Shown here one piece after another: positions 1 to 64,000 of a DNA stretch of 64,000 nucleotides. Source of the DNA: Flavobacteriaceae bacterium (GTDB taxonomy: Bacteria > Bacteroidota > Bacteroidia > Flavobacteriales > Flavobacteriaceae); contig CANBWX010000004.1 of the NCBI GenBank assembly GCA_947373225.1, positions 1 to 64,000 of the forward strand, written 5' to 3'. How positions within the stretch are numbered: position 1 is the first letter of the stretch; every line of letters begins with the position of its first letter. The notes below the pieces were generated by a model that was not told the DNA's origin, ran no database searches, and saw nothing but the letters and a program-made list of their open reading frames with translations. A program made the position numbers and the translations under genes.

Positions 1-1
1 T

Positions 2-115
2 TCAAGAACCTTTAGAATATCGTTAACATACAATTTTGGAAATCAAAAAATAGAAAAAGAAAACACCGAAATCCAGACCGAAAAAGTAAAACAAGCAGGC
101 GGAATAATGAAATAA
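2..115 (+). CDS. C-terminal end of an outer-membrane beta-barrel / TonB-receptor-like protein (5' truncated by window)
   Basis: Frame 2 reads SRTFRISLTYNFGNQKIEKENTEIQTEKVKQAGGIMK*; 'RxSLTYNFG' is typical of Bacteroidota beta-barrel C-terminal strands. Confidence 0.6.
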   Translation, partial: SRTFRISLTYNFGNQKIEKENTEIQTEKVKQAGGIMK

Positions 116-145
116 TTGAGTTTAAAATATTTTTTAATCAGAAGA

Positions 146-175
146 TTGCAGATATGTAAATTATATGTATATTTG
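146..175 (+). promoter_or_regulatory. Bacteroidota-type promoter for rplU (TTG 146-148, TATATTTG 168-175)
   Basis: TTG-N19-TAnnTTTG upstream of rplU. Confidence 0.6.
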
Positions 176-204
176 CAACCTTAAAAATTTATAAACAATT
201 TGTT

Positions 205-624
205 ATGTACGCAATCGTAGAGATAGCAGGGCAACAATTTAAAGTAAGCAAAGACTTAAAGGTTTATGTTCACCGTTTGACTAATGAAGAAGGATCAAAA
301 GTTTCTTTTGATAAAGTTCTTTTATTAGACGACAATGGCACAATCACTTTAGGCGCCCCAGCTATAGAAGGTGCTTCAGTAGAAGCTAAAGTGTTACAAC
401 ACTTAAAAGGAGACAAAGTTATCATTTTCAAAAAGAAAAGAAGAAAAGGATACAAAAAGAGAAACGGTCACAGACAGTATCTTACTCAAATTGTAATTGA
501 AGGTATTACTGCATCAGGTGCTAAAATAGCAGCTCCTAAAAAAGCAGCAGCTGAAGAAGTTGTGGAAGCAGCTCCAAAGGTAAAAAAAGCCCCTAAAGCT
601 AAAAAAGAAGACACACAAGAATAA
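205..624 (+). CDS. rplU: 50S ribosomal protein L21, Ala/Lys/Glu-rich C-terminal extension
   Basis: MYAIVEIAGQQFKVSKDLKVYVHRL...; adjacent to L27. Confidence 0.97.
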   Translation: MYAIVEIAGQQFKVSKDLKVYVHRLTNEEGSKVSFDKVLLLDDNGTITLGAPAIEGASVEAKVLQHLKGDKVIIFKKKRRKGYKKRNGHRQYLTQIVIEGITASGAKIAAPKKAAAEEVVEAAPKVKKAPKAKKEDTQE

Positions 625-647
625 TAACAAAATAAAACTAATACGTC

Positions 648-914
648 ATGGCTCACAAGAAAGGTGTCGGTAGTTCCAAGAATGGTAGAGAATCAGAATC
701 AAAACGTTTAGGCGTTAAGATTTTTGGTGGACAAGCTGCTATTGCAGGGAACATCATCGTAAGACAAAGAGGTTCAAAACATAATCCAGGTGAAAACGTT
801 TACATTAGTAAAGATCACACCCTACACGCAAGAGTAGATGGAGTTGTTTTCTTCCAAAAGAAAAGAGATAATAAATCGTATGTATCTATACTTCCATTTG
901 AAGTTGAAGCATAA
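648..914 (+). CDS. rpmA: 50S ribosomal protein L27
   Basis: [24 protein letters not shown]... Confidence 0.98.
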
Positions 915-934
915 TTGATTTACTCAATTTATTA

Positions 935-968
935 AAAAACCCGTTTCGAAAGAAACGGGTTTTTTTGT
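935..968 (+). terminator. intrinsic terminator after rpmA
   Basis: AAAACCCGTTTC-GAAA-GAAACGGGTTTTTTT. Confidence 0.9.
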
Positions 969-969
969 T

Positions 970-1018
970 TCCTCACTCGCCAACTCTCTCCAAAGGAGAG
1001 GGAGTCGAGAGGTGAAAG
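970..1018. repeat. dispersed imperfect-palindrome repeat (CTCTCC...GGAGAG...GAGGTG family)
   Basis: cctcactcgccaactctctccaaaggagagggagtcgagaggtgaaag; related half-copy at 33081-33112. Confidence 0.55.
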
Positions 1019-1052
1019 TCTTTATGGGATGACTATTTAATCTTTTTTAATT

Positions 1053-1964
1053 TTAAAATAAACCTTCTATAGACAAATATCTTTCGCCTGTGTCATAGTT
1101 AAATGTTAGTACAACGGCTCCGTCCGGAATTGCTTCTAGCTTTTTGGCCACAGCCGCCAATGAAGCTCCAGTTGAAATCCCTACAAGAATCCCTTCTTCT
1201 TTAGCTATTCTTCTAGCGAATTCAAAAGAATCATCTTTGCTTACTTGAATCACTTCGTCAATTAATTCACTACGGAAAATAGAAGGAATAAAACCTGCTC
1301 CAATTCCTTGTAATGGATGAGGTCCTGGATTTCCACCGCTTAATACTGGAGATAATTCTGGTTCTACGGCAATTACTTTTAGATTAGGGAATTTAGCTTT
1401 CAAAACTTTTGCGATTCCTGTAATATGTCCGCCAGTTCCAACGCCAGTAATTACGTAATCTAATCCATTAGGAAAATCGGCAAGAATTTCTTGAGCTGTA
1501 GTTCTTTCGTGAACTTCAACATTGGCGGGATTGTCAAACTGTCTTGGAGACCAAGCATTAGGTGTTTCTAAAACTAATTCGGCAGCTTTTTCGATAGCAC
1601 CTTTCATTCCTTTTTCGCGAGGAGTAAGCACAAATTCAGCACCATAAATTTCCATTAATTTTCTGCGTTCGACACTCATCGATTCTGGCATTACCAGAAT
1701 AACTTTGTATCCTTTTACGGCTGCCACTAATGCGATTCCGATTCCTGTATTTCCAGAAGTTGGCTCAATGATTACGCTATTCGTATTCAATAATCCTTTG
1801 CTTTCGGCATCTTCTATCATTGCCAAAGCAATTCTGTCTTTGATACTATTTCCTGGATTCGATTTTTCTAATTTAATCCAAACTTCTTTCTTGTTGCCAA
1901 ACAACTTATTGATTTGTACCACTGGTGTGTTTCCAATGGTTTCTAAAATGCTTTTTGCTCTCAT
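1053..1964 (-). CDS. cysK: cysteine synthase (O-acetylserine sulfhydrylase)
   Basis: [39 protein letters not shown] motifs. Confidence 0.93.
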
Positions 1965-2102
1965 TTTTGTTTTATGTTATGATTCTAATAGTTCGATTTG
2001 TAATTTGCTTTTTTTAGCAATGCTAATTTACGTAAAAATATAGCACGGATTAAATTGGTTTGAAAACAATTTTTTAAACCGGGATTGTTTTGAGTTTAAT
2101 AA

Positions 2103-2135
2103 AAAGCTCCTAGCCTTCAAAAGGCTAGGAGCTTT
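2103..2135 (-). terminator. strong hairpin terminator (15-bp perfect stem, 3-nt loop)
   Basis: AAAGCTCCTAGCCTT-CAA-AAGGCTAGGAGCTTT, with T-rich tail on the minus strand. Confidence 0.75.
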
Positions 2136-2163
2136 GATACGATAGTGTTTCTTTTATATTTGC

Positions 2164-2261
2164 GTGAGGGATAGTAGTGGAAATCCTTTTATGCAGCTTA
2201 GCGGAATAAAAGATTGCAACGAATAGCCCGACCCGAAGTTTTTACGGAGGGCCACGCCCAA
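2164..2261 (-). repeat. dispersed hairpin element, copy A
   Basis: minus strand: ...CGGGCTATTCGTTGCAATC-[TTTTAT..ATAAAA]-GGATTTCCACTACTATCCC...; shared with copies B and C. Confidence 0.7.
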
Positions 2262-2294
2262 AAACAAAAAACCCTCACATTGCTGCAAGGGTTT
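2261..2294 (-). terminator. terminator for ahcY
   Basis: minus strand AAACCCT-N12-AGGGTTTTTTGTTTTT just past the ahcY stop. Confidence 0.8.
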
Positions 2295-2332
2295 CTAATT
2301 ATCTAGAAATCTAAATTTCTAAGAAATCTTGA

Positions 2333-3649
2333 TTAATATCTGTAATATTCTGGTTTAAATGGTCCTTCAACGGGAACACCAATATAATCCGCTTGGTCAA
2401 CACGAAGAGTTTCTAATTCAACTCCTAGTTTAGCTAAGTGCAACATAGCCACTTTTTCATCTAAATGTTTAGGTAACATGTACACGTCATTGTTGTATGC
2501 CGCGCTGTTTTTCCATAATTCGATTTGAGCTAAAGTTTGGTTGGTGAATGAGTTACTCATTACGAAACTTGGGTGACCTGTAGCACAACCCAGGTTTACC
2601 AAACGACCTTCGGCAAGGATAAGAATATCTTTTCCAGCGATAGTATATTTGTCTACTTGTGGTTTGATTTCGATTTTTGATGCACCGTGGTTTTTGTTCA
2701 ACCAAGCCATGTCAATTTCGTTATCAAAATGCCCGATGTTACAAACGATAGTTTTGTCTTTCATTTGTTCGAAATGAGAACCTAAAACAATGTCTTTATT
2801 TCCAGTAGTTGTAATGATAATATCGGCAGTTGTAATAACAGTGTCTAATTTTTTAACTTCAAAACCGTCCATTGCAGCTTGCAAAGCACAAATTGGGTCA
2901 ATTTCAGTAACTGTTACGATAGAACCAGCACCTCTAAAAGAAGCAGCAGTTCCTTTTCCAACATCACCGTAACCACAAACGATTACTCTTTTTCCAGCCA
3001 ACATAATATCGGTAGCACGACGAACAGCATCTACAGCCGATTCTTTACAACCGTATTTGTTGTCAAATTTCGATTTAGTAACCGAGTCATTTACGTTGAT
3101 AGCAGGCATTGGTAACGTCCCCGCTTTTACTCTTTCGTAAAGTCTATGAACACCAGTTGTAGTTTCTTCGCTCAATCCTTTGATTCCAGCAACTAATTCT
3201 GGAAAACGGTCAATAACCATATTCGTCAAATCGCCACCGTCATCAAGAATCATATTCAATGGTTTTCTGTCTTCGCCAAAGAACAAAGTTTGCTCGATAC
3301 ACCAGTCAAAATCAGGTTCATTTAAACCTTTCCAAGCATAAACCTGAATTCCAGCAGCAGCAATCGCAGCAGCAGCTTGATCTTGAGTAGAGAAAATATT
3401 ACAAGAACTCCAAGTAACTTCTGCGCCAAGAGCAATTAAAGTTTCAATCAAAACCGCAGTTTGTATTGTCATGTGTAAACATCCAGCAATACGAGCACCA
3501 GCAAGAGGTTGTTCGTTTTTGTATTCCGCACGAAGCGCCATTAAACCTGGCATTTCGGCTTCAGCCAATTCAATTTCTTTTCTTCCCCAAGCCGCTAGAG
3601 AAATGTCTTTTACTTTGAAAGCCACATAAGGCATAGTCGTTGTACTCAT
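2333..3649 (-). CDS. ahcY: adenosylhomocysteinase
   Basis: full-length; [35 protein letters not shown]-terminal PDHYRY-like KPEYYRY. Confidence 0.97.
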
Positions 3650-3777
3650 TTATAGTATATTTGTATTGTAAATTTTTTGCAAATTTACGCAATAACTTAT
3701 AATTTAAAAAGTATTCGGAAACATTTATGAATTGTTTAATCCTCTAATCTTCTGAATTATAATGAAATATTTTTAAT

Positions 3778-3801
3778 GTCACCCTGAGTAAAATCGAAGG
3801 G
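3778..3801 (+). repeat. short dispersed repeat of the GTCAYCCTGAG...TCGAAGG type
   Basis: gtcaccctgagtaaaatcgaaggg, abutting element copy B. Confidence 0.45.
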
Positions 3802-3802
3802 A

Positions 3803-3874
3803 GGAGCTAATCCCGCTATCCGTTATAATCTCCCGAAGAAAAATCGGGAGGATTTCCACTACTATCGGGGCTAA
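3803..3874 (+). repeat. dispersed hairpin element, copy B
   Basis: ggagctaatcccgctatccgttataatc-[tcccga agaaaaa tcggga]-ggatttccactactatcggggctaa. Confidence 0.7.
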
Positions 3875-3932
3875 AAATCAGTAGTAATTAGGAACCTCAT
3901 AATTCATAATTTATAATTCATAATTAATTTAA

Positions 3933-4568
3933 ATGCCATTATTCAAAACCATAAACTTCAATCCTTCAACACAAATCCTTGTTTGGAAAATAACCGAATC
4001 CTACGAGGAGTTATTTCACGATGTACAACTGAGCGAGAAAAGTCTGCAGCGATTACACGGTATGAAATCCGAATTGCATCAACGTGGTTTTCTCAGCGTT
4101 CGAAAATTATTACAAGAAGCCGGATACAATGATTTCGATTTGTATTATGATGAATCAGGAAAACCGTATCTTCAAAACGGGAAATTCATTTCCATCTCGC
4201 ATTCCTTTCGCTTTTCAACGATAATAATCAGCGATCAAAAAGCAGGAATAGACATCGAAATGCAAAGAGAAAAAATCCTGAAAATCGCCGATAAATTTGT
4301 AAACAACAAAGAATTACAACGATTACAAAGTTTTGACAATCAAGATTACATAAAAAAACTAACAACGAAATGGGGCGCGAAAGAAGCCGTTTTTAAAATC
4401 CGAAACGAAAAAGGAATCAGTTTCAAACATCATATTCAGGTGAGTCCATTTGAAATTGTAGACAAAAAAACAACCGCAATTCTAGAAATCGAAAACACAA
4501 AACAACAATTTTCCATCTATTTCGAGGAAGTTGAAGATTTTATTTTGGTCTATACTTTCGAAAATTAA
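3933..4568 (+). CDS. 4'-phosphopantetheinyl transferase superfamily protein
   Basis: GIDIEMQRE..., KLTTKWGAKEAVFKI (W-x-x-KEA-x-x-K motif). Confidence 0.85.
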   Translation: MPLFKTINFNPSTQILVWKITESYEELFHDVQLSEKSLQRLHGMKSELHQRGFLSVRKLLQEAGYNDFDLYYDESGKPYLQNGKFISISHSFRFSTIIISDQKAGIDIEMQREKILKIADKFVNNKELQRLQSFDNQDYIKKLTTKWGAKEAVFKIRNEKGISFKHHIQVSPFEIVDKKTTAILEIENTKQQFSIYFEEVEDFILVYTFEN

Positions 4569-4579
4569 AAAAAATATAA

Positions 4580-4637
4580 ACCGCAAATTCGCGAATTTTT
4601 ATTGCAATTTTTAAAAAATAATTTGCGAATTTGCGGT
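4580..4637. repeat. inverted repeat upstream of GGGP synthase gene
   Basis: ACCGCAAATTCGCGAA (4580-4595) versus TTTGCGAATTTGCGGT (4622-4637), 15/16 complementary. Confidence 0.75.
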
Positions 4638-4647
4638 CAAATTAATT

Positions 4648-5361
4648 ATGACAAATATTTACAATAACATTCTCCAATCAAAAGTCAATAACGAGAAATT
4701 GCTCGCCATTCTCCTCGATCCCGACAAAATCGATTTGGATAATGTTGAAGTTCTTGTCGGAAAAATAAACCAATCGCGGGCAACCCATATTTTCATTGGC
4801 GGAAGCCAAGTCGAAAACAACATTCTTGACGAATTGATTCTGAGAATTAAACAAAATTGCGATTTGCCCATTGTTCTGTTTCCCGGAAATCCATCCCAAA
4901 TTTCAGATAAAGCCGATGCTATTTTGTTTCTGTCTTTAATCTCGGGTAGAAATCCGGATTTTCTGATCGAACACCAAGTAAAAGCAGCTCCTATTTTAAA
5001 GAAAACCCAACTCGAAATCATTTCTACAGGATATATTCTCATAGAAAGCGGCTCTGAAACTGCCGTAGAACGCGTAAGCAAAACATCACCTTTGGATAGA
5101 AATAATCTCAAATTGGCATTGGCAACTGCTCAAGCGGGCGAAATGTTAGGCAACAAACTCATATATCTCGAAGCAGGAAGTGGGGCAAAACAGGCTGTTC
5201 CTTTCGAAATGATTCAAATAGTTTCTAAAAATATCGAAATTCCGTTGCTAGTTGGAGGAGGAATTATAGATTTGCAAGGAATTCAAAACGCATATAATTC
5301 CGGTGCCGATTTGGTAGTAATTGGAACAGCTTTTGAAAATGATTTAAATTTTTTTAATTAA
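4648..5361 (+). CDS. geranylgeranylglyceryl/heptaprenylglyceryl phosphate synthase family (PcrB-like)
   Basis: LAILLDPDKIDLDN, FIGGSQVENN, YLEAGSGAKQAVP, LLVGGGI. Confidence 0.88.
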   Translation: MTNIYNNILQSKVNNEKLLAILLDPDKIDLDNVEVLVGKINQSRATHIFIGGSQVENNILDELILRIKQNCDLPIVLFPGNPSQISDKADAILFLSLISGRNPDFLIEHQVKAAPILKKTQLEIISTGYILIESGSETAVERVSKTSPLDRNNLKLALATAQAGEMLGNKLIYLEAGSGAKQAVPFEMIQIVSKNIEIPLLVGGGIIDLQGIQNAYNSGADLVVIGTAFENDLNFFN

Positions 5362-5369
5362 AATAACGA

Positions 5370-6002
5370 ATGATAGAATACTTATTCTCACAATATTCGA
5401 CTTATTCATCGCTTAATATTTTTCTGGAAATTACCGCTGTGTTTTTTGGATTATTCAGTGTTTGGTACGCCAAGAAAGATGACATATTAGTATTTCCAAC
5501 AGGATTAGTCAGTACTTTTATCTATGCCTATTTGCTTTGGCAGTGGAATTTGTTGGGAGATTCAATGATCAATGTGTATTATTTTGTCATGAGTATTTAT
5601 GGTTGGTATCATTGGACGCGAAAAAATGGAGATGTAGATGAATTTCCAATTTCGATTATGACGAATAAAGAAAAAGTAATGGCTATTATTATTTTTATTG
5701 CAACGCTGTTTTTTGTGATTATTGTGTATCTTTATTTTAATAAATTTACAAGTTGGTATTCCTATTTAGACACCATTTTGACAGCAATATTTTTCGTGGG
5801 AATGTGGTTAATGGCAAAAAGGAAAATCGAGAATTGGATTTTTTGGATTTTGGGAGATTTGCTTTCGATACCACTTTATTTTGCAAAAGGTTATACTTTT
5901 ACTAGTTTACAATATTTAGTATTTACAATTATTGCCGTTTATGGCTATTTAGAATGGAAGAAAATCTTAAACAACTCCGAAACATTGGTAGTTCAAAAAT
6001 AA
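5370..6002 (+). CDS. pnuC: nicotinamide mononucleotide transporter
   Basis: multi-TM protein; NWIFWILGDLLSIPLYFAKGYTFTSLQYLVFTIIAVYGYLEWKK. Confidence 0.9.
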   Translation: MIEYLFSQYSTYSSLNIFLEITAVFFGLFSVWYAKKDDILVFPTGLVSTFIYAYLLWQWNLLGDSMINVYYFVMSIYGWYHWTRKNGDVDEFPISIMTNKEKVMAIIIFIATLFFVIIVYLYFNKFTSWYSYLDTILTAIFFVGMWLMAKRKIENWIFWILGDLLSIPLYFAKGYTFTSLQYLVFTIIAVYGYLEWKKILNNSETLVVQK

Positions 6003-8080
6003 TTAAAATTGCCCTTTTTGGACCGGAATCTACCGGCAAAACTACATTGGCAATACAACTCGCCGAGCATTTCAAAACTGCTTGGGTTCCTGAATTTGCA
6101 CGCGATTATCTCCAAGAAAAATGGGATAAAACGGGGCAAATTTGTGACATTGATGATATGCTTCCCATTGCTTATGGTCAAGTCAAGTTAGAAAATGAAC
6201 TTTTGTCAACCGCCAATAAATTTCTTTTCTGTGACACTAATTTATTGGTAACCAAAGTGTTTTCGGAAGTGTATTACAACTTTTGTGAGCCAAAATTACA
6301 CAAAGTCGCTTTAGAACACGAATACGATTTATTTTTTCTAACTGATATTGATGTTCCTTGGGAAAAGGACGATTTACGTGATAAACCCGAAGGGCGAGAA
6401 TCGGTTTTTGAGGTTTTTAAACAAACATTAATCGATAATAATAAACCATTTATTAAGCTTTCTGGTGATAAGGATTCACGATTACACCATGCTATTTCCA
6501 TTATTAATGATTTGGAAAAAGCTAAAAAAATGGAATTTTCTTCTCTTGATTTCGTGCAGATTTATGAACACGGAATCTCTTTGGAAAACATCAAAGATCA
6601 ATTAAATATTTTCAAAAATGGGATTTCTAAAACTGTTTTAAAAGAAGCAGCAAAGGTTTCTAACGGAATTTTGGAACTGACAGAAAACGATTTTCATCAA
6701 AAAGAAGCTTTTTTTGATGAAAATAAATCAAATTTTGAATTAGAGAAATTTGTTCCTGCATCAGGAGCTGCCAGTAGAATGTTTAAATTTTTGACCGAGT
6801 TTTTGCATGAATTTGATATTGAAAACCAAAGTATTAATGCCTATATCAATAAGAAAAAAGATAATGAATTGTTACTATTCATTGTTGGATTGGAAAAATT
6901 TCCATTTTTTAAAACAGTAAATACGAAGTTGAAAGAAGTATATCCAAATTTTGAATCATTGGGAAGTGATTATAAAAATTACTACTTTATAAAACTTCTT
7001 CTTTCATCGGATTATTTTGATTATGCAAATAAACCAAAAGGAATTCTACCTTTTCACAAATACAGAAGTCATATTGTTAGCGCAGTCGAAGAGCATTTAT
7101 ATGAATGTGCCTACTATTCAAGTTCAAATGGAAGTTCTCATTTGCATTTTACTATTTCTGAAGCGCATCAACATCTATTCGAATATATTGTAAGTAGAGC
7201 AAAAATTAGGGTAGAAAAAGCTTCTGACACAACAATAGATATTAGCTATTCTTACCAAAATAAAAGCACAGATACCATTGCCGTTGACTTGAATAATAAT
7301 CCATTCAGAGATAAAAACGGGGAATTGGTTTTTCGTCCAGGAGGTCACGGTGCATTAATCGAAAATTTGAATAAGCTAAACGCTGATATTGTTTTTATAA
7401 AAAATATTGATAACGTTATTCAAAATCAAATCGAAAGTATCACTTTGTATAAAAAAGCATTAGCTGGAATTTTGATTGAATTGCAGCAACAAGTTTTTAA
7501 TTATTTGAATCAAATCGATAATTCAAAGGAAGAGTCTTTTGATGAAATTATGGCTTTCGCCAAAAATAAATTGAATATTGAATCAGCTCAGAATTTTGCG
7601 AAATATACTTTAGAAAATAAAATCAGCTACTTAAAAGACATTCTTGACAGGCCCATCCGTGTTTGCGGAATGGTTAAAAACGAAGGAGAAGCTGGTGGCG
7701 GACCGTTTTGGGTTCGGGATTTGAATGAGACTATTTCATTGCAAATTGTAGAATCTTCGCAAGTAGATTTGACAGATTCCAATCAAGCTAAAATTCTTGC
7801 TGATGCGACTCATTTTAATCCTGTGGATTTGGTTTGCGGAATCCGAAATTATAAAAAAGAAAAATTTGATTTAACGCAGTTTATTGATCATAATAGCGGT
7901 TTTATTGTTGATAAAAACAAAGATGGTAAACCGTTGAAAGGCTATGAATTACCCGGTTTATGGAATGGAGCAATGGCAAAATGGTTGACTATTTTTGTCG
8001 AAGTACCGTTGATGACTTTTAATCCTGTTAAAACCGTGAATGATTTATTGAAACCAGTACATCAGCCAGAATACTTTTGA
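5954..8080 (+). CDS. fused NadR-like ribosylnicotinamide kinase/ATPase (N) and DUF4301 (C)
   Basis: Walker A GPESTGKTT; EFARDYL; DTNLLVTKV; C-terminal ~515 aa DUF4301-like (FVPASGAASRMFK, FRPGGHGALIENLN). Confidence 0.82.
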   Translation: MEENLKQLRNIGSSKIIKIALFGPESTGKTTLAIQLAEHFKTAWVPEFARDYLQEKWDKTGQICDIDDMLPIAYGQVKLENELLSTANKFLFCDTNLLVTKVFSEVYYNFCEPKLHKVALEHEYDLFFLTDIDVPWEKDDLRDKPEGRESVFEVFKQTLIDNNKPFIKLSGDKDSRLHHAISIINDLEKAKKMEFSSLDFVQIYEHGISLENIKDQLNIFKNGISKTVLKEAAKVSNGILELTENDFHQKEAFFDENKSNFELEKFVPASGAASRMFKFLTEFLHEFDIENQSINAYINKKKDNELLLFIVGLEKFPFFKTVNTKLKEVYPNFESLGSDYKNYYFIKLLLSSDYFDYANKPKGILPFHKYRSHIVSAVEEHLYECAYYSSSNGSSHLHFTISEAHQHLFEYIVSRAKIRVEKASDTTIDISYSYQNKSTDTIAVDLNNNPFRDKNGELVFRPGGHGALIENLNKLNADIVFIKNIDNVIQNQIESITLYKKALAGILIELQQQVFNYLNQIDNSKEESFDEIMAFAKNKLNIESAQNFAKYTLENKISYLKDILDRPIRVCGMVKNEGEAGGGPFWVRDLNETISLQIVESSQVDLTDSNQAKILADATHFNPVDLVCGIRNYKKEKFDLTQFIDHNSGFIVDKNKDGKPLKGYELPGLWNGAMAKWLTIFVEVPLMTFNPVKTVNDLLKPVHQPEYF

Positions 8081-8478
8081 AAGCAGAAAAAATCATATCC
8101 GAATTAAATTTTAAAGCCGTCCGCAGCAGTGGTGCTGGAGGTCAAAACGTAAACAAAGTTTCTTCGAAAGTGGTTTTGTCTTTTGATTTGCAAAATTCCA
8201 AAGCCTTGTCAGAAGAAGAAAAATTGTTATTGGAAACTAAACTCTATTCGAGATTAACATCGGAAAAAATACTGATTTTGAATTGTGATGAAGATAGAAG
8301 TCAACTCAAAAACAAGGCGATTGTAACCAAACGTTTTCTGGATATAATTACTGCTGGACTTGTAATTCCGAAAATTAGAAAAGCTACAAAAATTCCTAAA
8401 TCGGTAATTAGAAAGAGAATTAAGGATAAAAAAAGCTTGTCAGTAACGAAACAGAATAGGAGAAAACCAGATTTTTAA
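8077..8478 (+). CDS. arfB: peptidyl-tRNA hydrolase / ribosome-rescue factor ArfB-like (GGQ domain)
   Basis: AVRSSGAGGQNVNKVSSKV; basic C-terminal tail; TTG start overlaps upstream TGA. Confidence 0.82.
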   Translation: MKAEKIISELNFKAVRSSGAGGQNVNKVSSKVVLSFDLQNSKALSEEEKLLLETKLYSRLTSEKILILNCDEDRSQLKNKAIVTKRFLDIITAGLVIPKIRKATKIPKSVIRKRIKDKKSLSVTKQNRRKPDF

Positions 8479-8526
8479 ATTTATTGCAATTCATAATTCA
8501 TAATCCACAATTTATAATTAATTTTG

Positions 8527-8627
8527 TCCCGTCTCAAAGGGGTGCTCTAAATAACGAGCTGAGATTATACCCAACGAACCTGAACAGGTAATGCTGTTAA
8601 GGGAAATAGATTCGAAGATGATGTGCA
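8527..8627 (+). ncRNA. TPP (thi-box) riboswitch
   Basis: aaaGGGGTGCtc...GAGCTGAGAttataCCCaacGAACCTGAacaGGtTAATGCtgttaaGGGAA matches the THI-box core. Confidence 0.95.
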
Positions 8628-8708
8628 CGTCATTCTAAAAAATCAGAACCAATCATTTTAATTTAACAAAAGAATAATTCCCCCTTTTATTCGTAAAACT
8701 ATTTACGG

Positions 8709-10859
8709 ATGAACACTATTTTTAAGTCAAAGGGCCAAGAGCCAAGAGCTAATAGCCAAAACTGTTTTATTAGAGTATTTTTCATACTTTTTACTTTTCA
8801 CTTTTCACTTTTCACTTTTTCACAAGTCAAAGACACAACCAAAGTTAATCAACTCGATGAAGTATTGGTTTCGGCGGTTCGTGTAACTTCAAAAACGCCA
8901 GTTAGTTTCAGCAATTTGGACAAAAAGGAAATCAAGTTCCGAAATTTAGGTCAAGACATTCCTATTTTGATGAATTATTTACCATCTGTTGTTACCACTT
9001 CCGACGCTGGAAATGGAGTAGGTTACACAGGAATTCGCGTTCGCGGAAGCGATGGTACTCGTGTGAATGTTACCATAAACGGGATTCCATATAACGATTC
9101 GGAAAGTAGCGGAAGCTATTTTGTAGATATGCCTGATTTTGCTTCTTCGGTGGAGAGTTTGCAGTTGCAGCGCGGTGTGGGAACTTCTACAAATGGAGCG
9201 GGTGCTTTTGGCGCAAGCCTAAATATGCTTACCGACAGTTATTCTAAAGTGAGCAATGGCGAAATTTCGAATTCTTTCGGAAGCTTTAATACTCAAAAAC
9301 ATACTGTAAAATTCAGTACTGGTTTAATGAATGACCATTTTGAAATTGCAGGTCGTTTATCGTCCATAAAATCGGATGGATATGTTGATCGTGGTGCTTC
9401 GGATATGAAATCTTATTTCCTGCAAGGAACTTATGTGGGTAAAACTACGTTGATTAAAGCTTTGACTTTTGGCGGAAAAGAGAAAACCTATCAATCTTGG
9501 TATGGTGTCGACGCTGAAACATTGGCAACCGACAGAACATTTAATTTTGCAGGAATGTATACCGATTTAAATGGAAATACGCAGTTTTACAAGAATGAAA
9601 CCGATAACTATCAGCAGGATAATTACCAGTTGCATTGGAATGAAAAAGTATCAAGTAAATGGAACACTAATTTGGCTTTTCATTACACAAAAGGAAAAGG
9701 GTATTATGAAGAATACTTGAACAATCAGGCTTTTGCAGATTATGGTTTGCTGCCGGTTGCTGGGCAAACTACCACCGATTTGATTCGTCAAAAATGGTTA
9801 GATAATAATTTCTACGGTACTACATTTTCGGCAAATTATAAAGATGAAAAACTAGATTTTATTTTTGGTGGAGGATATAATAAATATGAAGGTGGTCATT
9901 TTGGTCAGGTAATTTGGGCGCGTTTTGCCTCTCAAAGTGAATTGGGAGATAAATATTATGATAATTCGGCAACCAAAAACGACGGAAATGTTTTTGCTAA
10001 AGCCAATTACCAAATCAGTTCAAAAATTAGTTTGTTTGGGGATTTACAACTTCGAAATGTGATTTATAAAATCAACAGTCCAGAAACAGGTATCGTCAAT
10101 GCAAATTTTAATTTTTTCAATCCAAAAGCGGGTTTAAACTATACAATTAGTGAAAAGAACGTATTGTATTTTTCGTATGCAAGAGCCAATCGGGAACCGA
10201 ATAGAACGGATTATGAAGGCGGAAATGCAAAACCAGAAAAACTGAATGATTTTGAATTAGGTTGGAGATATGCTGGCGAAAAAGTAAAATTCAATTCGAA
10301 TATTTATTATATGGCTTACAAAGACCAACTGATTTTGACTGGAAATTTAGACAATGTAGGAAATCCAATCCGTTCTAATAGTGATAAAAGTTACCGTTTA
10401 GGTATAGAAGTTGATGCTACAATTGCATTATCTGAAAAGCTATTTATTAGACCAAATTTTACTTTGAGTAGTAATAAAAATACGGATTTGGCTGTAGCCG
10501 GACAGAAATACGGAACGACAACTATTGCTTATTCGCCATCGATTATTGCGGGAAATATTTTGGTTTACAAACCAATCGAAAGCTTGCAAATTTCATTATT
10601 GCAGAAATTTGTTGGCGAACAATATATGAATAACATCGAATTACCGGCCGCAAAACTAGCTGACTATTTTGTAAACGATTTCAATATTGCTTATGAAATT
10701 AAACCAAAATCAGTGTTTAAATCAATTGTTATTACAGGGTTAGTCAACAATTTTTTAGATAAAAAATATATCTCAAATGGTTATATGTATGATGTTAGTC
10801 CTTACTATTATCCGCAAGCAGGAATCAATTTTTTGGCGGGATTAACCTTAAAATTTTAG
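8709..10859 (+). CDS. TonB-dependent receptor, probably thiamine or precursor uptake (from riboswitch)
   Basis: plug domain (LDEVLVSAVRVTSKTPVSFSNLDKKEI, GIRVRGSDGTRVNVTINGIP) and C-terminal barrel ending LTLKF*. Confidence 0.93.
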   Translation: MNTIFKSKGQEPRANSQNCFIRVFFILFTFHFSLFTFSQVKDTTKVNQLDEVLVSAVRVTSKTPVSFSNLDKKEIKFRNLGQDIPILMNYLPSVVTTSDAGNGVGYTGIRVRGSDGTRVNVTINGIPYNDSESSGSYFVDMPDFASSVESLQLQRGVGTSTNGAGAFGASLNMLTDSYSKVSNGEISNSFGSFNTQKHTVKFSTGLMNDHFEIAGRLSSIKSDGYVDRGASDMKSYFLQGTYVGKTTLIKALTFGGKEKTYQSWYGVDAETLATDRTFNFAGMYTDLNGNTQFYKNETDNYQQDNYQLHWNEKVSSKWNTNLAFHYTKGKGYYEEYLNNQAFADYGLLPVAGQTTTDLIRQKWLDNNFYGTTFSANYKDEKLDFIFGGGYNKYEGGHFGQVIWARFASQSELGDKYYDNSATKNDGNVFAKANYQISSKISLFGDLQLRNVIYKINSPETGIVNANFNFFNPKAGLNYTISEKNVLYFSYARANREPNRTDYEGGNAKPEKLNDFELGWRYAGEKVKFNSNIYYMAYKDQLILTGNLDNVGNPIRSNSDKSYRLGIEVDATIALSEKLFIRPNFTLSSNKNTDLAVAGQKYGTTTIAYSPSIIAGNILVYKPIESLQISLLQKFVGEQYMNNIELPAAKLADYFVNDFNIAYEIKPKSVFKSIVITGLVNNFLDKKYISNGYMYDVSPYYYPQAGINFLAGLTLKF
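8733..8823. repeat. two heptanucleotide-period repeats inside the receptor N-terminal coding region
   Basis: (CCAAGAG)x2 region 8733-8758; (CTTTTCA)x3 at 8794-8814 with degenerate flanks. Confidence 0.85.
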
Positions 10860-10881
10860 GTTAATTTTGGTTATATTTAAG

Positions 10882-10912
10882 AAATCCTGATAGTTTTGCT
10901 ATCAGGATTTTT
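10882..10912. terminator. bidirectional terminator between convergent genes
   Basis: AAATCCTGATAG-N5-CTATCAGGATTTTT. Confidence 0.85.
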
Positions 10913-10915
10913 AAT

Positions 10916-11329
10916 TTAATTATAAATTCGAAGTGTATTTCCATTCACTTCAACTCGATATTGTTTTAATGGATATTGCAAACCACCTTGACCAGTGAAT
11001 AAGCTATATTCCTTGCTGTCACAAGGACAAACTGCATTAATTCCTTTTATGGTCATCGTAGAGCAAGCGCCTAAAGCCTGATTAGGACATGCTCCGTCAA
11101 AGGCGTTATAACCACTTCCGGTATTAAAAATAATTAGACCTCGAACACCCTGTCCCGCATAAAAAACAGCATTGCTAGGATATAAAAGACTTGAATAGGA
11201 AGGCAAATCCATATTGATATTTAGGGAAAAACCGTAATTAGGGATATAAGGGTTGTTATTGTTGAAATTAGTAGGGCTACAGCCAAAAAAAAGGGGGAAA
11301 GTAATCAATAGAAGAAAATACTTTTTCAT
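10916..11329 (-). CDS. lipoprotein with degenerate Rieske-like domain
   Basis: lipobox LFFGC; ACPN...CPCDSKEYSLFTGQ resembles CxH/CPCH Rieske boxes. Confidence 0.6.
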   Translation of the reverse strand: MKKYFLLLITFPLFFGCSPTNFNNNNPYIPNYGFSLNINMDLPSYSSLLYPSNAVFYAGQGVRGLIIFNTGSGYNAFDGACPNQALGACSTMTIKGINAVCPCDSKEYSLFTGQGGLQYPLKQYRVEVNGNTLRIYN

Positions 11330-11407
11330 TATTTGAAATATATTAAAAGAATTGTTGAAACAAATTTAATTTATTTTAACTTTGAAATATATATGATTAG
11401 CATTAAA

Positions 11408-11439
11408 TTGTGAATTAAAAATTAAAAACAATATCTTTG
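11408..11439 (+). promoter_or_regulatory. promoter of greA (TTG 11408-11410; TATCTTTG 11432-11439)
   Basis: 21-nt spacing; Bacteroidota consensus. Confidence 0.6.
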
Positions 11440-11443
11440 TGGT

Positions 11444-11475
11444 AAGAAATCCCGTCCTGATGGGATTTTTTCTAT
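11444..11475 (+). promoter_or_regulatory. terminator-like hairpin in greA leader
   Basis: AAGAAATCCC-N8-GGGATTTTTTCT directly after the promoter. Confidence 0.7.
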
Positions 11476-11495
11476 TTTATATAAATGATGAAGTT

Positions 11496-11972
11496 ATGAC
11501 GAAAGTATCGTATTATACAGCCGAAGGATTAAAAAAATTAAGAGAAGAATTAGATTATTTAAAAAGTGTGATGCGTCCAAAAGCATCCGCTGATATAGCA
11601 GAAGCAAGGGACAAAGGTGATTTATCCGAGAATGCCGAGTACGATGCTGCAAAAGAAGCGCAAGGAATGTTGGAGATGCGAATTGCTAAATTAGAAGAGG
11701 TACATTCGAACGCTAGATTAATTGATGAAACACAATTAGATGTTTCCAAAGTATTGGTTTTATCTAACGTAAAAATCAAGAATCTGGCTAACGGAATGGA
11801 AATGAAATACACACTTGTTGCCGAAAGTGAAGCCGATTTAAAAACCGGAAAAATCTCTGTGACTTCGCCAATTGGTAAAGGTTTACTTGGAAATTCTGTT
11901 GGAGGCATTGCAGAAATCACTGTTCCAAACGGAGTTTTAAGATTTGAAATTCTTGAAATTTCTAGAGACTAA
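11496..11972 (+). CDS. greA: transcription elongation factor GreA (start trimmed from ORF at 11439)
   Basis: MTKVSYYTAEGLKKLREELDYL..., GDLSENAEYDAAKEAQG. Confidence 0.96.
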   Translation: MTKVSYYTAEGLKKLREELDYLKSVMRPKASADIAEARDKGDLSENAEYDAAKEAQGMLEMRIAKLEEVHSNARLIDETQLDVSKVLVLSNVKIKNLANGMEMKYTLVAESEADLKTGKISVTSPIGKGLLGNSVGGIAEITVPNGVLRFEILEISRD

Positions 11973-12046
11973 ATACTCAAAGTTTAATCGGTTAATTGTT
12001 TAATCGGTTAAACGTTTCAACAATTAATCGATTCAACAATTATAAG

Positions 12047-12436
12047 ATGTCAAGTATTTTTACAAAAATCATAAAAGGAGAGATTCCTTGTTATAAAATA
12101 GCCGAGGATGATAATTTCTTGGCTTTTTTGGATGTAAATCCAAATGCAAAAGGACATACATTGTGTGTTCCGAAACAGGAAATCAATAAAATTTTCGACA
12201 TTGAAGACGAATTGTATCTTGGATTGATGCAGTTTTCTAAAAAAATTGCTATTGCACTCGAAAAAACCGTTCCTTGCAAAAGGATAGGAATGGCAGTTGT
12301 TGGTCTCGAAGTTCCTCACGCTCACGTTCATTTAATTCCTTTGAACGAAATGGACGAGATGCGTTTTCAAAATAAAGTTACTTTGACTAAAGATGAATTC
12401 GAAACTTTGGTCAAAGAAATTCAAGCTAATTTGTAG
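12047..12436 (+). CDS. HIT family protein (start trimmed)
   Basis: SIFTKIIKGEIPCYKIAED; VGLEVPHAHVHLIP (HxHxH). Confidence 0.95.
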   Translation: MSSIFTKIIKGEIPCYKIAEDDNFLAFLDVNPNAKGHTLCVPKQEINKIFDIEDELYLGLMQFSKKIAIALEKTVPCKRIGMAVVGLEVPHAHVHLIPLNEMDEMRFQNKVTLTKDEFETLVKEIQANL

Positions 12437-12465
12437 GTTTCCATTTTAGCGGCAATCCAAATAAA

Positions 12466-13617
12466 ATGAAAAAGACGATCTTAGTTTTTACTTTCCTTTT
12501 CTCCATTTTAGATTTTGGTCAAACGAATGTTGGTTATGGTTTAATCGACAAAAAAATTGATGAAATTCCAATTAATTCAACTACTTCTACGGATGAAATT
12601 GCACGTTATATAAATGCTAATTTCAGAACAGAAAACGATAAAATTCGCGCTGTTTTTTATTGGACAGCATCGAATATTAGTTATGATGTTCAGAATATGT
12701 ATGCTATTAATTTTAATGAAACATCCGAAAAAAAAATCAAAAAATCACTTGAAACCAGAAAAGGAGTTTGCATTAATTATGCCGAAATATTTAATGAAAT
12801 CTCAAATAAGGTTGGTGTAAAATCAGTTGTTATTGAAGGTTATACAAAACAAAATGGGAGCGTGGCTAATATGGCTCACGCATGGTGTGCTGCTAAAATT
12901 GAAAATAAGTGGTATATATTTGATCCAACTTGGGGTTCGGGAGGTTTGTACAATGGGAAATTTCTCAAGAAAATCAATAATTATTATTTTAAAGCAGAAC
13001 CTAGCAAAATAATTGCTTCTCACATTCCGTTCGATTTTTTATGGCAATTTCTATATTACCCAATTACGAACCAAGAATTTTATGACGGAAAAATTCAAGT
13101 AAATAAATTAAAAAAGTATTTTGATTTTGAAAGTGAAATAGGAAAATTTAATACATTATCCGAAATAGATAAATTAACAGGAGAAGCTGAACGAATTGAG
13201 AAAAATGGAGTGAAAAATGCTATGGTATTTGATAGGCTTTCCAATAAAAAAAGTCAAATTGAAAACTATAAAATTAATCAAGTTATAAGTTTGTATAACG
13301 AAGGAATAAGTGAATTGAATGAGTTTATAAATTTTAGAAATAAACAATTCAAACCAAATGTTTCTGACGATGAGCTGACAAGAATGATAATGAGCCCAAA
13401 GACCAAATTACTTAAAAGTCAAGAATTGTTAAACAAATTAGAATCAGTAGATAAAAGTAATTTGTCTAATAAAAATTCTATTGAAAAAGGGCTTTTAGGA
13501 ACAATTCAACAAACGGAAGAGCAGGAAATATTTGTAATGAAATATTTAAGCAAGTCAAAAATGATTCGTAAAACAATGTTTACCAAAGTTTCTTGGTTTG
13601 GAATTCCACTAAACTAA
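12466..13617 (+). CDS. transglutaminase-like domain protein, secreted
   Basis: RKGVCINYAEIF..., MAHAWCAAKIENKWYIFDPTWGSGG (Cys/His/Asp). Confidence 0.85.
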   Translation: MKKTILVFTFLFSILDFGQTNVGYGLIDKKIDEIPINSTTSTDEIARYINANFRTENDKIRAVFYWTASNISYDVQNMYAINFNETSEKKIKKSLETRKGVCINYAEIFNEISNKVGVKSVVIEGYTKQNGSVANMAHAWCAAKIENKWYIFDPTWGSGGLYNGKFLKKINNYYFKAEPSKIIASHIPFDFLWQFLYYPITNQEFYDGKIQVNKLKKYFDFESEIGKFNTLSEIDKLTGEAERIEKNGVKNAMVFDRLSNKKSQIENYKINQVISLYNEGISELNEFINFRNKQFKPNVSDDELTRMIMSPKTKLLKSQELLNKLESVDKSNLSNKNSIEKGLLGTIQQTEEQEIFVMKYLSKSKMIRKTMFTKVSWFGIPLN

Positions 13618-14763
13618 ATTACTTTTCTTAAAACTAACCTGCATCGTTGTTCCTTTTCCAATTTCTGAAAGTAGCACTTTTATAGTGCCTTTATGGTATT
13701 CTTCTACAATTCTTTTTGTAAGAGAAAGTCCTAAACCCCAACCACGTTTTTTAGTTGTAAATCCAGGTTCAAACACATTTTTAAATTGTTTTTTTGGAAT
13801 TCCATTTCCGGTATCAGTCACTTTTATTTTTATATTTTCACCATCTTCTTCAATAGTAACGTCCAGTTTTCCTCTGCCTTTCATCGCGTCAATTGCATTT
13901 TTTACTAAGTTTTCAATTGTCCAAGCGTGCAAAGTAGGATTTATTGAAACCATGATTGATTTTTTGGGTGCTTTAAAAGAAAACTCCACTTGTTTAGAAA
14001 ATCGTGATTGTAAATAATCATACGACTGAAGTGTTTCTTCGACAATATCTCTACTTTCTAATTTTGGTTCGGAGCCTATTTTCGAAAATCGATCTGTTAT
14101 GGTTTGCAAGCGTTCAATATCTCTTTCTATTTCTAAAGTGATGGTTTCATCAACATTTTCTGCTTTCAAAAGTTCTATCCAGCCTATTAATGACGAAAGT
14201 GGAGTTCCTATTTGGTGTGCCGTTTCCTTCGCCATTCCTGCCCAAAGTTTGTTTTGAGTCGCCATTTTGGTACTTCTGTAAAAATTATAGACCAGTCCCG
14301 CAAACAGCACAATAATAAGCAATAAAGCAATGGGATAATACTTGAGTTTATTCAATAGAGCAGAGTTGCCGTAATACAATTTCTGAAATTTACCTGGTGC
14401 ATATTCTATTATTATGGGCTCGTTTTGGTCTTTAAGACTTGATAGAAAGGCCAAAGCTCTTTGCTTGTCCTTGACGATTTCCTCGTCAATATTCACCGTA
14501 TTTATTATAGTGTCATTCTCGGCAAGCATCAATGGAATCGAAGTGTTATTGCTAAAAATTTGTAGAGGAAGTTCTAAATCAGTCGTTTCCCCAGCGTTTT
14601 TGAGTGTTTTTTGTGCATTAGCCCAAAGGTTCATTTTCAAGCGTTCTTCGTTTTTGAAAATTTGAAAAAATGTATAAGTGTTCCAAAGAATTAATGAAAT
14701 AATTAAAAAGGAAACTGAAATAATAATCCAACGACTTGTATTTCTATTTTTGGAAAAATTCAT
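13609..14763 (-). CDS. sensor histidine kinase (orphan)
   Basis: H-box AKETAHQIGTPLSSL; N-box ENLVKNAIDAMKG; DTGNGIP; GLGLSLTKRIVE. Confidence 0.93.
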   Translation of the reverse strand: MNFSKNRNTSRWIIISVSFLIISLILWNTYTFFQIFKNEERLKMNLWANAQKTLKNAGETTDLELPLQIFSNNTSIPLMLAENDTIINTVNIDEEIVKDKQRALAFLSSLKDQNEPIIIEYAPGKFQKLYYGNSALLNKLKYYPIALLLIIVLFAGLVYNFYRSTKMATQNKLWAGMAKETAHQIGTPLSSLIGWIELLKAENVDETITLEIERDIERLQTITDRFSKIGSEPKLESRDIVEETLQSYDYLQSRFSKQVEFSFKAPKKSIMVSINPTLHAWTIENLVKNAIDAMKGRGKLDVTIEEDGENIKIKVTDTGNGIPKKQFKNVFEPGFTTKKRGWGLGLSLTKRIVEEYHKGTIKVLLSEIGKGTTMQVSFKKSNLV

Positions 14764-14820
14764 AAAGTAATTTTTGTGGCATAAATATAACTAAATAATG
14801 GAACTATGATTGTGTTTTTT

Positions 14821-14907
14821 GGAGCTTTTTCCTGCTGTACGCTGTATCCACATCATTGCTCGTGCCTCGCAATGACGTGGGATGCCGCTTCCATCAGGGC
14901 TAGGGCA
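14821..14907 (+). repeat. dispersed hairpin element, copy C, with nested GTCATTGCGAGG-type repeat as insert
   Basis: ggagctttttcctgctgtacgctgtatc-[cacatcattgc tcgtgcctc gcaatgacgtg]-ggatgccgcttccatcagggctagggca. Confidence 0.7.
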
Positions 14908-15125
14908 GTTGTTTTTGCTATAAATTATTTATGAAATTCAATTTTAGTTATTCTAATTTTCTGTTTCAATAGAAATTGTTAGTAATAATCAAAAAATAGC
15001 TATCAGGAATAGCTTGTCTACTAATGAAGAAATTGATATATTTGTAATTCAAAATTTATAACAAAATGTATTTTAAATTTTGAAAATACCAAAATAAATT
15101 CAACAATAAACATAAATAAAAGAAG

Positions 15126-15503
15126 ATGGAAGTTACAGGAAAAATCAAAATGATTGATCAAACCAAAGAGGTTGGATCTGCAGGTTTCAAAAAAAGAGAC
15201 GTAGTTGTTACAACTGACGAGCAATATCCACAAAGTATTTTGGTGCAATTTGTTCAAGACAAATGTGACTTGTTGAATAATTTCCAAGTAGGAGAAGCTG
15301 TAAAAATCGACATTAATTTAAGAGGAAGAGAATGGATTAATCCACAAGGAGAAACCGTTTATTTCAATACAATTCAGGGATGGAGAATCGCAAAAGCACA
15401 AGCTGAAGCTCCTTCAAGTCAAGCGCCACCAATGCCGGCTGCAGCTGCTTTTCCACCAGCAACAAGCTTAAACGAAGATGAGCCAGATGATTTACCTTTC
15501 TAA
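15126..15503 (+). CDS. DUF3127 family protein
   Basis: MEVTGKIKMIDQTKEVGSAGFKKRDVVVTTDEQYPQ...; C-terminal acidic DEPDDLPF. Confidence 0.88.
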   Translation: MEVTGKIKMIDQTKEVGSAGFKKRDVVVTTDEQYPQSILVQFVQDKCDLLNNFQVGEAVKIDINLRGREWINPQGETVYFNTIQGWRIAKAQAEAPSSQAPPMPAAAAFPPATSLNEDEPDDLPF

Positions 15504-15521
15504 AAAAAAGAATTGTTATAC

Positions 15522-15555
15522 AAAAAAAGCCTTGAAAATTTTCAAGGCTTTTTTT
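15522..15555. terminator. bidirectional terminator, 34-nt perfect palindrome
   Basis: AAAAAAAGCCTTGAAAATTTTCAAGGCTTTTTTT between convergent genes. Confidence 0.92.
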
Positions 15556-15572
15556 GTAAATCATAATTGAAA

Positions 15573-16187
15573 CTAAAATAATCCGTGTAATTCCGCATCA
15601 ATTTTATTGATAATCATTCCTAAATCTTCTGGATTGTCCACAAAATTAATGTTGTCGACATCAATAATTAGCAATTTCCCTTTAGTATATGTTTGTATCC
15701 AAGCTTCATAACGTTCGTTTAAGCGATTGAGGTAATCAATCGAAATTGTGTTTTCGTATTCGCGTCCGCGTTTATGAATTTGACCCACTAAATTAGGTAT
15801 TGAACTTCTTAAATAAATGAGCATGTCTGGTGGTTTCACCGTTGACTCCATTAATTCAAACAATGAAGAATAATTTTGAAAATCACGGTTAGTCATCAAT
15901 CCCATTGCATGAAGATTTGGTGCAAAAATATGAGCATCTTCATAAATGGTTCTATCTTGAATGATTTTTTTGCCGCTTTCTCGAATTTGCATCACTTGAC
16001 GAAATCGGCTATTAAGGAAATAAATTTGTAAATTAAAGGACCAACGTTCCATTTGATGATAAAAATCATCCAAATAAGGGTTGTCTACCACGTCTTCAAA
16101 ATGAGGTTCCCATTTGAAATGTTTTGCTAATAAACGTGTCAATGTCGTTTTTCCTGCGCCTATGTTTCCTGCTATAGCTATGTGCAT
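15573..16187 (-). CDS. deoxynucleoside kinase
   Basis: MHIAIAGNIGAGKTTLTRLLAKHF; IQDRTIYEDAHIFA. Confidence 0.92.
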   Translation of the reverse strand: MHIAIAGNIGAGKTTLTRLLAKHFKWEPHFEDVVDNPYLDDFYHQMERWSFNLQIYFLNSRFRQVMQIRESGKKIIQDRTIYEDAHIFAPNLHAMGLMTNRDFQNYSSLFELMESTVKPPDMLIYLRSSIPNLVGQIHKRGREYENTISIDYLNRLNERYEAWIQTYTKGKLLIIDVDNINFVDNPEDLGMIINKIDAELHGLF

Positions 16188-16987
16188 TATGGTATTGTGA
16201 TTTTATAATTTGTAATTTCTTTATTGGTAAAAATAGATAAAATTTGGTCTTTGTAATAGAAATTTTTAAATGATTTCTCAATATTTTCAATTACATAAAC
16301 ACTATTCTTGTTTACATCTTGCAGGTATAATTTTCCTTTTTTTGAAAAAATGACAGCATAGTTTATTATGGGTTTAATTTGTTCGAAATCAGAAACTTTT
16401 CCTAGAGTTTTTATTTTTCCGTAAATATCGCAAGAATACCAATTTAGTTTATCGTCAACCCATTGAAAAGTGTTAAAATCAGAGTTGTAATATTTAAAAT
16501 TCCCTTGAAATGATGTAGTTACCGGTGTAAATGTTTTTTTTAAATAATCATAAAGACCTATTTGTTGTGACGTGCTATCATAGATCCAAAGTCTATTTTG
16601 AGATGCAATTCCTGTGGCGGAAACAATTATTGGAATTGTGTTTTCTGAAAAATTAATTTTTTGAATTTCATTCAATTGATTATCTAATATGATAATTGTA
16701 TTGAAGTTTTCGTAAAATAAAACAATTTTCAGCGGGTTTTGAATGTCAACACGAGTGATTTTTCCCATGTATATATTTTCATATTGCCAAGATTCTGTAT
16801 TACTTTTTTTAAAAAGCGTATTGTTTTTAATGTAAAACATATTGTCTAAACCATCAACGCCAATAACATCGTCAGCATTGATTTTTTGAATTGAAAGAGT
16901 TATAGCTTTCAGGCTTTGTACTTGTACTTGTGCCAAGACCAAAGAAAATTGTATTATGAAAATAAGAAAAATTAACCTTTTAGCCAT
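16187..16987 (-). CDS. secreted hypothetical protein, beta-propeller-like
   Basis: signal peptide; repeated short beta-strand motifs; overlaps dNK start. Confidence 0.5.
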   Translation of the reverse strand: MAKRLIFLIFIIQFSLVLAQVQVQSLKAITLSIQKINADDVIGVDGLDNMFYIKNNTLFKKSNTESWQYENIYMGKITRVDIQNPLKIVLFYENFNTIIILDNQLNEIQKINFSENTIPIIVSATGIASQNRLWIYDSTSQQIGLYDYLKKTFTPVTTSFQGNFKYYNSDFNTFQWVDDKLNWYSCDIYGKIKTLGKVSDFEQIKPIINYAVIFSKKGKLYLQDVNKNSVYVIENIEKSFKNFYYKDQILSIFTNKEITNYKITIP

Positions 16988-17080
16988 TTATTTTTATTTT
17001 TGAAATCATACTAATCGATTTCATTTAAAGCTAAAATACAAAAAATAGAATCAATGGATTCGTTTTTAACAATCTAAAAA

Positions 17081-17108
17081 AAAAGCCTAACTATAAAGTT
17101 AGGCTTTT
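17081..17108 (-). terminator. terminator after tsf
   Basis: AAAAGCCTAACT-ATAA-AGTTAGGCTTTT. Confidence 0.85.
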
Positions 17109-17144
17109 CATATTCTCTTCCAATGGATTTGAATTATATACTTA

Positions 17145-17969
17145 TTATCCTAAAGCGGCTCTTTTGAAACCTGTAACAATAAGATCTTTATCTAAAGATT
17201 TAACATAAGCAGCAACGCTTAATTTGTTGTCTTTAATGTAATCTTGGTTTACCAAAGTGTTATCTTTAAAGAAACGAGCTAGTTTACCTTTGGCGATATT
17301 GTCTAACATAGCTTCTGGTTTACCTTCTTGACGTAAAACGTCTTTTGCGATTTCGATTTCTTTTGCAATAGTGTCAGCATCAACTCCTGATTCGTTCAGA
17401 GCAATTGGCGCCATAGCAGCTGCTTGCATTGATACGTTTCTTGCAACTTCGTCAGCACCTGCAACATTTGCAGATAAAGCAACTAAAGTAGCGATTTTGT
17501 TTCCAGAGTGAATGTAAGACCCGATAAAAGCGCCTTCTAATTTTTCGAAAGTTCTAATTTCTAGTTTTTCACCGATAACTCCAGTTTGTTCGATCAATTT
17601 TTCAGCAACAGAAATTCCGTTGAAATCAGCAGCTAAAAAAGCTTCTTTATTATCGAAATTTAATGCTAAGTTAGCCATATCAGTAGCCATTTTCACAAAG
17701 CTTTCATTCATACCTACAAAGTCAGTTTCACAGTTTAAAGTGATAACAACTCCAGCAGTTTTGTCAGCATTTACAACAGCAATTGCAGCGCCTTCTGTAG
17801 ATTCTCTATCAGAACGGTTTGCAGCTACTTTTTGTCCTTTTTTACGAAGGTTTTCGATAGCTAAATCAAAATCTCCTTCAGATTCTACAAGTGCTTTTTT
17901 GCAGTCCATCATTCCTGCACCTGTGATTGTTCTTAATTTATTAACGTCTGCAGCAGTAATTGTTGCCAT
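17145..17969 (-). CDS. tsf: elongation factor Ts
   Basis: MATITAADVNKLRTITGAGMMDCKKALVE. Confidence 0.98.
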   Translation of the reverse strand: MATITAADVNKLRTITGAGMMDCKKALVESEGDFDLAIENLRKKGQKVAANRSDRESTEGAAIAVVNADKTAGVVITLNCETDFVGMNESFVKMATDMANLALNFDNKEAFLAADFNGISVAEKLIEQTGVIGEKLEIRTFEKLEGAFIGSYIHSGNKIATLVALSANVAGADEVARNVSMQAAAMAPIALNESGVDADTIAKEIEIAKDVLRQEGKPEAMLDNIAKGKLARFFKDNTLVNQDYIKDNKLSVAAYVKSLDKDLIVTGFKRAALG

Positions 17970-18083
17970 AATTTTTTTAATTTAAAGATTAAAAGATTGA
18001 AAAATTTAAAGGATTAAAAGTAATGTTAAATAGAAATTAACACTTTAAGTAATCTTTAAATCTTTCAATCTTTAAATATATTT

Positions 18084-18905
18084 TTATTCTTCGGTTGCAG
18101 GAGCTTCAGCAGCAGGAGCAACTACTTCAACTTCGGCAACTACTTCTGCAACAGGAGCAGCAACAACTTCAGCAGCTACTACTTCTTCTGTAGTTGCTTC
18201 ACCTTCTTTGTCAGAACTTCTGTTAGCAAGACCGTCAATAATAGCGGCAGTTACTAAAGTTAAAATTTTATCGATTGATTTAGAAGCATCATCATTTGAT
18301 GGGATAACATATTCTACTTCACGAGGATCAGAATTGGTATCAACCATTGCAAAAACTGGAATGTTTAATTTTTGAGCTTCTTTTATTGCGATGTGTTCTG
18401 CTTTGATATCTACTACGAACAATGCTGCAGGAAGTCTAGACATGTCAGCAATTGAACCTAAGTTTTTCTCTAATTTTGCGCGAAGACGATCAACTTGCAA
18501 ACGCTCTTTTTTAGAAAGAGTCATGAATGTACCGTCTTTCTTCATTTTATCAATAGTAGCCATTTTTTTAACAGCTTTACGGATAGTTACGAAGTTAGTT
18601 AGCATTCCACCAGGCCATCTTTCAGTGATGTAAGGCATGTTTGCAGCTTTTGCTTTTTCGGCAACGATGTCTTTTGCTTGTTTTTTGGTAGCAACAAATA
18701 ATATTTTTCTACCTGATGCAGCAATTTTTTTCAAAGCTTCATTAGCTTCTTCGATTTTTGCTGCAGTTTTATATAGATTGATAATGTGAATACCATTACG
18801 CTCCATATAAATGTAAGGAGCCATGTTTGGATCCCATTTTCTAGTCATGTGTCCGAAGTGAACACCTGCTTCTAGTAATTCTTTTACTTCTACTTTGTTT
18901 GACAT
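18084..18905 (-). CDS. rpsB: 30S ribosomal protein S2 with Ala/Glu/Val-rich C-terminal tail
   Basis: VKELLEAGVHFGHMTRKWDPNM. Confidence 0.98.
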   Translation of the reverse strand: MSNKVEVKELLEAGVHFGHMTRKWDPNMAPYIYMERNGIHIINLYKTAAKIEEANEALKKIAASGRKILFVATKKQAKDIVAEKAKAANMPYITERWPGGMLTNFVTIRKAVKKMATIDKMKKDGTFMTLSKKERLQVDRLRAKLEKNLGSIADMSRLPAALFVVDIKAEHIAIKEAQKLNIPVFAMVDTNSDPREVEYVIPSNDDASKSIDKILTLVTAAIIDGLANRSSDKEGEATTEEVVAAEVVAAPVAEVVAEVEVVAPAAEAPATEE

Positions 18906-19040
18906 TTTTTGTTTAGTTTACGTTCTGTTGATTAGCAATGTAGGAATGGCGATTTCTCGGCTGCATACATTTAGATGCTAAACTAATTTCCCAACGCATT
19001 GGGACAACAACAACATTGTTTTTAAATTTAATAATCAATA
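18906..19040 (-). promoter_or_regulatory. candidate structured rpsB-tsf leader
   Basis: 18913-18920/18979-18986 complement; alternative 18932-18937/18976-18981; hairpin 18989-19004. Confidence 0.45.
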
Positions 19041-19041
19041 A

Positions 19042-19064
19042 GTCTTGTATAAATAATACAAGAC
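19042..19064 (-). terminator. weak terminator / processing hairpin after rpsI
   Basis: GTCTTGTAT-N5-ATACAAGAC. Confidence 0.5.
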
Positions 19065-19072
19065 AGGTACTA

Positions 19073-19459
19073 TTAACGTTTAGAGAATTGGAATCTCTTA
19101 CGAGCTTTCTTCTGACCGAATTTCTTACGTTCAACCATTCTTGGATCTCTTGTTAATAAACCTTCTGGTTTCAATATACCTCTGTTTTCTGCATTTACTT
19201 CACACATAACGCGCGCCAATGCCATTCTTACAGCTTCTGCTTGACCAGTTGAACCACCTCCGTAAACGTTCACTTTTACGTCAAAGTTGTTTACATTTTC
19301 TGTCATAGACATTGGTTGTAAAACTTTGTACTGTAAAGTTGCAGTTGGAAAGTAAGTTGCGAATTCTTTTTTGTTTACAGTGATTACTCCTGTTCCTTCC
19401 GAAACATAAACACGTGCAACAGCGGTTTTTCTTCTACCGATTTTGTGAATAACTCCCAT
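19073..19459 (-). CDS. rpsI: 30S ribosomal protein S9
   Basis: IGRRKTAVARVYV...KKFGQKKARKRFQFSKR. Confidence 0.98.
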   Translation of the reverse strand: MGVIHKIGRRKTAVARVYVSEGTGVITVNKKEFATYFPTATLQYKVLQPMSMTENVNNFDVKVNVYGGGSTGQAEAVRMALARVMCEVNAENRGILKPEGLLTRDPRMVERKKFGQKKARKRFQFSKR

Positions 19460-19914
19460 TACTTAAGATCGTTAAGGTTAACTGTTCTAGGTTTTTGAGC
19501 GCCTTGTTTGTGCTCTGATCCTACAACAACATTTAAATTTCTGAAAAGTTCTGCACCAATTTTATTTTTTGGTAACATCCCTTTTACTGCTTTTTCTACT
19601 AGTAATGCAGGGTTTTTGCTTTGCAATACTTTAGCAGTTAAAGTTCTTTGTCCTCCAGGGTAACCAGTGTGACGGATGTATGTTTTTTCATCCATTTTGT
19701 TACCTGTAAGGTTGATTTTTTCTGAGTTGATAACAATTACGTTATCTCCACAGTCCACGTGTGGTGTATAACTTGGCTTGTACTTACCTCTCAAAATCAT
19801 AGCGACTTTTGAAGCAAGACGACCTAAGTTATGACCGTCAGCATCTACAACGATCCATTCTTTTGTAGAATTGGCTTTTGTTGCTGAAATTGTCTTGTAG
19901 CTTAATGCGTTCAC
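19459..19914 (-). CDS. rplM: 50S ribosomal protein L13 (GTG start)
   Basis: WIVVDADGHNLGRLASKVAMILRGKYKPSYTPHVDCGDNVIVINSEK. Confidence 0.98.
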   Translation of the reverse strand: MNALSYKTISATKANSTKEWIVVDADGHNLGRLASKVAMILRGKYKPSYTPHVDCGDNVIVINSEKINLTGNKMDEKTYIRHTGYPGGQRTLTAKVLQSKNPALLVEKAVKGMLPKNKIGAELFRNLNVVVGSEHKQGAQKPRTVNLNDLK

Positions 19915-20261
19915 AATATATTATTTTAATTAAACATTCCATCCCCAATAAAGGGGTTGCAAAAGTACAATTAATTATTTTAAATACAAATACCTTAAAA
20001 GATTATTTTTCAATCGGTTTTGAGCTGATTATCAAATGGATATTTAAAGTTATTTACTTTTGTGGTTTTTAGAATAAGACTTCAATTAAGACTTACTATA
20101 TTTGTATTGATTTATATTCAAAAAATTTTCGTAAATTTCACTTTTTTCGTATAAAAAGGATTTTTTTAGGATGTAGCTTTTTTGATAATATCTAAAAATA
20201 AAAATCGTTTCTTTAGAAAATAAACAGAAAATAATACTAAAAGACATATAAACAAATACTT

Positions 20262-21287
20262 ATGAAAGCTAAAGCAACTCTAAAACAAATTGCCAAAGAA
20301 CTAAATGTTTCCGTTTCTACAGTTTCAAAAGCACTCAACGACAGTCCTGAAATCAGTGAACAAACAAAAATAAGAATTAAAGAGTATGCTAAACTTAAAA
20401 ACTATAAACCAAATGTTATTGGTCTGAATCTAAAAAACAGAAAAACAAAAACGATTGGTGTTATTATTCCAAATATCCTCAATTCCTTTTTTGCAAAAGT
20501 GTTTAGCGGAATAGAAAAAGTAGCTGACGAAAAAGGATACAACGTTATCACTTGTATATCTAATGAATCTTTAGAAAAAGAAATTAATACATTAGAAATG
20601 TTAAGCAACGGAACCATTGACGGATTTATTTTGTCTGTTTCCGAAGAAGCTCAGAAACAACATGAATTCAATCATTTCAAAGAAATTATAAATGAAGGAA
20701 CTCCAATTGTCATGTTTGATAGAATTGCTGACGAAGTAGAATGTGATAAAGTTGTTGTTGACGATTTTGATTCGGCTCTTAATGCGACTCAGCACCTAAT
20801 AAATATAGGATGCAAGAATATTGCTCTTTTTTCTTCTGTTGATAACTTAAGTGTTGGAAAACTAAGAGTTGAAGGGTATCTCAAAGCATTGCAAAATAAT
20901 GATATAGTTATAAATGAAAATTTAATTGTCAGAACGGATTCTGAAGAGGATTTGAAAGATAGAATTGAAATTGTTTTTGATAACAATAAAATTGATGGAA
21001 TTTTTGCCTTGGAAGAAAACGATTCGGTAGCCGCATTGCGAATTGGTGTCAAAAAAGGATATAAAATACCAGAAGAACTTTCTATAATAGGTTTTGCCGA
21101 TGGTATTCTTGCTTCAAGAAGATTGTCTCCAAGTTTATCTACAGTAAGTCAGCACGGACCAGAAATTGGCGAAGCTGCAGCCAAATTACTTATCGAAAGA
21201 CTAGAAAGCAAAGAGGAAAATCTTCCTTATAAAACTACGGTAATCAAAACCGAATTAAGAGAAAGAGAATCTACTAGGAAGATATAA
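20262..21287 (+). CDS. LacI family transcriptional regulator
   Basis: ATLKQIAKELNVSVSTVSKALNDSPEIS HTH plus periplasmic-binding-like domain. Confidence 0.95.
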   Translation: MKAKATLKQIAKELNVSVSTVSKALNDSPEISEQTKIRIKEYAKLKNYKPNVIGLNLKNRKTKTIGVIIPNILNSFFAKVFSGIEKVADEKGYNVITCISNESLEKEINTLEMLSNGTIDGFILSVSEEAQKQHEFNHFKEIINEGTPIVMFDRIADEVECDKVVVDDFDSALNATQHLINIGCKNIALFSSVDNLSVGKLRVEGYLKALQNNDIVINENLIVRTDSEEDLKDRIEIVFDNNKIDGIFALEENDSVAALRIGVKKGYKIPEELSIIGFADGILASRRLSPSLSTVSQHGPEIGEAAAKLLIERLESKEENLPYKTTVIKTELRERESTRKI

Positions 21288-22014
21288 TAGTTCCTTTTTT
21301 CTTGTCGTCTTTCCAAGTGATGTAGCCAATTATTGCGTTGAAAAAGTAGAAAACATACTTTACAGTGTTAGCTATATTCATTTGCAATAGATTTTGAATC
21401 ATTTTTGTCAAATTATAAATTTGCCACATTACCCAATTATCTGGATACATTCTTGCAGTATTGAAAGTTCCTCCAAATGTTAAACCAGCCGGAATTACTA
21501 TGGCAAAAAACAGTTTCCAATCAATTGGTTTGTCCGAGAGATATTTGAAAGCTATATAATTCAAAATCAATGAAAAAACAAAACCAAGAATTAAATTTCT
21601 GTAGAAAATAAAATCTATAGAACGCAAAATAGTGCTTTTTTTCCAAGCTTTAAAAACTAAATAATTTCCAATAAAAGTTACAGGATAGGTTAATATTGCT
21701 CCAATATTTCCCAGTAAAAAATCAATAGAGCCGCTTAAAAAAGTATTACAAGTAGTAACTAGATTGCCAATATTGTTTTTTTTGGTGACCAACCTATTTC
21801 CGATCATCGATAAACTAGTATTGAGAATGGAAACATAGCCTAGAAGGAAAATGTAGTTTTTGCCTTGGAAGGAGAATTTATATTCGGTGTTATGATAGCC
21901 CAATACAATTGAGGTAGTAACGACTATTATTAATCCAATAATATCTAAATAAGTACTATTTGTAATTGATTTAATAGTCTTTATTGTTTTTTCAGAAAGG
22001 GAAAGTATTGGCAT
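21274..22014 (-). CDS. divergent PnuC-like membrane transporter (start trimmed)
   Basis: ~7 TM; NWVMWQIYNLTKMIQNLLQMNIANTVKYVFYFFNAIIGYITWKDD resembles the PnuC C-terminal signature. Confidence 0.5.
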   Translation of the reverse strand: MPILSLSEKTIKTIKSITNSTYLDIIGLIIVVTTSIVLGYHNTEYKFSFQGKNYIFLLGYVSILNTSLSMIGNRLVTKKNNIGNLVTTCNTFLSGSIDFLLGNIGAILTYPVTFIGNYLVFKAWKKSTILRSIDFIFYRNLILGFVFSLILNYIAFKYLSDKPIDWKLFFAIVIPAGLTFGGTFNTARMYPDNWVMWQIYNLTKMIQNLLQMNIANTVKYVFYFFNAIIGYITWKDDKKKGTIISS

Positions 22015-22043
22015 AAAAATATTTTTTTGAAAAAGTATTACAA

Positions 22044-24881
22044 TTAATGTGCCGCCAACCAATCTTTTCCAGCCCCAATTTCTACATCCAGCGGAACATC
22101 CATTATAAAAGCATTTTCCATTTCGTGCTTAATCATCGGTTTTATTTTTTCCAATTCGGAATTATGAACATCAAAAACAAGCTCATCGTGAACCTGCAAC
22201 AACATCTTCGATTTCCAGTTTCCTGAAATTAATTTTTCGTGAATATTAATCATCGCAATTTTAATGATATCGGCGGCACTTCCTTGAATTGGAGCATTTA
22301 CAGCATTTCTTTCGGCTCCACTTCGAACCATCATATTAGCCGAATTAATGTCTTTTAAGTAACGCCTTCTTCCTAAAACAGTTTGCACATAACCGTTTTC
22401 TCTCGCAAAATCAACTTGGTTTGCCATGTACGATTTAAGTTTCGGATAAGTCGCATAATAAGCATCAATCAACTCTGCACTTTCTTTTCGCGAAAGCGAG
22501 GTTTGATTGCTTAATCCAAAGGCTGAAACGCCATATATAATTCCAAAATTCACGGTTTTGGCATTGCTACGTTGTTCTTTGGTCACTTCTTCCAAAGGAA
22601 CGTTGAATACTTTTGCAGCGGTACTTCGGTGAATGTCTTCGTTATTTTGAAAAGCTTTTATCATGTTTTCTTCGCCTGATAATGCTGCGATAATTCGAAG
22701 TTCTATTTGTGAATAATCGGCAGAAAGTAAGGTGTAATTTTCATCACGAGCAATAAATGCTTTTCTGATTAATCGACCTCTTTCGGTTCGAACAGGAATG
22801 TTTTGCAAGTTCGGATTGTTAGAGCTCAAACGTCCAGTTGCAGCAACAGTTTGCATATAATCGGTGTGAACGCGCCCTGTTATTTCATCAACTTGGTTGG
22901 GTAGCGCATCAATATAAGTGCTTTGCAATTTTATCATCTGGCGCCATTCGAGAATGTCTTTTACGATGGGATTGTCATTTGCCAAGTAAGACAAAACCTC
23001 TTCGCCAGTGGCATATTGACCTGTTTTAGTTTTCTTTTGTTTGGCTCCGCCAATTTTCAATTTGTCAAATAATATGTCGCCAAGTTGTTTTGGCGAAGCC
23101 AAATTGAATTTTTCACCCGCAGTTTCATAAATTTTTTGTTCCAAAGCGTTGCTTTCGGCTGCCATTTCAACCGACATCGATTTTAAGAAAGGAACATCCA
23201 GATTAATTCCTTCCAATTCCATAGCTGCTAAAACAGGAATTAACGGAATTTCGATTTCTTCAAATAATTTTTTGGTTTCGGCTTGGTCTAAAATCGGGCT
23301 GAAATTTTGCTTCAATTGATACGTAATATCAGCATCTTCTACAGCATATTCCTTGATTTCTTCTAAAGAAACGTCGCGCATCGATTTTTGATTTTTACCT
23401 TTTTTGCCAATTAAATCTTCAATAGATTTTGGCGAATATTTTAAATACGTTTCCGATAAAATATCCATATTATGACGCATATCTGGGTTTATCAAATAAT
23501 GCGCAATCATCGTGTCGAATAATTTCCCTTTTATTTGAACGCCATAACGAGAAAGAATTTTTAAATCGTATTTGATATTTTGACCAATTTTCTCAACCCT
23601 TTCACTTTCGAAAAACGGTTTGAATTTATCGATTAAAACTTGTGCTTCGTCTTGATTTTCTGGAAACGGCACGTAAAATCCTTTTCCTTTTTCGAAAGAA
23701 AATGAAATACCGACTAATTCAGCGTGCAAAGCGTCTAAACCAGTTGTTTCGGTATCAAAACAAACCGAAGTTTGGTTTAGTAGATTTTGCAACAGCAATT
23801 TTACGCCTAAATCACCTTGAATAATTTGATAGGAATGCTCCGTATTTTCTAATGAACTGTAATATTGATGGCGCGTTTCTTCCGAAGTTTCGTCAGGAAT
23901 TGTGCTCCCAAAAAGGTCAAATTGCTCTTCGTTTTTGGGTTGAGGTTTTTTATATAATTTGGCTTCATCTACAGGAGTTGTGGTTGTTGCAGTTCCTCCT
24001 TTTTTGAAAATGGCATCAAATTGTTCTGCCATTCTTCTAAATTCGAGTTCGTTAAAAAGCGCATCGGTTTTGTCAACATCAGGAGTCGATAATTCATAAT
24101 CGGTTTCGTCAAAAACTACGGGACAATCCAGTATAATTGTCGCCAAGGTTTTAGATAATAATCCTTTTTCCTTGTTGGCTTCGATGTTTTCCTTCATTTT
24201 ACCTTTCAGCTTGTCAGTGTTTGCCAAAAGGTTTTCCATGGTGCCAAATTCTTTCAATAATTTCTTAGCGGTAACTTCGCCCACGCCCGGTAGACCTGGA
24301 ATATTATCGGCTGCGTCGCCCATCATTCCAAGAAAATCAATTACTTGATCTGGACGTTCGATTTCGAATTTTGCCAAAACTTCGGGAACTCCCCAAATTT
24401 CTATTCCGTTGCCCATTCGAGCCGGTTTATACATGAAAATATTCTCGGAAACGAGTTGTGCAAAATCCTTGTCTGGTGTAACCATAAAGACTTTATAATT
24501 CTGTTTTTCGGCTTGCTTGGCAATGGTTCCAATTAAATCATCGGCTTCAAAACCTTTAACTTCAATAATTGGAATGTGCATCGCTCTTAATAATTCTTGA
24601 ATATAAGGAACGGCAATTTTTATGGCTTCGGGTGTAGCGTCACGATGTGCTTTGTATTCCGGAAAGATGTCGTTTCTAAGTTGACTTCCGCCTTTGTCGA
24701 AAGCCACGGCTAAATGATCCGGTTTTTCACGCTTGATGACATCCATCAAGGAATTCATAAATCCCATGATTGCCGAAGTGTCCATTCCTTTAGAATTGAT
24801 CCGAGGATTTTTTATAAAAGCATAATAACCACGGAAGATTAAAGCGTAAGCATCGAGAAGGAAAAGACGTTTTTGTGACAT
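22044..24881 (-). CDS. polA: DNA polymerase I
   Basis: 5'-3' exo, 3'-5' exo (VCFDTETTGLDA) and polymerase motifs (SADYSQIELRIIAALS, LLQVHDELVFDV). Confidence 0.98.
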   Translation of the reverse strand: MSQKRLFLLDAYALIFRGYYAFIKNPRINSKGMDTSAIMGFMNSLMDVIKREKPDHLAVAFDKGGSQLRNDIFPEYKAHRDATPEAIKIAVPYIQELLRAMHIPIIEVKGFEADDLIGTIAKQAEKQNYKVFMVTPDKDFAQLVSENIFMYKPARMGNGIEIWGVPEVLAKFEIERPDQVIDFLGMMGDAADNIPGLPGVGEVTAKKLLKEFGTMENLLANTDKLKGKMKENIEANKEKGLLSKTLATIILDCPVVFDETDYELSTPDVDKTDALFNELEFRRMAEQFDAIFKKGGTATTTTPVDEAKLYKKPQPKNEEQFDLFGSTIPDETSEETRHQYYSSLENTEHSYQIIQGDLGVKLLLQNLLNQTSVCFDTETTGLDALHAELVGISFSFEKGKGFYVPFPENQDEAQVLIDKFKPFFESERVEKIGQNIKYDLKILSRYGVQIKGKLFDTMIAHYLINPDMRHNMDILSETYLKYSPKSIEDLIGKKGKNQKSMRDVSLEEIKEYAVEDADITYQLKQNFSPILDQAETKKLFEEIEIPLIPVLAAMELEGINLDVPFLKSMSVEMAAESNALEQKIYETAGEKFNLASPKQLGDILFDKLKIGGAKQKKTKTGQYATGEEVLSYLANDNPIVKDILEWRQMIKLQSTYIDALPNQVDEITGRVHTDYMQTVAATGRLSSNNPNLQNIPVRTERGRLIRKAFIARDENYTLLSADYSQIELRIIAALSGEENMIKAFQNNEDIHRSTAAKVFNVPLEEVTKEQRSNAKTVNFGIIYGVSAFGLSNQTSLSRKESAELIDAYYATYPKLKSYMANQVDFARENGYVQTVLGRRRYLKDINSANMMVRSGAERNAVNAPIQGSAADIIKIAMINIHEKLISGNWKSKMLLQVHDELVFDVHNSELEKIKPMIKHEMENAFIMDVPLDVEIGAGKDWLAAH

Positions 24882-25108
24882 GATAGCATAAATTATGAAA
24901 GCGTAAAAGTAACTAAAGTTTGAAACTTTTTGGAATGTTTTATTTTACTTTCAATTGAATTATTTAGTTCTTTATTAATGAGTAAACTACGCAGATAATT
25001 TTAAAACTATGACATTGAATTATTTTGGTATGATTTTAGTTAAATTTCAATTAACATAAAACGGTTTCATTTATTTAATTTGTTATTTTGCACAAAAATT
25101 CCATCCCA

Positions 25109-26344
25109 ATGATTTTACGCTTAATTATATTATTTATCGTTTTCTTTATTGTCGAATTGTATGCCTATCAAGCATTCAAGACTTTAGTAAAAACGAACTC
25201 GATTTTACTTTCTTATAAAATAATAAGCTTTCTGCTTTTAGTTTTTATTATTTATTCTTTTTCGAAATTTGATCGTTCTGTTGGGCAAACAAAACAAACA
25301 ATGCTTACAATGGGCTTAGTTCTTTTGGTTTATATTCCAAAGATAATATTGACTTTAATACTTCTAGGAGAAGATATTTTTAGATTAGGGGCAGGTTCTG
25401 TAAATTATTTTTTGAAGTCGAATACCAATCCCACTTTTCTTGGCTCAAGAAGAAAGTTTGTTAGTCAAATAGGTTTAGGATTAGCAGCAGTTCCGTTTTT
25501 GTCCTTAATATATGGTGTTACAAAAGGGAAGTATAATTTTAAGGTGATAAAACAGCAAGTGTTTTTCCCAGATTTACCGGATGCTTTTGATGGTTTCAAA
25601 ATCACACAAATATCCGATGTGCATAGCGGAAGTTTTGATAATCCAGAGAAAATTAATCACGCAATAGATTTGATCAACGAGCAAAACTCCGATATGATTT
25701 TGTTTACCGGCGATATTGTAAATACCGATGCCAAGGAAATGCATCCTTGGATTGAAACTTTCAACCAAATCAAGGAACATAAATACGGGAAATATTCGGT
25801 TTTGGGAAATCATGATTACGGCGAATATGTTGATTGGCCATCCGAAGCTGCCAAAGAGAAAAATTTTCAAGACATAAAAAAATTATACGGTCAAATAGGT
25901 TTTAACCTATTGTTAAACCAGCATACTTTTATTGAAAAAGGAAACGATAAAATTGCCTTAGTTGGTGTTGAGAATTGGGGTTTGCATTTTAAAAAAGTGG
26001 GAGATTTAAACAAGGCTACTGAAGGTCTGTCTAAAGAGGAGTTTAAAATTTTGATGAGTCATGATCCAAGTCATTGGGATGCCGAAATAAATAAGCATCT
26101 AAAAGATTTTCATCTCACACTTTCTGGACACACTCACGGTTTGCAATTTGGTATAGAAATCCCAGGTTTTTTCAAATGGAGTCCAGCTCAATATGTATAT
26201 GAACAGTGGGCAGGTTTGTATGAAAAAGCAGGAAAATATATTTATGTAAATAGAGGTTTTGGGTTTCATGCGTATCCAGGTAGAGTTGGAATAATGCCTG
26301 AAATTACCGTTATCGAACTAAAAAAAGGTAATATTGTGGCATAA
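25109..26344 (+). CDS. membrane-anchored metallophosphoesterase (start trimmed)
   Basis: QISDVHSG, FTGDIVN, VLGNHDYG, LSGHTHG. Confidence 0.92.
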   Translation: MILRLIILFIVFFIVELYAYQAFKTLVKTNSILLSYKIISFLLLVFIIYSFSKFDRSVGQTKQTMLTMGLVLLVYIPKIILTLILLGEDIFRLGAGSVNYFLKSNTNPTFLGSRRKFVSQIGLGLAAVPFLSLIYGVTKGKYNFKVIKQQVFFPDLPDAFDGFKITQISDVHSGSFDNPEKINHAIDLINEQNSDMILFTGDIVNTDAKEMHPWIETFNQIKEHKYGKYSVLGNHDYGEYVDWPSEAAKEKNFQDIKKLYGQIGFNLLLNQHTFIEKGNDKIALVGVENWGLHFKKVGDLNKATEGLSKEEFKILMSHDPSHWDAEINKHLKDFHLTLSGHTHGLQFGIEIPGFFKWSPAQYVYEQWAGLYEKAGKYIYVNRGFGFHAYPGRVGIMPEITVIELKKGNIVA

Positions 26345-26418
26345 TTCGTTTAAAATGCTACATTTGTAAATTAATTATCTCTTTTAATCAGATTTAGAAA
26401 ATTAAATTCGTTGGTTTT

Positions 26419-26715
26419 ATGTCAAAATTTGGAGAACTTATAAGCACTCAAGTCCCTGTGTTGATTGATTTTTACACAGATTGGAATGAATCATCTGTAT
26501 CGATGCATCCTGTAATTAGAGATGTAGCGGCAGCTCTTGGCGATAAAGCAAAAGTGATAAAAATAGATGTCGATAAGAATCAGGAATTAGCCGATGCTTT
26601 GCGTATTAAAGGGCTTCCGACTTTGATGATTTACAAAGAAGGTCAAATGATTTGGAGACAATCTGGCGAATTAGATGCCAATACAATCATTGGACTGGTA
26701 CAGGAGCATATTTAG
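26419..26715 (+). CDS. thioredoxin-fold protein lacking the CxxC motif
   Basis: VLIDFYTDWNESSVSMHPVIRDVA aligns with thioredoxin WCGPCKxxxPxI; cis-Pro GLPTLMIYKEG retained. Confidence 0.85.
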   Translation: MSKFGELISTQVPVLIDFYTDWNESSVSMHPVIRDVAAALGDKAKVIKIDVDKNQELADALRIKGLPTLMIYKEGQMIWRQSGELDANTIIGLVQEHI

Positions 26716-26746
26716 TCAAGTCATTGCTATAGTAACGAAGCAATAG

Positions 26747-27385
26747 TTATCTTATAACATCAAATACAAATCCCCTTTTAGTTAAAATTTTCAAGGTTTT
26801 AGGTAAAGTATATTCCAAATTTGGAAATGCTTTTACACTGTCGTGAAAAACTATTATACTTCCTGATTTTACATTATTCAAAACGTTTTCTAAACATTTT
26901 TCTGGGGAAATGCTAATGTCGAAATCAGCACTCAAAACATCCCACATAATTATTTTATAGCCTAATTGCTTCACTTTTTTTGCTTGCGATGCTTTTATCT
27001 TTCCGTAAGGCGGGCGAAACAGATTGCAGGTTGCAGCTTGCAAGTTTGATATTGAAGCTTTGCATAGGTTTGCATTCTCTAAATATTCTTCGGTTGAAGT
27101 TTTCAAGCCATTTAAGTGATTAAAAGTATGATTTCCTACCGAATGTCCTTCGCTAATTACTTTTGTAAAAACATTAGGGTATTTTTCGATGTTGTTTCCA
27201 ATGCAAAAGAAAGTGGCTTTTGCGTTGTGTTTTTTCAATTGGTTAAGAACCCATTCTGTGATTTCTGACATTGGTCCATCATCAAAAGTGAGATAGATTT
27301 TGTTTTCCGTATTCGGAATATCCCAAGTGTATTTTGAGAATATTTTTTTGATTAGAGAGTTAGTTTTTATCCAGTAAAAGCTCAT
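26747..27385 (-). CDS. polysaccharide deacetylase (NodB domain)
   Basis: YLTFDDGP, SVGNHTFNH, FRPPYG, MWDVLSADF, GSIIVFHDS. Confidence 0.94.
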   Translation of the reverse strand: MSFYWIKTNSLIKKIFSKYTWDIPNTENKIYLTFDDGPMSEITEWVLNQLKKHNAKATFFCIGNNIEKYPNVFTKVISEGHSVGNHTFNHLNGLKTSTEEYLENANLCKASISNLQAATCNLFRPPYGKIKASQAKKVKQLGYKIIMWDVLSADFDISISPEKCLENVLNNVKSGSIIVFHDSVKAFPNLEYTLPKTLKILTKRGFVFDVIR

Positions 27386-27467
27386 TTTTAAGTCTTATTA
27401 AATTAAAAAATGTAGCGGCATTTTTCAACAGCGCTACATTTGTGAATTTTCCTAATTTTCTAATTTG

Positions 27468-30400
27468 TTATTCTTTTTCACGTTCAAAACGAGAATACAT
27501 TTTGATATACGTATTGAATATTGCTTTATTTTTATTGTAAAATTCGATATCGCCGTTTTCTTTCATTACTTTCAATAAACTTCGGTAACGTTCGATATCA
27601 GTAATAATATCAACAGCAATTTCAGTTTGTTCAGACGATTTTAGACCACCATAATAATTAAGGTTTTCTTTGTATTTCGTCATTAATTTCTCTAAAAGTT
27701 GTTGCGCTTTAACTTTTTCGCCAACTTGATAATAGCCTCTTGTAAAAGGCTCTACCATTGAATAATAGCCAAATTTATCCAAAGGCATTTTGGCTACAGC
27801 CAGATCAATTACGTTTTTAGCTTTATCTTTTTTTCCTTCAGCGATTAATTGATCCATCAGTCTAGAAAGAACAGAGCGGTAGGAAATACTGTTTCTTCTT
27901 GTTTCGGTATCATGATAAATATGATTACTGTCGCTATTTCCCCAATCCCATTTCATGACGATAGGATACATTTTATCGGCATCTACACTTCCCATATCCA
28001 TTGGGCTAGTGTCTTTTTCGAACTTCGTTTTTATTGGTACTAATTTATAAAGCATTCCTTCTAATTGAAGATAGTCTTTCATCCATAAATAGTCGTCATC
28101 GTCAAACGCTCCTGGGCTAAAATAGATCGGTCTTTTCCAATTATTGTTGGCCACAATATCAAGCATCATTAATCTGTTTTTATAAATCGCATTCCCTTTG
28201 ATGTCAATGTCAATGAAAGGCACAATAGAATCGTTGTATTTAGCCGAAACCACTTTGTTTTGGATAATACTGTTTTTGTCAACAGGAATTTTGATTTTAT
28301 TTGTCGGATAAAAATGAATCGTTTGTCCGTTTTGCATTTCAACGGTAGATTTCGGATTTTTTATAAAATTGATAAAATCTTTGATATCCCAACGGCTATC
28401 AATTTTTTGAATATGCGCTACATAATCTAGTTTGTCACCCACATATTGATCATGTGTAAATGAAATTGGCAAAGGTTCCGAATCGTAAACTTTGGTTTTC
28501 ATTTGATCAATATACCAATCGGTCATAAATAAACTAGTATTTACAATTTTCACATCTGTTCTAAAATGTTCTATTTCTTGGGCGTACCAAAGCGGGAAAG
28601 TATCATTGTCACCAATGGTAAATAAAATTGCATTCGGGTCGCAAGAATTCAGATACGATTTTGCCAAAGCTACAGCGGTATATCTTTCGGAACGATCATG
28701 GTCATCCCAGTTTTGCGCAGCCATAAGCACCGGAACTGCAAGTAAACTTCCTGCAATAAGTATAGGTCCAGCTATTTTTGGAGCTAAGTATTTTTGAAGG
28801 ATTTCATAAAGAGCATAAACTCCAAAGCCGATCCAAATTGCAAATACATAAAACGAACCAACTAGTGCATAATCTCTTTCACGAGGTTCAAAAGGTCTTT
28901 CGTTGAGGTAAATTTTCAAAGCAATTCCCATGAAAAGGAATAGTGCCAAAAGCACATAAAAACTTTTTCGGTCTTTTTCGAAATGAAAAAAGATTCCGAT
29001 AAGTCCAAGTATTAGCGGTAGAAAGAAATATACATTTCTGCCTTTGTTATTCAATACATCCGAAGGTAAATTTTGTTGAGACCCTAGATGCAATTCGTCT
29101 AAAAATGGTATTCCGCTAAGCCAGTTTCCGTCTTGATTGTCGTATTTTCCTTGAATATCATTTTGGCGTCCAACAAAGTTCCACATCAAATACCTGAGAT
29201 ACATATAGCCAAATTGGTATTCGGCCATAAACCTAAAATTGTCGGCAGTTGTTGGTTTTTCGACAATTAAATAATCGCCATAACTTTTTAAGAATTTAAT
29301 ATAACCGTCATTATCAATTTGTTTTTGAGCGTAAGCTTGTCTAAATTCTTTTACGGTTTTTTCAATCTCATTTCTTAATTGAGCTTCGGCTTTGTTTAAT
29401 TCCTCTTCGCTTAATTTGCTTGGATCTACACCGTATTTAGGTAAATCATTTGCATACGGATAATCAGGATTTATTTTGAATTGCGGAGGATTTGTAAAGT
29501 TGATGTAGTTGGCGATATTGTCAGGACTCCATAATCTTGGCAAGAATGTTTTTTGAGCATCATCGCTATTTTGTTCGGCATTTTTATAGTTATTTACAAT
29601 AACATATTTTCCAGTTTTATAATCTCTTTCGTAGTTTGGGGCCTTATCTAAATAAGGATTGTTTTTGTCTAAACCAGCAAAGGCTTCAGTATATTGTGCG
29701 CCGTAAAACAAAGCATTTGATCCGTATTGTTCTCTGTTATAATAGGCTAATACTTCACGAGCATCCGAAGGTTTATTTTCGTTGATGATTACATTGGCAT
29801 TGGCACGAATTGGCAACATCATCCAGGTTGAAAACCCTATGAAGATGAACAAAATGCATAATATAAGGGTGTTATAATGTACAAGTCCTTTTTTGTGGGT
29901 GTATTTTAATCCAAAATAAAAGAATGCAATTAGAATTAAGGTTACGAATATAGTTCCTGAATCAAATGGCATTCCTAAATCGTTAACCATGAAAACTTCG
30001 GTTTTAGCAAAGAAAGCCATTGTCCAAGGTAATAATAATTTAAAAATAAACATCAAAACTGCCACCACGACAATATTGGCAATGATGAAATTTTTGATTG
30101 TTACCACTTTATAATGTTTGAAAAAATATAGAAAACCTATAGCAGGAACAGTTAATAAAGCCATGAAATGGACGCCAAATGAAAGCCCAACCACTAGCGA
30201 AATAATCAATAACCATCGATTGCCTCTGGGTGTTTCCATGTCTTGTTCCCAGCGTAAACCTAGCCAAAGCAGTAAGGCTATAAATAAGGAAGCCATCGCG
30301 TAAACTTCGGCTTCAACAGCATTAAACCAGAAACTATCCGAAAAAGTATAAGCCAATGCTCCTACAAATGAACTACCAAGAATAACGATAGAATTGTTTT

Positions 30401-30743
30401 TGTTTAATTCGGCAAAACCAGATACGATTTTCTTCAAAATCATTGATGAAGACCAGAATAAAAATAATATGGTAAAGGCACTCGAGAAAACAGATAACAT
30501 GTTTACCATTACTGCAATATGCTTATCATCGATGGCAAACATGGCAAAAAAGGCACCCATCATTTGAAATAAAGGAGCTCCTGGAGGGTGTCCTACTTCA
30601 AGTTTTGCTGATGTGGCAATGTATTCTCCACAATCCCAAAAACTCATCGATGGTTCAACAGTTAGCGTATAGGTAACTAATGCTATTGCAAATGCGCACC
30701 AACCTGTAATTGTATTCCATTTATTAAAATTGAACTTTGTCAT
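27468..30743 (-). CDS. DUF2723 family membrane protein (putative protein O-mannosyltransferase-like)
   Basis: N-terminal multi-TM with SMSFWDCGEYIATSAKLEVGHPPGAPLFQM. Confidence 0.9.
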   Translation of the reverse strand: MTKFNFNKWNTITGWCAFAIALVTYTLTVEPSMSFWDCGEYIATSAKLEVGHPPGAPLFQMMGAFFAMFAIDDKHIAVMVNMLSVFSSAFTILFLFWSSSMILKKIVSGFAELNKNNSIVILGSSFVGALAYTFSDSFWFNAVEAEVYAMASLFIALLLWLGLRWEQDMETPRGNRWLLIISLVVGLSFGVHFMALLTVPAIGFLYFFKHYKVVTIKNFIIANIVVVAVLMFIFKLLLPWTMAFFAKTEVFMVNDLGMPFDSGTIFVTLILIAFFYFGLKYTHKKGLVHYNTLILCILFIFIGFSTWMMLPIRANANVIINENKPSDAREVLAYYNREQYGSNALFYGAQYTEAFAGLDKNNPYLDKAPNYERDYKTGKYVIVNNYKNAEQNSDDAQKTFLPRLWSPDNIANYINFTNPPQFKINPDYPYANDLPKYGVDPSKLSEEELNKAEAQLRNEIEKTVKEFRQAYAQKQIDNDGYIKFLKSYGDYLIVEKPTTADNFRFMAEYQFGYMYLRYLMWNFVGRQNDIQGKYDNQDGNWLSGIPFLDELHLGSQQNLPSDVLNNKGRNVYFFLPLILGLIGIFFHFEKDRKSFYVLLALFLFMGIALKIYLNERPFEPRERDYALVGSFYVFAIWIGFGVYALYEILQKYLAPKIAGPILIAGSLLAVPVLMAAQNWDDHDRSERYTAVALAKSYLNSCDPNAILFTIGDNDTFPLWYAQEIEHFRTDVKIVNTSLFMTDWYIDQMKTKVYDSEPLPISFTHDQYVGDKLDYVAHIQKIDSRWDIKDFINFIKNPKSTVEMQNGQTIHFYPTNKIKIPVDKNSIIQNKVVSAKYNDSIVPFIDIDIKGNAIYKNRLMMLDIVANNNWKRPIYFSPGAFDDDDYLWMKDYLQLEGMLYKLVPIKTKFEKDTSPMDMGSVDADKMYPIVMKWDWGNSDSNHIYHDTETRRNSISYRSVLSRLMDQLIAEGKKDKAKNVIDLAVAKMPLDKFGYYSMVEPFTRGYYQVGEKVKAQQLLEKLMTKYKENLNYYGGLKSSEQTEIAVDIITDIERYRSLLKVMKENGDIEFYNKNKAIFNTYIKMYSRFEREKE

Positions 30744-30978
30744 ATTTATAGGCTAAAATTTAGTTTTATTTTAAGATGCAAAGAAAATGTTTTTTTGTTT
30801 AACGACACGGGCATTAACAAAAATTTCTATAAAACATAATATAGTAATTTGAGTTTTGTTATTGTTTGCTTTTCAAGCGGTTATGGAGGGATTAAAAAGT
30901 TTTTTAATAAAAAGAGTTTAAAAATTTGTAGAAATTAAAATTTGTATTAAATTTGCACTCGCTTAACAGCAATGGAAT

Positions 30979-31049
30979 TGGTCTATGGTGTAATGGTAAC
31001 ACAACTGTTTTTGGTGCAGTCTTTCAAGGTTCGAGTCCTTGTAGACCAA
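30979..31049 (+). tRNA. tRNA-Gln (UUG)
   Basis: TGGTCTA...TAGACCA acceptor stem; anticodon loop TTTTGGT; GGTTCGAGTCC T-arm. Confidence 0.96.
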
Positions 31050-31051
31050 CG

Positions 31052-31085
31052 AAAAGCCTTTCAATTTTTTGGAAGGCTTTTTTAT
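31052..31085 (+). terminator. terminator after tRNA-Gln
   Basis: AAAAGCCTTTC...GGAAGGCTTTTTTA. Confidence 0.85.
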
Positions 31086-31216
31086 TTTAGAAAATTATAG
31101 AAAGCAAAAGGTTAAATTAGATTATTATTGTTTTGACAAGACAAATTTTGAATTTAAAAACAGAATTGAATTTGTGAAAATTAAGATATAATCTAATAGT
31201 TTTAAAATCAAGAATT

Positions 31217-31244
31217 TTGGTTTACAAAAAAAACACTATATTTG
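31217..31244 (+). promoter_or_regulatory. promoter of rimP-nusA-infB (TTG 31217-31219; TATATTTG 31237-31244)
   Basis: 17-nt spacing; Bacteroidota consensus. Confidence 0.6.
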
Positions 31245-31273
31245 CACTGTTATTTATTAAAAAACTAGATAAT

Positions 31274-31300
31274 GAGGCACGCATAGCGTGCCTCTTTTTA
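31274..31300 (+). promoter_or_regulatory. leader terminator-like hairpin upstream of rimP
   Basis: GAGGCACGC-ATA-GCGTGCCTC-TTTTTA between promoter and rimP ATG. Confidence 0.85.
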
Positions 31301-31306
31301 TAAAAT

Positions 31307-31771
31307 ATGACATTTAAAGAGAAAATAAATACATTGTTAGAAGAAGCTCTTTTAGAAAAACCTTCCGTTTTTTTGATAGACTTAAAGATTACCGATGCTT
31401 TCAAAGTAATCGTGAATTTAGACGGAGATAATGGGGTGGCTTTGCAGGATTGTATTGACATTAGCCGTGCAATTGATGCTAATTTAGATAGAGAAGAGCA
31501 AGATTTTTCTTTAGAAGTAGCCTCAGTAGGAGTGGGGTCTCCATTAAAAATGGTAAGACAATACAAAAAAAACGTTGGAAGGACATTAATAGTGAAATTA
31601 GCAACCGAAACTATTGAAGCAGAATTAGTTGAAGCTAATGATAATTTTATAATTTTGTCATGGAAAGCAAGAGAGCCGAAAAAACTTGGAAAAGGAAAAG
31701 AAACGGTTCAAAAAAGACAAGAAATACCTTATACAGAAATAAAAGAAGCAATTGTTACAGTAACATTTTAA
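31307..31771 (+). CDS. rimP: ribosome maturation factor RimP
   Basis: [33 protein letters not shown]; upstream of nusA. Confidence 0.95.
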
Positions 31772-31784
31772 TTAATTAGTTGGC

Positions 31785-33038
31785 ATGGAAAATTTAGCAT
31801 TAATCGATTCATTTTCAGAGTTTAAAGACGATAAACTTATTGATCGTGTGACGCTTATGGCGATATTAGAAGATGTGTTTAGAAATGCATTGAAGAAAAA
31901 ATACGGTTCGGATGATAATTTCGATATTATTATAAATCCTGATAAAGGAGATATGGAAATTTGGCAAAGAAGAGTTATCGTTGCAGATGACGATTTGGAT
32001 TTAGATCATCTTGAAATTACTTTGACAGATGCAAGAAAAATCGAACCTGATTTTGAAATTGGTGAAGAAGTTTCTGAGGAAGTGAAATTAATTGATTTAG
32101 GAAGAAGAGCTATTTTGGCTTTGCGCCAAAACTTAATTTCTAAGATTCATGAACATGATAATACAAATCTTTACAAGCAATTTAAAGATTTAATTGGAGA
32201 TATTTATACTGCCGAAGTGCATCACGTACGTCCAAGAGTCGTTATTTTGATTGATGATGAAGGAAACGAAATCATTTTACCAAAAGAAAAACAAATACCA
32301 TCTGACTTTTTCCGTAAGGGAGATAATGTTCGTGGAATCATTGAAAGCGTTGAATTAAAAGGAAATAAGCCTCAAATAATTATGTCTAGAACTTCAGAAA
32401 AGTTCTTAGAAAAATTATTCGAACAGGAAATTCCAGAAGTTTTCGACGGATTGATTATTGTGAAAAATGTAGTGAGGATTCCAGGTGAAAAAGCAAAAGT
32501 AGCCGTAGATTCTTATGATGATAGAATTGATCCAGTTGGTGCTTGTGTAGGTATGAAAGGTTCTCGTATTCACGGTATTGTTCGTGAATTAGGAAACGAA
32601 AATATTGATGTTATCAATTACACTAGTAATATTCAATTGTATATTACAAGAGCATTAAGCCCTGCAAAAGTTTCTTCTATTAAGATAAATGAAGAAACAA
32701 AAAGAGCTGAAGTATTCTTGAAATTAGAAGAAGTTTCTAAAGCAATTGGTAGAGGTGGGCATAATATAAAATTAGCAGGTCAATTAACTGGTTATGAACT
32801 TGACGTAATTCGTGAAGGTGATGTTGCTGGTGCTGCTGCAGATGAAGATGATGTTGAATTAACTGAGTTTTCAGATGAAATTGAAGCTTGGGTTATAGAA
32901 GAGTTTGCGAAAATTGGGTTGGATACTGCAAAAAGTATTTTGAAACAAGATGTAAATGATTTAGTTAGAAGAACAGACCTAGAAGAGGAAACAATTCTAG
33001 ATGTAATGAGAATATTGAAGGAAGAGTTTGATAGCTAG
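31785..33038 (+). CDS. nusA: transcription termination/antitermination factor NusA
   Basis: S1/KH motifs; DPVGACVGMKGSRIHGIVRELGNENIDVINY. Confidence 0.98.
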   Translation: MENLALIDSFSEFKDDKLIDRVTLMAILEDVFRNALKKKYGSDDNFDIIINPDKGDMEIWQRRVIVADDDLDLDHLEITLTDARKIEPDFEIGEEVSEEVKLIDLGRRAILALRQNLISKIHEHDNTNLYKQFKDLIGDIYTAEVHHVRPRVVILIDDEGNEIILPKEKQIPSDFFRKGDNVRGIIESVELKGNKPQIIMSRTSEKFLEKLFEQEIPEVFDGLIIVKNVVRIPGEKAKVAVDSYDDRIDPVGACVGMKGSRIHGIVRELGNENIDVINYTSNIQLYITRALSPAKVSSIKINEETKRAEVFLKLEEVSKAIGRGGHNIKLAGQLTGYELDVIREGDVAGAAADEDDVELTEFSDEIEAWVIEEFAKIGLDTAKSILKQDVNDLVRRTDLEEETILDVMRILKEEFDS

Positions 33039-33080
33039 TCAGCTCTCTTTAAAAAAATAAATTTTTAAACCTTATTTTTC

Positions 33081-33112
33081 TCTCCCAATGAGAGAGTTAG
33101 TGTGAGGTGAAA
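33081..33112 (+). repeat. half-copy of CTCTCC/GAGAG/GAGGTG dispersed repeat
   Basis: ctctcccaatgagagagttagtgtgaggtg. Confidence 0.45.
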
Positions 33113-33191
33113 AACAAAAAATCATACTTAAATTTGTCTTTTTTAGAGGCAATTTAGGATGAGAAAAATAAGGTAATATTAAAAAGGTTTT

Positions 33192-36053
33192 ATGTCTGAA
33201 GAGAAAATTATTAGAATAAACAAAGTTTTAAGGGAATTGAATATTTCTTTAGAAAGAGCTGTGGATTATCTAAAAGATAAGGGTATTGTTGTAGAATCAA
33301 ATCCCAACACAAAAATTTCTGATGACGTTTACAATGTTCTGTGCGGTCAGTTTGCGGGAGATAAAGGGAATAAAGAAGCTTCAAAAGAAGTAGGAGAAGA
33401 GAAAAGAAAAGAGAAAGAAGCTTTGCGCGTTGAGCGTGAAAAAGAAATCGACGACAAACGTAAACATGACGAAGAACGTTTAAGAAGTCAAGAAGTTATC
33501 AAAGCGAGAGCTGTTGTAACTGGACCTGTTCATGTTGGAAATATTGATCTTAACCCTAAAAAAGCAGCTGTAGTTTTACCTCCTCCAGTTGTAGAAGTTA
33601 AGGAAACTCCAGTTGTAAAATTTCAACAAGAGAAACCTCTTCCAAAAGAACCATTAGTTGAAAAACCTGTTTCTGACAAAAAAGAAGTAAAACCTGTTGT
33701 CGAAACAAAGGTAGAGGTTGTTCACGCGCCAAAGGCTTCTACTCAAAAAGTAGTGGAAACACCTGCTGCGCCTGCTGTACCTGTTGAGGAATCGATAACA
33801 ACAAAATACACAAAATTATCTGGAGCTACATTGACAGGTCAAACTATCGATTTATCTCAATTTAATAAGCCTAAAAAGAAAAAAGAAGAGCCTAAAATTA
33901 CGCCAAACAAACCCGGAACACCAGGTGCTCCCGGAAGTGCAGCTAATAATGCGAATAAAAATAAACGCAAAAGAATTGCTCCAAAACCAGGTGCTCCTAG
34001 ACCACCTGCTGTTCCTGGAGTTCCTGGCGCGCCAAATCCTAACAAAATTACACCAAACACTGGAGGTGGAGGTTTTAATGCCAACAGAAGTGCTAGACCT
34101 GGTTTCGTAAAAGGAGCAAGACCTGCAATTGTTGCCAAAGTTGAGCCTACTGAGGAAGAAGTTAAAAATCAAATTAGAGAGACTTTAGAGAAACTACAAG
34201 GTAAAGGTGGTAAATCGAAAGCGGCTAAATATAGAAGAGACAAAAGAGATACGCACCGTCAAAAATCAGATGACGAGCAAAGAGCCCTTGATGAAGGAAG
34301 TAAAACTATAAAAGTTACTGAATTTGTTACCGTTGGTGAAATCGCTATCATGATGGATGTGCCAATTACTAAAGTTATTGGAACTTGTATGTCACTTGGT
34401 ATTATGGTTACCATGAATCAACGTCTTGATGCAGAAACATTGACAATTGTTGCCGATGAATTTGGTTATGAAGTTGAATTTATCACGGTAGATATTGAAG
34501 AAGCTATTCAAGTTGTACCAGATAAAGAAGAAGATCTTGTTTTTAGAGCTCCAATCGTAACCGTAATGGGTCACGTCGATCATGGAAAAACCTCTTTACT
34601 GGATTATATTCGTAAAGAAAATGTTATTGCTGGTGAATCTGGAGGAATAACACAGCATATTGGTGCTTACGGAGTGACTTTAGACAATGGTCAAAAAATT
34701 GCTTTCTTAGATACACCGGGTCACGAAGCGTTTACCGCGATGCGTGCTCGTGGTGCTCAAGTAACGGATATTGCAATTATTGTAATAGCTGCCGATGATG
34801 ATATCATGCCACAAACAAAAGAAGCAATCTCTCACGCTCAAGCAGCTGCAGTTCCAATTATATTTGCTATCAATAAAATTGATAAGCCAAATGCAAATGT
34901 GGAGAAAATCAAAGAGAAATTAGCTGGTATGAATTTACTTGTTGAAGACTGGGGTGGAAAAATTCAATCTCATGATATTTCTGCAAAAGTTGGAACAGGA
35001 GTAAAAGAATTATTAGAAAAAGTATTATTAGAAGCAGAACTTCTTGATCTAAAATCGAATCCAAATAAAGCGGCACAAGGAACAGTTGTTGAAGCATTTT
35101 TGGATAAAGGAAAAGGATATGTTTCAACTATATTAGTTCAACACGGAACCCTTAGAGTTGGGGATTACATGTTGGCTGGAAAACACCATGGTAAAATTAA
35201 AGCCATGCATGATGAAAGAGGGAATGTTGTAACTGTTGCCGGACCTTCAACTCCAGTATCTGTTTTAGGATTAGATGGAGCTGCAACTGCGGGTGATAAG
35301 TTCAATGTTTTTGAAGATGAAAAAGAAGCTAAACAAATTGCAGCTAAACGTTCTCAATTAATGCGTGAACAATCCGTTCGTACACAACGTCATATTACGT
35401 TAGATGAGATTGGACGTAGAATTGCATTGGGTCAATTTAAAGAATTGAACATTATCCTTAAAGGGGATGTGGATGGTTCTGTTGAAGCCTTGTCTGATTC
35501 GTTCTCTAAATTATCTACCGAAGAAATTCAAATCAATATTATCCATAAAGGTGTTGGAGCAATTACTGAAACTGACGTAATGTTAGCTTCTGCTTCGGAT
35601 GCAATTATAATAGGATTTAATGTTCGTCCTGCTGGAAATGCTAGACAATTAGCCGATAAAGAAGAAATTGATATCCGTTACTATTCTATCATTTACGCTG
35701 CTATTGACGACTTGAAAGATGCAATGGAAGGAATGCTTGCACCAGAAATGAAAGAAGAAATTCTGGGTACTGCCGAAATCAGAGAGATATTCAAAATCTC
35801 GAAAGTGGGTTCTATTGCAGGAAGTATGGTTATGGATGGTAAAATTGTTAAAAATGCCAAAATGAGAATCATTAGAGACGGCGTTGTTGTCTTTACCGGT
35901 GAACTGTTAGCGTTGAAACGATTTAAAGATGACGTAAGAGATGTCGCTAAAGGATATGATTGTGGTATTCAAATAAAAGGATACAATGACATTGAGGAAA
36001 GAGATATTATTGAATCGTACCATGAAGTAGCTATCAAAAAGAAACTGAAATAA
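33192..36053 (+). CDS. infB: translation initiation factor IF-2
   Basis: [45 protein letters not shown]. Confidence 0.98.
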
Positions 36054-36077
36054 GATTTCAATAGTTATGAAATAATT

Positions 36078-36112
36078 GAGGCTATCCGAAAGGAGCAGCC
36101 TCTTTTTTTATA
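36078..36112 (+). terminator. terminator after infB
   Basis: GAGGCT-N13-AGCCTCTTTTTTTA. Confidence 0.85.
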
Positions 36113-36118
36113 GAAGTT

Positions 36119-37468
36119 TTATAAAAATTTAGTCCTGTTTGGTTTTGTATCATTAAATTCATTGATGTCAATGCTGAAAAAACCCGACGAAGGATATGTA
36201 GAATAATAGTTTTCGATATAGCCTCCAAGTAAATACAATTTGTTATCAGAAAAAAATAGTTTAGAGGCTTTCATTGGTAAATTGATTAGGTATTCCTTTA
36301 GTTCTTTTTGGTTTATATCGTAAGTGTACATTTTTCCGTTTTCAAATAAGTAAACCAAATCATCATTAACAGCAATTGCGGGACTACTTAATCCGCTAAA
36401 TAAGTTGCCTTCGGTTTTCCATTTTTCGTTGAATATATCAAAACTTTCTATGGTTGAAATCGGTTTTCCATTAAAACCACCAAATAAGTAGATTTTATTT
36501 TTAATCAAAATTCCATTGGTTTCTTTAGCTGTTGGCATAGCTGCTAATTCATACCAATAGCCCGAATTTATATTATAAGAATGGACTTTGTTTGAATATT
36601 GCTTTATTCCATCGTCACTCATTTTTACAGATCCACCCATAATAATTATGTTGTCATTGTATGTAAACGAAGCAGATCCAGCAGCTTGATGAGGATTAGT
36701 GTTGTCAATTGCAATGGTTTGGTTATTTATATCAAAGACTTCTATTTTATCATCCAGATATTCAAACACACCATTTACAGAAACTCTTTTTCCTCCCAAA
36801 ACGTAAATTTTATCGTTGTATTCATTTAGAGTATGATAGGCCCTTTTTCTGAATTTTAGTTTAGATATTTCCCATTGATCTGTTCTTATATCATAAATCA
36901 GGAGGTTGCCTTTATATGATTGACTTGAAAACTGAAAACGGAGTTCTTTAAGATAATCATCCATAGTAGGGTCTGCCTTTTCATATTGCACTTTTTTCCA
37001 AGCATCTGTTTTGAATGACGCATCACCGCCAATTACATAAATTTTATTGCTTTTTAAAACCGAACCAAAATTGAAAAGGGCATATTTTAAAGGAGCTAAT
37101 TTTGTAAAAGCAATTTTTGATTTCAATTGTTTATTTGGGGAAGATGTAATGACAACACCATTTAAGGCTTCAGTGTTCTCATCGAGAAAAACAAAAAAAT
37201 TATTTTTTTCTAATTCTGAAAAGCTTATCTTTTTTGTAGTATAACCAACATGAGAAAAGATCAGCGTATCACTTTCTTGCAGTTTTCTAGTAATTTTTAG
37301 GTAGAATTTTCCTTTTTCATCTGTTATTGTGTTTGCATAAAATTGCTTCATAGTTACATTAACCTCTTCAATGGGCAGATTGGTTGTTTTTTTAATTACA
37401 GTACCTCTAAGGTTTTGGGCAATTGAAAATATAGGAAAAAAGAATATAATTATAATTATTTTTTTCAA
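36119..37468 (-). CDS. carboxypeptidase-regulatory-like plus Kelch-repeat secreted protein
   Basis: N-terminal LRGTVIKKTTNLPIEEVNV...ITDEKGKFYL; repeated Kelch motifs IYVLGGKR, IIIMGGSV, IYLFGGFNG, LYLLGGY. Confidence 0.88.
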   Translation of the reverse strand: MKKIIIIIFFFPIFSIAQNLRGTVIKKTTNLPIEEVNVTMKQFYANTITDEKGKFYLKITRKLQESDTLIFSHVGYTTKKISFSELEKNNFFVFLDENTEALNGVVITSSPNKQLKSKIAFTKLAPLKYALFNFGSVLKSNKIYVIGGDASFKTDAWKKVQYEKADPTMDDYLKELRFQFSSQSYKGNLLIYDIRTDQWEISKLKFRKRAYHTLNEYNDKIYVLGGKRVSVNGVFEYLDDKIEVFDINNQTIAIDNTNPHQAAGSASFTYNDNIIIMGGSVKMSDDGIKQYSNKVHSYNINSGYWYELAAMPTAKETNGILIKNKIYLFGGFNGKPISTIESFDIFNEKWKTEGNLFSGLSSPAIAVNDDLVYLFENGKMYTYDINQKELKEYLINLPMKASKLFFSDNKLYLLGGYIENYYSTYPSSGFFSIDINEFNDTKPNRTKFL

Positions 37469-37761
37469 AATACATATTTATTTAGAAGATCTTAAAGGAT
37501 TAAAATTAATGCTATTTTTTATATAAAGCTGTTTAATTCGGCTAATTTTCTGTCAGAAGTTTGTTAAAATGAATCATTGCCATCCGAGAGTTATGAAAAT
37601 TTATTGGTAAATCATAAAAACCCTTATTGTTCGGATTTAGAGAAATTATCTCGTGACTGCTAACGTAGAATTACATTCTGTGCTGACAAACAAATTTATT
37701 ATAAACAAAGAAAACAACCCAATTATAGTTGCTTTCTTTGTTTATCAAAAAGATAAAAAAC

Positions 37762-40344
37762 TTATTTATTCAATTGATGGATTAATTCGGAGACTAAACC
37801 AGTCCAACCCGTTTGGTGGCTCGCGCCAACACCTCTTCCGTTATCACCATGAAAATATTCGTAAAACAATATCAAATCTTCAAAATGAGGATTGTTCGAG
37901 TAAATAGGATCTAAGCCATGAACAGGTCTTTGGTTGTTTTCGTCTTTCATAAAAATATGCACTAACTTTTCAGAAAGTTGATCGGCAACGTCTTTAAGGT
38001 TGAAATAATTTTTCGAACCTGTTGGGAAATCTGTTTTAATTCTATCCTTGTAAAACGAATCGTAAATCCTTAAAGAGTGAATTAACAAATAATTCATTGG
38101 CATCCAAATGGGACCGCGCCAGTTCGAGTTGCCACCAAAAAGATTAGTTTGAGATTCGGCGGGTTCATAATCTATTCCATACATTTGTCCATCAATTTCT
38201 ATTTGATAACCATTTTCATGAATTTTTGATAGGGCACGAATTCCAGCTTTCGATAAAAATTCGTTTTCATCCAATAAAGCATCCAAAAGACGTTCTAATC
38301 GATCTTTCGGAATGAGCGATAATAATAAATCATCCCCGTTTTCAAAATCCTGTATAACCTGATAATTGGAATTTTTCTCTTGATTTTCTTTATAACAAAT
38401 AAGTCTATTATAGAAATTGGGCAATTTCTGGATGGTTTCTTTTTCAATTTTCAATGCGGCGAAAATTGTGGTTAAACCTACCAAAGATCGAACTTTTAAA
38501 GGAATACAACGACCGTCATTCATGGAAAGTACATCATAAAAGAAACCTTCTTTTTCGTCCCAAATGCCTTCATAACCTTCTTTTATTTTATTTAAAGATT
38601 CGGATATCAGCATAAAATGCTCGAAAAACTTAGAAGCAACATCTTCATACGCGTCGTCTTCTTCGGCGATTATCAGACTTATTTCTAACATATTCAAACA
38701 ATACATCGCCATCCAAGCCGTTCCGTCAGCTTGTTCTAAAATTGATTCGCCGGGAATGGTGCTGCTTCGGTTGAAAATACCAATATTGTCTAATCCTAAA
38801 AAACCACCTTCAAAAATATTGTTTCCTTTTTGATCTTTTTGGTTCACCCACCAAGTGAAATTAATCATCAATTTATGAAATATTTTTTTTAAGAATTGAA
38901 TGTCACCAGTGCCGGTTTTCTCTTTTTCGGTTTTATACACTTTTAAGGAAGCCCATGCGTGAACAGGTGGATTTACATCATCAAAATTCCATTCGTAGGC
39001 AGGAATCTGACCATTTGGTCGCATAAACCGCTCTTTTAAAAATAGAATCAATTGTTCTTTGGCAAAATCAACATCGACAAGTGCTAAAGAAACACAGTGA
39101 AATGACAAATCCCAAGCTGCATACCACGGGTATTCCCATTTGTCCGGCATAGAAATTATATCCTCGTTGATTAAGGTTTGCCAATTACTATTGCGACCTT
39201 TTTTTCTGGTTTCTGGCGGAGAAGGTTGACCTTTGTCACCATTTAGCCAAAGCGTAACATCATAATTAAAGTATTGTTTAGACCATAACATTCCAGAAAT
39301 GGCTTGACGTTGTACCAAGGCTTCATCCTTATTTTTGCCTTTATAAATGTTTTGGTAGAAATCATCAGCTTCTTTTTTTCTGGCGGAGAATATTGAATCA
39401 AAATCAGCAGATAATGGGTTTTTTACAGGTTTTTTCGAAAGACGTAATTTCAGAACAATATTATTTTCTGCTTCAACTACGCATCGGTACATTGGAGCCA
39501 CTTTTGTACCGCTCGTTTTATCTTTCATTAAATCGAAATCATTTTCCAAGACCATTTTATGAAATAAATTTTTCACATATGGACTAGTGTTTTTGGTGTT
39601 AGATTCGTTTTCGGTAAATAAAACTCTTTCTGCTTGGTCAAAATACAGATAATAAAGACCCAATTCCGGGTGGTTAATTTCGATGTGATCTTCTTTTAGT
39701 TCTACTATTGGCTTGTTAGTCATTAAACCAAAATCCCATAAATTTCTGCACCATAATGTTGGTAATACCCAAATTGGAGCCTCAGTTTTAGCTCTGTTAT
39801 TTGCAGTTATTTGAATTAATAAATCTTCTTCTTCATTTTTGGCATATTCGGTGTAAATGTCAAAATAGTTATTATCATCAAATATATTTGTGTTCAATAA
39901 TTCATACTCCAACTCGTTTTTTGAACGATTTTTATTCGTTTCAATTAAATCTGAATAGGGAAATTTTTGCTGTGGATACTTATATAAATGTTTCATATAA
40001 GAATGTGTGGGAGTAGAATCAAGGTAATAATAGAGTTCTTTTACATCTTCACCATGGTTTCCTTCGGAATTGGTGAGTCCAAACAATCTCTCTTTTAATA
40101 TATCATCCTGACCGTTCCAAAACGAAGGTGCAAAACATAAACGTTGTTTATCATCACTAATACCTGCAATTCCGTCTTCGCCCCAACGATATACTTTGGA
40201 GCGTGCCTCTTCATGAGTAATGTAATTCCATGCGTCGCCATTTTCGCTATAATCTTCCCTAACAGTTCCCCATTGGCGTTCGCTTAAATAAGGTCCCCAT
40301 TTAAGCCATTTTTCTTTATTTTTTCCAAGTCTTTTGTCTTCCAT
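37762..40344 (-). CDS. GH63/MGH1-like glucosidase
   Basis: QWGTVREDYSENGDAWNYITHEEARSKVYRWGEDG; WRGPIWMPMNYLLI. Confidence 0.88.
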   Translation of the reverse strand: MEDKRLGKNKEKWLKWGPYLSERQWGTVREDYSENGDAWNYITHEEARSKVYRWGEDGIAGISDDKQRLCFAPSFWNGQDDILKERLFGLTNSEGNHGEDVKELYYYLDSTPTHSYMKHLYKYPQQKFPYSDLIETNKNRSKNELEYELLNTNIFDDNNYFDIYTEYAKNEEEDLLIQITANNRAKTEAPIWVLPTLWCRNLWDFGLMTNKPIVELKEDHIEINHPELGLYYLYFDQAERVLFTENESNTKNTSPYVKNLFHKMVLENDFDLMKDKTSGTKVAPMYRCVVEAENNIVLKLRLSKKPVKNPLSADFDSIFSARKKEADDFYQNIYKGKNKDEALVQRQAISGMLWSKQYFNYDVTLWLNGDKGQPSPPETRKKGRNSNWQTLINEDIISMPDKWEYPWYAAWDLSFHCVSLALVDVDFAKEQLILFLKERFMRPNGQIPAYEWNFDDVNPPVHAWASLKVYKTEKEKTGTGDIQFLKKIFHKLMINFTWWVNQKDQKGNNIFEGGFLGLDNIGIFNRSSTIPGESILEQADGTAWMAMYCLNMLEISLIIAEEDDAYEDVASKFFEHFMLISESLNKIKEGYEGIWDEKEGFFYDVLSMNDGRCIPLKVRSLVGLTTIFAALKIEKETIQKLPNFYNRLICYKENQEKNSNYQVIQDFENGDDLLLSLIPKDRLERLLDALLDENEFLSKAGIRALSKIHENGYQIEIDGQMYGIDYEPAESQTNLFGGNSNWRGPIWMPMNYLLIHSLRIYDSFYKDRIKTDFPTGSKNYFNLKDVADQLSEKLVHIFMKDENNQRPVHGLDPIYSNNPHFEDLILFYEYFHGDNGRGVGASHQTGWTGLVSELIHQLNK

Positions 40345-40380
40345 GAAATTCCATTATAATAGTTGGATTTTTAATATAGA

Positions 40381-41191
40381 TTATCCGCCTGTTGCAAATT
40401 CTGGAAATAAAGTCATTCCGCCATCTACATATATGGTTGTTCCGTGGATATAATCGGCTTCTTCGGAAGCTAAAAATACAGCTACATCACCAATATCATC
40501 GGGTACTCCGACTCTTTTATAAGGAATTAATTTTAAAAGTTTGGCTTCGGCTTCGGGCGTATTCCATGCCGAAGTATTGATTGGAGTTTTTATTGCTCCT
40601 GGGCCAATGCTGTTTATTCTTATTTTTTGTGGTCCTAATTCTTGTGCCATTGTTTTCATCAATAACATAACTCCGCCCTTTGAAGCGGCGTAGTTTGCAT
40701 GACCTGCCCAGGGTATCATTTCGTGTACCGAACTCATGCAGATAATTTTACCAATTGCTTTCGAATACGGAACGGCACCTCTTCGTGTAAATTCTCTAAC
40801 TGCTTCTCGGCTGCACAAAAATTGTCCGGTGAGATTAACGTCTATTACTAATTGCCATTGTGCCAATGTCATGTCTGCAAATGGAGAATCTTTTTGTAAA
40901 CCGGCATTGTTTACTAATATATCTATGGTTCCAAATGTTTTGATAGCTTCTGCAAACATGGCTTGCACTTCATCTTCTTTACTTACGTCTGCTTTTAAAG
41001 CAATAACTTTACCATTTCCTAAAAGTTTTGCGCTTTCAACGGCCGCAAAAGCAGCTTCTTCATTCGAAACATAATTAATGATAATATTTGCTCCTTCTTT
41101 TGCCATGTTCATTGCTACAGCGTAGCCTATTCCTGAGTTTGCCCCTGTAATTAATGCAGTTTGACCTACTAATCGCATTTTTGATTCGTTC
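40381..41191 (-). CDS. SDR family oxidoreductase (glucose 1-dehydrogenase-like; start trimmed)
   Basis: TGANSGIGYAVA, NNAGLQ, YAASKGG, IHGTTIYVDGGMTL. Confidence 0.9.
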
Positions 41192-41397
41192 ATAAAAAAG
41201 TATTTAATGATTTCTCCTTTTATTAGAGAAGTGTATTTTGTGTGAATTTTTTTATACAATAGTATTTCAAAATTCTATATCATTATGTTAAGAGAATGAT
41301 AATTAAATGCAAAATTTTATTTTGAGCATTAAAATAAAATTTTAAACTAATAATGGTTTTAAAATATCAAAGAATTGATGCTTTATGAAAGGTAGAA

Positions 41398-41449
41398 ATA
41401 CATATATTTTCAATAAAAAAAGAGCTTTTTTTATTGAAAATATATGTAT
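41398..41449. repeat. 25-bp-arm perfect inverted repeat (2-nt spacer)
   Basis: ATACATATATTTTCAATAAAAAAAG-AG-CTTTTTTTATTGAAAATATATGTAT. Confidence 0.95.
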
Positions 41450-41480
41450 AAATAAAAAATCGTAAACTTACGTTAGCTTC

Positions 41481-41891
41481 TTATTTATTTGGTTTTATTA
41501 AAAGGCTGTTTTTATATTTTTTTCTAATTTCTAAAAGATTTTTTTCAGCTTCAATACGCGTTTTAAAATTTCCAACCCATACTTTGTAATTAGGTGTGTT
41601 GAAAACAATTGTAGCATCAATATCATTAAAATTTTGCTTAAAATCAGCTAATGTTTTTTTTGCAATTTCGTTTCCGCCATTAAAAATTTGAATTTTAAAG
41701 GAGTCATTTAAGTTAAGCGAAGTATTTATTTTTCTCTTTTCGTTTAATAATTGCTCAAATTTTTGATCCTGACTCACAGTTATTTTTTGGTCTTGTGCAA
41801 ATAAATTAAAGTTTAAAGTGCTCAATATAAGGAAGGAAAAAACGACTTTTGATTTAGTTAGAATTCTCATAATTAAATTGTTTTTAAGCAA
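41481..41891 (-). CDS. SPOR-domain protein
   Basis: FKIQIFNGGNEIAKKTLADFKQNF...YKVWVGNFKTRIEAEKNLLEIRKKY. Confidence 0.85.
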   Translation of the reverse strand: MLKNNLIMRILTKSKVVFSFLILSTLNFNLFAQDQKITVSQDQKFEQLLNEKRKINTSLNLNDSFKIQIFNGGNEIAKKTLADFKQNFNDIDATIVFNTPNYKVWVGNFKTRIEAEKNLLEIRKKYKNSLLIKPNK

Positions 41892-42084
41892 AAATAGTGT
41901 TTAATAAGTATAACTAAATCACATGAACTATTTAGAATCAATATAAATTATATTTAAGAGTATTTTAAGGTTTTGAGAATAGTTCTTAAATTGTATTTTT
42001 GTCGAATATTTTTAAAAAAAGTGATTTTTATCATATTTTAAATTTGACAAAAATCATAATAAAATTGTAGATAATCTATATTAT

Positions 42085-43422
42085 ATGAAAAAGGTGGGTA
42101 ACCATAATTCGATTTCAAGGAAATTATATCTAAGCTTAGCTTTAATGCTAACGATATCCTTATCTTCACTAGCACAAGGTGCTGCTCCGGCTGCAACTGT
42201 AACTCCTGCAGCTACAACAGCTGCTCCAGCTGGGCAAGGTGGTGATCCTGTAAAAGGAAAAGCGCTTTTTAATACAAATTGTGCGGCATGTCATAAACTT
42301 GATGCTAAAGCCACTGGGCCAGCTCTTAGAGGGGTTGGATCTAGACACGAAAAAGCATGGTTTTACAAATGGGTTCACAATAGTGCTGATTTAATTAAAT
42401 CAGGTGATGCTGCTGCGGTGAAACTTTTTGCAGATAATAATAAGATTCCAATGTCTCCTTTTCCACAATTATCAGAAGCAGATATTGATAATATTGTTGC
42501 TTATGCTTCAGAACCAAAAGCAGCTGCTGCAACTCCTGTTGTAGGTGCAAAAGTTCCAGGAACTGAAAATAAAGAAGGAGGTATTTCAAATGATGTTATT
42601 CTTGGAGCGTTGTCATTAGTTATGGCAATTCTTATCGTAATGTTGTTTTTGGTAAACAATGTTCTAAGAAAAGTAGCTTCTGCAAACGGAATTAATGTTG
42701 CTCCAAAAGAGCCTACTATATCAATTTGGAAAGCATTTGTAAAAAATCAATTTTTAGTATTGATTACTTCGATATTTTTATTATTATCAAGTGCCTTTTT
42801 TGTATATGGATATTTAATGCAAGTAGGTGTTGATCAAAATTATCAACCAGTTCAGCCTATTCATTATTCACACAGAATTCATGCTGGTAGTAATGGTATT
42901 AACTGTAACTATTGTCACTCTGCTGCACGTATAAGTAAAAACTCTGGTATTCCATCATTGAATGTTTGTATGAATTGTCATAAAAATATTTCTGAAGTTT
43001 CTGACACTACAGCAACTCCTGAGTATTCTAAAGCCTTTTATGATAAGGAAATCGAGAAATTATATACTGCTGTTGGTTGGGATAAAGCAAATCAAAAATA
43101 TACTGGAATTACACAGCCAGTAAAATGGGTTCGTATTCATAATCTACAAAGTTTTGTTTACTTCAACCACTCACAACACGTTACTGTTGGAGGTGTTGCC
43201 TGTCAAACTTGTCATGGTCCTGTTCAAACGTATGAAGTTCAAAAACAATTTGCCAAAATGACAATGGGTTGGTGTATTGATTGCCATAGAAAAACTGATG
43301 TTAAAATGGAAGGCAATGACTATTACAAAAAAATTCATGAACAACTTTCCAAAAAATATGGTGTAGACAAATTGACTGCAGCACAAATGGGCGGGTTGGA
43401 ATGCGGTAAATGTCACTATTAG
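42085..43422 (+). CDS. actA: alternative complex III multiheme cytochrome c subunit, 6 CxxCH motifs
   Basis: CAACH, CNYCH, CMNCH, CQTCH, CIDCH, CGKCH; followed by actB-F. Confidence 0.93.
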   Translation: MKKVGNHNSISRKLYLSLALMLTISLSSLAQGAAPAATVTPAATTAAPAGQGGDPVKGKALFNTNCAACHKLDAKATGPALRGVGSRHEKAWFYKWVHNSADLIKSGDAAAVKLFADNNKIPMSPFPQLSEADIDNIVAYASEPKAAAATPVVGAKVPGTENKEGGISNDVILGALSLVMAILIVMLFLVNNVLRKVASANGINVAPKEPTISIWKAFVKNQFLVLITSIFLLLSSAFFVYGYLMQVGVDQNYQPVQPIHYSHRIHAGSNGINCNYCHSAARISKNSGIPSLNVCMNCHKNISEVSDTTATPEYSKAFYDKEIEKLYTAVGWDKANQKYTGITQPVKWVRIHNLQSFVYFNHSQHVTVGGVACQTCHGPVQTYEVQKQFAKMTMGWCIDCHRKTDVKMEGNDYYKKIHEQLSKKYGVDKLTAAQMGGLECGKCHY

Positions 43423-43521
43423 TTGATTTGTTGATTCGGTTATTTGTTTAACCGAAACTCATTGACGACTAACCAAATAAACTAATAAAGAATAATTAAG
43501 AAGCTAATATTTATATAGAAT

Positions 43522-46500
43522 ATGTCATCAAACAAAAAATACTGGAAAAGTGTTGAAGAACTAGACAAAAATAGTTCTATTGTTGAGGCGCTTAAAAATA
43601 ACGAATTTGTTGAAGAAATTCCTACTGATACATTCTTAGGAAATAGTGATGCTGCATCATTTTCATCAACATCACGTCGTGACTTTTTAAAGTATGTCGG
43701 GTTTACTACCGCAGCAGCCACACTTGCAGCCTGTGAAGGTCCCGTGCATATGTCGATACCTTATGTAGTTCAGCCAGAACAAATCATTCCTGGAATTGCT
43801 GATTATTATGCAACTTCAGTTTTTGATGGTTTCGATTTTGCTAACCTTTTAGTAAAAACTCGTGAGGGGCGACCTATCAAAATAGATAATAACGCTATCG
43901 CTGGCGCGAAATTTTCGGCTAATGCTAGAATTCACGCTTCAATATTGTCATTATATGATAGTATGCGTTTGAAAGAACCTAAAGTTGCAGGCAAACCTGT
44001 TTCTTGGATCGATGTTGATTCAAAAATAAAATCAAGTCTTGCTGATGCTAAAGCAAAAGGAGGACAAATTGTTTTATTGACGAACACATTAGCAAGTCCG
44101 TCAACTGAAAAGTTGATTGCTGAATTCATTTCGAAAAATCCAAATGCAAAACACGTTGTTTATGATGCAGTTTCTTCATCAGAAGCTTTAGATGCATTTG
44201 AAACTGTTTACGGAGAAAGAGCTTTGGTTGATTATGATTTCTCAAAAGCTTCTGTGATTGTTTCTGTTGATGCAGATTTCTTAGGAGATTGGCAAGGTGG
44301 AGCTTATGATACTGGATATGCTAAAGGAAGAATCCCTCAAGGAGCTCAAGGAAGTAAAAAGATTTCTCGTCATTTTCAATTAGAAGCGAATATGACTTTG
44401 TCAGGTGCAGCTGCTGATAAACGTTTGGCTATGTCAACTGCAAATCAAAAGCAAGCATTGGTTCTTATATATAATACAGTTGTTGGAACTGCTGTTCCAA
44501 CAACTTTAGATGCAAAATTGAAAGCTGAAGTTATCAAAGCAGCTCAACAGTTGAAAGCTGCTGGAAGCAAAGGTGTTTTAGTTTCAGGGATTCAAGATAA
44601 AAATGCTCAATTATTGGTTTTAGCCATTAATAAAGCATTGTCTAGTGAAGCTTTTTCTACAACTGGAACAAGACAAATTAGAAAAGGATCTAACGAAAAA
44701 GTTGCTCAATTAATTAATGATATGAAAGCAGGAAGCGTTCATACTTTGATAATGAGTGGTGTTAACCCAGTTTATACTTTGCCAAATTCAAAAGATTTTG
44801 TTGAAGGATTGAAAAAAGTAAGTCTTTCGACTTCATTCTCATTGAGAGAAGACGAAACGGCTTCAATAACAACTATTGCTGCTGCAGTTCCTCATTATTT
44901 AGAATCTTGGGGAGATGTTAGTATCACAAAAGGAACTTATGGTTTAACTCAACCTACGATTCGTCCTTTGTTTAATACTAAGCAATTTCAAGATGTTTTA
45001 TTGTCTTTGAATGGCGCTGTAGGAACATATTATGATTATTTAAAGGCAAGTTCTGCATCTATAATTTCTGGTTCTACTTGGAATAAAGTATTGCATGACG
45101 GAATATATGTTGGAACAATACCAACCGCTTCGGCTGGTTCAGCTGATTATACTGCTGCAGCAAATGCTTTGGCACAATCAAAAGGAGCTGCAAGTCTAGA
45201 ATTAGTTTTATATACTAAAACTGGTTTAGGTGATGGTCAACAAGCAAACAACCCTTGGTTGCAAGAGTTGCCAGATCCTATCACAAGAGTTTCTTGGGAT
45301 AATTATGTTACTGTTTCTAATGCTGATGCAAAATTATTGCAATTGACAAATGAAATTGTTGCGAATGGTGGTTTGAACGGAAGTTATGCTACTATTACTA
45401 CTGCTGATGGAGTTAAATTAGAAAACGTTCCGGTTATTGTTCAACCAGGTCAAGCTGTTGGAACAGTAGGTTTGGCTTTGGGTTATGGTAAAAAAGCTTC
45501 ATTAAAAGAAGAAATGCAAGTAGGTTTAAATGCTTACTCATTATATAAAGGGTTCAATAATGTACAATCTGTTACATTAACTAAAGTTGGTGGAGATCAT
45601 GAGTTCGCTTGTGTTCAAGGTCAAAAAACGTTAATGGGAAGAGGTGATATTATTAAAGAGACTACTTTAGAAATATTCAATACAAAAGACGCTGAAATTT
45701 GGAATGAAAAACCAATGGTTTCATTGGATCATAAAGAAGTAAAAGCATCTACTGTAGATTTATGGTCTTCATTTGATCGTTCTGTAGGACATCATTTTAA
45801 TCTTTCAATCGATTTGAACGCTTGTACAGGTTGTGGTTCATGTGTTATTGCATGTCACGCCGAAAACAACGTTCCTGTTGTTGGTAAATCAGAAGTAAGA
45901 AGAAGTCGTGATATGCACTGGTTGCGTATTGATAGATATTATTCTTCTGAAACTACATTTGCTGGTGATGACGAAAGAAAAGAAAAAATTGCAGGTTTAT
46001 CAAGTTCATTATCTACATTTAATGAAATGGAGCATGCATCTGATAATCCACAAGTTTCTTTTCAACCAGTAATGTGTCAACATTGTAATCACGCCCCATG
46101 TGAAACAGTTTGTCCTGTTGCTGCTACATCACACAGTCGCCAAGGTCAAAACCACATGGCTTATAATAGATGTGTTGGTACTCGTTATTGTGCGAATAAC
46201 TGTCCTTATAAAGTACGTCGTTTCAACTGGTTCTTATATAATAAAAACAGTGAATTTGATTTCCACATGAATGACGATTTAGGTCGTATGGTGTTGAATC
46301 CAGATGTAAGTGTTCGTTCTCGTGGGGTTATGGAAAAATGTTCTATGTGTATTCAAAAAACACAATCAACTATTTTGAAAGCTAAAAACGAAGGAAGAGA
46401 AGTTGTTGATGGTGAATTTCAAACAGCTTGTTCTAGTGCTTGTACTACTGGAGCAATGATTTTTGGAGATGTTAATGATGCTGCTAGTCAAGTTGCCAAA

Positions 46501-46590
46501 TTGGTAGAAGATGAAAGATCGTATCATTTGTTAGAGCACATTGGTACAAAACCGAATGTTGTCTATCACGTTAAAGTTAGAAATACTTAA
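43522..46590 (+). CDS. actB: alternative complex III Fe-S / molybdopterin-oxidoreductase-like subunit
   Basis: SRRDFLKYVGFTTAAATLAAC; CTGCGSCVIAC; CQHCNHAPCETVCPV. Confidence 0.95.
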   Translation: MSSNKKYWKSVEELDKNSSIVEALKNNEFVEEIPTDTFLGNSDAASFSSTSRRDFLKYVGFTTAAATLAACEGPVHMSIPYVVQPEQIIPGIADYYATSVFDGFDFANLLVKTREGRPIKIDNNAIAGAKFSANARIHASILSLYDSMRLKEPKVAGKPVSWIDVDSKIKSSLADAKAKGGQIVLLTNTLASPSTEKLIAEFISKNPNAKHVVYDAVSSSEALDAFETVYGERALVDYDFSKASVIVSVDADFLGDWQGGAYDTGYAKGRIPQGAQGSKKISRHFQLEANMTLSGAAADKRLAMSTANQKQALVLIYNTVVGTAVPTTLDAKLKAEVIKAAQQLKAAGSKGVLVSGIQDKNAQLLVLAINKALSSEAFSTTGTRQIRKGSNEKVAQLINDMKAGSVHTLIMSGVNPVYTLPNSKDFVEGLKKVSLSTSFSLREDETASITTIAAAVPHYLESWGDVSITKGTYGLTQPTIRPLFNTKQFQDVLLSLNGAVGTYYDYLKASSASIISGSTWNKVLHDGIYVGTIPTASAGSADYTAAANALAQSKGAASLELVLYTKTGLGDGQQANNPWLQELPDPITRVSWDNYVTVSNADAKLLQLTNEIVANGGLNGSYATITTADGVKLENVPVIVQPGQAVGTVGLALGYGKKASLKEEMQVGLNAYSLYKGFNNVQSVTLTKVGGDHEFACVQGQKTLMGRGDIIKETTLEIFNTKDAEIWNEKPMVSLDHKEVKASTVDLWSSFDRSVGHHFNLSIDLNACTGCGSCVIACHAENNVPVVGKSEVRRSRDMHWLRIDRYYSSETTFAGDDERKEKIAGLSSSLSTFNEMEHASDNPQVSFQPVMCQHCNHAPCETVCPVAATSHSRQGQNHMAYNRCVGTRYCANNCPYKVRRFNWFLYNKNSEFDFHMNDDLGRMVLNPDVSVRSRGVMEKCSMCIQKTQSTILKAKNEGREVVDGEFQTACSSACTTGAMIFGDVNDAASQVAKLVEDERSYHLLEHIGTKPNVVYHVKVRNT

Positions 46591-46616
46591 TAAATATAAA
46601 ATCAATTTAAAGGATT

Positions 46617-48017
46617 ATGTCTCATATATACGACGCTCCCATTAGAAAACCTTTAGTTATAGGTGATAAATCTTATCACGATATAACAGTAGAAGTTGCC
46701 GCACCTGTTGAAGGTAAAGCTAACAAGCATTGGTGGATTGTATTTACAATCGCTTTGATAGCCTTCCTTTGGGGAATGGGCTGTATCATTTACACCATTT
46801 CTACTGGTATAGGAACATGGGGATTAAATAAAACAGTTGGTTGGGCTTGGGATATTACTAACTTCGTTTGGTGGGTTGGTATTGGTCACGCAGGAACCTT
46901 GATTTCTGCAGTGCTATTATTATTCCGTCAAAGATGGAGAATGGGTATTAACCGCTCTGCAGAGGCTATGACTATTTTCTCAGTTATTCAAGCAGGTTTG
47001 TTTCCAATTATACACATGGGTCGTCCATGGTTAGCTTTTTGGGTTGTTCCAATTCCAAATCAATTTGGATCTCTTTGGGTTAACTTCAATTCGCCTTTAC
47101 TTTGGGATGTATTTGCAATTTCAACTTATCTTTCTGTATCATTGGTTTTCTGGTGGACAGGTTTATTACCTGATTTTGCAATGCTTAGAGATAGAGCTAT
47201 AACTCCTTTTAATAAAAGAATTTATTCTATATTGAGTTTTGGTTGGAGCGGTAGAGCGAAAGATTGGCAGCGTTTTGAGGAGGTTTCCTTAGTTCTTGCA
47301 GGTTTGGCAACTCCACTTGTACTTTCTGTACACACCATTGTATCTATGGACTTTGCTACTTCGGTAATTCCAGGTTGGCATACTACGATTTTCCCTCCTT
47401 ACTTTGTTGCAGGAGCGGTATTCTCAGGATTTGCAATGGTTAATACTTTGCTTATTATTATGAGAAAAGTTTCTAATCTTGAAGCGTATATCACTATTCA
47501 ACATATCGAATTGATGAATATTGTAATTATGATTACAGGTTCTATCGTTGGTGTTGCTTATATCACGGAGCTTTTTATAGCTTGGTATTCTGGAGTAGAA
47601 TACGAACAATACGCATTCTTGAACAGAGCTACTGGACCTTACTGGTGGGCATATTGGTCGATGATGACTTGTAACGTTTTCTCTCCACAATTTATGTGGT
47701 TTAAAAAATTAAGAACAAGTATCATGTTCTCCTTTATTATCTCTATTGTTGTTAATATTGGAATGTGGTTCGAAAGATTTGTAATTATTGTAACTTCGTT
47801 ACATAGAGATTATCTTCCTTCCTCTTGGACAATGTTCTCACCAACATTTGTAGATATTGGAATTTTCATAGGAACAATAGGTTTCTTCTTTGTGTTGTTC
47901 TTGTTATATGCCAGAACATTCCCTGTAATTGCACAGGCCGAAGTAAAAACTATATTGAAAGCAACAGGAGATAATTTTATAAAAGCAAGAGCAAATAAAG
48001 ATTCACACCATGAGTAA
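46617..48017 (+). CDS. actC: alternative complex III NrfD-like membrane subunit
   Basis: polytopic NrfD family, between actB and actD. Confidence 0.94.
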   Translation: MSHIYDAPIRKPLVIGDKSYHDITVEVAAPVEGKANKHWWIVFTIALIAFLWGMGCIIYTISTGIGTWGLNKTVGWAWDITNFVWWVGIGHAGTLISAVLLLFRQRWRMGINRSAEAMTIFSVIQAGLFPIIHMGRPWLAFWVVPIPNQFGSLWVNFNSPLLWDVFAISTYLSVSLVFWWTGLLPDFAMLRDRAITPFNKRIYSILSFGWSGRAKDWQRFEEVSLVLAGLATPLVLSVHTIVSMDFATSVIPGWHTTIFPPYFVAGAVFSGFAMVNTLLIIMRKVSNLEAYITIQHIELMNIVIMITGSIVGVAYITELFIAWYSGVEYEQYAFLNRATGPYWWAYWSMMTCNVFSPQFMWFKKLRTSIMFSFIISIVVNIGMWFERFVIIVTSLHRDYLPSSWTMFSPTFVDIGIFIGTIGFFFVLFLLYARTFPVIAQAEVKTILKATGDNFIKARANKDSHHE

Positions 48018-48534
48018 TAAAGTAATATACGCCATTTATAATGACGATGATATATTGATGGATGCCGTAAAGAAAACTCGTGCAGCTCATCATCATATTG
48101 AAGAAGTCTTTACACCTTTTCCGGTTCACGGATTGGATAAAGCAATGGGATTGGCACCAACAAGATTAGCAATTTGTGCTTTTATCTATGGTTTGTGTGG
48201 TTTGTCTTTTGGGACTTGGATGATGGATTATATAATGATTCAAGATTGGCCACAAGATATTGGTGGTAAACCAAGTTTTAGTTATATTGAAAACATGCCG
48301 TCTTTTGTACCAATTATGTTTGAAGAAACTGTGTTTTTTGCAGCTCACTTAATGGTAATAACTTTTTATATGAGAAGTAAATTATGGCCATTCAAACAAG
48401 CAGAAAATCCAGATGTGCGTACTACTGATGACCATTTTTTGATGGAAGTAGCGGTAAACAATAATGAAAAAGAACTGGTTTCTTTTTTCGAGAACACAGG
48501 AGCAGTTGAAGTAAAAGTAATTGAAAAGCATTAA
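48010..48534 (+). CDS. actD: alternative complex III subunit, DUF3341
   Basis: KTRAAHHHIEEVFTPFPVHGLDKAMG...; two TM. Confidence 0.93.
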   Translation: MSNKVIYAIYNDDDILMDAVKKTRAAHHHIEEVFTPFPVHGLDKAMGLAPTRLAICAFIYGLCGLSFGTWMMDYIMIQDWPQDIGGKPSFSYIENMPSFVPIMFEETVFFAAHLMVITFYMRSKLWPFKQAENPDVRTTDDHFLMEVAVNNNEKELVSFFENTGAVEVKVIEKH

Positions 48535-48536
48535 TA

Positions 48537-49091
48537 GTGGATATGAAAAGTATATATAAAATAACGCTTTTATTAGGTATTACTATTTTAGTTTCGTCTT
48601 GTCACGACACCTCGAAACCAAATTATCAATACATGCCTAATATGTACGAAGGAGTGACTTATGGAACTTATTCTGAGTCTGCTGCTTTCAAGAATGGTAA
48701 AGAAGGTCAACTTCCTGTAGAAGGAACTATAAACAGAGGATTTGAAGTTTATGAATATCCAAATACTCCTGAAGCTCTAATTGCTGTTAAATCGGCTAAT
48801 TTAAAATCACCTCTTGGAACATTGTCTGATAAAGACATGGAAAAAGCAAAAGGACTTTTTGAAATATATTGTGCCATTTGTCATGGTGTAGGAGGTAATG
48901 GTCAAGGTAAATTAGTTACTCAAGGCAAATTTTTAGGTGTACCTAATTATAAAGATAGAGTGATAAATGAAGGTAGTATTTTTCATGTTGAAACGTATGG
49001 TCTTAACTTAATGGGATCACATGCTAATCAATTGAGCAAACGTGAGCGTTGGATGGTTGCAGCTTATGTGATGGAACTAAAAAATAAATAA
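48537..49091 (+). CDS. actE: alternative complex III monoheme cytochrome c lipoprotein
   Basis: lipobox VSSC; CAICH. Confidence 0.92.
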   Translation: MDMKSIYKITLLLGITILVSSCHDTSKPNYQYMPNMYEGVTYGTYSESAAFKNGKEGQLPVEGTINRGFEVYEYPNTPEALIAVKSANLKSPLGTLSDKDMEKAKGLFEIYCAICHGVGGNGQGKLVTQGKFLGVPNYKDRVINEGSIFHVETYGLNLMGSHANQLSKRERWMVAAYVMELKNK

Positions 49092-49118
49092 TTGTAGAAC
49101 AAACTCATCGTAATAGAT

Positions 49119-50435
49119 ATGTATACATTTTCAAGTAAATTAAAAACGTTTTCTCTAATCTTAATGGTCGTTGGTATATTAGGAATTGGATATGGTTTTT
49201 TCTCTGCACCTAAAAATATTCAAGAAGTGGAGGTAATCCTTGCTTCTGATGCTCATGGTCATAGTGAAGCTTCTAAAGAAGTTCATGCTGTAGCTGGAGA
49301 AAATAAAGCTAGTGCAGAAACAGAACATAAAGAACATTTAGAGCATGTTTTAAGTCAATTGCAAAACAAGCCATGGGCCGCTTTATATGTAGCTTGTATC
49401 TTTTTTATGTTAATTTCTCTTGGGGTATTGGCATTTTACGCCATACAACAAGTAGCTCAGGCAGGCTGGTCTCCAGTATTGTTTAGAGTTATGCAAGGAA
49501 TAACAGCTTATTTGCCAGTAGGGTCAGTAATCTTTTTTATAATATTAGTTCTTTGTGGATTACATTATAGTAACTTGTTTATTTGGTTGGATCCAAATGT
49601 TGTTGCTCATGATAAAGAAATTGCTGCTAAATCTGGATATTTGAACTTTCCTTTTTGGATTGTAAGAGCTGCAATATTTTTGACAGTATGGAATCTTTAC
49701 AGATATTTTTCAAGAAAAAATTGTTTGGCTCAAGATGAAGCTACTGATGATAGTTTCTACAAAAAGAATTTTAAAATGACTGCTGGATTTTTAGTATTCT
49801 TCATCGTTTCTGAATCTATTATGTCGTGGGATTGGATTATGTCAATTGATCCGCACTGGTCTAGTACTTTGTTTGGATGGTATGTTTTTGCTAGTTTCTT
49901 TGTAAGCGGTATTACTACAATTGCAATGGTTACGGTGTACTTGAAATCTAGAGGATATTTAGAGCATGTAAATACAAGTCATATTCATGATTTAGCTAAA
50001 TTCATGTTTGGTTTTAGCGTGTTTTGGACTTACCTATGGTTCTCTCAATTTATGTTGATTTGGTATGCTAATATTCCAGAAGAAATAACTTATTTTGTTA
50101 TAAGAATTCAACAGTATAATCTTCCATTCTTTGGAGCTGTTGCTATGAATTTCTTGTTTCCAATATTGATATTGATAAATACAGATTTTAAAAGAATTAC
50201 TTGGATTTTGGTAATTGCTAGTAGTTTTATCTTGTTTGGACATTATATTGATTTCTTTAACATGATTATGCCAGGAACAGTTGGAGACAAATGGTTTATT
50301 GGAGTTTCAGAAATTGCATCGCTTTTTTTCTTCTTAGGATTGTTTATCTATGTTGTTTTCACCGCCTTGACAAAAGTGCCTTTGTTACCAAAAAGAAATC
50401 CGTTTATTGAAGAAAGTAAACATTATCATTATTAA
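49119..50435 (+). CDS. actF: alternative complex III membrane subunit
   Basis: polytopic; position in act operon; WDWIMSIDPHWSSTLFGWYVFASF. Confidence 0.92.
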   Translation: MYTFSSKLKTFSLILMVVGILGIGYGFFSAPKNIQEVEVILASDAHGHSEASKEVHAVAGENKASAETEHKEHLEHVLSQLQNKPWAALYVACIFFMLISLGVLAFYAIQQVAQAGWSPVLFRVMQGITAYLPVGSVIFFIILVLCGLHYSNLFIWLDPNVVAHDKEIAAKSGYLNFPFWIVRAAIFLTVWNLYRYFSRKNCLAQDEATDDSFYKKNFKMTAGFLVFFIVSESIMSWDWIMSIDPHWSSTLFGWYVFASFFVSGITTIAMVTVYLKSRGYLEHVNTSHIHDLAKFMFGFSVFWTYLWFSQFMLIWYANIPEEITYFVIRIQQYNLPFFGAVAMNFLFPILILINTDFKRITWILVIASSFILFGHYIDFFNMIMPGTVGDKWFIGVSEIASLFFFLGLFIYVVFTALTKVPLLPKRNPFIEESKHYHY

Positions 50436-50453
50436 TATTTAAAGTAAAATTAG

Positions 50454-51608
50454 ATGACAAGTTTGTTGGTAATTATAGTTTTAGTTCTGTTAGCTATTGC
50501 ATTATGGCAGTTGACTAAGATATTCGATTTGACTCAAGTAGGTGAAAATAAAGACAATTCACAAATAGCGAATGATGGTGATAATAGCACTCAGGGTTAT
50601 TTGATGTTTGGTTTCTTAGCGTTCATTTATATATTCACTATTTATGGATTGTTTCAATGGGGACATTTGGTGCTGCATACTCCAGCTTCAAAACACGGAG
50701 GAGAAGTTGATAATTTAATGAATATTACTTGGGTTTTAATTTTTATAGTCCAAGCTATAACACAAGTTTTATTACATTATTTTGCTTTTAAATATAGAGG
50801 TAAAAAAGATCAAAAGGCATTATTTCTATCTGATAGTACAAAACTCGAATTAATTTGGAGTTCTATTCCAGCAATTGTTTTAACAATTTTAATCCTTTTC
50901 GGACTTTATGCTTGGACAAATATTATGTTTGTTGACAAAAGTGAAGATACCATTGTTATTGAATTATATGCACAACAATTCAAATGGACAGCTAGATATT
51001 CTGGAGCAGATAATGTTTTAGGAAAAGCGAATGTTCGTTTAATCGAAGGTGTCAATACGCTAGGAGTTGATTTATCAGATCCAAATGCTCAAGATGATTT
51101 TGTGGTAACAGAATTACATATTCCAAAAGGTAAAAAAATACATTTTAAATTTCGCTCCCAAGACGTTTTACACTCTGCTTATTTTCCTTATTTTAGAGCG
51201 CAAATGAATTGTGTTCCTGGTATGGTTACTGAGTTTGCTTTCGAGCCAATTTATACTACTTCGGAATACAGAGAGTTGCCTTATATGGTTGAAAAAGTGG
51301 CGAATATCAATGCAATTCGAGCTAAAAAAAGTATCGAACTTGTGGCTAAAGGAGAAACAGCTCTTGATCCTTATACTTTTGATTATTTATTGCTCTGCAA
51401 TAAAATATGTGGGACTTCTCATTACAATATGCAAATGAAAGTAGTTGTTGATACTCCTGAAGACTATAAAAAATGGTTATCTGGTAAAACTACTGTTGTA
51501 CAAGAGGTAAAAGTTGCAAATGCACCAAAACCAGTTGAAGGAGCCGTAGGTAAAGATTCTACAAAAGCAAAAGATACTGCAGCTATTGCTAAAATTGCAA
51601 TGAAATAA
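50454..51608 (+). CDS. coxB: cytochrome c oxidase subunit II
   Basis: CuA motif CNKICGTSHYNM; QFKWTARY. Confidence 0.95.
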   Translation: MTSLLVIIVLVLLAIALWQLTKIFDLTQVGENKDNSQIANDGDNSTQGYLMFGFLAFIYIFTIYGLFQWGHLVLHTPASKHGGEVDNLMNITWVLIFIVQAITQVLLHYFAFKYRGKKDQKALFLSDSTKLELIWSSIPAIVLTILILFGLYAWTNIMFVDKSEDTIVIELYAQQFKWTARYSGADNVLGKANVRLIEGVNTLGVDLSDPNAQDDFVVTELHIPKGKKIHFKFRSQDVLHSAYFPYFRAQMNCVPGMVTEFAFEPIYTTSEYRELPYMVEKVANINAIRAKKSIELVAKGETALDPYTFDYLLLCNKICGTSHYNMQMKVVVDTPEDYKKWLSGKTTVVQEVKVANAPKPVEGAVGKDSTKAKDTAAIAKIAMK

Positions 51609-51637
51609 TTATTAAGAAAAATTTAAAGTAAACAGAT

Positions 51638-53428
51638 ATGTCAGCAGAAGTTCACGAACACATTGGCGAACACGAACACCACCATAAAGAGACTTTCATT
51701 ACTAAATATATTTTTAGTATAGATCACAAAATGATTTCTAAACAATACTTGATCACAGGTATTATTATGGGAGTTGTAGGTGTAATGATGTCCATGCTTT
51801 TTAGAATGCAATTAGCTTGGCCAGAACAATCTTTCAAGATATTTAATGTATTATTAGGTGATAAATGGGCTCCTAATGGAGTAATGGCAAATGATATTTA
51901 TTTGGCATTGGTAACCATTCACGGAACCATAATGGTTTTCTTTGTTTTAACGGCAGGATTGAGTGGTACTTTTAGTAATTTATTGATACCACTTCAGATT
52001 GGTGCTAGAGATATGGCTTCAGGATTTATGAATATGATTTCCTATTGGCTATTCTTTTTGTCGGCGGTTATCATGTTGAGTTCTTTATTCGTTGAAGCTG
52101 GACCAGCAAATTCTGGTTGGACAATTTATCCGCCATTAAGTGCATTGCCACAAGCAATTTCAGGATCAGGAATGGGAATGACTTTATGGTTAGTTTCTAT
52201 GGCTATATTCATTGCTTCGTCTTTGATGGGTTCGTTAAATTATATTGTTACAGTAATAAATTTAAGAACTAAGGGAATGTCTATGACTAGACTTCCACTA
52301 ACCGTTTGGACATTTTTCGTGACAGCAATTATTGGTGTTATTTCGTTTCCTGTATTATTGTCAGCGGCTTTATTGTTGATTTTTGATAGAAGTTTTGGTA
52401 CTTCTTTCTTCTTGTCAGATATATATATTGCTGGTGAAGTATTGCATTATCAAGGTGGATCTCCAGTTTTATTCGAACATTTATTCTGGTTCTTAGGTCA
52501 CCCTGAAGTTTATATTGTAATCTTGCCTGCAATGGGAATTGTTTCTGAAGTTATGGCCACTAATTCACGTAAACCAATTTTTGGTTACAGAGCGATGATT
52601 ATGTCGGTTTTAGCAATCGCCTTTTTATCGACAATTGTTTGGGGTCACCACATGTTTGTTTCTGGAATGAATCCATTTTTAGGCTCTGTATTTACTTTTA
52701 CCACTTTGCTTATTGCAATTCCATCGGCTGTAAAAGCTTTCAACTGGATTACAACTTTATGGAAAGGAAATTTGCAATTTAATCCTGCAATGTTGTTCTC
52801 TATTGGAATGGTTTCTACCTTTATTACTGGAGGTTTAACGGGGATTATTCTTGGAGATAGTACATTAGACATCAATGTTCACGATACTTATTTTGTTATT
52901 GCTCACTTTCACTTGGTAATGGGTATTTCTGCCCTTTACGGAATGTTTGCTGGTGTTTATCACTGGTATCCAAGATTATTTGGAAGAATGCTTAACAAAA
53001 ACCTTGGTTATGTTCACTTTTGGGTGAGTGCGGTTTGTGCTTATGGTGTTTTCTTTCCAATGCACTTTATCGGATTAGCTGGTTTGCCAAGACGTTATTA
53101 TACCAATACTAACTTTCCATTATTCGATGATTTGCAAAATGTAAACGTTTTGATAACTGTTTTTGCTTTAATTGGTGGTGTTTTCCAATTAGTATTTTTA
53201 TACAATTTCTTCACTAGTATGTTCTACGGTAAGAAAGCAGTACAAAACCCTTGGAAATCTAATACTTTAGAATGGACTGCCCCAGTGGAACATATTCACG
53301 GAAACTGGCCAGGAGAATTACCTGAAGTTCACCGTTGGCCTTATGATTACAGTAACCCAGCTCACGAGGAGGATTTCGTTCCTCAAAACGTGCCAATGAA
53401 AGAAGGCGAAGAAGTTCTTCATCATTAA
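51638..53428 (+). CDS. coxA: cytochrome c oxidase subunit I
   Basis: FWFLGHPEVYIVILP, WGHHMFVSGMNP, HDTYFVIAHFHLVM. Confidence 0.98.
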   Translation: MSAEVHEHIGEHEHHHKETFITKYIFSIDHKMISKQYLITGIIMGVVGVMMSMLFRMQLAWPEQSFKIFNVLLGDKWAPNGVMANDIYLALVTIHGTIMVFFVLTAGLSGTFSNLLIPLQIGARDMASGFMNMISYWLFFLSAVIMLSSLFVEAGPANSGWTIYPPLSALPQAISGSGMGMTLWLVSMAIFIASSLMGSLNYIVTVINLRTKGMSMTRLPLTVWTFFVTAIIGVISFPVLLSAALLLIFDRSFGTSFFLSDIYIAGEVLHYQGGSPVLFEHLFWFLGHPEVYIVILPAMGIVSEVMATNSRKPIFGYRAMIMSVLAIAFLSTIVWGHHMFVSGMNPFLGSVFTFTTLLIAIPSAVKAFNWITTLWKGNLQFNPAMLFSIGMVSTFITGGLTGIILGDSTLDINVHDTYFVIAHFHLVMGISALYGMFAGVYHWYPRLFGRMLNKNLGYVHFWVSAVCAYGVFFPMHFIGLAGLPRRYYTNTNFPLFDDLQNVNVLITVFALIGGVFQLVFLYNFFTSMFYGKKAVQNPWKSNTLEWTAPVEHIHGNWPGELPEVHRWPYDYSNPAHEEDFVPQNVPMKEGEEVLHH

Positions 53429-53447
53429 TAGCTGTTTATAATATACT

Positions 53448-53478
53448 AAAATGCCTTTCCTTTCGAAAGGCATTTTTA
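53448..53478 (+). terminator. terminator after coxA
   Basis: AAAATGCCTTTC-N5-GAAAGGCATTTTT. Confidence 0.88.
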
Positions 53479-53507
53479 TTTGCTAGTAACTTTGTTATAT
53501 TTGTAAA

Positions 53508-54530
53508 ATGAACGAAAATTTAGACCCAACTACTAACGGATATAATCCGGAAGAACTTGATTTCGAAAAAAAATTGAGACCGCTTTCTTTTGATGATTTT
53601 GCGGGTCAAGATCAAATATTAGAAAATCTTAAGGTCTTTGTACAAGCGGCTAACCAAAGAAATGAAGCGCTTGATCACACCCTTTTTCACGGCCCTCCGG
53701 GATTAGGAAAAACTACTTTGGCTAATATTTTAGCCAATGAACTTCAAGTGGGTATCAAAATTACTTCTGGTCCTGTACTTGATAAACCGGGTGATTTAGC
53801 CGGATTGTTGACAAATCTTGAAGAAAGAGATGTTTTGTTTATAGATGAAATTCATCGTTTGAGTCCAATTGTCGAAGAATATTTATACTCGGCGATGGAG
53901 GATTTTAAGATTGATATAATGATTGAATCTGGACCCAATGCTAGAACTGTTCAAATCAATTTGAATCCGTTTACTTTGATTGGTGCCACAACACGTTCTG
54001 GTTTATTGACCGCTCCAATGAGAGCTCGTTTCGGAATTTCGTCACGACTACAATATTACACCGCCGAACTTTTGACCACTATTGTCGAACGAAGTGCAAT
54101 GATTTTGAAAATGCCCATTTCTATGGAAGCGGCTATCGAAATTGCGGGTAGGAGCAGAGGAACACCTCGTATTGCCAATGCTTTATTGCGCCGGGTTCGT
54201 GACTTTGCACAAATAAAAGGGAATGGAACTATCGATATTGAAATAGCACGCTATGCTCTAAAAGCATTGAATGTTGATGCGCATGGTTTAGACGAAATGG
54301 ACAATAAAATCCTAAATACCATCATCGATAAATTCAAAGGAGGGCCGGTTGGTTTATCCACTTTGGCGACAGCCGTATCCGAAAGTAGTGAAACTATTGA
54401 GGAAGTTTATGAGCCATTTCTTATTCAAGAAGGATTCATTATGAGAACGCCCCGCGGTCGTGAAGTAACCGAAAAAGCATACAAACATTTAGGTAAAGTA
54501 AAAGCCAATATTCAAGGAGGACTTTTTTAA
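53508..54530 (+). CDS. ruvB: Holliday junction branch migration helicase RuvB
   Basis: [35 protein letters not shown]. Confidence 0.98.
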
Positions 54531-54629
54531 TGAAGTTTTTGTTATTTCGACAAAGGAAAAATAACATAACGAGGGCAATAAATGTGATTTCTCCTTTTTC
54601 GAAATAACCATTTAAGTAAATTTGGTCTG

Positions 54630-55586
54630 TTGAAAAATAACTTTGACGAAATAATTTCAATATTGATTAATACCAAAGGAATAAATACAAATTTCATAAA
54701 ATCCGAAGCCAAACGCCTCGGGTTTTTATCTTGCGGAATATCCAAAGCTGGTTTTTTGGAACAAGAAGCACCACGTTTAGAACATTGGTTAAAAAAACAA
54801 ATGAATGGTCAAATGTCTTATATGGAAAACAATTTTGACAAAAGATTAGACCCAACTTTATTAGTTGATGATGGCAAAAGCGTCATTTCACTTTTATTGA
54901 ATTATTACCCCTCTGAGTTTCAAAATCAAGAATCTTTTAAAATTTCGAAATACGCTTACGGACAAGATTATCATTTTGTTATTAAGGAAAAATTGAACGA
55001 ATTGTTAGCTTCTATCCAGTCGAATATTGGTGAAGTTTCGGGACGTGCATTTGTAGATTCAGCACCAGTTCTCGACAAAGCTTGGGCTGCCAAAAGTGGT
55101 TTGGGCTGGATTGGCAAAAACGGGAATTTGATTACTCAAAAAGTAGGGTCTTTTTATTTTATAGCCGAATTAATTATCGACTTAGAACTTGAATATGACA
55201 CTGCCACAACCAATCATTGCGGAACTTGTACCGCTTGTATTGATGCCTGTCCAACCGAAGCAATTGTAGCTCCTCATATTGTTGACGGCAGTAAATGTAT
55301 TTCCTATTTCACCATCGAACTGAAGGAAAATATTCCACAAGAACTGAAAGGAAAGTTCCAAGATTGGGCTTTTGGTTGCGATATTTGTCAAGATGTTTGC
55401 CCTTGGAATAAGTTCTCAAAATCCCATAATGAACCTCTTTTTAATCCCAATCCTGAAATGCTTTCGATGTCTAAAAAAGATTGGAAAGAAATCACCGAAG
55501 AAACGTTTAAAACTGTTTTTAAAAATTCCCCTTTAAAAAGAACTAAGTTTGAGGGCTTGAAAAGAAACATTGCTTTTTTAGATTGA
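54630..55586 (+). CDS. queG: epoxyqueuosine reductase (TTG start)
   Basis: [48 protein letters not shown]. Confidence 0.96.
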
Positions 55587-55964
55587 ATAACTCAAAATTA
55601 GAAGCGTATTAGTATAGGATTTAGGGAAATATTAATTTTAAACGAACCCTAATGTAGTTGTAATTCTACGTTTAGTTATAAGATAAGCTATATGAAAAGA
55701 GCAATTTTTAAACATTAAATTTTTATATTTGCCAATTATTTATTCTGAAATTTTTATGTCAGAATAGGTGATAAGGTCAGTTAATTATTGACAAACTCAA
55801 TAAACGGTAAGTCATTGTAAAGAAGAAGGTTATAAAATTTTAGATTACAAACTATACTTTTATTATGAAAAAAAATACTGGATATACAAATAAGAAAACA
55901 CATTAAGTTAACGGTATTTTTAATCCATTTTCTTAGTATTTAGGGTTAATTTAATTTAAAGAAG

Positions 55965-58466
55965 ATGAACAATTTTTCTGTTTTAAAGATAAAAGTTATT
56001 TTTTTGGTACTTACTATTTTTCTTCTATCAAATGGTATTAACGCTCAATATTACAAAAAGCATTATATAGCTCCAGCTAATTGGAATTATTTTACAAATG
56101 CAAATGAAATTGTTGTTTGTACCAATTCTGCTATAACTGCGACTATTACTGTTTCTAAAAGTGACGGAACATTTCTTACGACTTTAACGGCTACCCAAGG
56201 AACTCCTGCGGTGTATAGGTTTTTAGCAATTCCAAATACTTTGCCTGTTTGGAGCCAAAGTACAGTACTCAATGCTGCTGGATTAATAATTACAGCAGAT
56301 CAATTAATATCTGTAAATATTAGAAATGTAATGTCGGATAATTATACTAATGGAAATTGGGATGCTTATATTAAAGGGAATGCATCCTTATTTAGTTTTG
56401 GTGATGCTGGGATAGGGATTAATTTTAGAGTGGGTTATTATAGAAACACACCAGCTGCCGATTTAGGATATTCTATAATGGCAATCGAAGATGGGACTGT
56501 GGTGAGTGCAAACGGAACCTTATTAACAACACTTAATGCGGGTCAAAGTTATATCATTCCATCGTTGACTTATGGAATAGGAACATTAGTTACTGCATCA
56601 AAAGGCTCGGTAATGACGGTTTATAAGCATACTGATACTCCTGGAGGTTGTGGTGATGGGACTTATGATCAAATTCCTCCTGTTTCTGTTTTGGGTAATG
56701 ATTATATTATTTATCGTTCAACAGGTACACCTACTCCAGAACAGAATACTGTTGTGGCAACTGTTGCGAATACAGTTGTGACTAACTCAACATTTAATGC
56801 CACTACAGGGGCACTTATAGCGACAACGACAACAACTTTAGTAAATGCAGGTGATTATATAACTTATCCTAATGGTGATGGCTCTACCGCTTTTTCTGCT
56901 AATAGGGTAACTGCCACTCAGAATGTAGTGGTTTATGCAGGTCAGGCACAATCCTGTGAGGTAGATATATCAACTGTAACACCAATAAATTCGAGTTGTA
57001 GTGGTTCTAAACTTCAAGAAACGTATAAATTTAGAAATTACACCCTTTCAGATTTACCTTATTTTGGCTACGTTCTTTTAAAAGATCCAAGTGCTGTTGT
57101 TTTAATTAACGGTGTCAATATGGAAACTGTGGCGGGGCTAAGGAGACAATTGGGAACAACGGGTTGGTATTTGATAGATTTTACAAATGCACAAATTTCA
57201 AGCCCAACAGATATATTAATTACTAGTACAGTTAGTTTGACAGTTTCATTGGTACAACAAGGTGGTGGATTTTCTATGTCATCTATATTCTCAAGTTTTA
57301 TTATTCAACCCAATAGTCCTAGCATAACATATAGTGCGCTTGGAGCATGCCCTGCTAATTCTCAAGGAACATTAAAGGCAGTTACAGGTTATTCTAATTA
57401 TCAATGGTATTTTAATGATGTAGCTATAAGTGGTGCAAAATCAAGTACTTATATAGCTAAAAATACAGGCATATATACTTATAGCGCATTATTACCATGT
57501 GGAGATAGTGTTGCTTCGGTGGCTTATACAGTTACTACTGTGCCTTGCGTTGATTTGAAAATAACAAAAACGATAGATAATTTTACTCCTACTATTGGTA
57601 ATAATGCAACATTTACCATTACAGCTACAAATAATGGACCTAGCGATGATACAGGAGTAAATGTTACAGATATGTTACCAACAGGTTATACTCTAGTAAA
57701 AGCAACACCTTCTTCAGGATCTTGGAGTTCGCCAATTTGGACTATTGGAAATTTGGCAAGTGGAGCAAGTGCAACCTTAACAGTAGTGGCTACGGTTAAT
57801 GCAGTAGGTATTTATACCAATACAGCGACTGTTACTGGAGATATTCCAGATGCTGATCCTTCTAATAATAGTGCATCGGTTACACCAACTTGTATCGACC
57901 CTCCTGCGCCTATATTAGGAACAATAACCCAACCCACCTGTAAAACAGCACTAGCGAGTATCGCTCTAAGTGGTTTGCCTTCTACTGGCAGTTGGACGGT
58001 CTTGATTTCTCCTACAGTAGCTGGGGCAACGGGTACAATCGGCACAGGTACCACCACCACAATAGGAGCTTTACCCGCAGGTAGTTATACTTTTATGGTA
58101 ACTAATTCATTTAGTTGTACTTCGTCACCAACAACCAGTACAACAATTAATGCACAACCAGCAACTCCTGCAACTCCAATACTAGCAGCAACAATAATTA
58201 CTAATCCTTGTCCTGTTACTACAGCTAATTTGTTAGCAGCACATTTAGAAACAACACCTACTAATACTACTTTGGTTTGGTATACAACGCCAAATCCTAC
58301 GGGTTCAAGCATAGCTTATGCTACGCCAACAACTGCCACGGCAGGCACTTATTATGCTTTTTATCTAAACAATGTTAATGGTTGTTTGAGTTCAGCTTCA
58401 GCATCGTTAACTGTTACCATAACTGCTTGTTGTGCCGCAGGATATGTGTCGCCAATCTTGAGATAA
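55965..58466 (+). CDS. secreted surface protein: IgGFc-binding-like domain, Ig-like, DUF11; apparently C-terminally truncated
   Basis: signal peptide; DUF11 core DLKITKTIDNFTPTIGNNATFTITATNNGPSDDTGVNVTDMLPTGYTLV; no recognisable T9SS C-terminal domain. Confidence 0.75.
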   Translation: MNNFSVLKIKVIFLVLTIFLLSNGINAQYYKKHYIAPANWNYFTNANEIVVCTNSAITATITVSKSDGTFLTTLTATQGTPAVYRFLAIPNTLPVWSQSTVLNAAGLIITADQLISVNIRNVMSDNYTNGNWDAYIKGNASLFSFGDAGIGINFRVGYYRNTPAADLGYSIMAIEDGTVVSANGTLLTTLNAGQSYIIPSLTYGIGTLVTASKGSVMTVYKHTDTPGGCGDGTYDQIPPVSVLGNDYIIYRSTGTPTPEQNTVVATVANTVVTNSTFNATTGALIATTTTTLVNAGDYITYPNGDGSTAFSANRVTATQNVVVYAGQAQSCEVDISTVTPINSSCSGSKLQETYKFRNYTLSDLPYFGYVLLKDPSAVVLINGVNMETVAGLRRQLGTTGWYLIDFTNAQISSPTDILITSTVSLTVSLVQQGGGFSMSSIFSSFIIQPNSPSITYSALGACPANSQGTLKAVTGYSNYQWYFNDVAISGAKSSTYIAKNTGIYTYSALLPCGDSVASVAYTVTTVPCVDLKITKTIDNFTPTIGNNATFTITATNNGPSDDTGVNVTDMLPTGYTLVKATPSSGSWSSPIWTIGNLASGASATLTVVATVNAVGIYTNTATVTGDIPDADPSNNSASVTPTCIDPPAPILGTITQPTCKTALASIALSGLPSTGSWTVLISPTVAGATGTIGTGTTTTIGALPAGSYTFMVTNSFSCTSSPTTSTTINAQPATPATPILAATIITNPCPVTTANLLAAHLETTPTNTTLVWYTTPNPTGSSIAYATPTTATAGTYYAFYLNNVNGCLSSASASLTVTITACCAAGYVSPILR

Positions 58467-58874
58467 TGTACTTTAGGGCTGTTTGAAAACACCAAATTAA
58501 TTTGTCATTATCCTTTCGTATTCAAACCTAGAAACGAAAGCAGATAAACAGGTTCAATGTTGGCTCAGTTCTCAAATAAAAAATATAAAAAACTTGGTAT
58601 TACTGGTAAATTGTTTTTTTATACAAAACCTAGTAGAACCAAAAAAATTAACACCTAAAAGTTTGTATTGCCTCAAGAAAATAATAAAATTACACGACTG
58701 TACTTAATTTGTACCAATTTTTTTGCCACTGATTTCACCGATTCACCCCCATTTTTTAAGACATCAATTTCGGAAAAGTATTTAGACACATTTTATATTA
58801 ATTAAATATTTAAAATAATGTATCGTTTATTTGATGCTTTTTCCTAATTTTATAGTCAACTTAATTCATTTTTT

Positions 58875-59300
58875 ATGACTGTAAATCAAATATTGAGCAC
58901 TAAAGGTAAAGAAGTATATTCAGTACTGTCAACAATAACAGTATATGAAGCCTTAGGAGTAATGAGCGAAAAAAATATAGGGGCTATTTTAATAATAGAA
59001 GACACAGAGTTAAAGGGTATTTTGTCTGAAAGAGATTATGCTCGAAAAATTGCTTTAAAAGCAAAGTCTTCTAAAAAAACATTTGTCTATGAAATCATGG
59101 AGAAAGAGGTCGTAACGGTAAAACCTTCAGATAGTTTAGATTATTGTATGGAATTAATGGATTCAAAACGAGTAAGACATTTGCCTGTTTCAGAAAATAA
59201 TACCGTTATAGGAATTATATCTATAAGCGATGTGGTAAAAGCGATAATCGAAATGCAAAAAGCTACAATTAAACATTTAGACTCTTATATATCACAATAA
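58875..59300 (+). CDS. CBS-domain pair protein
   Basis: SVLSTITVYEALGVMSEKNIGAILI...LSERDYARKI...VRHLPVSENNTVIGIISISDVVKA. Confidence 0.94.
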   Translation: MTVNQILSTKGKEVYSVLSTITVYEALGVMSEKNIGAILIIEDTELKGILSERDYARKIALKAKSSKKTFVYEIMEKEVVTVKPSDSLDYCMELMDSKRVRHLPVSENNTVIGIISISDVVKAIIEMQKATIKHLDSYISQ

Positions 59301-59326
59301 AATTAAAATAATTAATTAAATAGAAA

Positions 59327-59353
59327 TAGCCACAATTTAATGTGGCTTTTTTT
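59327..59353 (+). terminator. terminator after CBS gene
   Basis: AGCCACA-ATTTAA-TGTGGCTTTTTTTA. Confidence 0.85.
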
Positions 59354-59453
59354 ATACTAAAAATACGATAAAAATTATGTAAATGAAAAGGTTAAAAGCA
59401 TCCTTTTTAACCTAAGACTCATATCTTTGTACAACTGAATAAAATCTAAAATA

Positions 59454-61736
59454 ATGAATAAGAATAGCAAAAGAAGAGAAGCACTTTTATACCACGCAAA
59501 ACCTACGCCTGGAAAAATTCAAGTAGTCCCAACCAAGAAATATGCCACTCAAAGAGATTTATCTTTGGCATATTCGCCAGGTGTTGCAGAGCCTTGTTTG
59601 GAAATTGCAAAAGATGTAAATAATGTTTATAAATATACAGCAAAAGGAAATTTAGTGGCTGTAATTAGTAACGGTACAGCCGTTTTAGGTCTTGGAGATA
59701 TTGGTCCAGAAGCTTCAAAACCAGTAATGGAAGGGAAAGGATTATTGTTTAAAATATTTGCCGGAATTGATGTATTCGATATTGAAATTGGAACTAAAGA
59801 TATTGAAGAATTTATTCAAACAGTAAAAAATATTGCACCAACTTTTGGAGGAATAAATCTTGAAGATATTAAAGCACCAGAATCTTTTGAAATAGAAAGA
59901 AGATTGGTCGAAGAATTGAATATTCCTGTAATGCACGATGATCAACACGGGACAGCTATTATTTCGTCGGCTGCTTTATTGAACGCATTAGAATTAGCAG
60001 ATAAAAAACCAGAAGATTTAAAAATGGTAGTTTCTGGTGCAGGATCAGCAGCGCTTGCCTGTGCTAACATGTATGTTTTGCTTGGGCTAAAGCTAGAAAA
60101 TATATTAATGTTTAACAGTAAAGGAGTTTTGACAAAAGACAATCCGTCATTATCTGTTCTACAGCAAAGATACGCCACAGACAAGAAACCAATGAGTCTT
60201 GAAGAAGCATTAGTAGATGCGGATGTTTTCTTGGGATTATCCTCAGGAGATATTATGACACCAAAAATGTTATTGGGAATGGCGAAAAATCCAATTGTTT
60301 TTGCCATGGCAAATCCAGATCCTGAAATTGATTATAATCTTGCTATTGCAACGCGTAAGGATGTAATCATGGCAACAGGAAGATCAGATCATCCTAATCA
60401 AGTAAACAATGTACTTGGTTTCCCTTATATTTTCCGTGGAGCTTTAGATGTTCGTGCTACAAAAATTAACGAAGCTATGAAAATGGCAGCTGTTAAAGCA
60501 ATTGCAGCTTTAGCCAAAGAACACGTTCCAGAGCAAGTGAATATTGCTTATGGTGCTACCAAATTGACTTTTGGAAGAGAATATATTATCCCGTCTCCAT
60601 TTGACCCAAGATTGATAACTGTTGTTGCGCCTGCTGTAGCAAAAGCAGCAATGGATTCAGGTGTGGCTCAAAATCCTATTCAGGATTGGAAAAAATATGA
60701 AGCCGAACTTTTAGATCGTATGGGTAACGATAATAAAATGGTTCGAATGATTACTGATAGGGCCAAAATGGATCCTAAACGAATTGTTTTTGCTGAAGCA
60801 GATCAACTAGATGTTCTTAAAGCAGCACAAGTTGTATTTGAAGAAGGAATTGGTTTCCCAATTTTATTAGGAAAAAAAGAAATTATTTTAGAATTGAAAA
60901 AAGAACTTGGTTTTGATGCTGATGTTGAGATTATTGACCCTAAAGTTAATGAAGAGGAATCAAGAAGAAATAGATTTGCAACAGCATTTTGGAAATCAAG
61001 AAAAAGAAGAGGAATCTCATTATATGACGCTCAAAATTTAATGAGAGAAAGAAATTATTTTGCTGCCATGATGGTCAACGAAGGTGAGGCAGATGCATTG
61101 GTAACAGGATATTCCAGAAGTTATCCGTCGGTTGTGAAACCAATTTTGCAACTTATTGATAAGGCAAAAGGAGCTTCTATTGTAGCTACTACAAATATGA
61201 TGATGACTGCCCGTGGTCCAATGTTTTTATCAGATACGGCAATTAATATAAATCCATCAGCAGATGATTTGGCAAAAATCGCCATTATGACTGCTAAAAC
61301 AGCAAAAATATTTGGAATAGAACCTGTAATTGCCATGGTGTCGTTCTCTAATTTTGGTTCTTCAACCAATGAAAGTGCATCAAAAGTAAGAGATGCTGTT
61401 GCTTATTTACATGAAAATTATCCGGATATGATTATTGATGGTGAAATTCAAGCTGATTTTGCTTTAAATCCAGAGATGTTAAAAGCAAAATTCCCTTTTT
61501 CTAAACTAGCTGGAAAAAAAGTAAACACCTTAATTTTTCCTAATCTTGAATCGGCAAATATTACTTATAAACTCTTGAAAGAATTAGATAAGGTAGATTC
61601 TATAGGTCCTATTATGTTGGGAATGGGAAAACCAGTTCACATATTTCAATTAGGAGCTAGTGTTGAAGAAATGGTAAATATGGCTGCAATTGCAGTTATT
61701 GATGCTCAAGGAAAAGAGAAGAAAAATAACAAATAG
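59454..61736 (+). CDS. maeB: NADP-dependent malic enzyme with phosphotransacetylase-like C-terminal domain
   Basis: N-terminal malic enzyme ([24 protein letters not shown]); C-terminal Pta-like domain. Confidence 0.96.
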
Positions 61737-61826
61737 TAAAAATATTTAGATAATAAACATAACTTATATTGTTTCGTAAGATTCAATATAAGTTTTGTTA
61801 TATTTGAAAACATATAAATTAAATAG

Positions 61827-62408
61827 ATGATAGCACATTTACAAGGCCAATTAGTAGAAAAAACACCCACACAAGTTGTTATAGATTGTGGCGGCGTTGG
61901 GTATCATGTAAACATATCCTTGCATACTTATTCTTTGCTTCCATCTACTGATTTTATAAAGTTATATACACATCTTCAAATTAAAGAAGACGCCCATACT
62001 TTGTTTGGTTTTGTTGAAAAATCGGAAAGAGAAATTTTCAAAATGTTGCTGTCGGTTTCTGGTATTGGCGCCAGTATAGCTAGAACCATGTTGTCTTCAC
62101 TAGATCCGAAACAAATTACAAATGCAATTGCATCTGGTGATGTGGTTACAATTCAATCCATAAAAGGAATTGGTAGCAAAACCGCACAAAGAGTAATACT
62201 AGATTTAAAGGATAAAGTGTTAAAACTATACGATCTTGACGAAGTTTCGATGTCTCAAAACAATACAAATAGAGATGAAGCGTTATCTGCTTTGGAGGTT
62301 TTGGGTTTTGTTAGAAAGACCTCGGAAAGAGTTGTCGAAAAAATAATTAAAGAAAGTCCAGACGGTTCAGTAGAATATATTATTAAGCAAGCTTTAAAAA
62401 ATCTATAA
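61827..62408 (+). CDS. ruvA: Holliday junction branch migration protein RuvA
   Basis: MIAHLQGQLVEKTPTQVVIDCGGVGYHVNIS; LSVSGIGASIARTMLSS; IKGIGSKTAQRVILDLKDK. Confidence 0.98.
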   Translation: MIAHLQGQLVEKTPTQVVIDCGGVGYHVNISLHTYSLLPSTDFIKLYTHLQIKEDAHTLFGFVEKSEREIFKMLLSVSGIGASIARTMLSSLDPKQITNAIASGDVVTIQSIKGIGSKTAQRVILDLKDKVLKLYDLDEVSMSQNNTNRDEALSALEVLGFVRKTSERVVEKIIKESPDGSVEYIIKQALKNL

Positions 62409-62411
62409 AAG

Positions 62412-64000
62412 TTGGAAAAAAAGTACTTAGAAAAGACCCAATTCGTGTATAAAATTTATACAGTTTTAATGATTTTATTTTGCGGTTTTGTATCACAAGC
62501 CCAAATAAAACAAGTTGCTGTTGATACAGTTAAAACTGGTTTTTCTGTTGGAAAAATACAATTAAAAGATCCAAAAAGTATTCTTTCTGCTTATACTTAT
62601 GATCCAGATACTGACAGGTATATTTTCACAAATAAAGTCGGTGATTTTCCTATAAATTCCCCAGCTATTTTAACTCCAAAAGAATATCAAGCCTTAGTTT
62701 TGAAAGAATCAATGCGGACTTATTTCAAGAAAAAATTAGATGCAATTGATGGAAAAAAAGAGGGAAGTGAGGCTGCTAAAAAAGATTTATTGCCAAGATA
62801 TTATGTTAAATCAGGACTTTTTGAATCTGTTTTTGGAAGTAATACCATTGATGTAAAACCGACAGGATTTGTTGAAATGGATTTAGGGGCAAGGTATACA
62901 AAACAAGATAATCCTTCATTTTCACCCAGAAATAGAACTAATTTGTCTTTTGATTTTAGTCAAAGAATAAGCATGAGTTTGACAGGAAAAGTAGGAACTC
63001 GCCTAAGTGTAAATTTGAATTACGATACACAATCCACTTTTGCTTTTCAGAACTTAATGAAGCTTGCATATGCCCCATCGGAAGATGATATTATTCAAAA
63101 AATTGAAGTCGGAAATATTAATATGCCTTTGAATAGCACTTTGATTAAAGGAGCTCAAAGTTTGTTTGGAGTAAAAACTCAATTAAAATTTGGAAAAACT
63201 ACAATTACTGGTGTCTTTTCAGAACAAAAATCAAAAACAAAAAGTGTTGTTGCCCAAGGAGGCGGAACGGTTCAGGATTTCGATATATATGCACTTGATT
63301 ATGATAATGACAGGCATTATTTTCTTTCTCAGTACTTTAGGAATAAATATGATGCATCTCTAAAAAATTACCCTTTTATTGATAGTAGAGTTCAGATTTC
63401 TAGATTAGAAGTTTGGATTACCAATAAACAAAATCAAGTAAATACAACAACGGGTAATAACCTGCGTAATGTTATTGCACTTCAGGATTTAGGGGAAGGA
63501 CAATTATCAGGTTTGCAAAATAATGAGGTGGTAGTATTAGATCCTTCAACAGGAATGTTTAATAATCCAATAGATTCACCAGCGGATAATACAAATAATA
63601 AATATGATCCAGCCTTAATAAATGCAGGAACAGGTTTGTTGAATAAAAATATTCGTGAAATAGCGACTTCAAATTCAGGATTTAACGCAACCGTTAGTGA
63701 AGGACAGGATTATTCTAAGCTTGAAAATGCTCGAAAATTAACCGCAACCGAATATACTTTTAATGCTCAATTAGGATATATTTCGTTGCAACAACGATTA
63801 ACTAGCGATCAGGTTCTTGCTGTTGCCTATCAATATACCATTGGAGACAAGGTTTATCAAGTTGGAGAATTTGGTAGTGATGGTGTAAATGCTACTTTAG
63901 TAACAGGAAATGTCCAATCGAATCAAGCTATTATTACGCAAAGTTTAATATTAAAAATGCTAAAAAGTAGTTTGACCAATGTTAAAAATCCAGTTTGGAA
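62412..64000 (+). CDS. sprA: gliding motility / T9SS protein SprA, N-terminal part (3' truncated by window; absent from ORF track)
   Basis: Open from TTG 62412 to window end (529 codons + 2 nt): signal peptide LMILFCGFVSQAQ, then YYVKSGLFESVFGSNTIDVKPTGFVEMDLGARYTKQDNPSFSPRNR; downstream of ruvA. Confidence 0.92.
   Translation, partial: MEKKYLEKTQFVYKIYTVLMILFCGFVSQAQIKQVAVDTVKTGFSVGKIQLKDPKSILSAYTYDPDTDRYIFTNKVGDFPINSPAILTPKEYQALVLKESMRTYFKKKLDAIDGKKEGSEAAKKDLLPRYYVKSGLFESVFGSNTIDVKPTGFVEMDLGARYTKQDNPSFSPRNRTNLSFDFSQRISMSLTGKVGTRLSVNLNYDTQSTFAFQNLMKLAYAPSEDDIIQKIEVGNINMPLNSTLIKGAQSLFGVKTQLKFGKTTITGVFSEQKSKTKSVVAQGGGTVQDFDIYALDYDNDRHYFLSQYFRNKYDASLKNYPFIDSRVQISRLEVWITNKQNQVNTTTGNNLRNVIALQDLGEGQLSGLQNNEVVVLDPSTGMFNNPIDSPADNTNNKYDPALINAGTGLLNKNIREIATSNSGFNATVSEGQDYSKLENARKLTATEYTFNAQLGYISLQQRLTSDQVLAVAYQYTIGDKVYQVGEFGSDGVNATLVTGNVQSNQAIITQSLILKMLKSSLTNVKNPVW

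Follow-up and report, generated by a model that had tools for sequence, protein, structure and literature searches.

Flavo-1 hairpins of a Flavobacteriaceae genome and its relatives are inherited in place, swap their tips and include a three-way-junction class

Three short hairpins, whose stems differ by paired base changes and whose tips vary, lie in a 64,000-nucleotide stretch of a Flavobacteriaceae genome (hereafter the window, in contig 4 of a 3.01-Mb draft assembly). What kind of element are they, and in what form do they fold? An earlier note on this DNA had presented them as a three-copy family (A, B and C) with one layout. A cmscan search with all Rfam models bears out both the places and the common layout: all three hairpins are Flavo-1 (RF01705), above the gathering cut-off of 42 bits, at 2154-2237 (+) for copy A (58.8 bits), 3805-3876 (-) for copy B (71.9 bits) and 14824-14905 (-) for copy C (58.6 bits; 78.9 bits with the R1 model). 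The family is much larger than three, with 53 copies above the cut-off in the window's own genome, and the note had used the strand opposite to the one that folds, which is plus for A and minus for B and C. Its mention of similar sequences in other Flavobacterium genomes was sound: these are Rfam Flavo-1, a family already catalogued. By ahcY the closest named relatives of the genome are Flavobacterium, with a 98% identical protein in Flavobacterium sp. AED. Flavo-1 copies are mainly intergenic, imperfect palindromes in high copy number, and one flank, GGATTTCCACTACTATC, is exact at copies A and B, against a chance expectation of 0.14 matches. Elsewhere in the window, a TPP-riboswitch-like match at 8528-8621 (+), upstream of an ORF at 8709, scored 44.2 bits, below its cut-off of 54.3; it is probably a real THI element.

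Flavo-1 was listed in 2010 by Weinberg et al. as a likely RNA of the Bacteroidetes that is not cis-regulatory (PMC2864571), and Rfam classes it as 'Gene; sRNA'. The family is thus known, with no function assigned; new here are inheritance in place, the swapping of tips between copies and a three-armed class. The class II junction, tip exchange and site conservation described below are absent from the Rfam match and from the cited Flavo-1 literature, and literature searches on Flavo-1 RNA and on Flavobacterium with RAYT found nothing.

The case for folding is carried by covariation and not by stability, the folding energies of single copies being unremarkable (z of -0.36 for A and -0.33 for B). 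The compensatory pairs first named in the window are correct (CCCG/CGGG in B, CCTG/CAGG in C, GGG/CCC in A, and AC/GT versus GC/GC), and the genome-wide covariation on which the earlier note had staked its reading is strong. When 31 own-genome copies were aligned to the Rfam-type structure, 94.2% of cells were paired, 19 of 22 pairs showed changes on both sides, and the covariation score was 0.613, as against 0.200 for shuffled alignments and at most 0.183 for slid partners. The core contains two internal loops, GNA opposite GNA, and a bulged C, and direct reading of the alignment places several unpaired purines of the GNA loops among its least variable positions. Remnants of coding sequence are ruled out by the intergenic position of the copies and the covariation of their pairs.

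In each copy, one strand is selected for its ability to fold as a long hairpin. Among the ungapped outer pairs of 99 distinct apical stems, the strand matched by Rfam carries 29 G.T and 4 A.C mismatches, or 26 versus 4 when counted by element (p = 1e-5), a count that a G.U-favouring detection model might bias slightly, with scores lying far above threshold; the core leans the same way, though less strongly (15 to 11). Strand-symmetric mutation would produce the two mismatches equally, so selection for folding acts on the Rfam strand only, as the proposal of selection on a folded single strand had implied. DNA hairpins also tolerate wobble pairs, and the preference therefore fits RNA and single-stranded DNA alike.

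Copy A belongs to a second class of Flavo-1, a three-way junction with covariation of its own. It shares the core layout of the other two, as first described, but differs in kind: an outer helix and a side arm extend it to 2160-2261 (+), where the R2 model scores 102 bits and the minimum-energy RNA fold is a three-way junction. Its outer helix P1 pairs GCGTGA (2162-2167) with CCACGC (2252-2257) and encloses the core hairpin P2 (GGGAT..AGCCCGA, variable apex, 2168-2231, 52.3 bits with the R1 model) and the side arm P3 (CCC-variable loop-GGG, 2232-2251), which is conserved in class II copies. The layout recurs as a GCGTGA/TCACGC outer helix with a CCC..GGG arm, GCGTGA lying 5' of the core, TCACGCCCAA lying 3' and the arm between them. 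Pairing holds in 96.3% of class II cells, where slid partners reach no more than 47%, and covariation is seen in the outer helix (CG/UA; GC/UA/AU; and GC/AU at a neighbouring pair); the three conserved pairs of the side arm are invariant, so that covariation cannot bear on them. About 8-9 own-genome copies are of this class, and the outer helix and side arm matched no other Rfam family, only Flavo-1 being above threshold there. Class II copies taken alone lie antisense to genes in 22 cases and sense in 7, counts that include orthologous copies and are hence non-independent. A third core type, GGAGCTC..AGCGGGA, with the upper helix replaced on both sides, was seen in three class II copies (L285, L305, L307), and others have a long, terminator-like side arm with A and T tracts (L376:6571-6688, L354:7186-7302, L103:9925-10043).

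Flavo-1 copies are inherited in place and in orientation across species and do not hop freely. Copy B, a class I element like copy C, lies in the gap between ahcY (2333-3649, -) and a divergent sfp-like gene (3933-4568, +), and copy A lies downstream of ahcY and antisense to it. Copy C likewise separates two divergent genes, at 13609-14763 (-) and 15126-15503 (+). We sought the ahcY region in 300 genomes of the genus and compared the 30 closest loci. The great majority have a Flavo-1 copy upstream of the gene, invariably on the strand of ahcY and mostly at a distance of about 125 or 147 bases from its start, so that copy B has kept its position and strand in most related species; the copy A element is present downstream in about 10 of the 30, always antisense. 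Outside the genus, Algibacter luteus has an antisense class II copy about 100 bases downstream of ahcY, and four Chryseobacterium loci have Flavo-1 at one common place after the gene. Across three species pairs, shared sites were in the same rather than the inverted orientation in ratios of 31:2, 21:0 and 20:2 (72:4 in total), and for about 30 of some 55 own-genome copies, one flank or both are shared with a copy in the genome G215. No clean empty site or target-site duplication was obtained, the ahcY-sfp gaps that lack Flavo-1 being simply shorter. A separate short repeat, GTCACCCTGAGTAAAATCGAAGGG, abuts the 3' end of copy B at 3778-3801 (+) and was found at a copy-B-type junction only in L179, L180 and L182.

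Apical tips turn over far more quickly than cores, and they swap between copies independently of them. Tips at orthologous sites are 0.47 identical, as against 0.38 at non-orthologous sites, and exceed 0.8 in only 6 of 27 cases, while the cores are kept; these comparisons were made between orthologues of some 75-90% identity, a distance over which drift is already extensive. Some tips do drift by paired changes, as from CACGC/GCGTG to CGTGC/GCACG between ahcY sites. Exchange is clearest in G215, where eight copies, with cores of both types and including a class II copy, have a near-identical 52-nt tip (0.95 identical). The cores of these eight resemble one another no more than chance would give, being 0.63 identical compared with 0.58 (sd 0.03) for type-matched random copies (p 0.08), and at two of the eight sites the orthologues in the window's own genome bear other tips. 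The 36-nt palindrome at the centre of this tip, sought in 400 whole genomes independently of Flavo-1, gave 52 copies in 20 genomes; all 42 that were checked (20 loci, 16 further ones and six others of G215) lie inside a Flavo-1 tip, on different cores, and three single half-sites lie outside Flavo-1 (L438-L440). The earlier suggestion of a platform with exchangeable tips thus holds, in that the same tips recur on unrelated cores. The tip of copy B (TCCCGATTTTTCTTCGGGA, 3831-3849, -) recurs on another own-genome copy (L052), and that of copy C (CACGTCATTGCGAGGCACGAGCAATGATGTG, 14849-14879, -) resembles a CGTC-tagged REP. Two further tips (L331, L337) are the REP-type palindrome that adjoins a Y1 gene on contig 19, and REP-type palindromes of both this and copy C's CGTC type occur outside Flavo-1 too.

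Other sequence modules were observed in or beside the element. A hairpin (ACTTCACT...GAGTTCAGTGAACTTCGTTT) lies inside some copies at GATT^GNA, splitting the core, in either the 3' arm (L336, L338, L180, L184, L244) or the 5' arm (L317, L326, L335, L250, L312). At the 3' end of class I copies, another short repeat, CACGAGCGAAGCGAACTGGCGAAGCA, separates GGA from AATAGCTCC (L038, L060, L334, L303), and this places AATAGCTCCT within the element. Chryseobacterium class I copies and some class II copies share an alternative conserved apex, CCCACAGC..GCGAGGA (L138, L142, L143, L145, L174, L272, L350, L354), perhaps an older, protein-binding tip; a kink-turn was considered for it by eye and rejected, since the GA order is wrong for one.

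Is the folded strand an RNA? That each Flavo-1 copy is the gene of a small RNA, or a site in transcripts where a protein binds the RNA, with the tip a neutral spacer in which pairing is all that counts and which changes by compensatory drift, is a reading that we regard as rather doubtful. The strand-specific G.U preference, the conserved unpaired purines, the covarying three-way junction, the conserved place and orientation and the Rfam class are all consistent with it, as are the tips that drift by paired changes, but drift cannot explain how eight unrelated cores came to bear one 52-nt tip. Gene context also argues against it. The 149 copies placed in three genomes, with genes called by simple ORF finding, are sense to the neighbouring gene in 36 cases, antisense in 57, divergent in 37 and convergent in 19, near the background of intergenic gaps, so that about 63% cannot be read on the folding strand by transcription of neighbouring genes. 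With no consistent orientation to the adjacent gene, a cis-regulatory element is rejected, as is the mRNA 3'-end element that the note had listed as a candidate. An own promoter was likewise discarded, the TAnnTTTG motif showing no excess upstream of copies in the three genomes; copy A is directly preceded by TTTG-N18-TATATTTG. Transcriptome data from F. psychrophilum offered no clue either: Flavo-1 matches there are sense or antisense to transcripts indifferently, with many outside transcripts (PMC9723704). The random spread over chromosome and gene contexts would suit a double-stranded-DNA or chromosome-organising site (for a nucleoid protein, gyrase or a KOPS-like system) that is paired through cruciform extrusion only. 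We consider this very improbable, because the wobble asymmetry between strands is unexpected for a strand-symmetric site and because replichore polarity was absent from two complete genomes (36+/28- and 30+/24-, the origin being placed roughly from 20 GC-skew samples per genome), which also disposes of a polar chromosome motif.

A third possibility, that Flavo-1 is an ordinary REP/REPIN population moved now or recently by a RAYT transposase, would account for short intergenic hairpins at tens per genome, and a Bacteroidetes-specific Y1 subclass with atypical structures has been described (PMC6006769). As to the GTAG/GGAG guide tetranucleotide that REP hairpins have at their foot, the ends of class I elements carry an AGGAGC-like sequence on the opposite strand, a few bases away from the stem, and class II has no AGGAGC. 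We nevertheless judge a RAYT-moved population improbable, since the positions are conserved between species and copy number is not tied to the presence of Y1 (RAYT) genes: genomes without a Y1_Tnp match hold 83, 79 and 61 copies, and three genomes with one hold none. Four genomes (G018, G020, G024 and G033) gave no Flavo-1 hit. The four Y1 genes of the window's own genome, all more than 2.5 kb from any Flavo-1, adjoin other palindromes, as do the three of G215. A RAYT as simple mover is thereby rejected, and a simple MITE with its own transposase is not supported; of the REP/MITE-like origin offered earlier, the REP-like part is nearest in mechanism, whereas the expected linkage to a transposase failed. 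The own-genome Y1 palindromes are all distinct (AATCCCGCTGGGATT, CCCACGGTTTCAACCGTGGG, GATAGCGCAGAATTGCATTCTGTGCCC and ACCTGACAGGTTTTAAAAACCTGTCAGGT; L065:2310-2440, L066:5150-5400, L067:4480-5230 and L068:5020-5680), and those of G215 differ again (L399-L401).

The explanation that we prefer, with a probability of about 0.45, is that Flavo-1 is a long-domesticated, REP-like platform of single-stranded DNA that receives REP-type hairpins at its tip. On this view the folded strand would be single-stranded DNA, in the manner of REP/IS200-type systems, and would be recognised in its folded form by a protein reading the core. REP/REPIN-like palindromes would land in the apical loop or replace it, either because this position is targeted or because it is the only harmless one, and a Y1 transposase gene adjoining Flavo-1 is an unlikely source of the exchange enzyme. 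The copies themselves may be an old domesticated population kept in place for a putative host role. More tentatively, the platform may be genus-wide, with a dedicated tip exchange in which modules are confined to tips and spread between both classes while the platforms stay unmoved. Against the single-stranded-DNA platform stand the G.U preference, which fits DNA and RNA equally, and the lack of any transposase or recombinase linked to Flavo-1; long-lasting conservation of position exceeds the needs of a purely selfish element and also counts against it.

Rfam has listed Flavo-1 since 2010 as an RNA with no assigned function, and our results supply concrete, testable grounds for doubting that it is an ordinary one, adding a three-way-junction class and a process of tip exchange restricted to one element. 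If they are confirmed, covariation in dispersed bacterial hairpins would not by itself prove RNA function, and genomes would offer for study a modular exchange of hairpins of a new kind.

Among known systems, the Flavo-1 of RF01705 (PMC2864571) has the same core hairpin and flanks as the window copies. The Rfam model describes one short form, without the class II three-way junction. Integron attC sites are strand-specific folded hairpins in which some unpaired bases are conserved and the terminal structure varies. Flavo-1 has these features in common with them, a likeness only; unlike at attC, no arrays or integron context were seen at Flavo-1, and attC boxes were not recognised by eye. REP/REPIN elements with RAYT are likewise high-copy intergenic imperfect palindromes, but Flavo-1 does not lie next to a RAYT, its number is independent of Y1 genes, and it has a long imperfect core with G-N-A loops and conserved positions. 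Insertions of REP dimers into other palindromes are on record for a few species, and CGTC repeats without a transposase are reported too (PMC3733652); the former give the tip observation a precedent in kind. The tip of copy C begins with CGTCATTGCGAGG (14865-14877, -) and is likewise of the CGTC type; unlike in those CGTC/GTAG-tagged palindromes, the palindrome that plays host here is a covarying, genus-wide Flavo-1 core that bears many kinds of tip.
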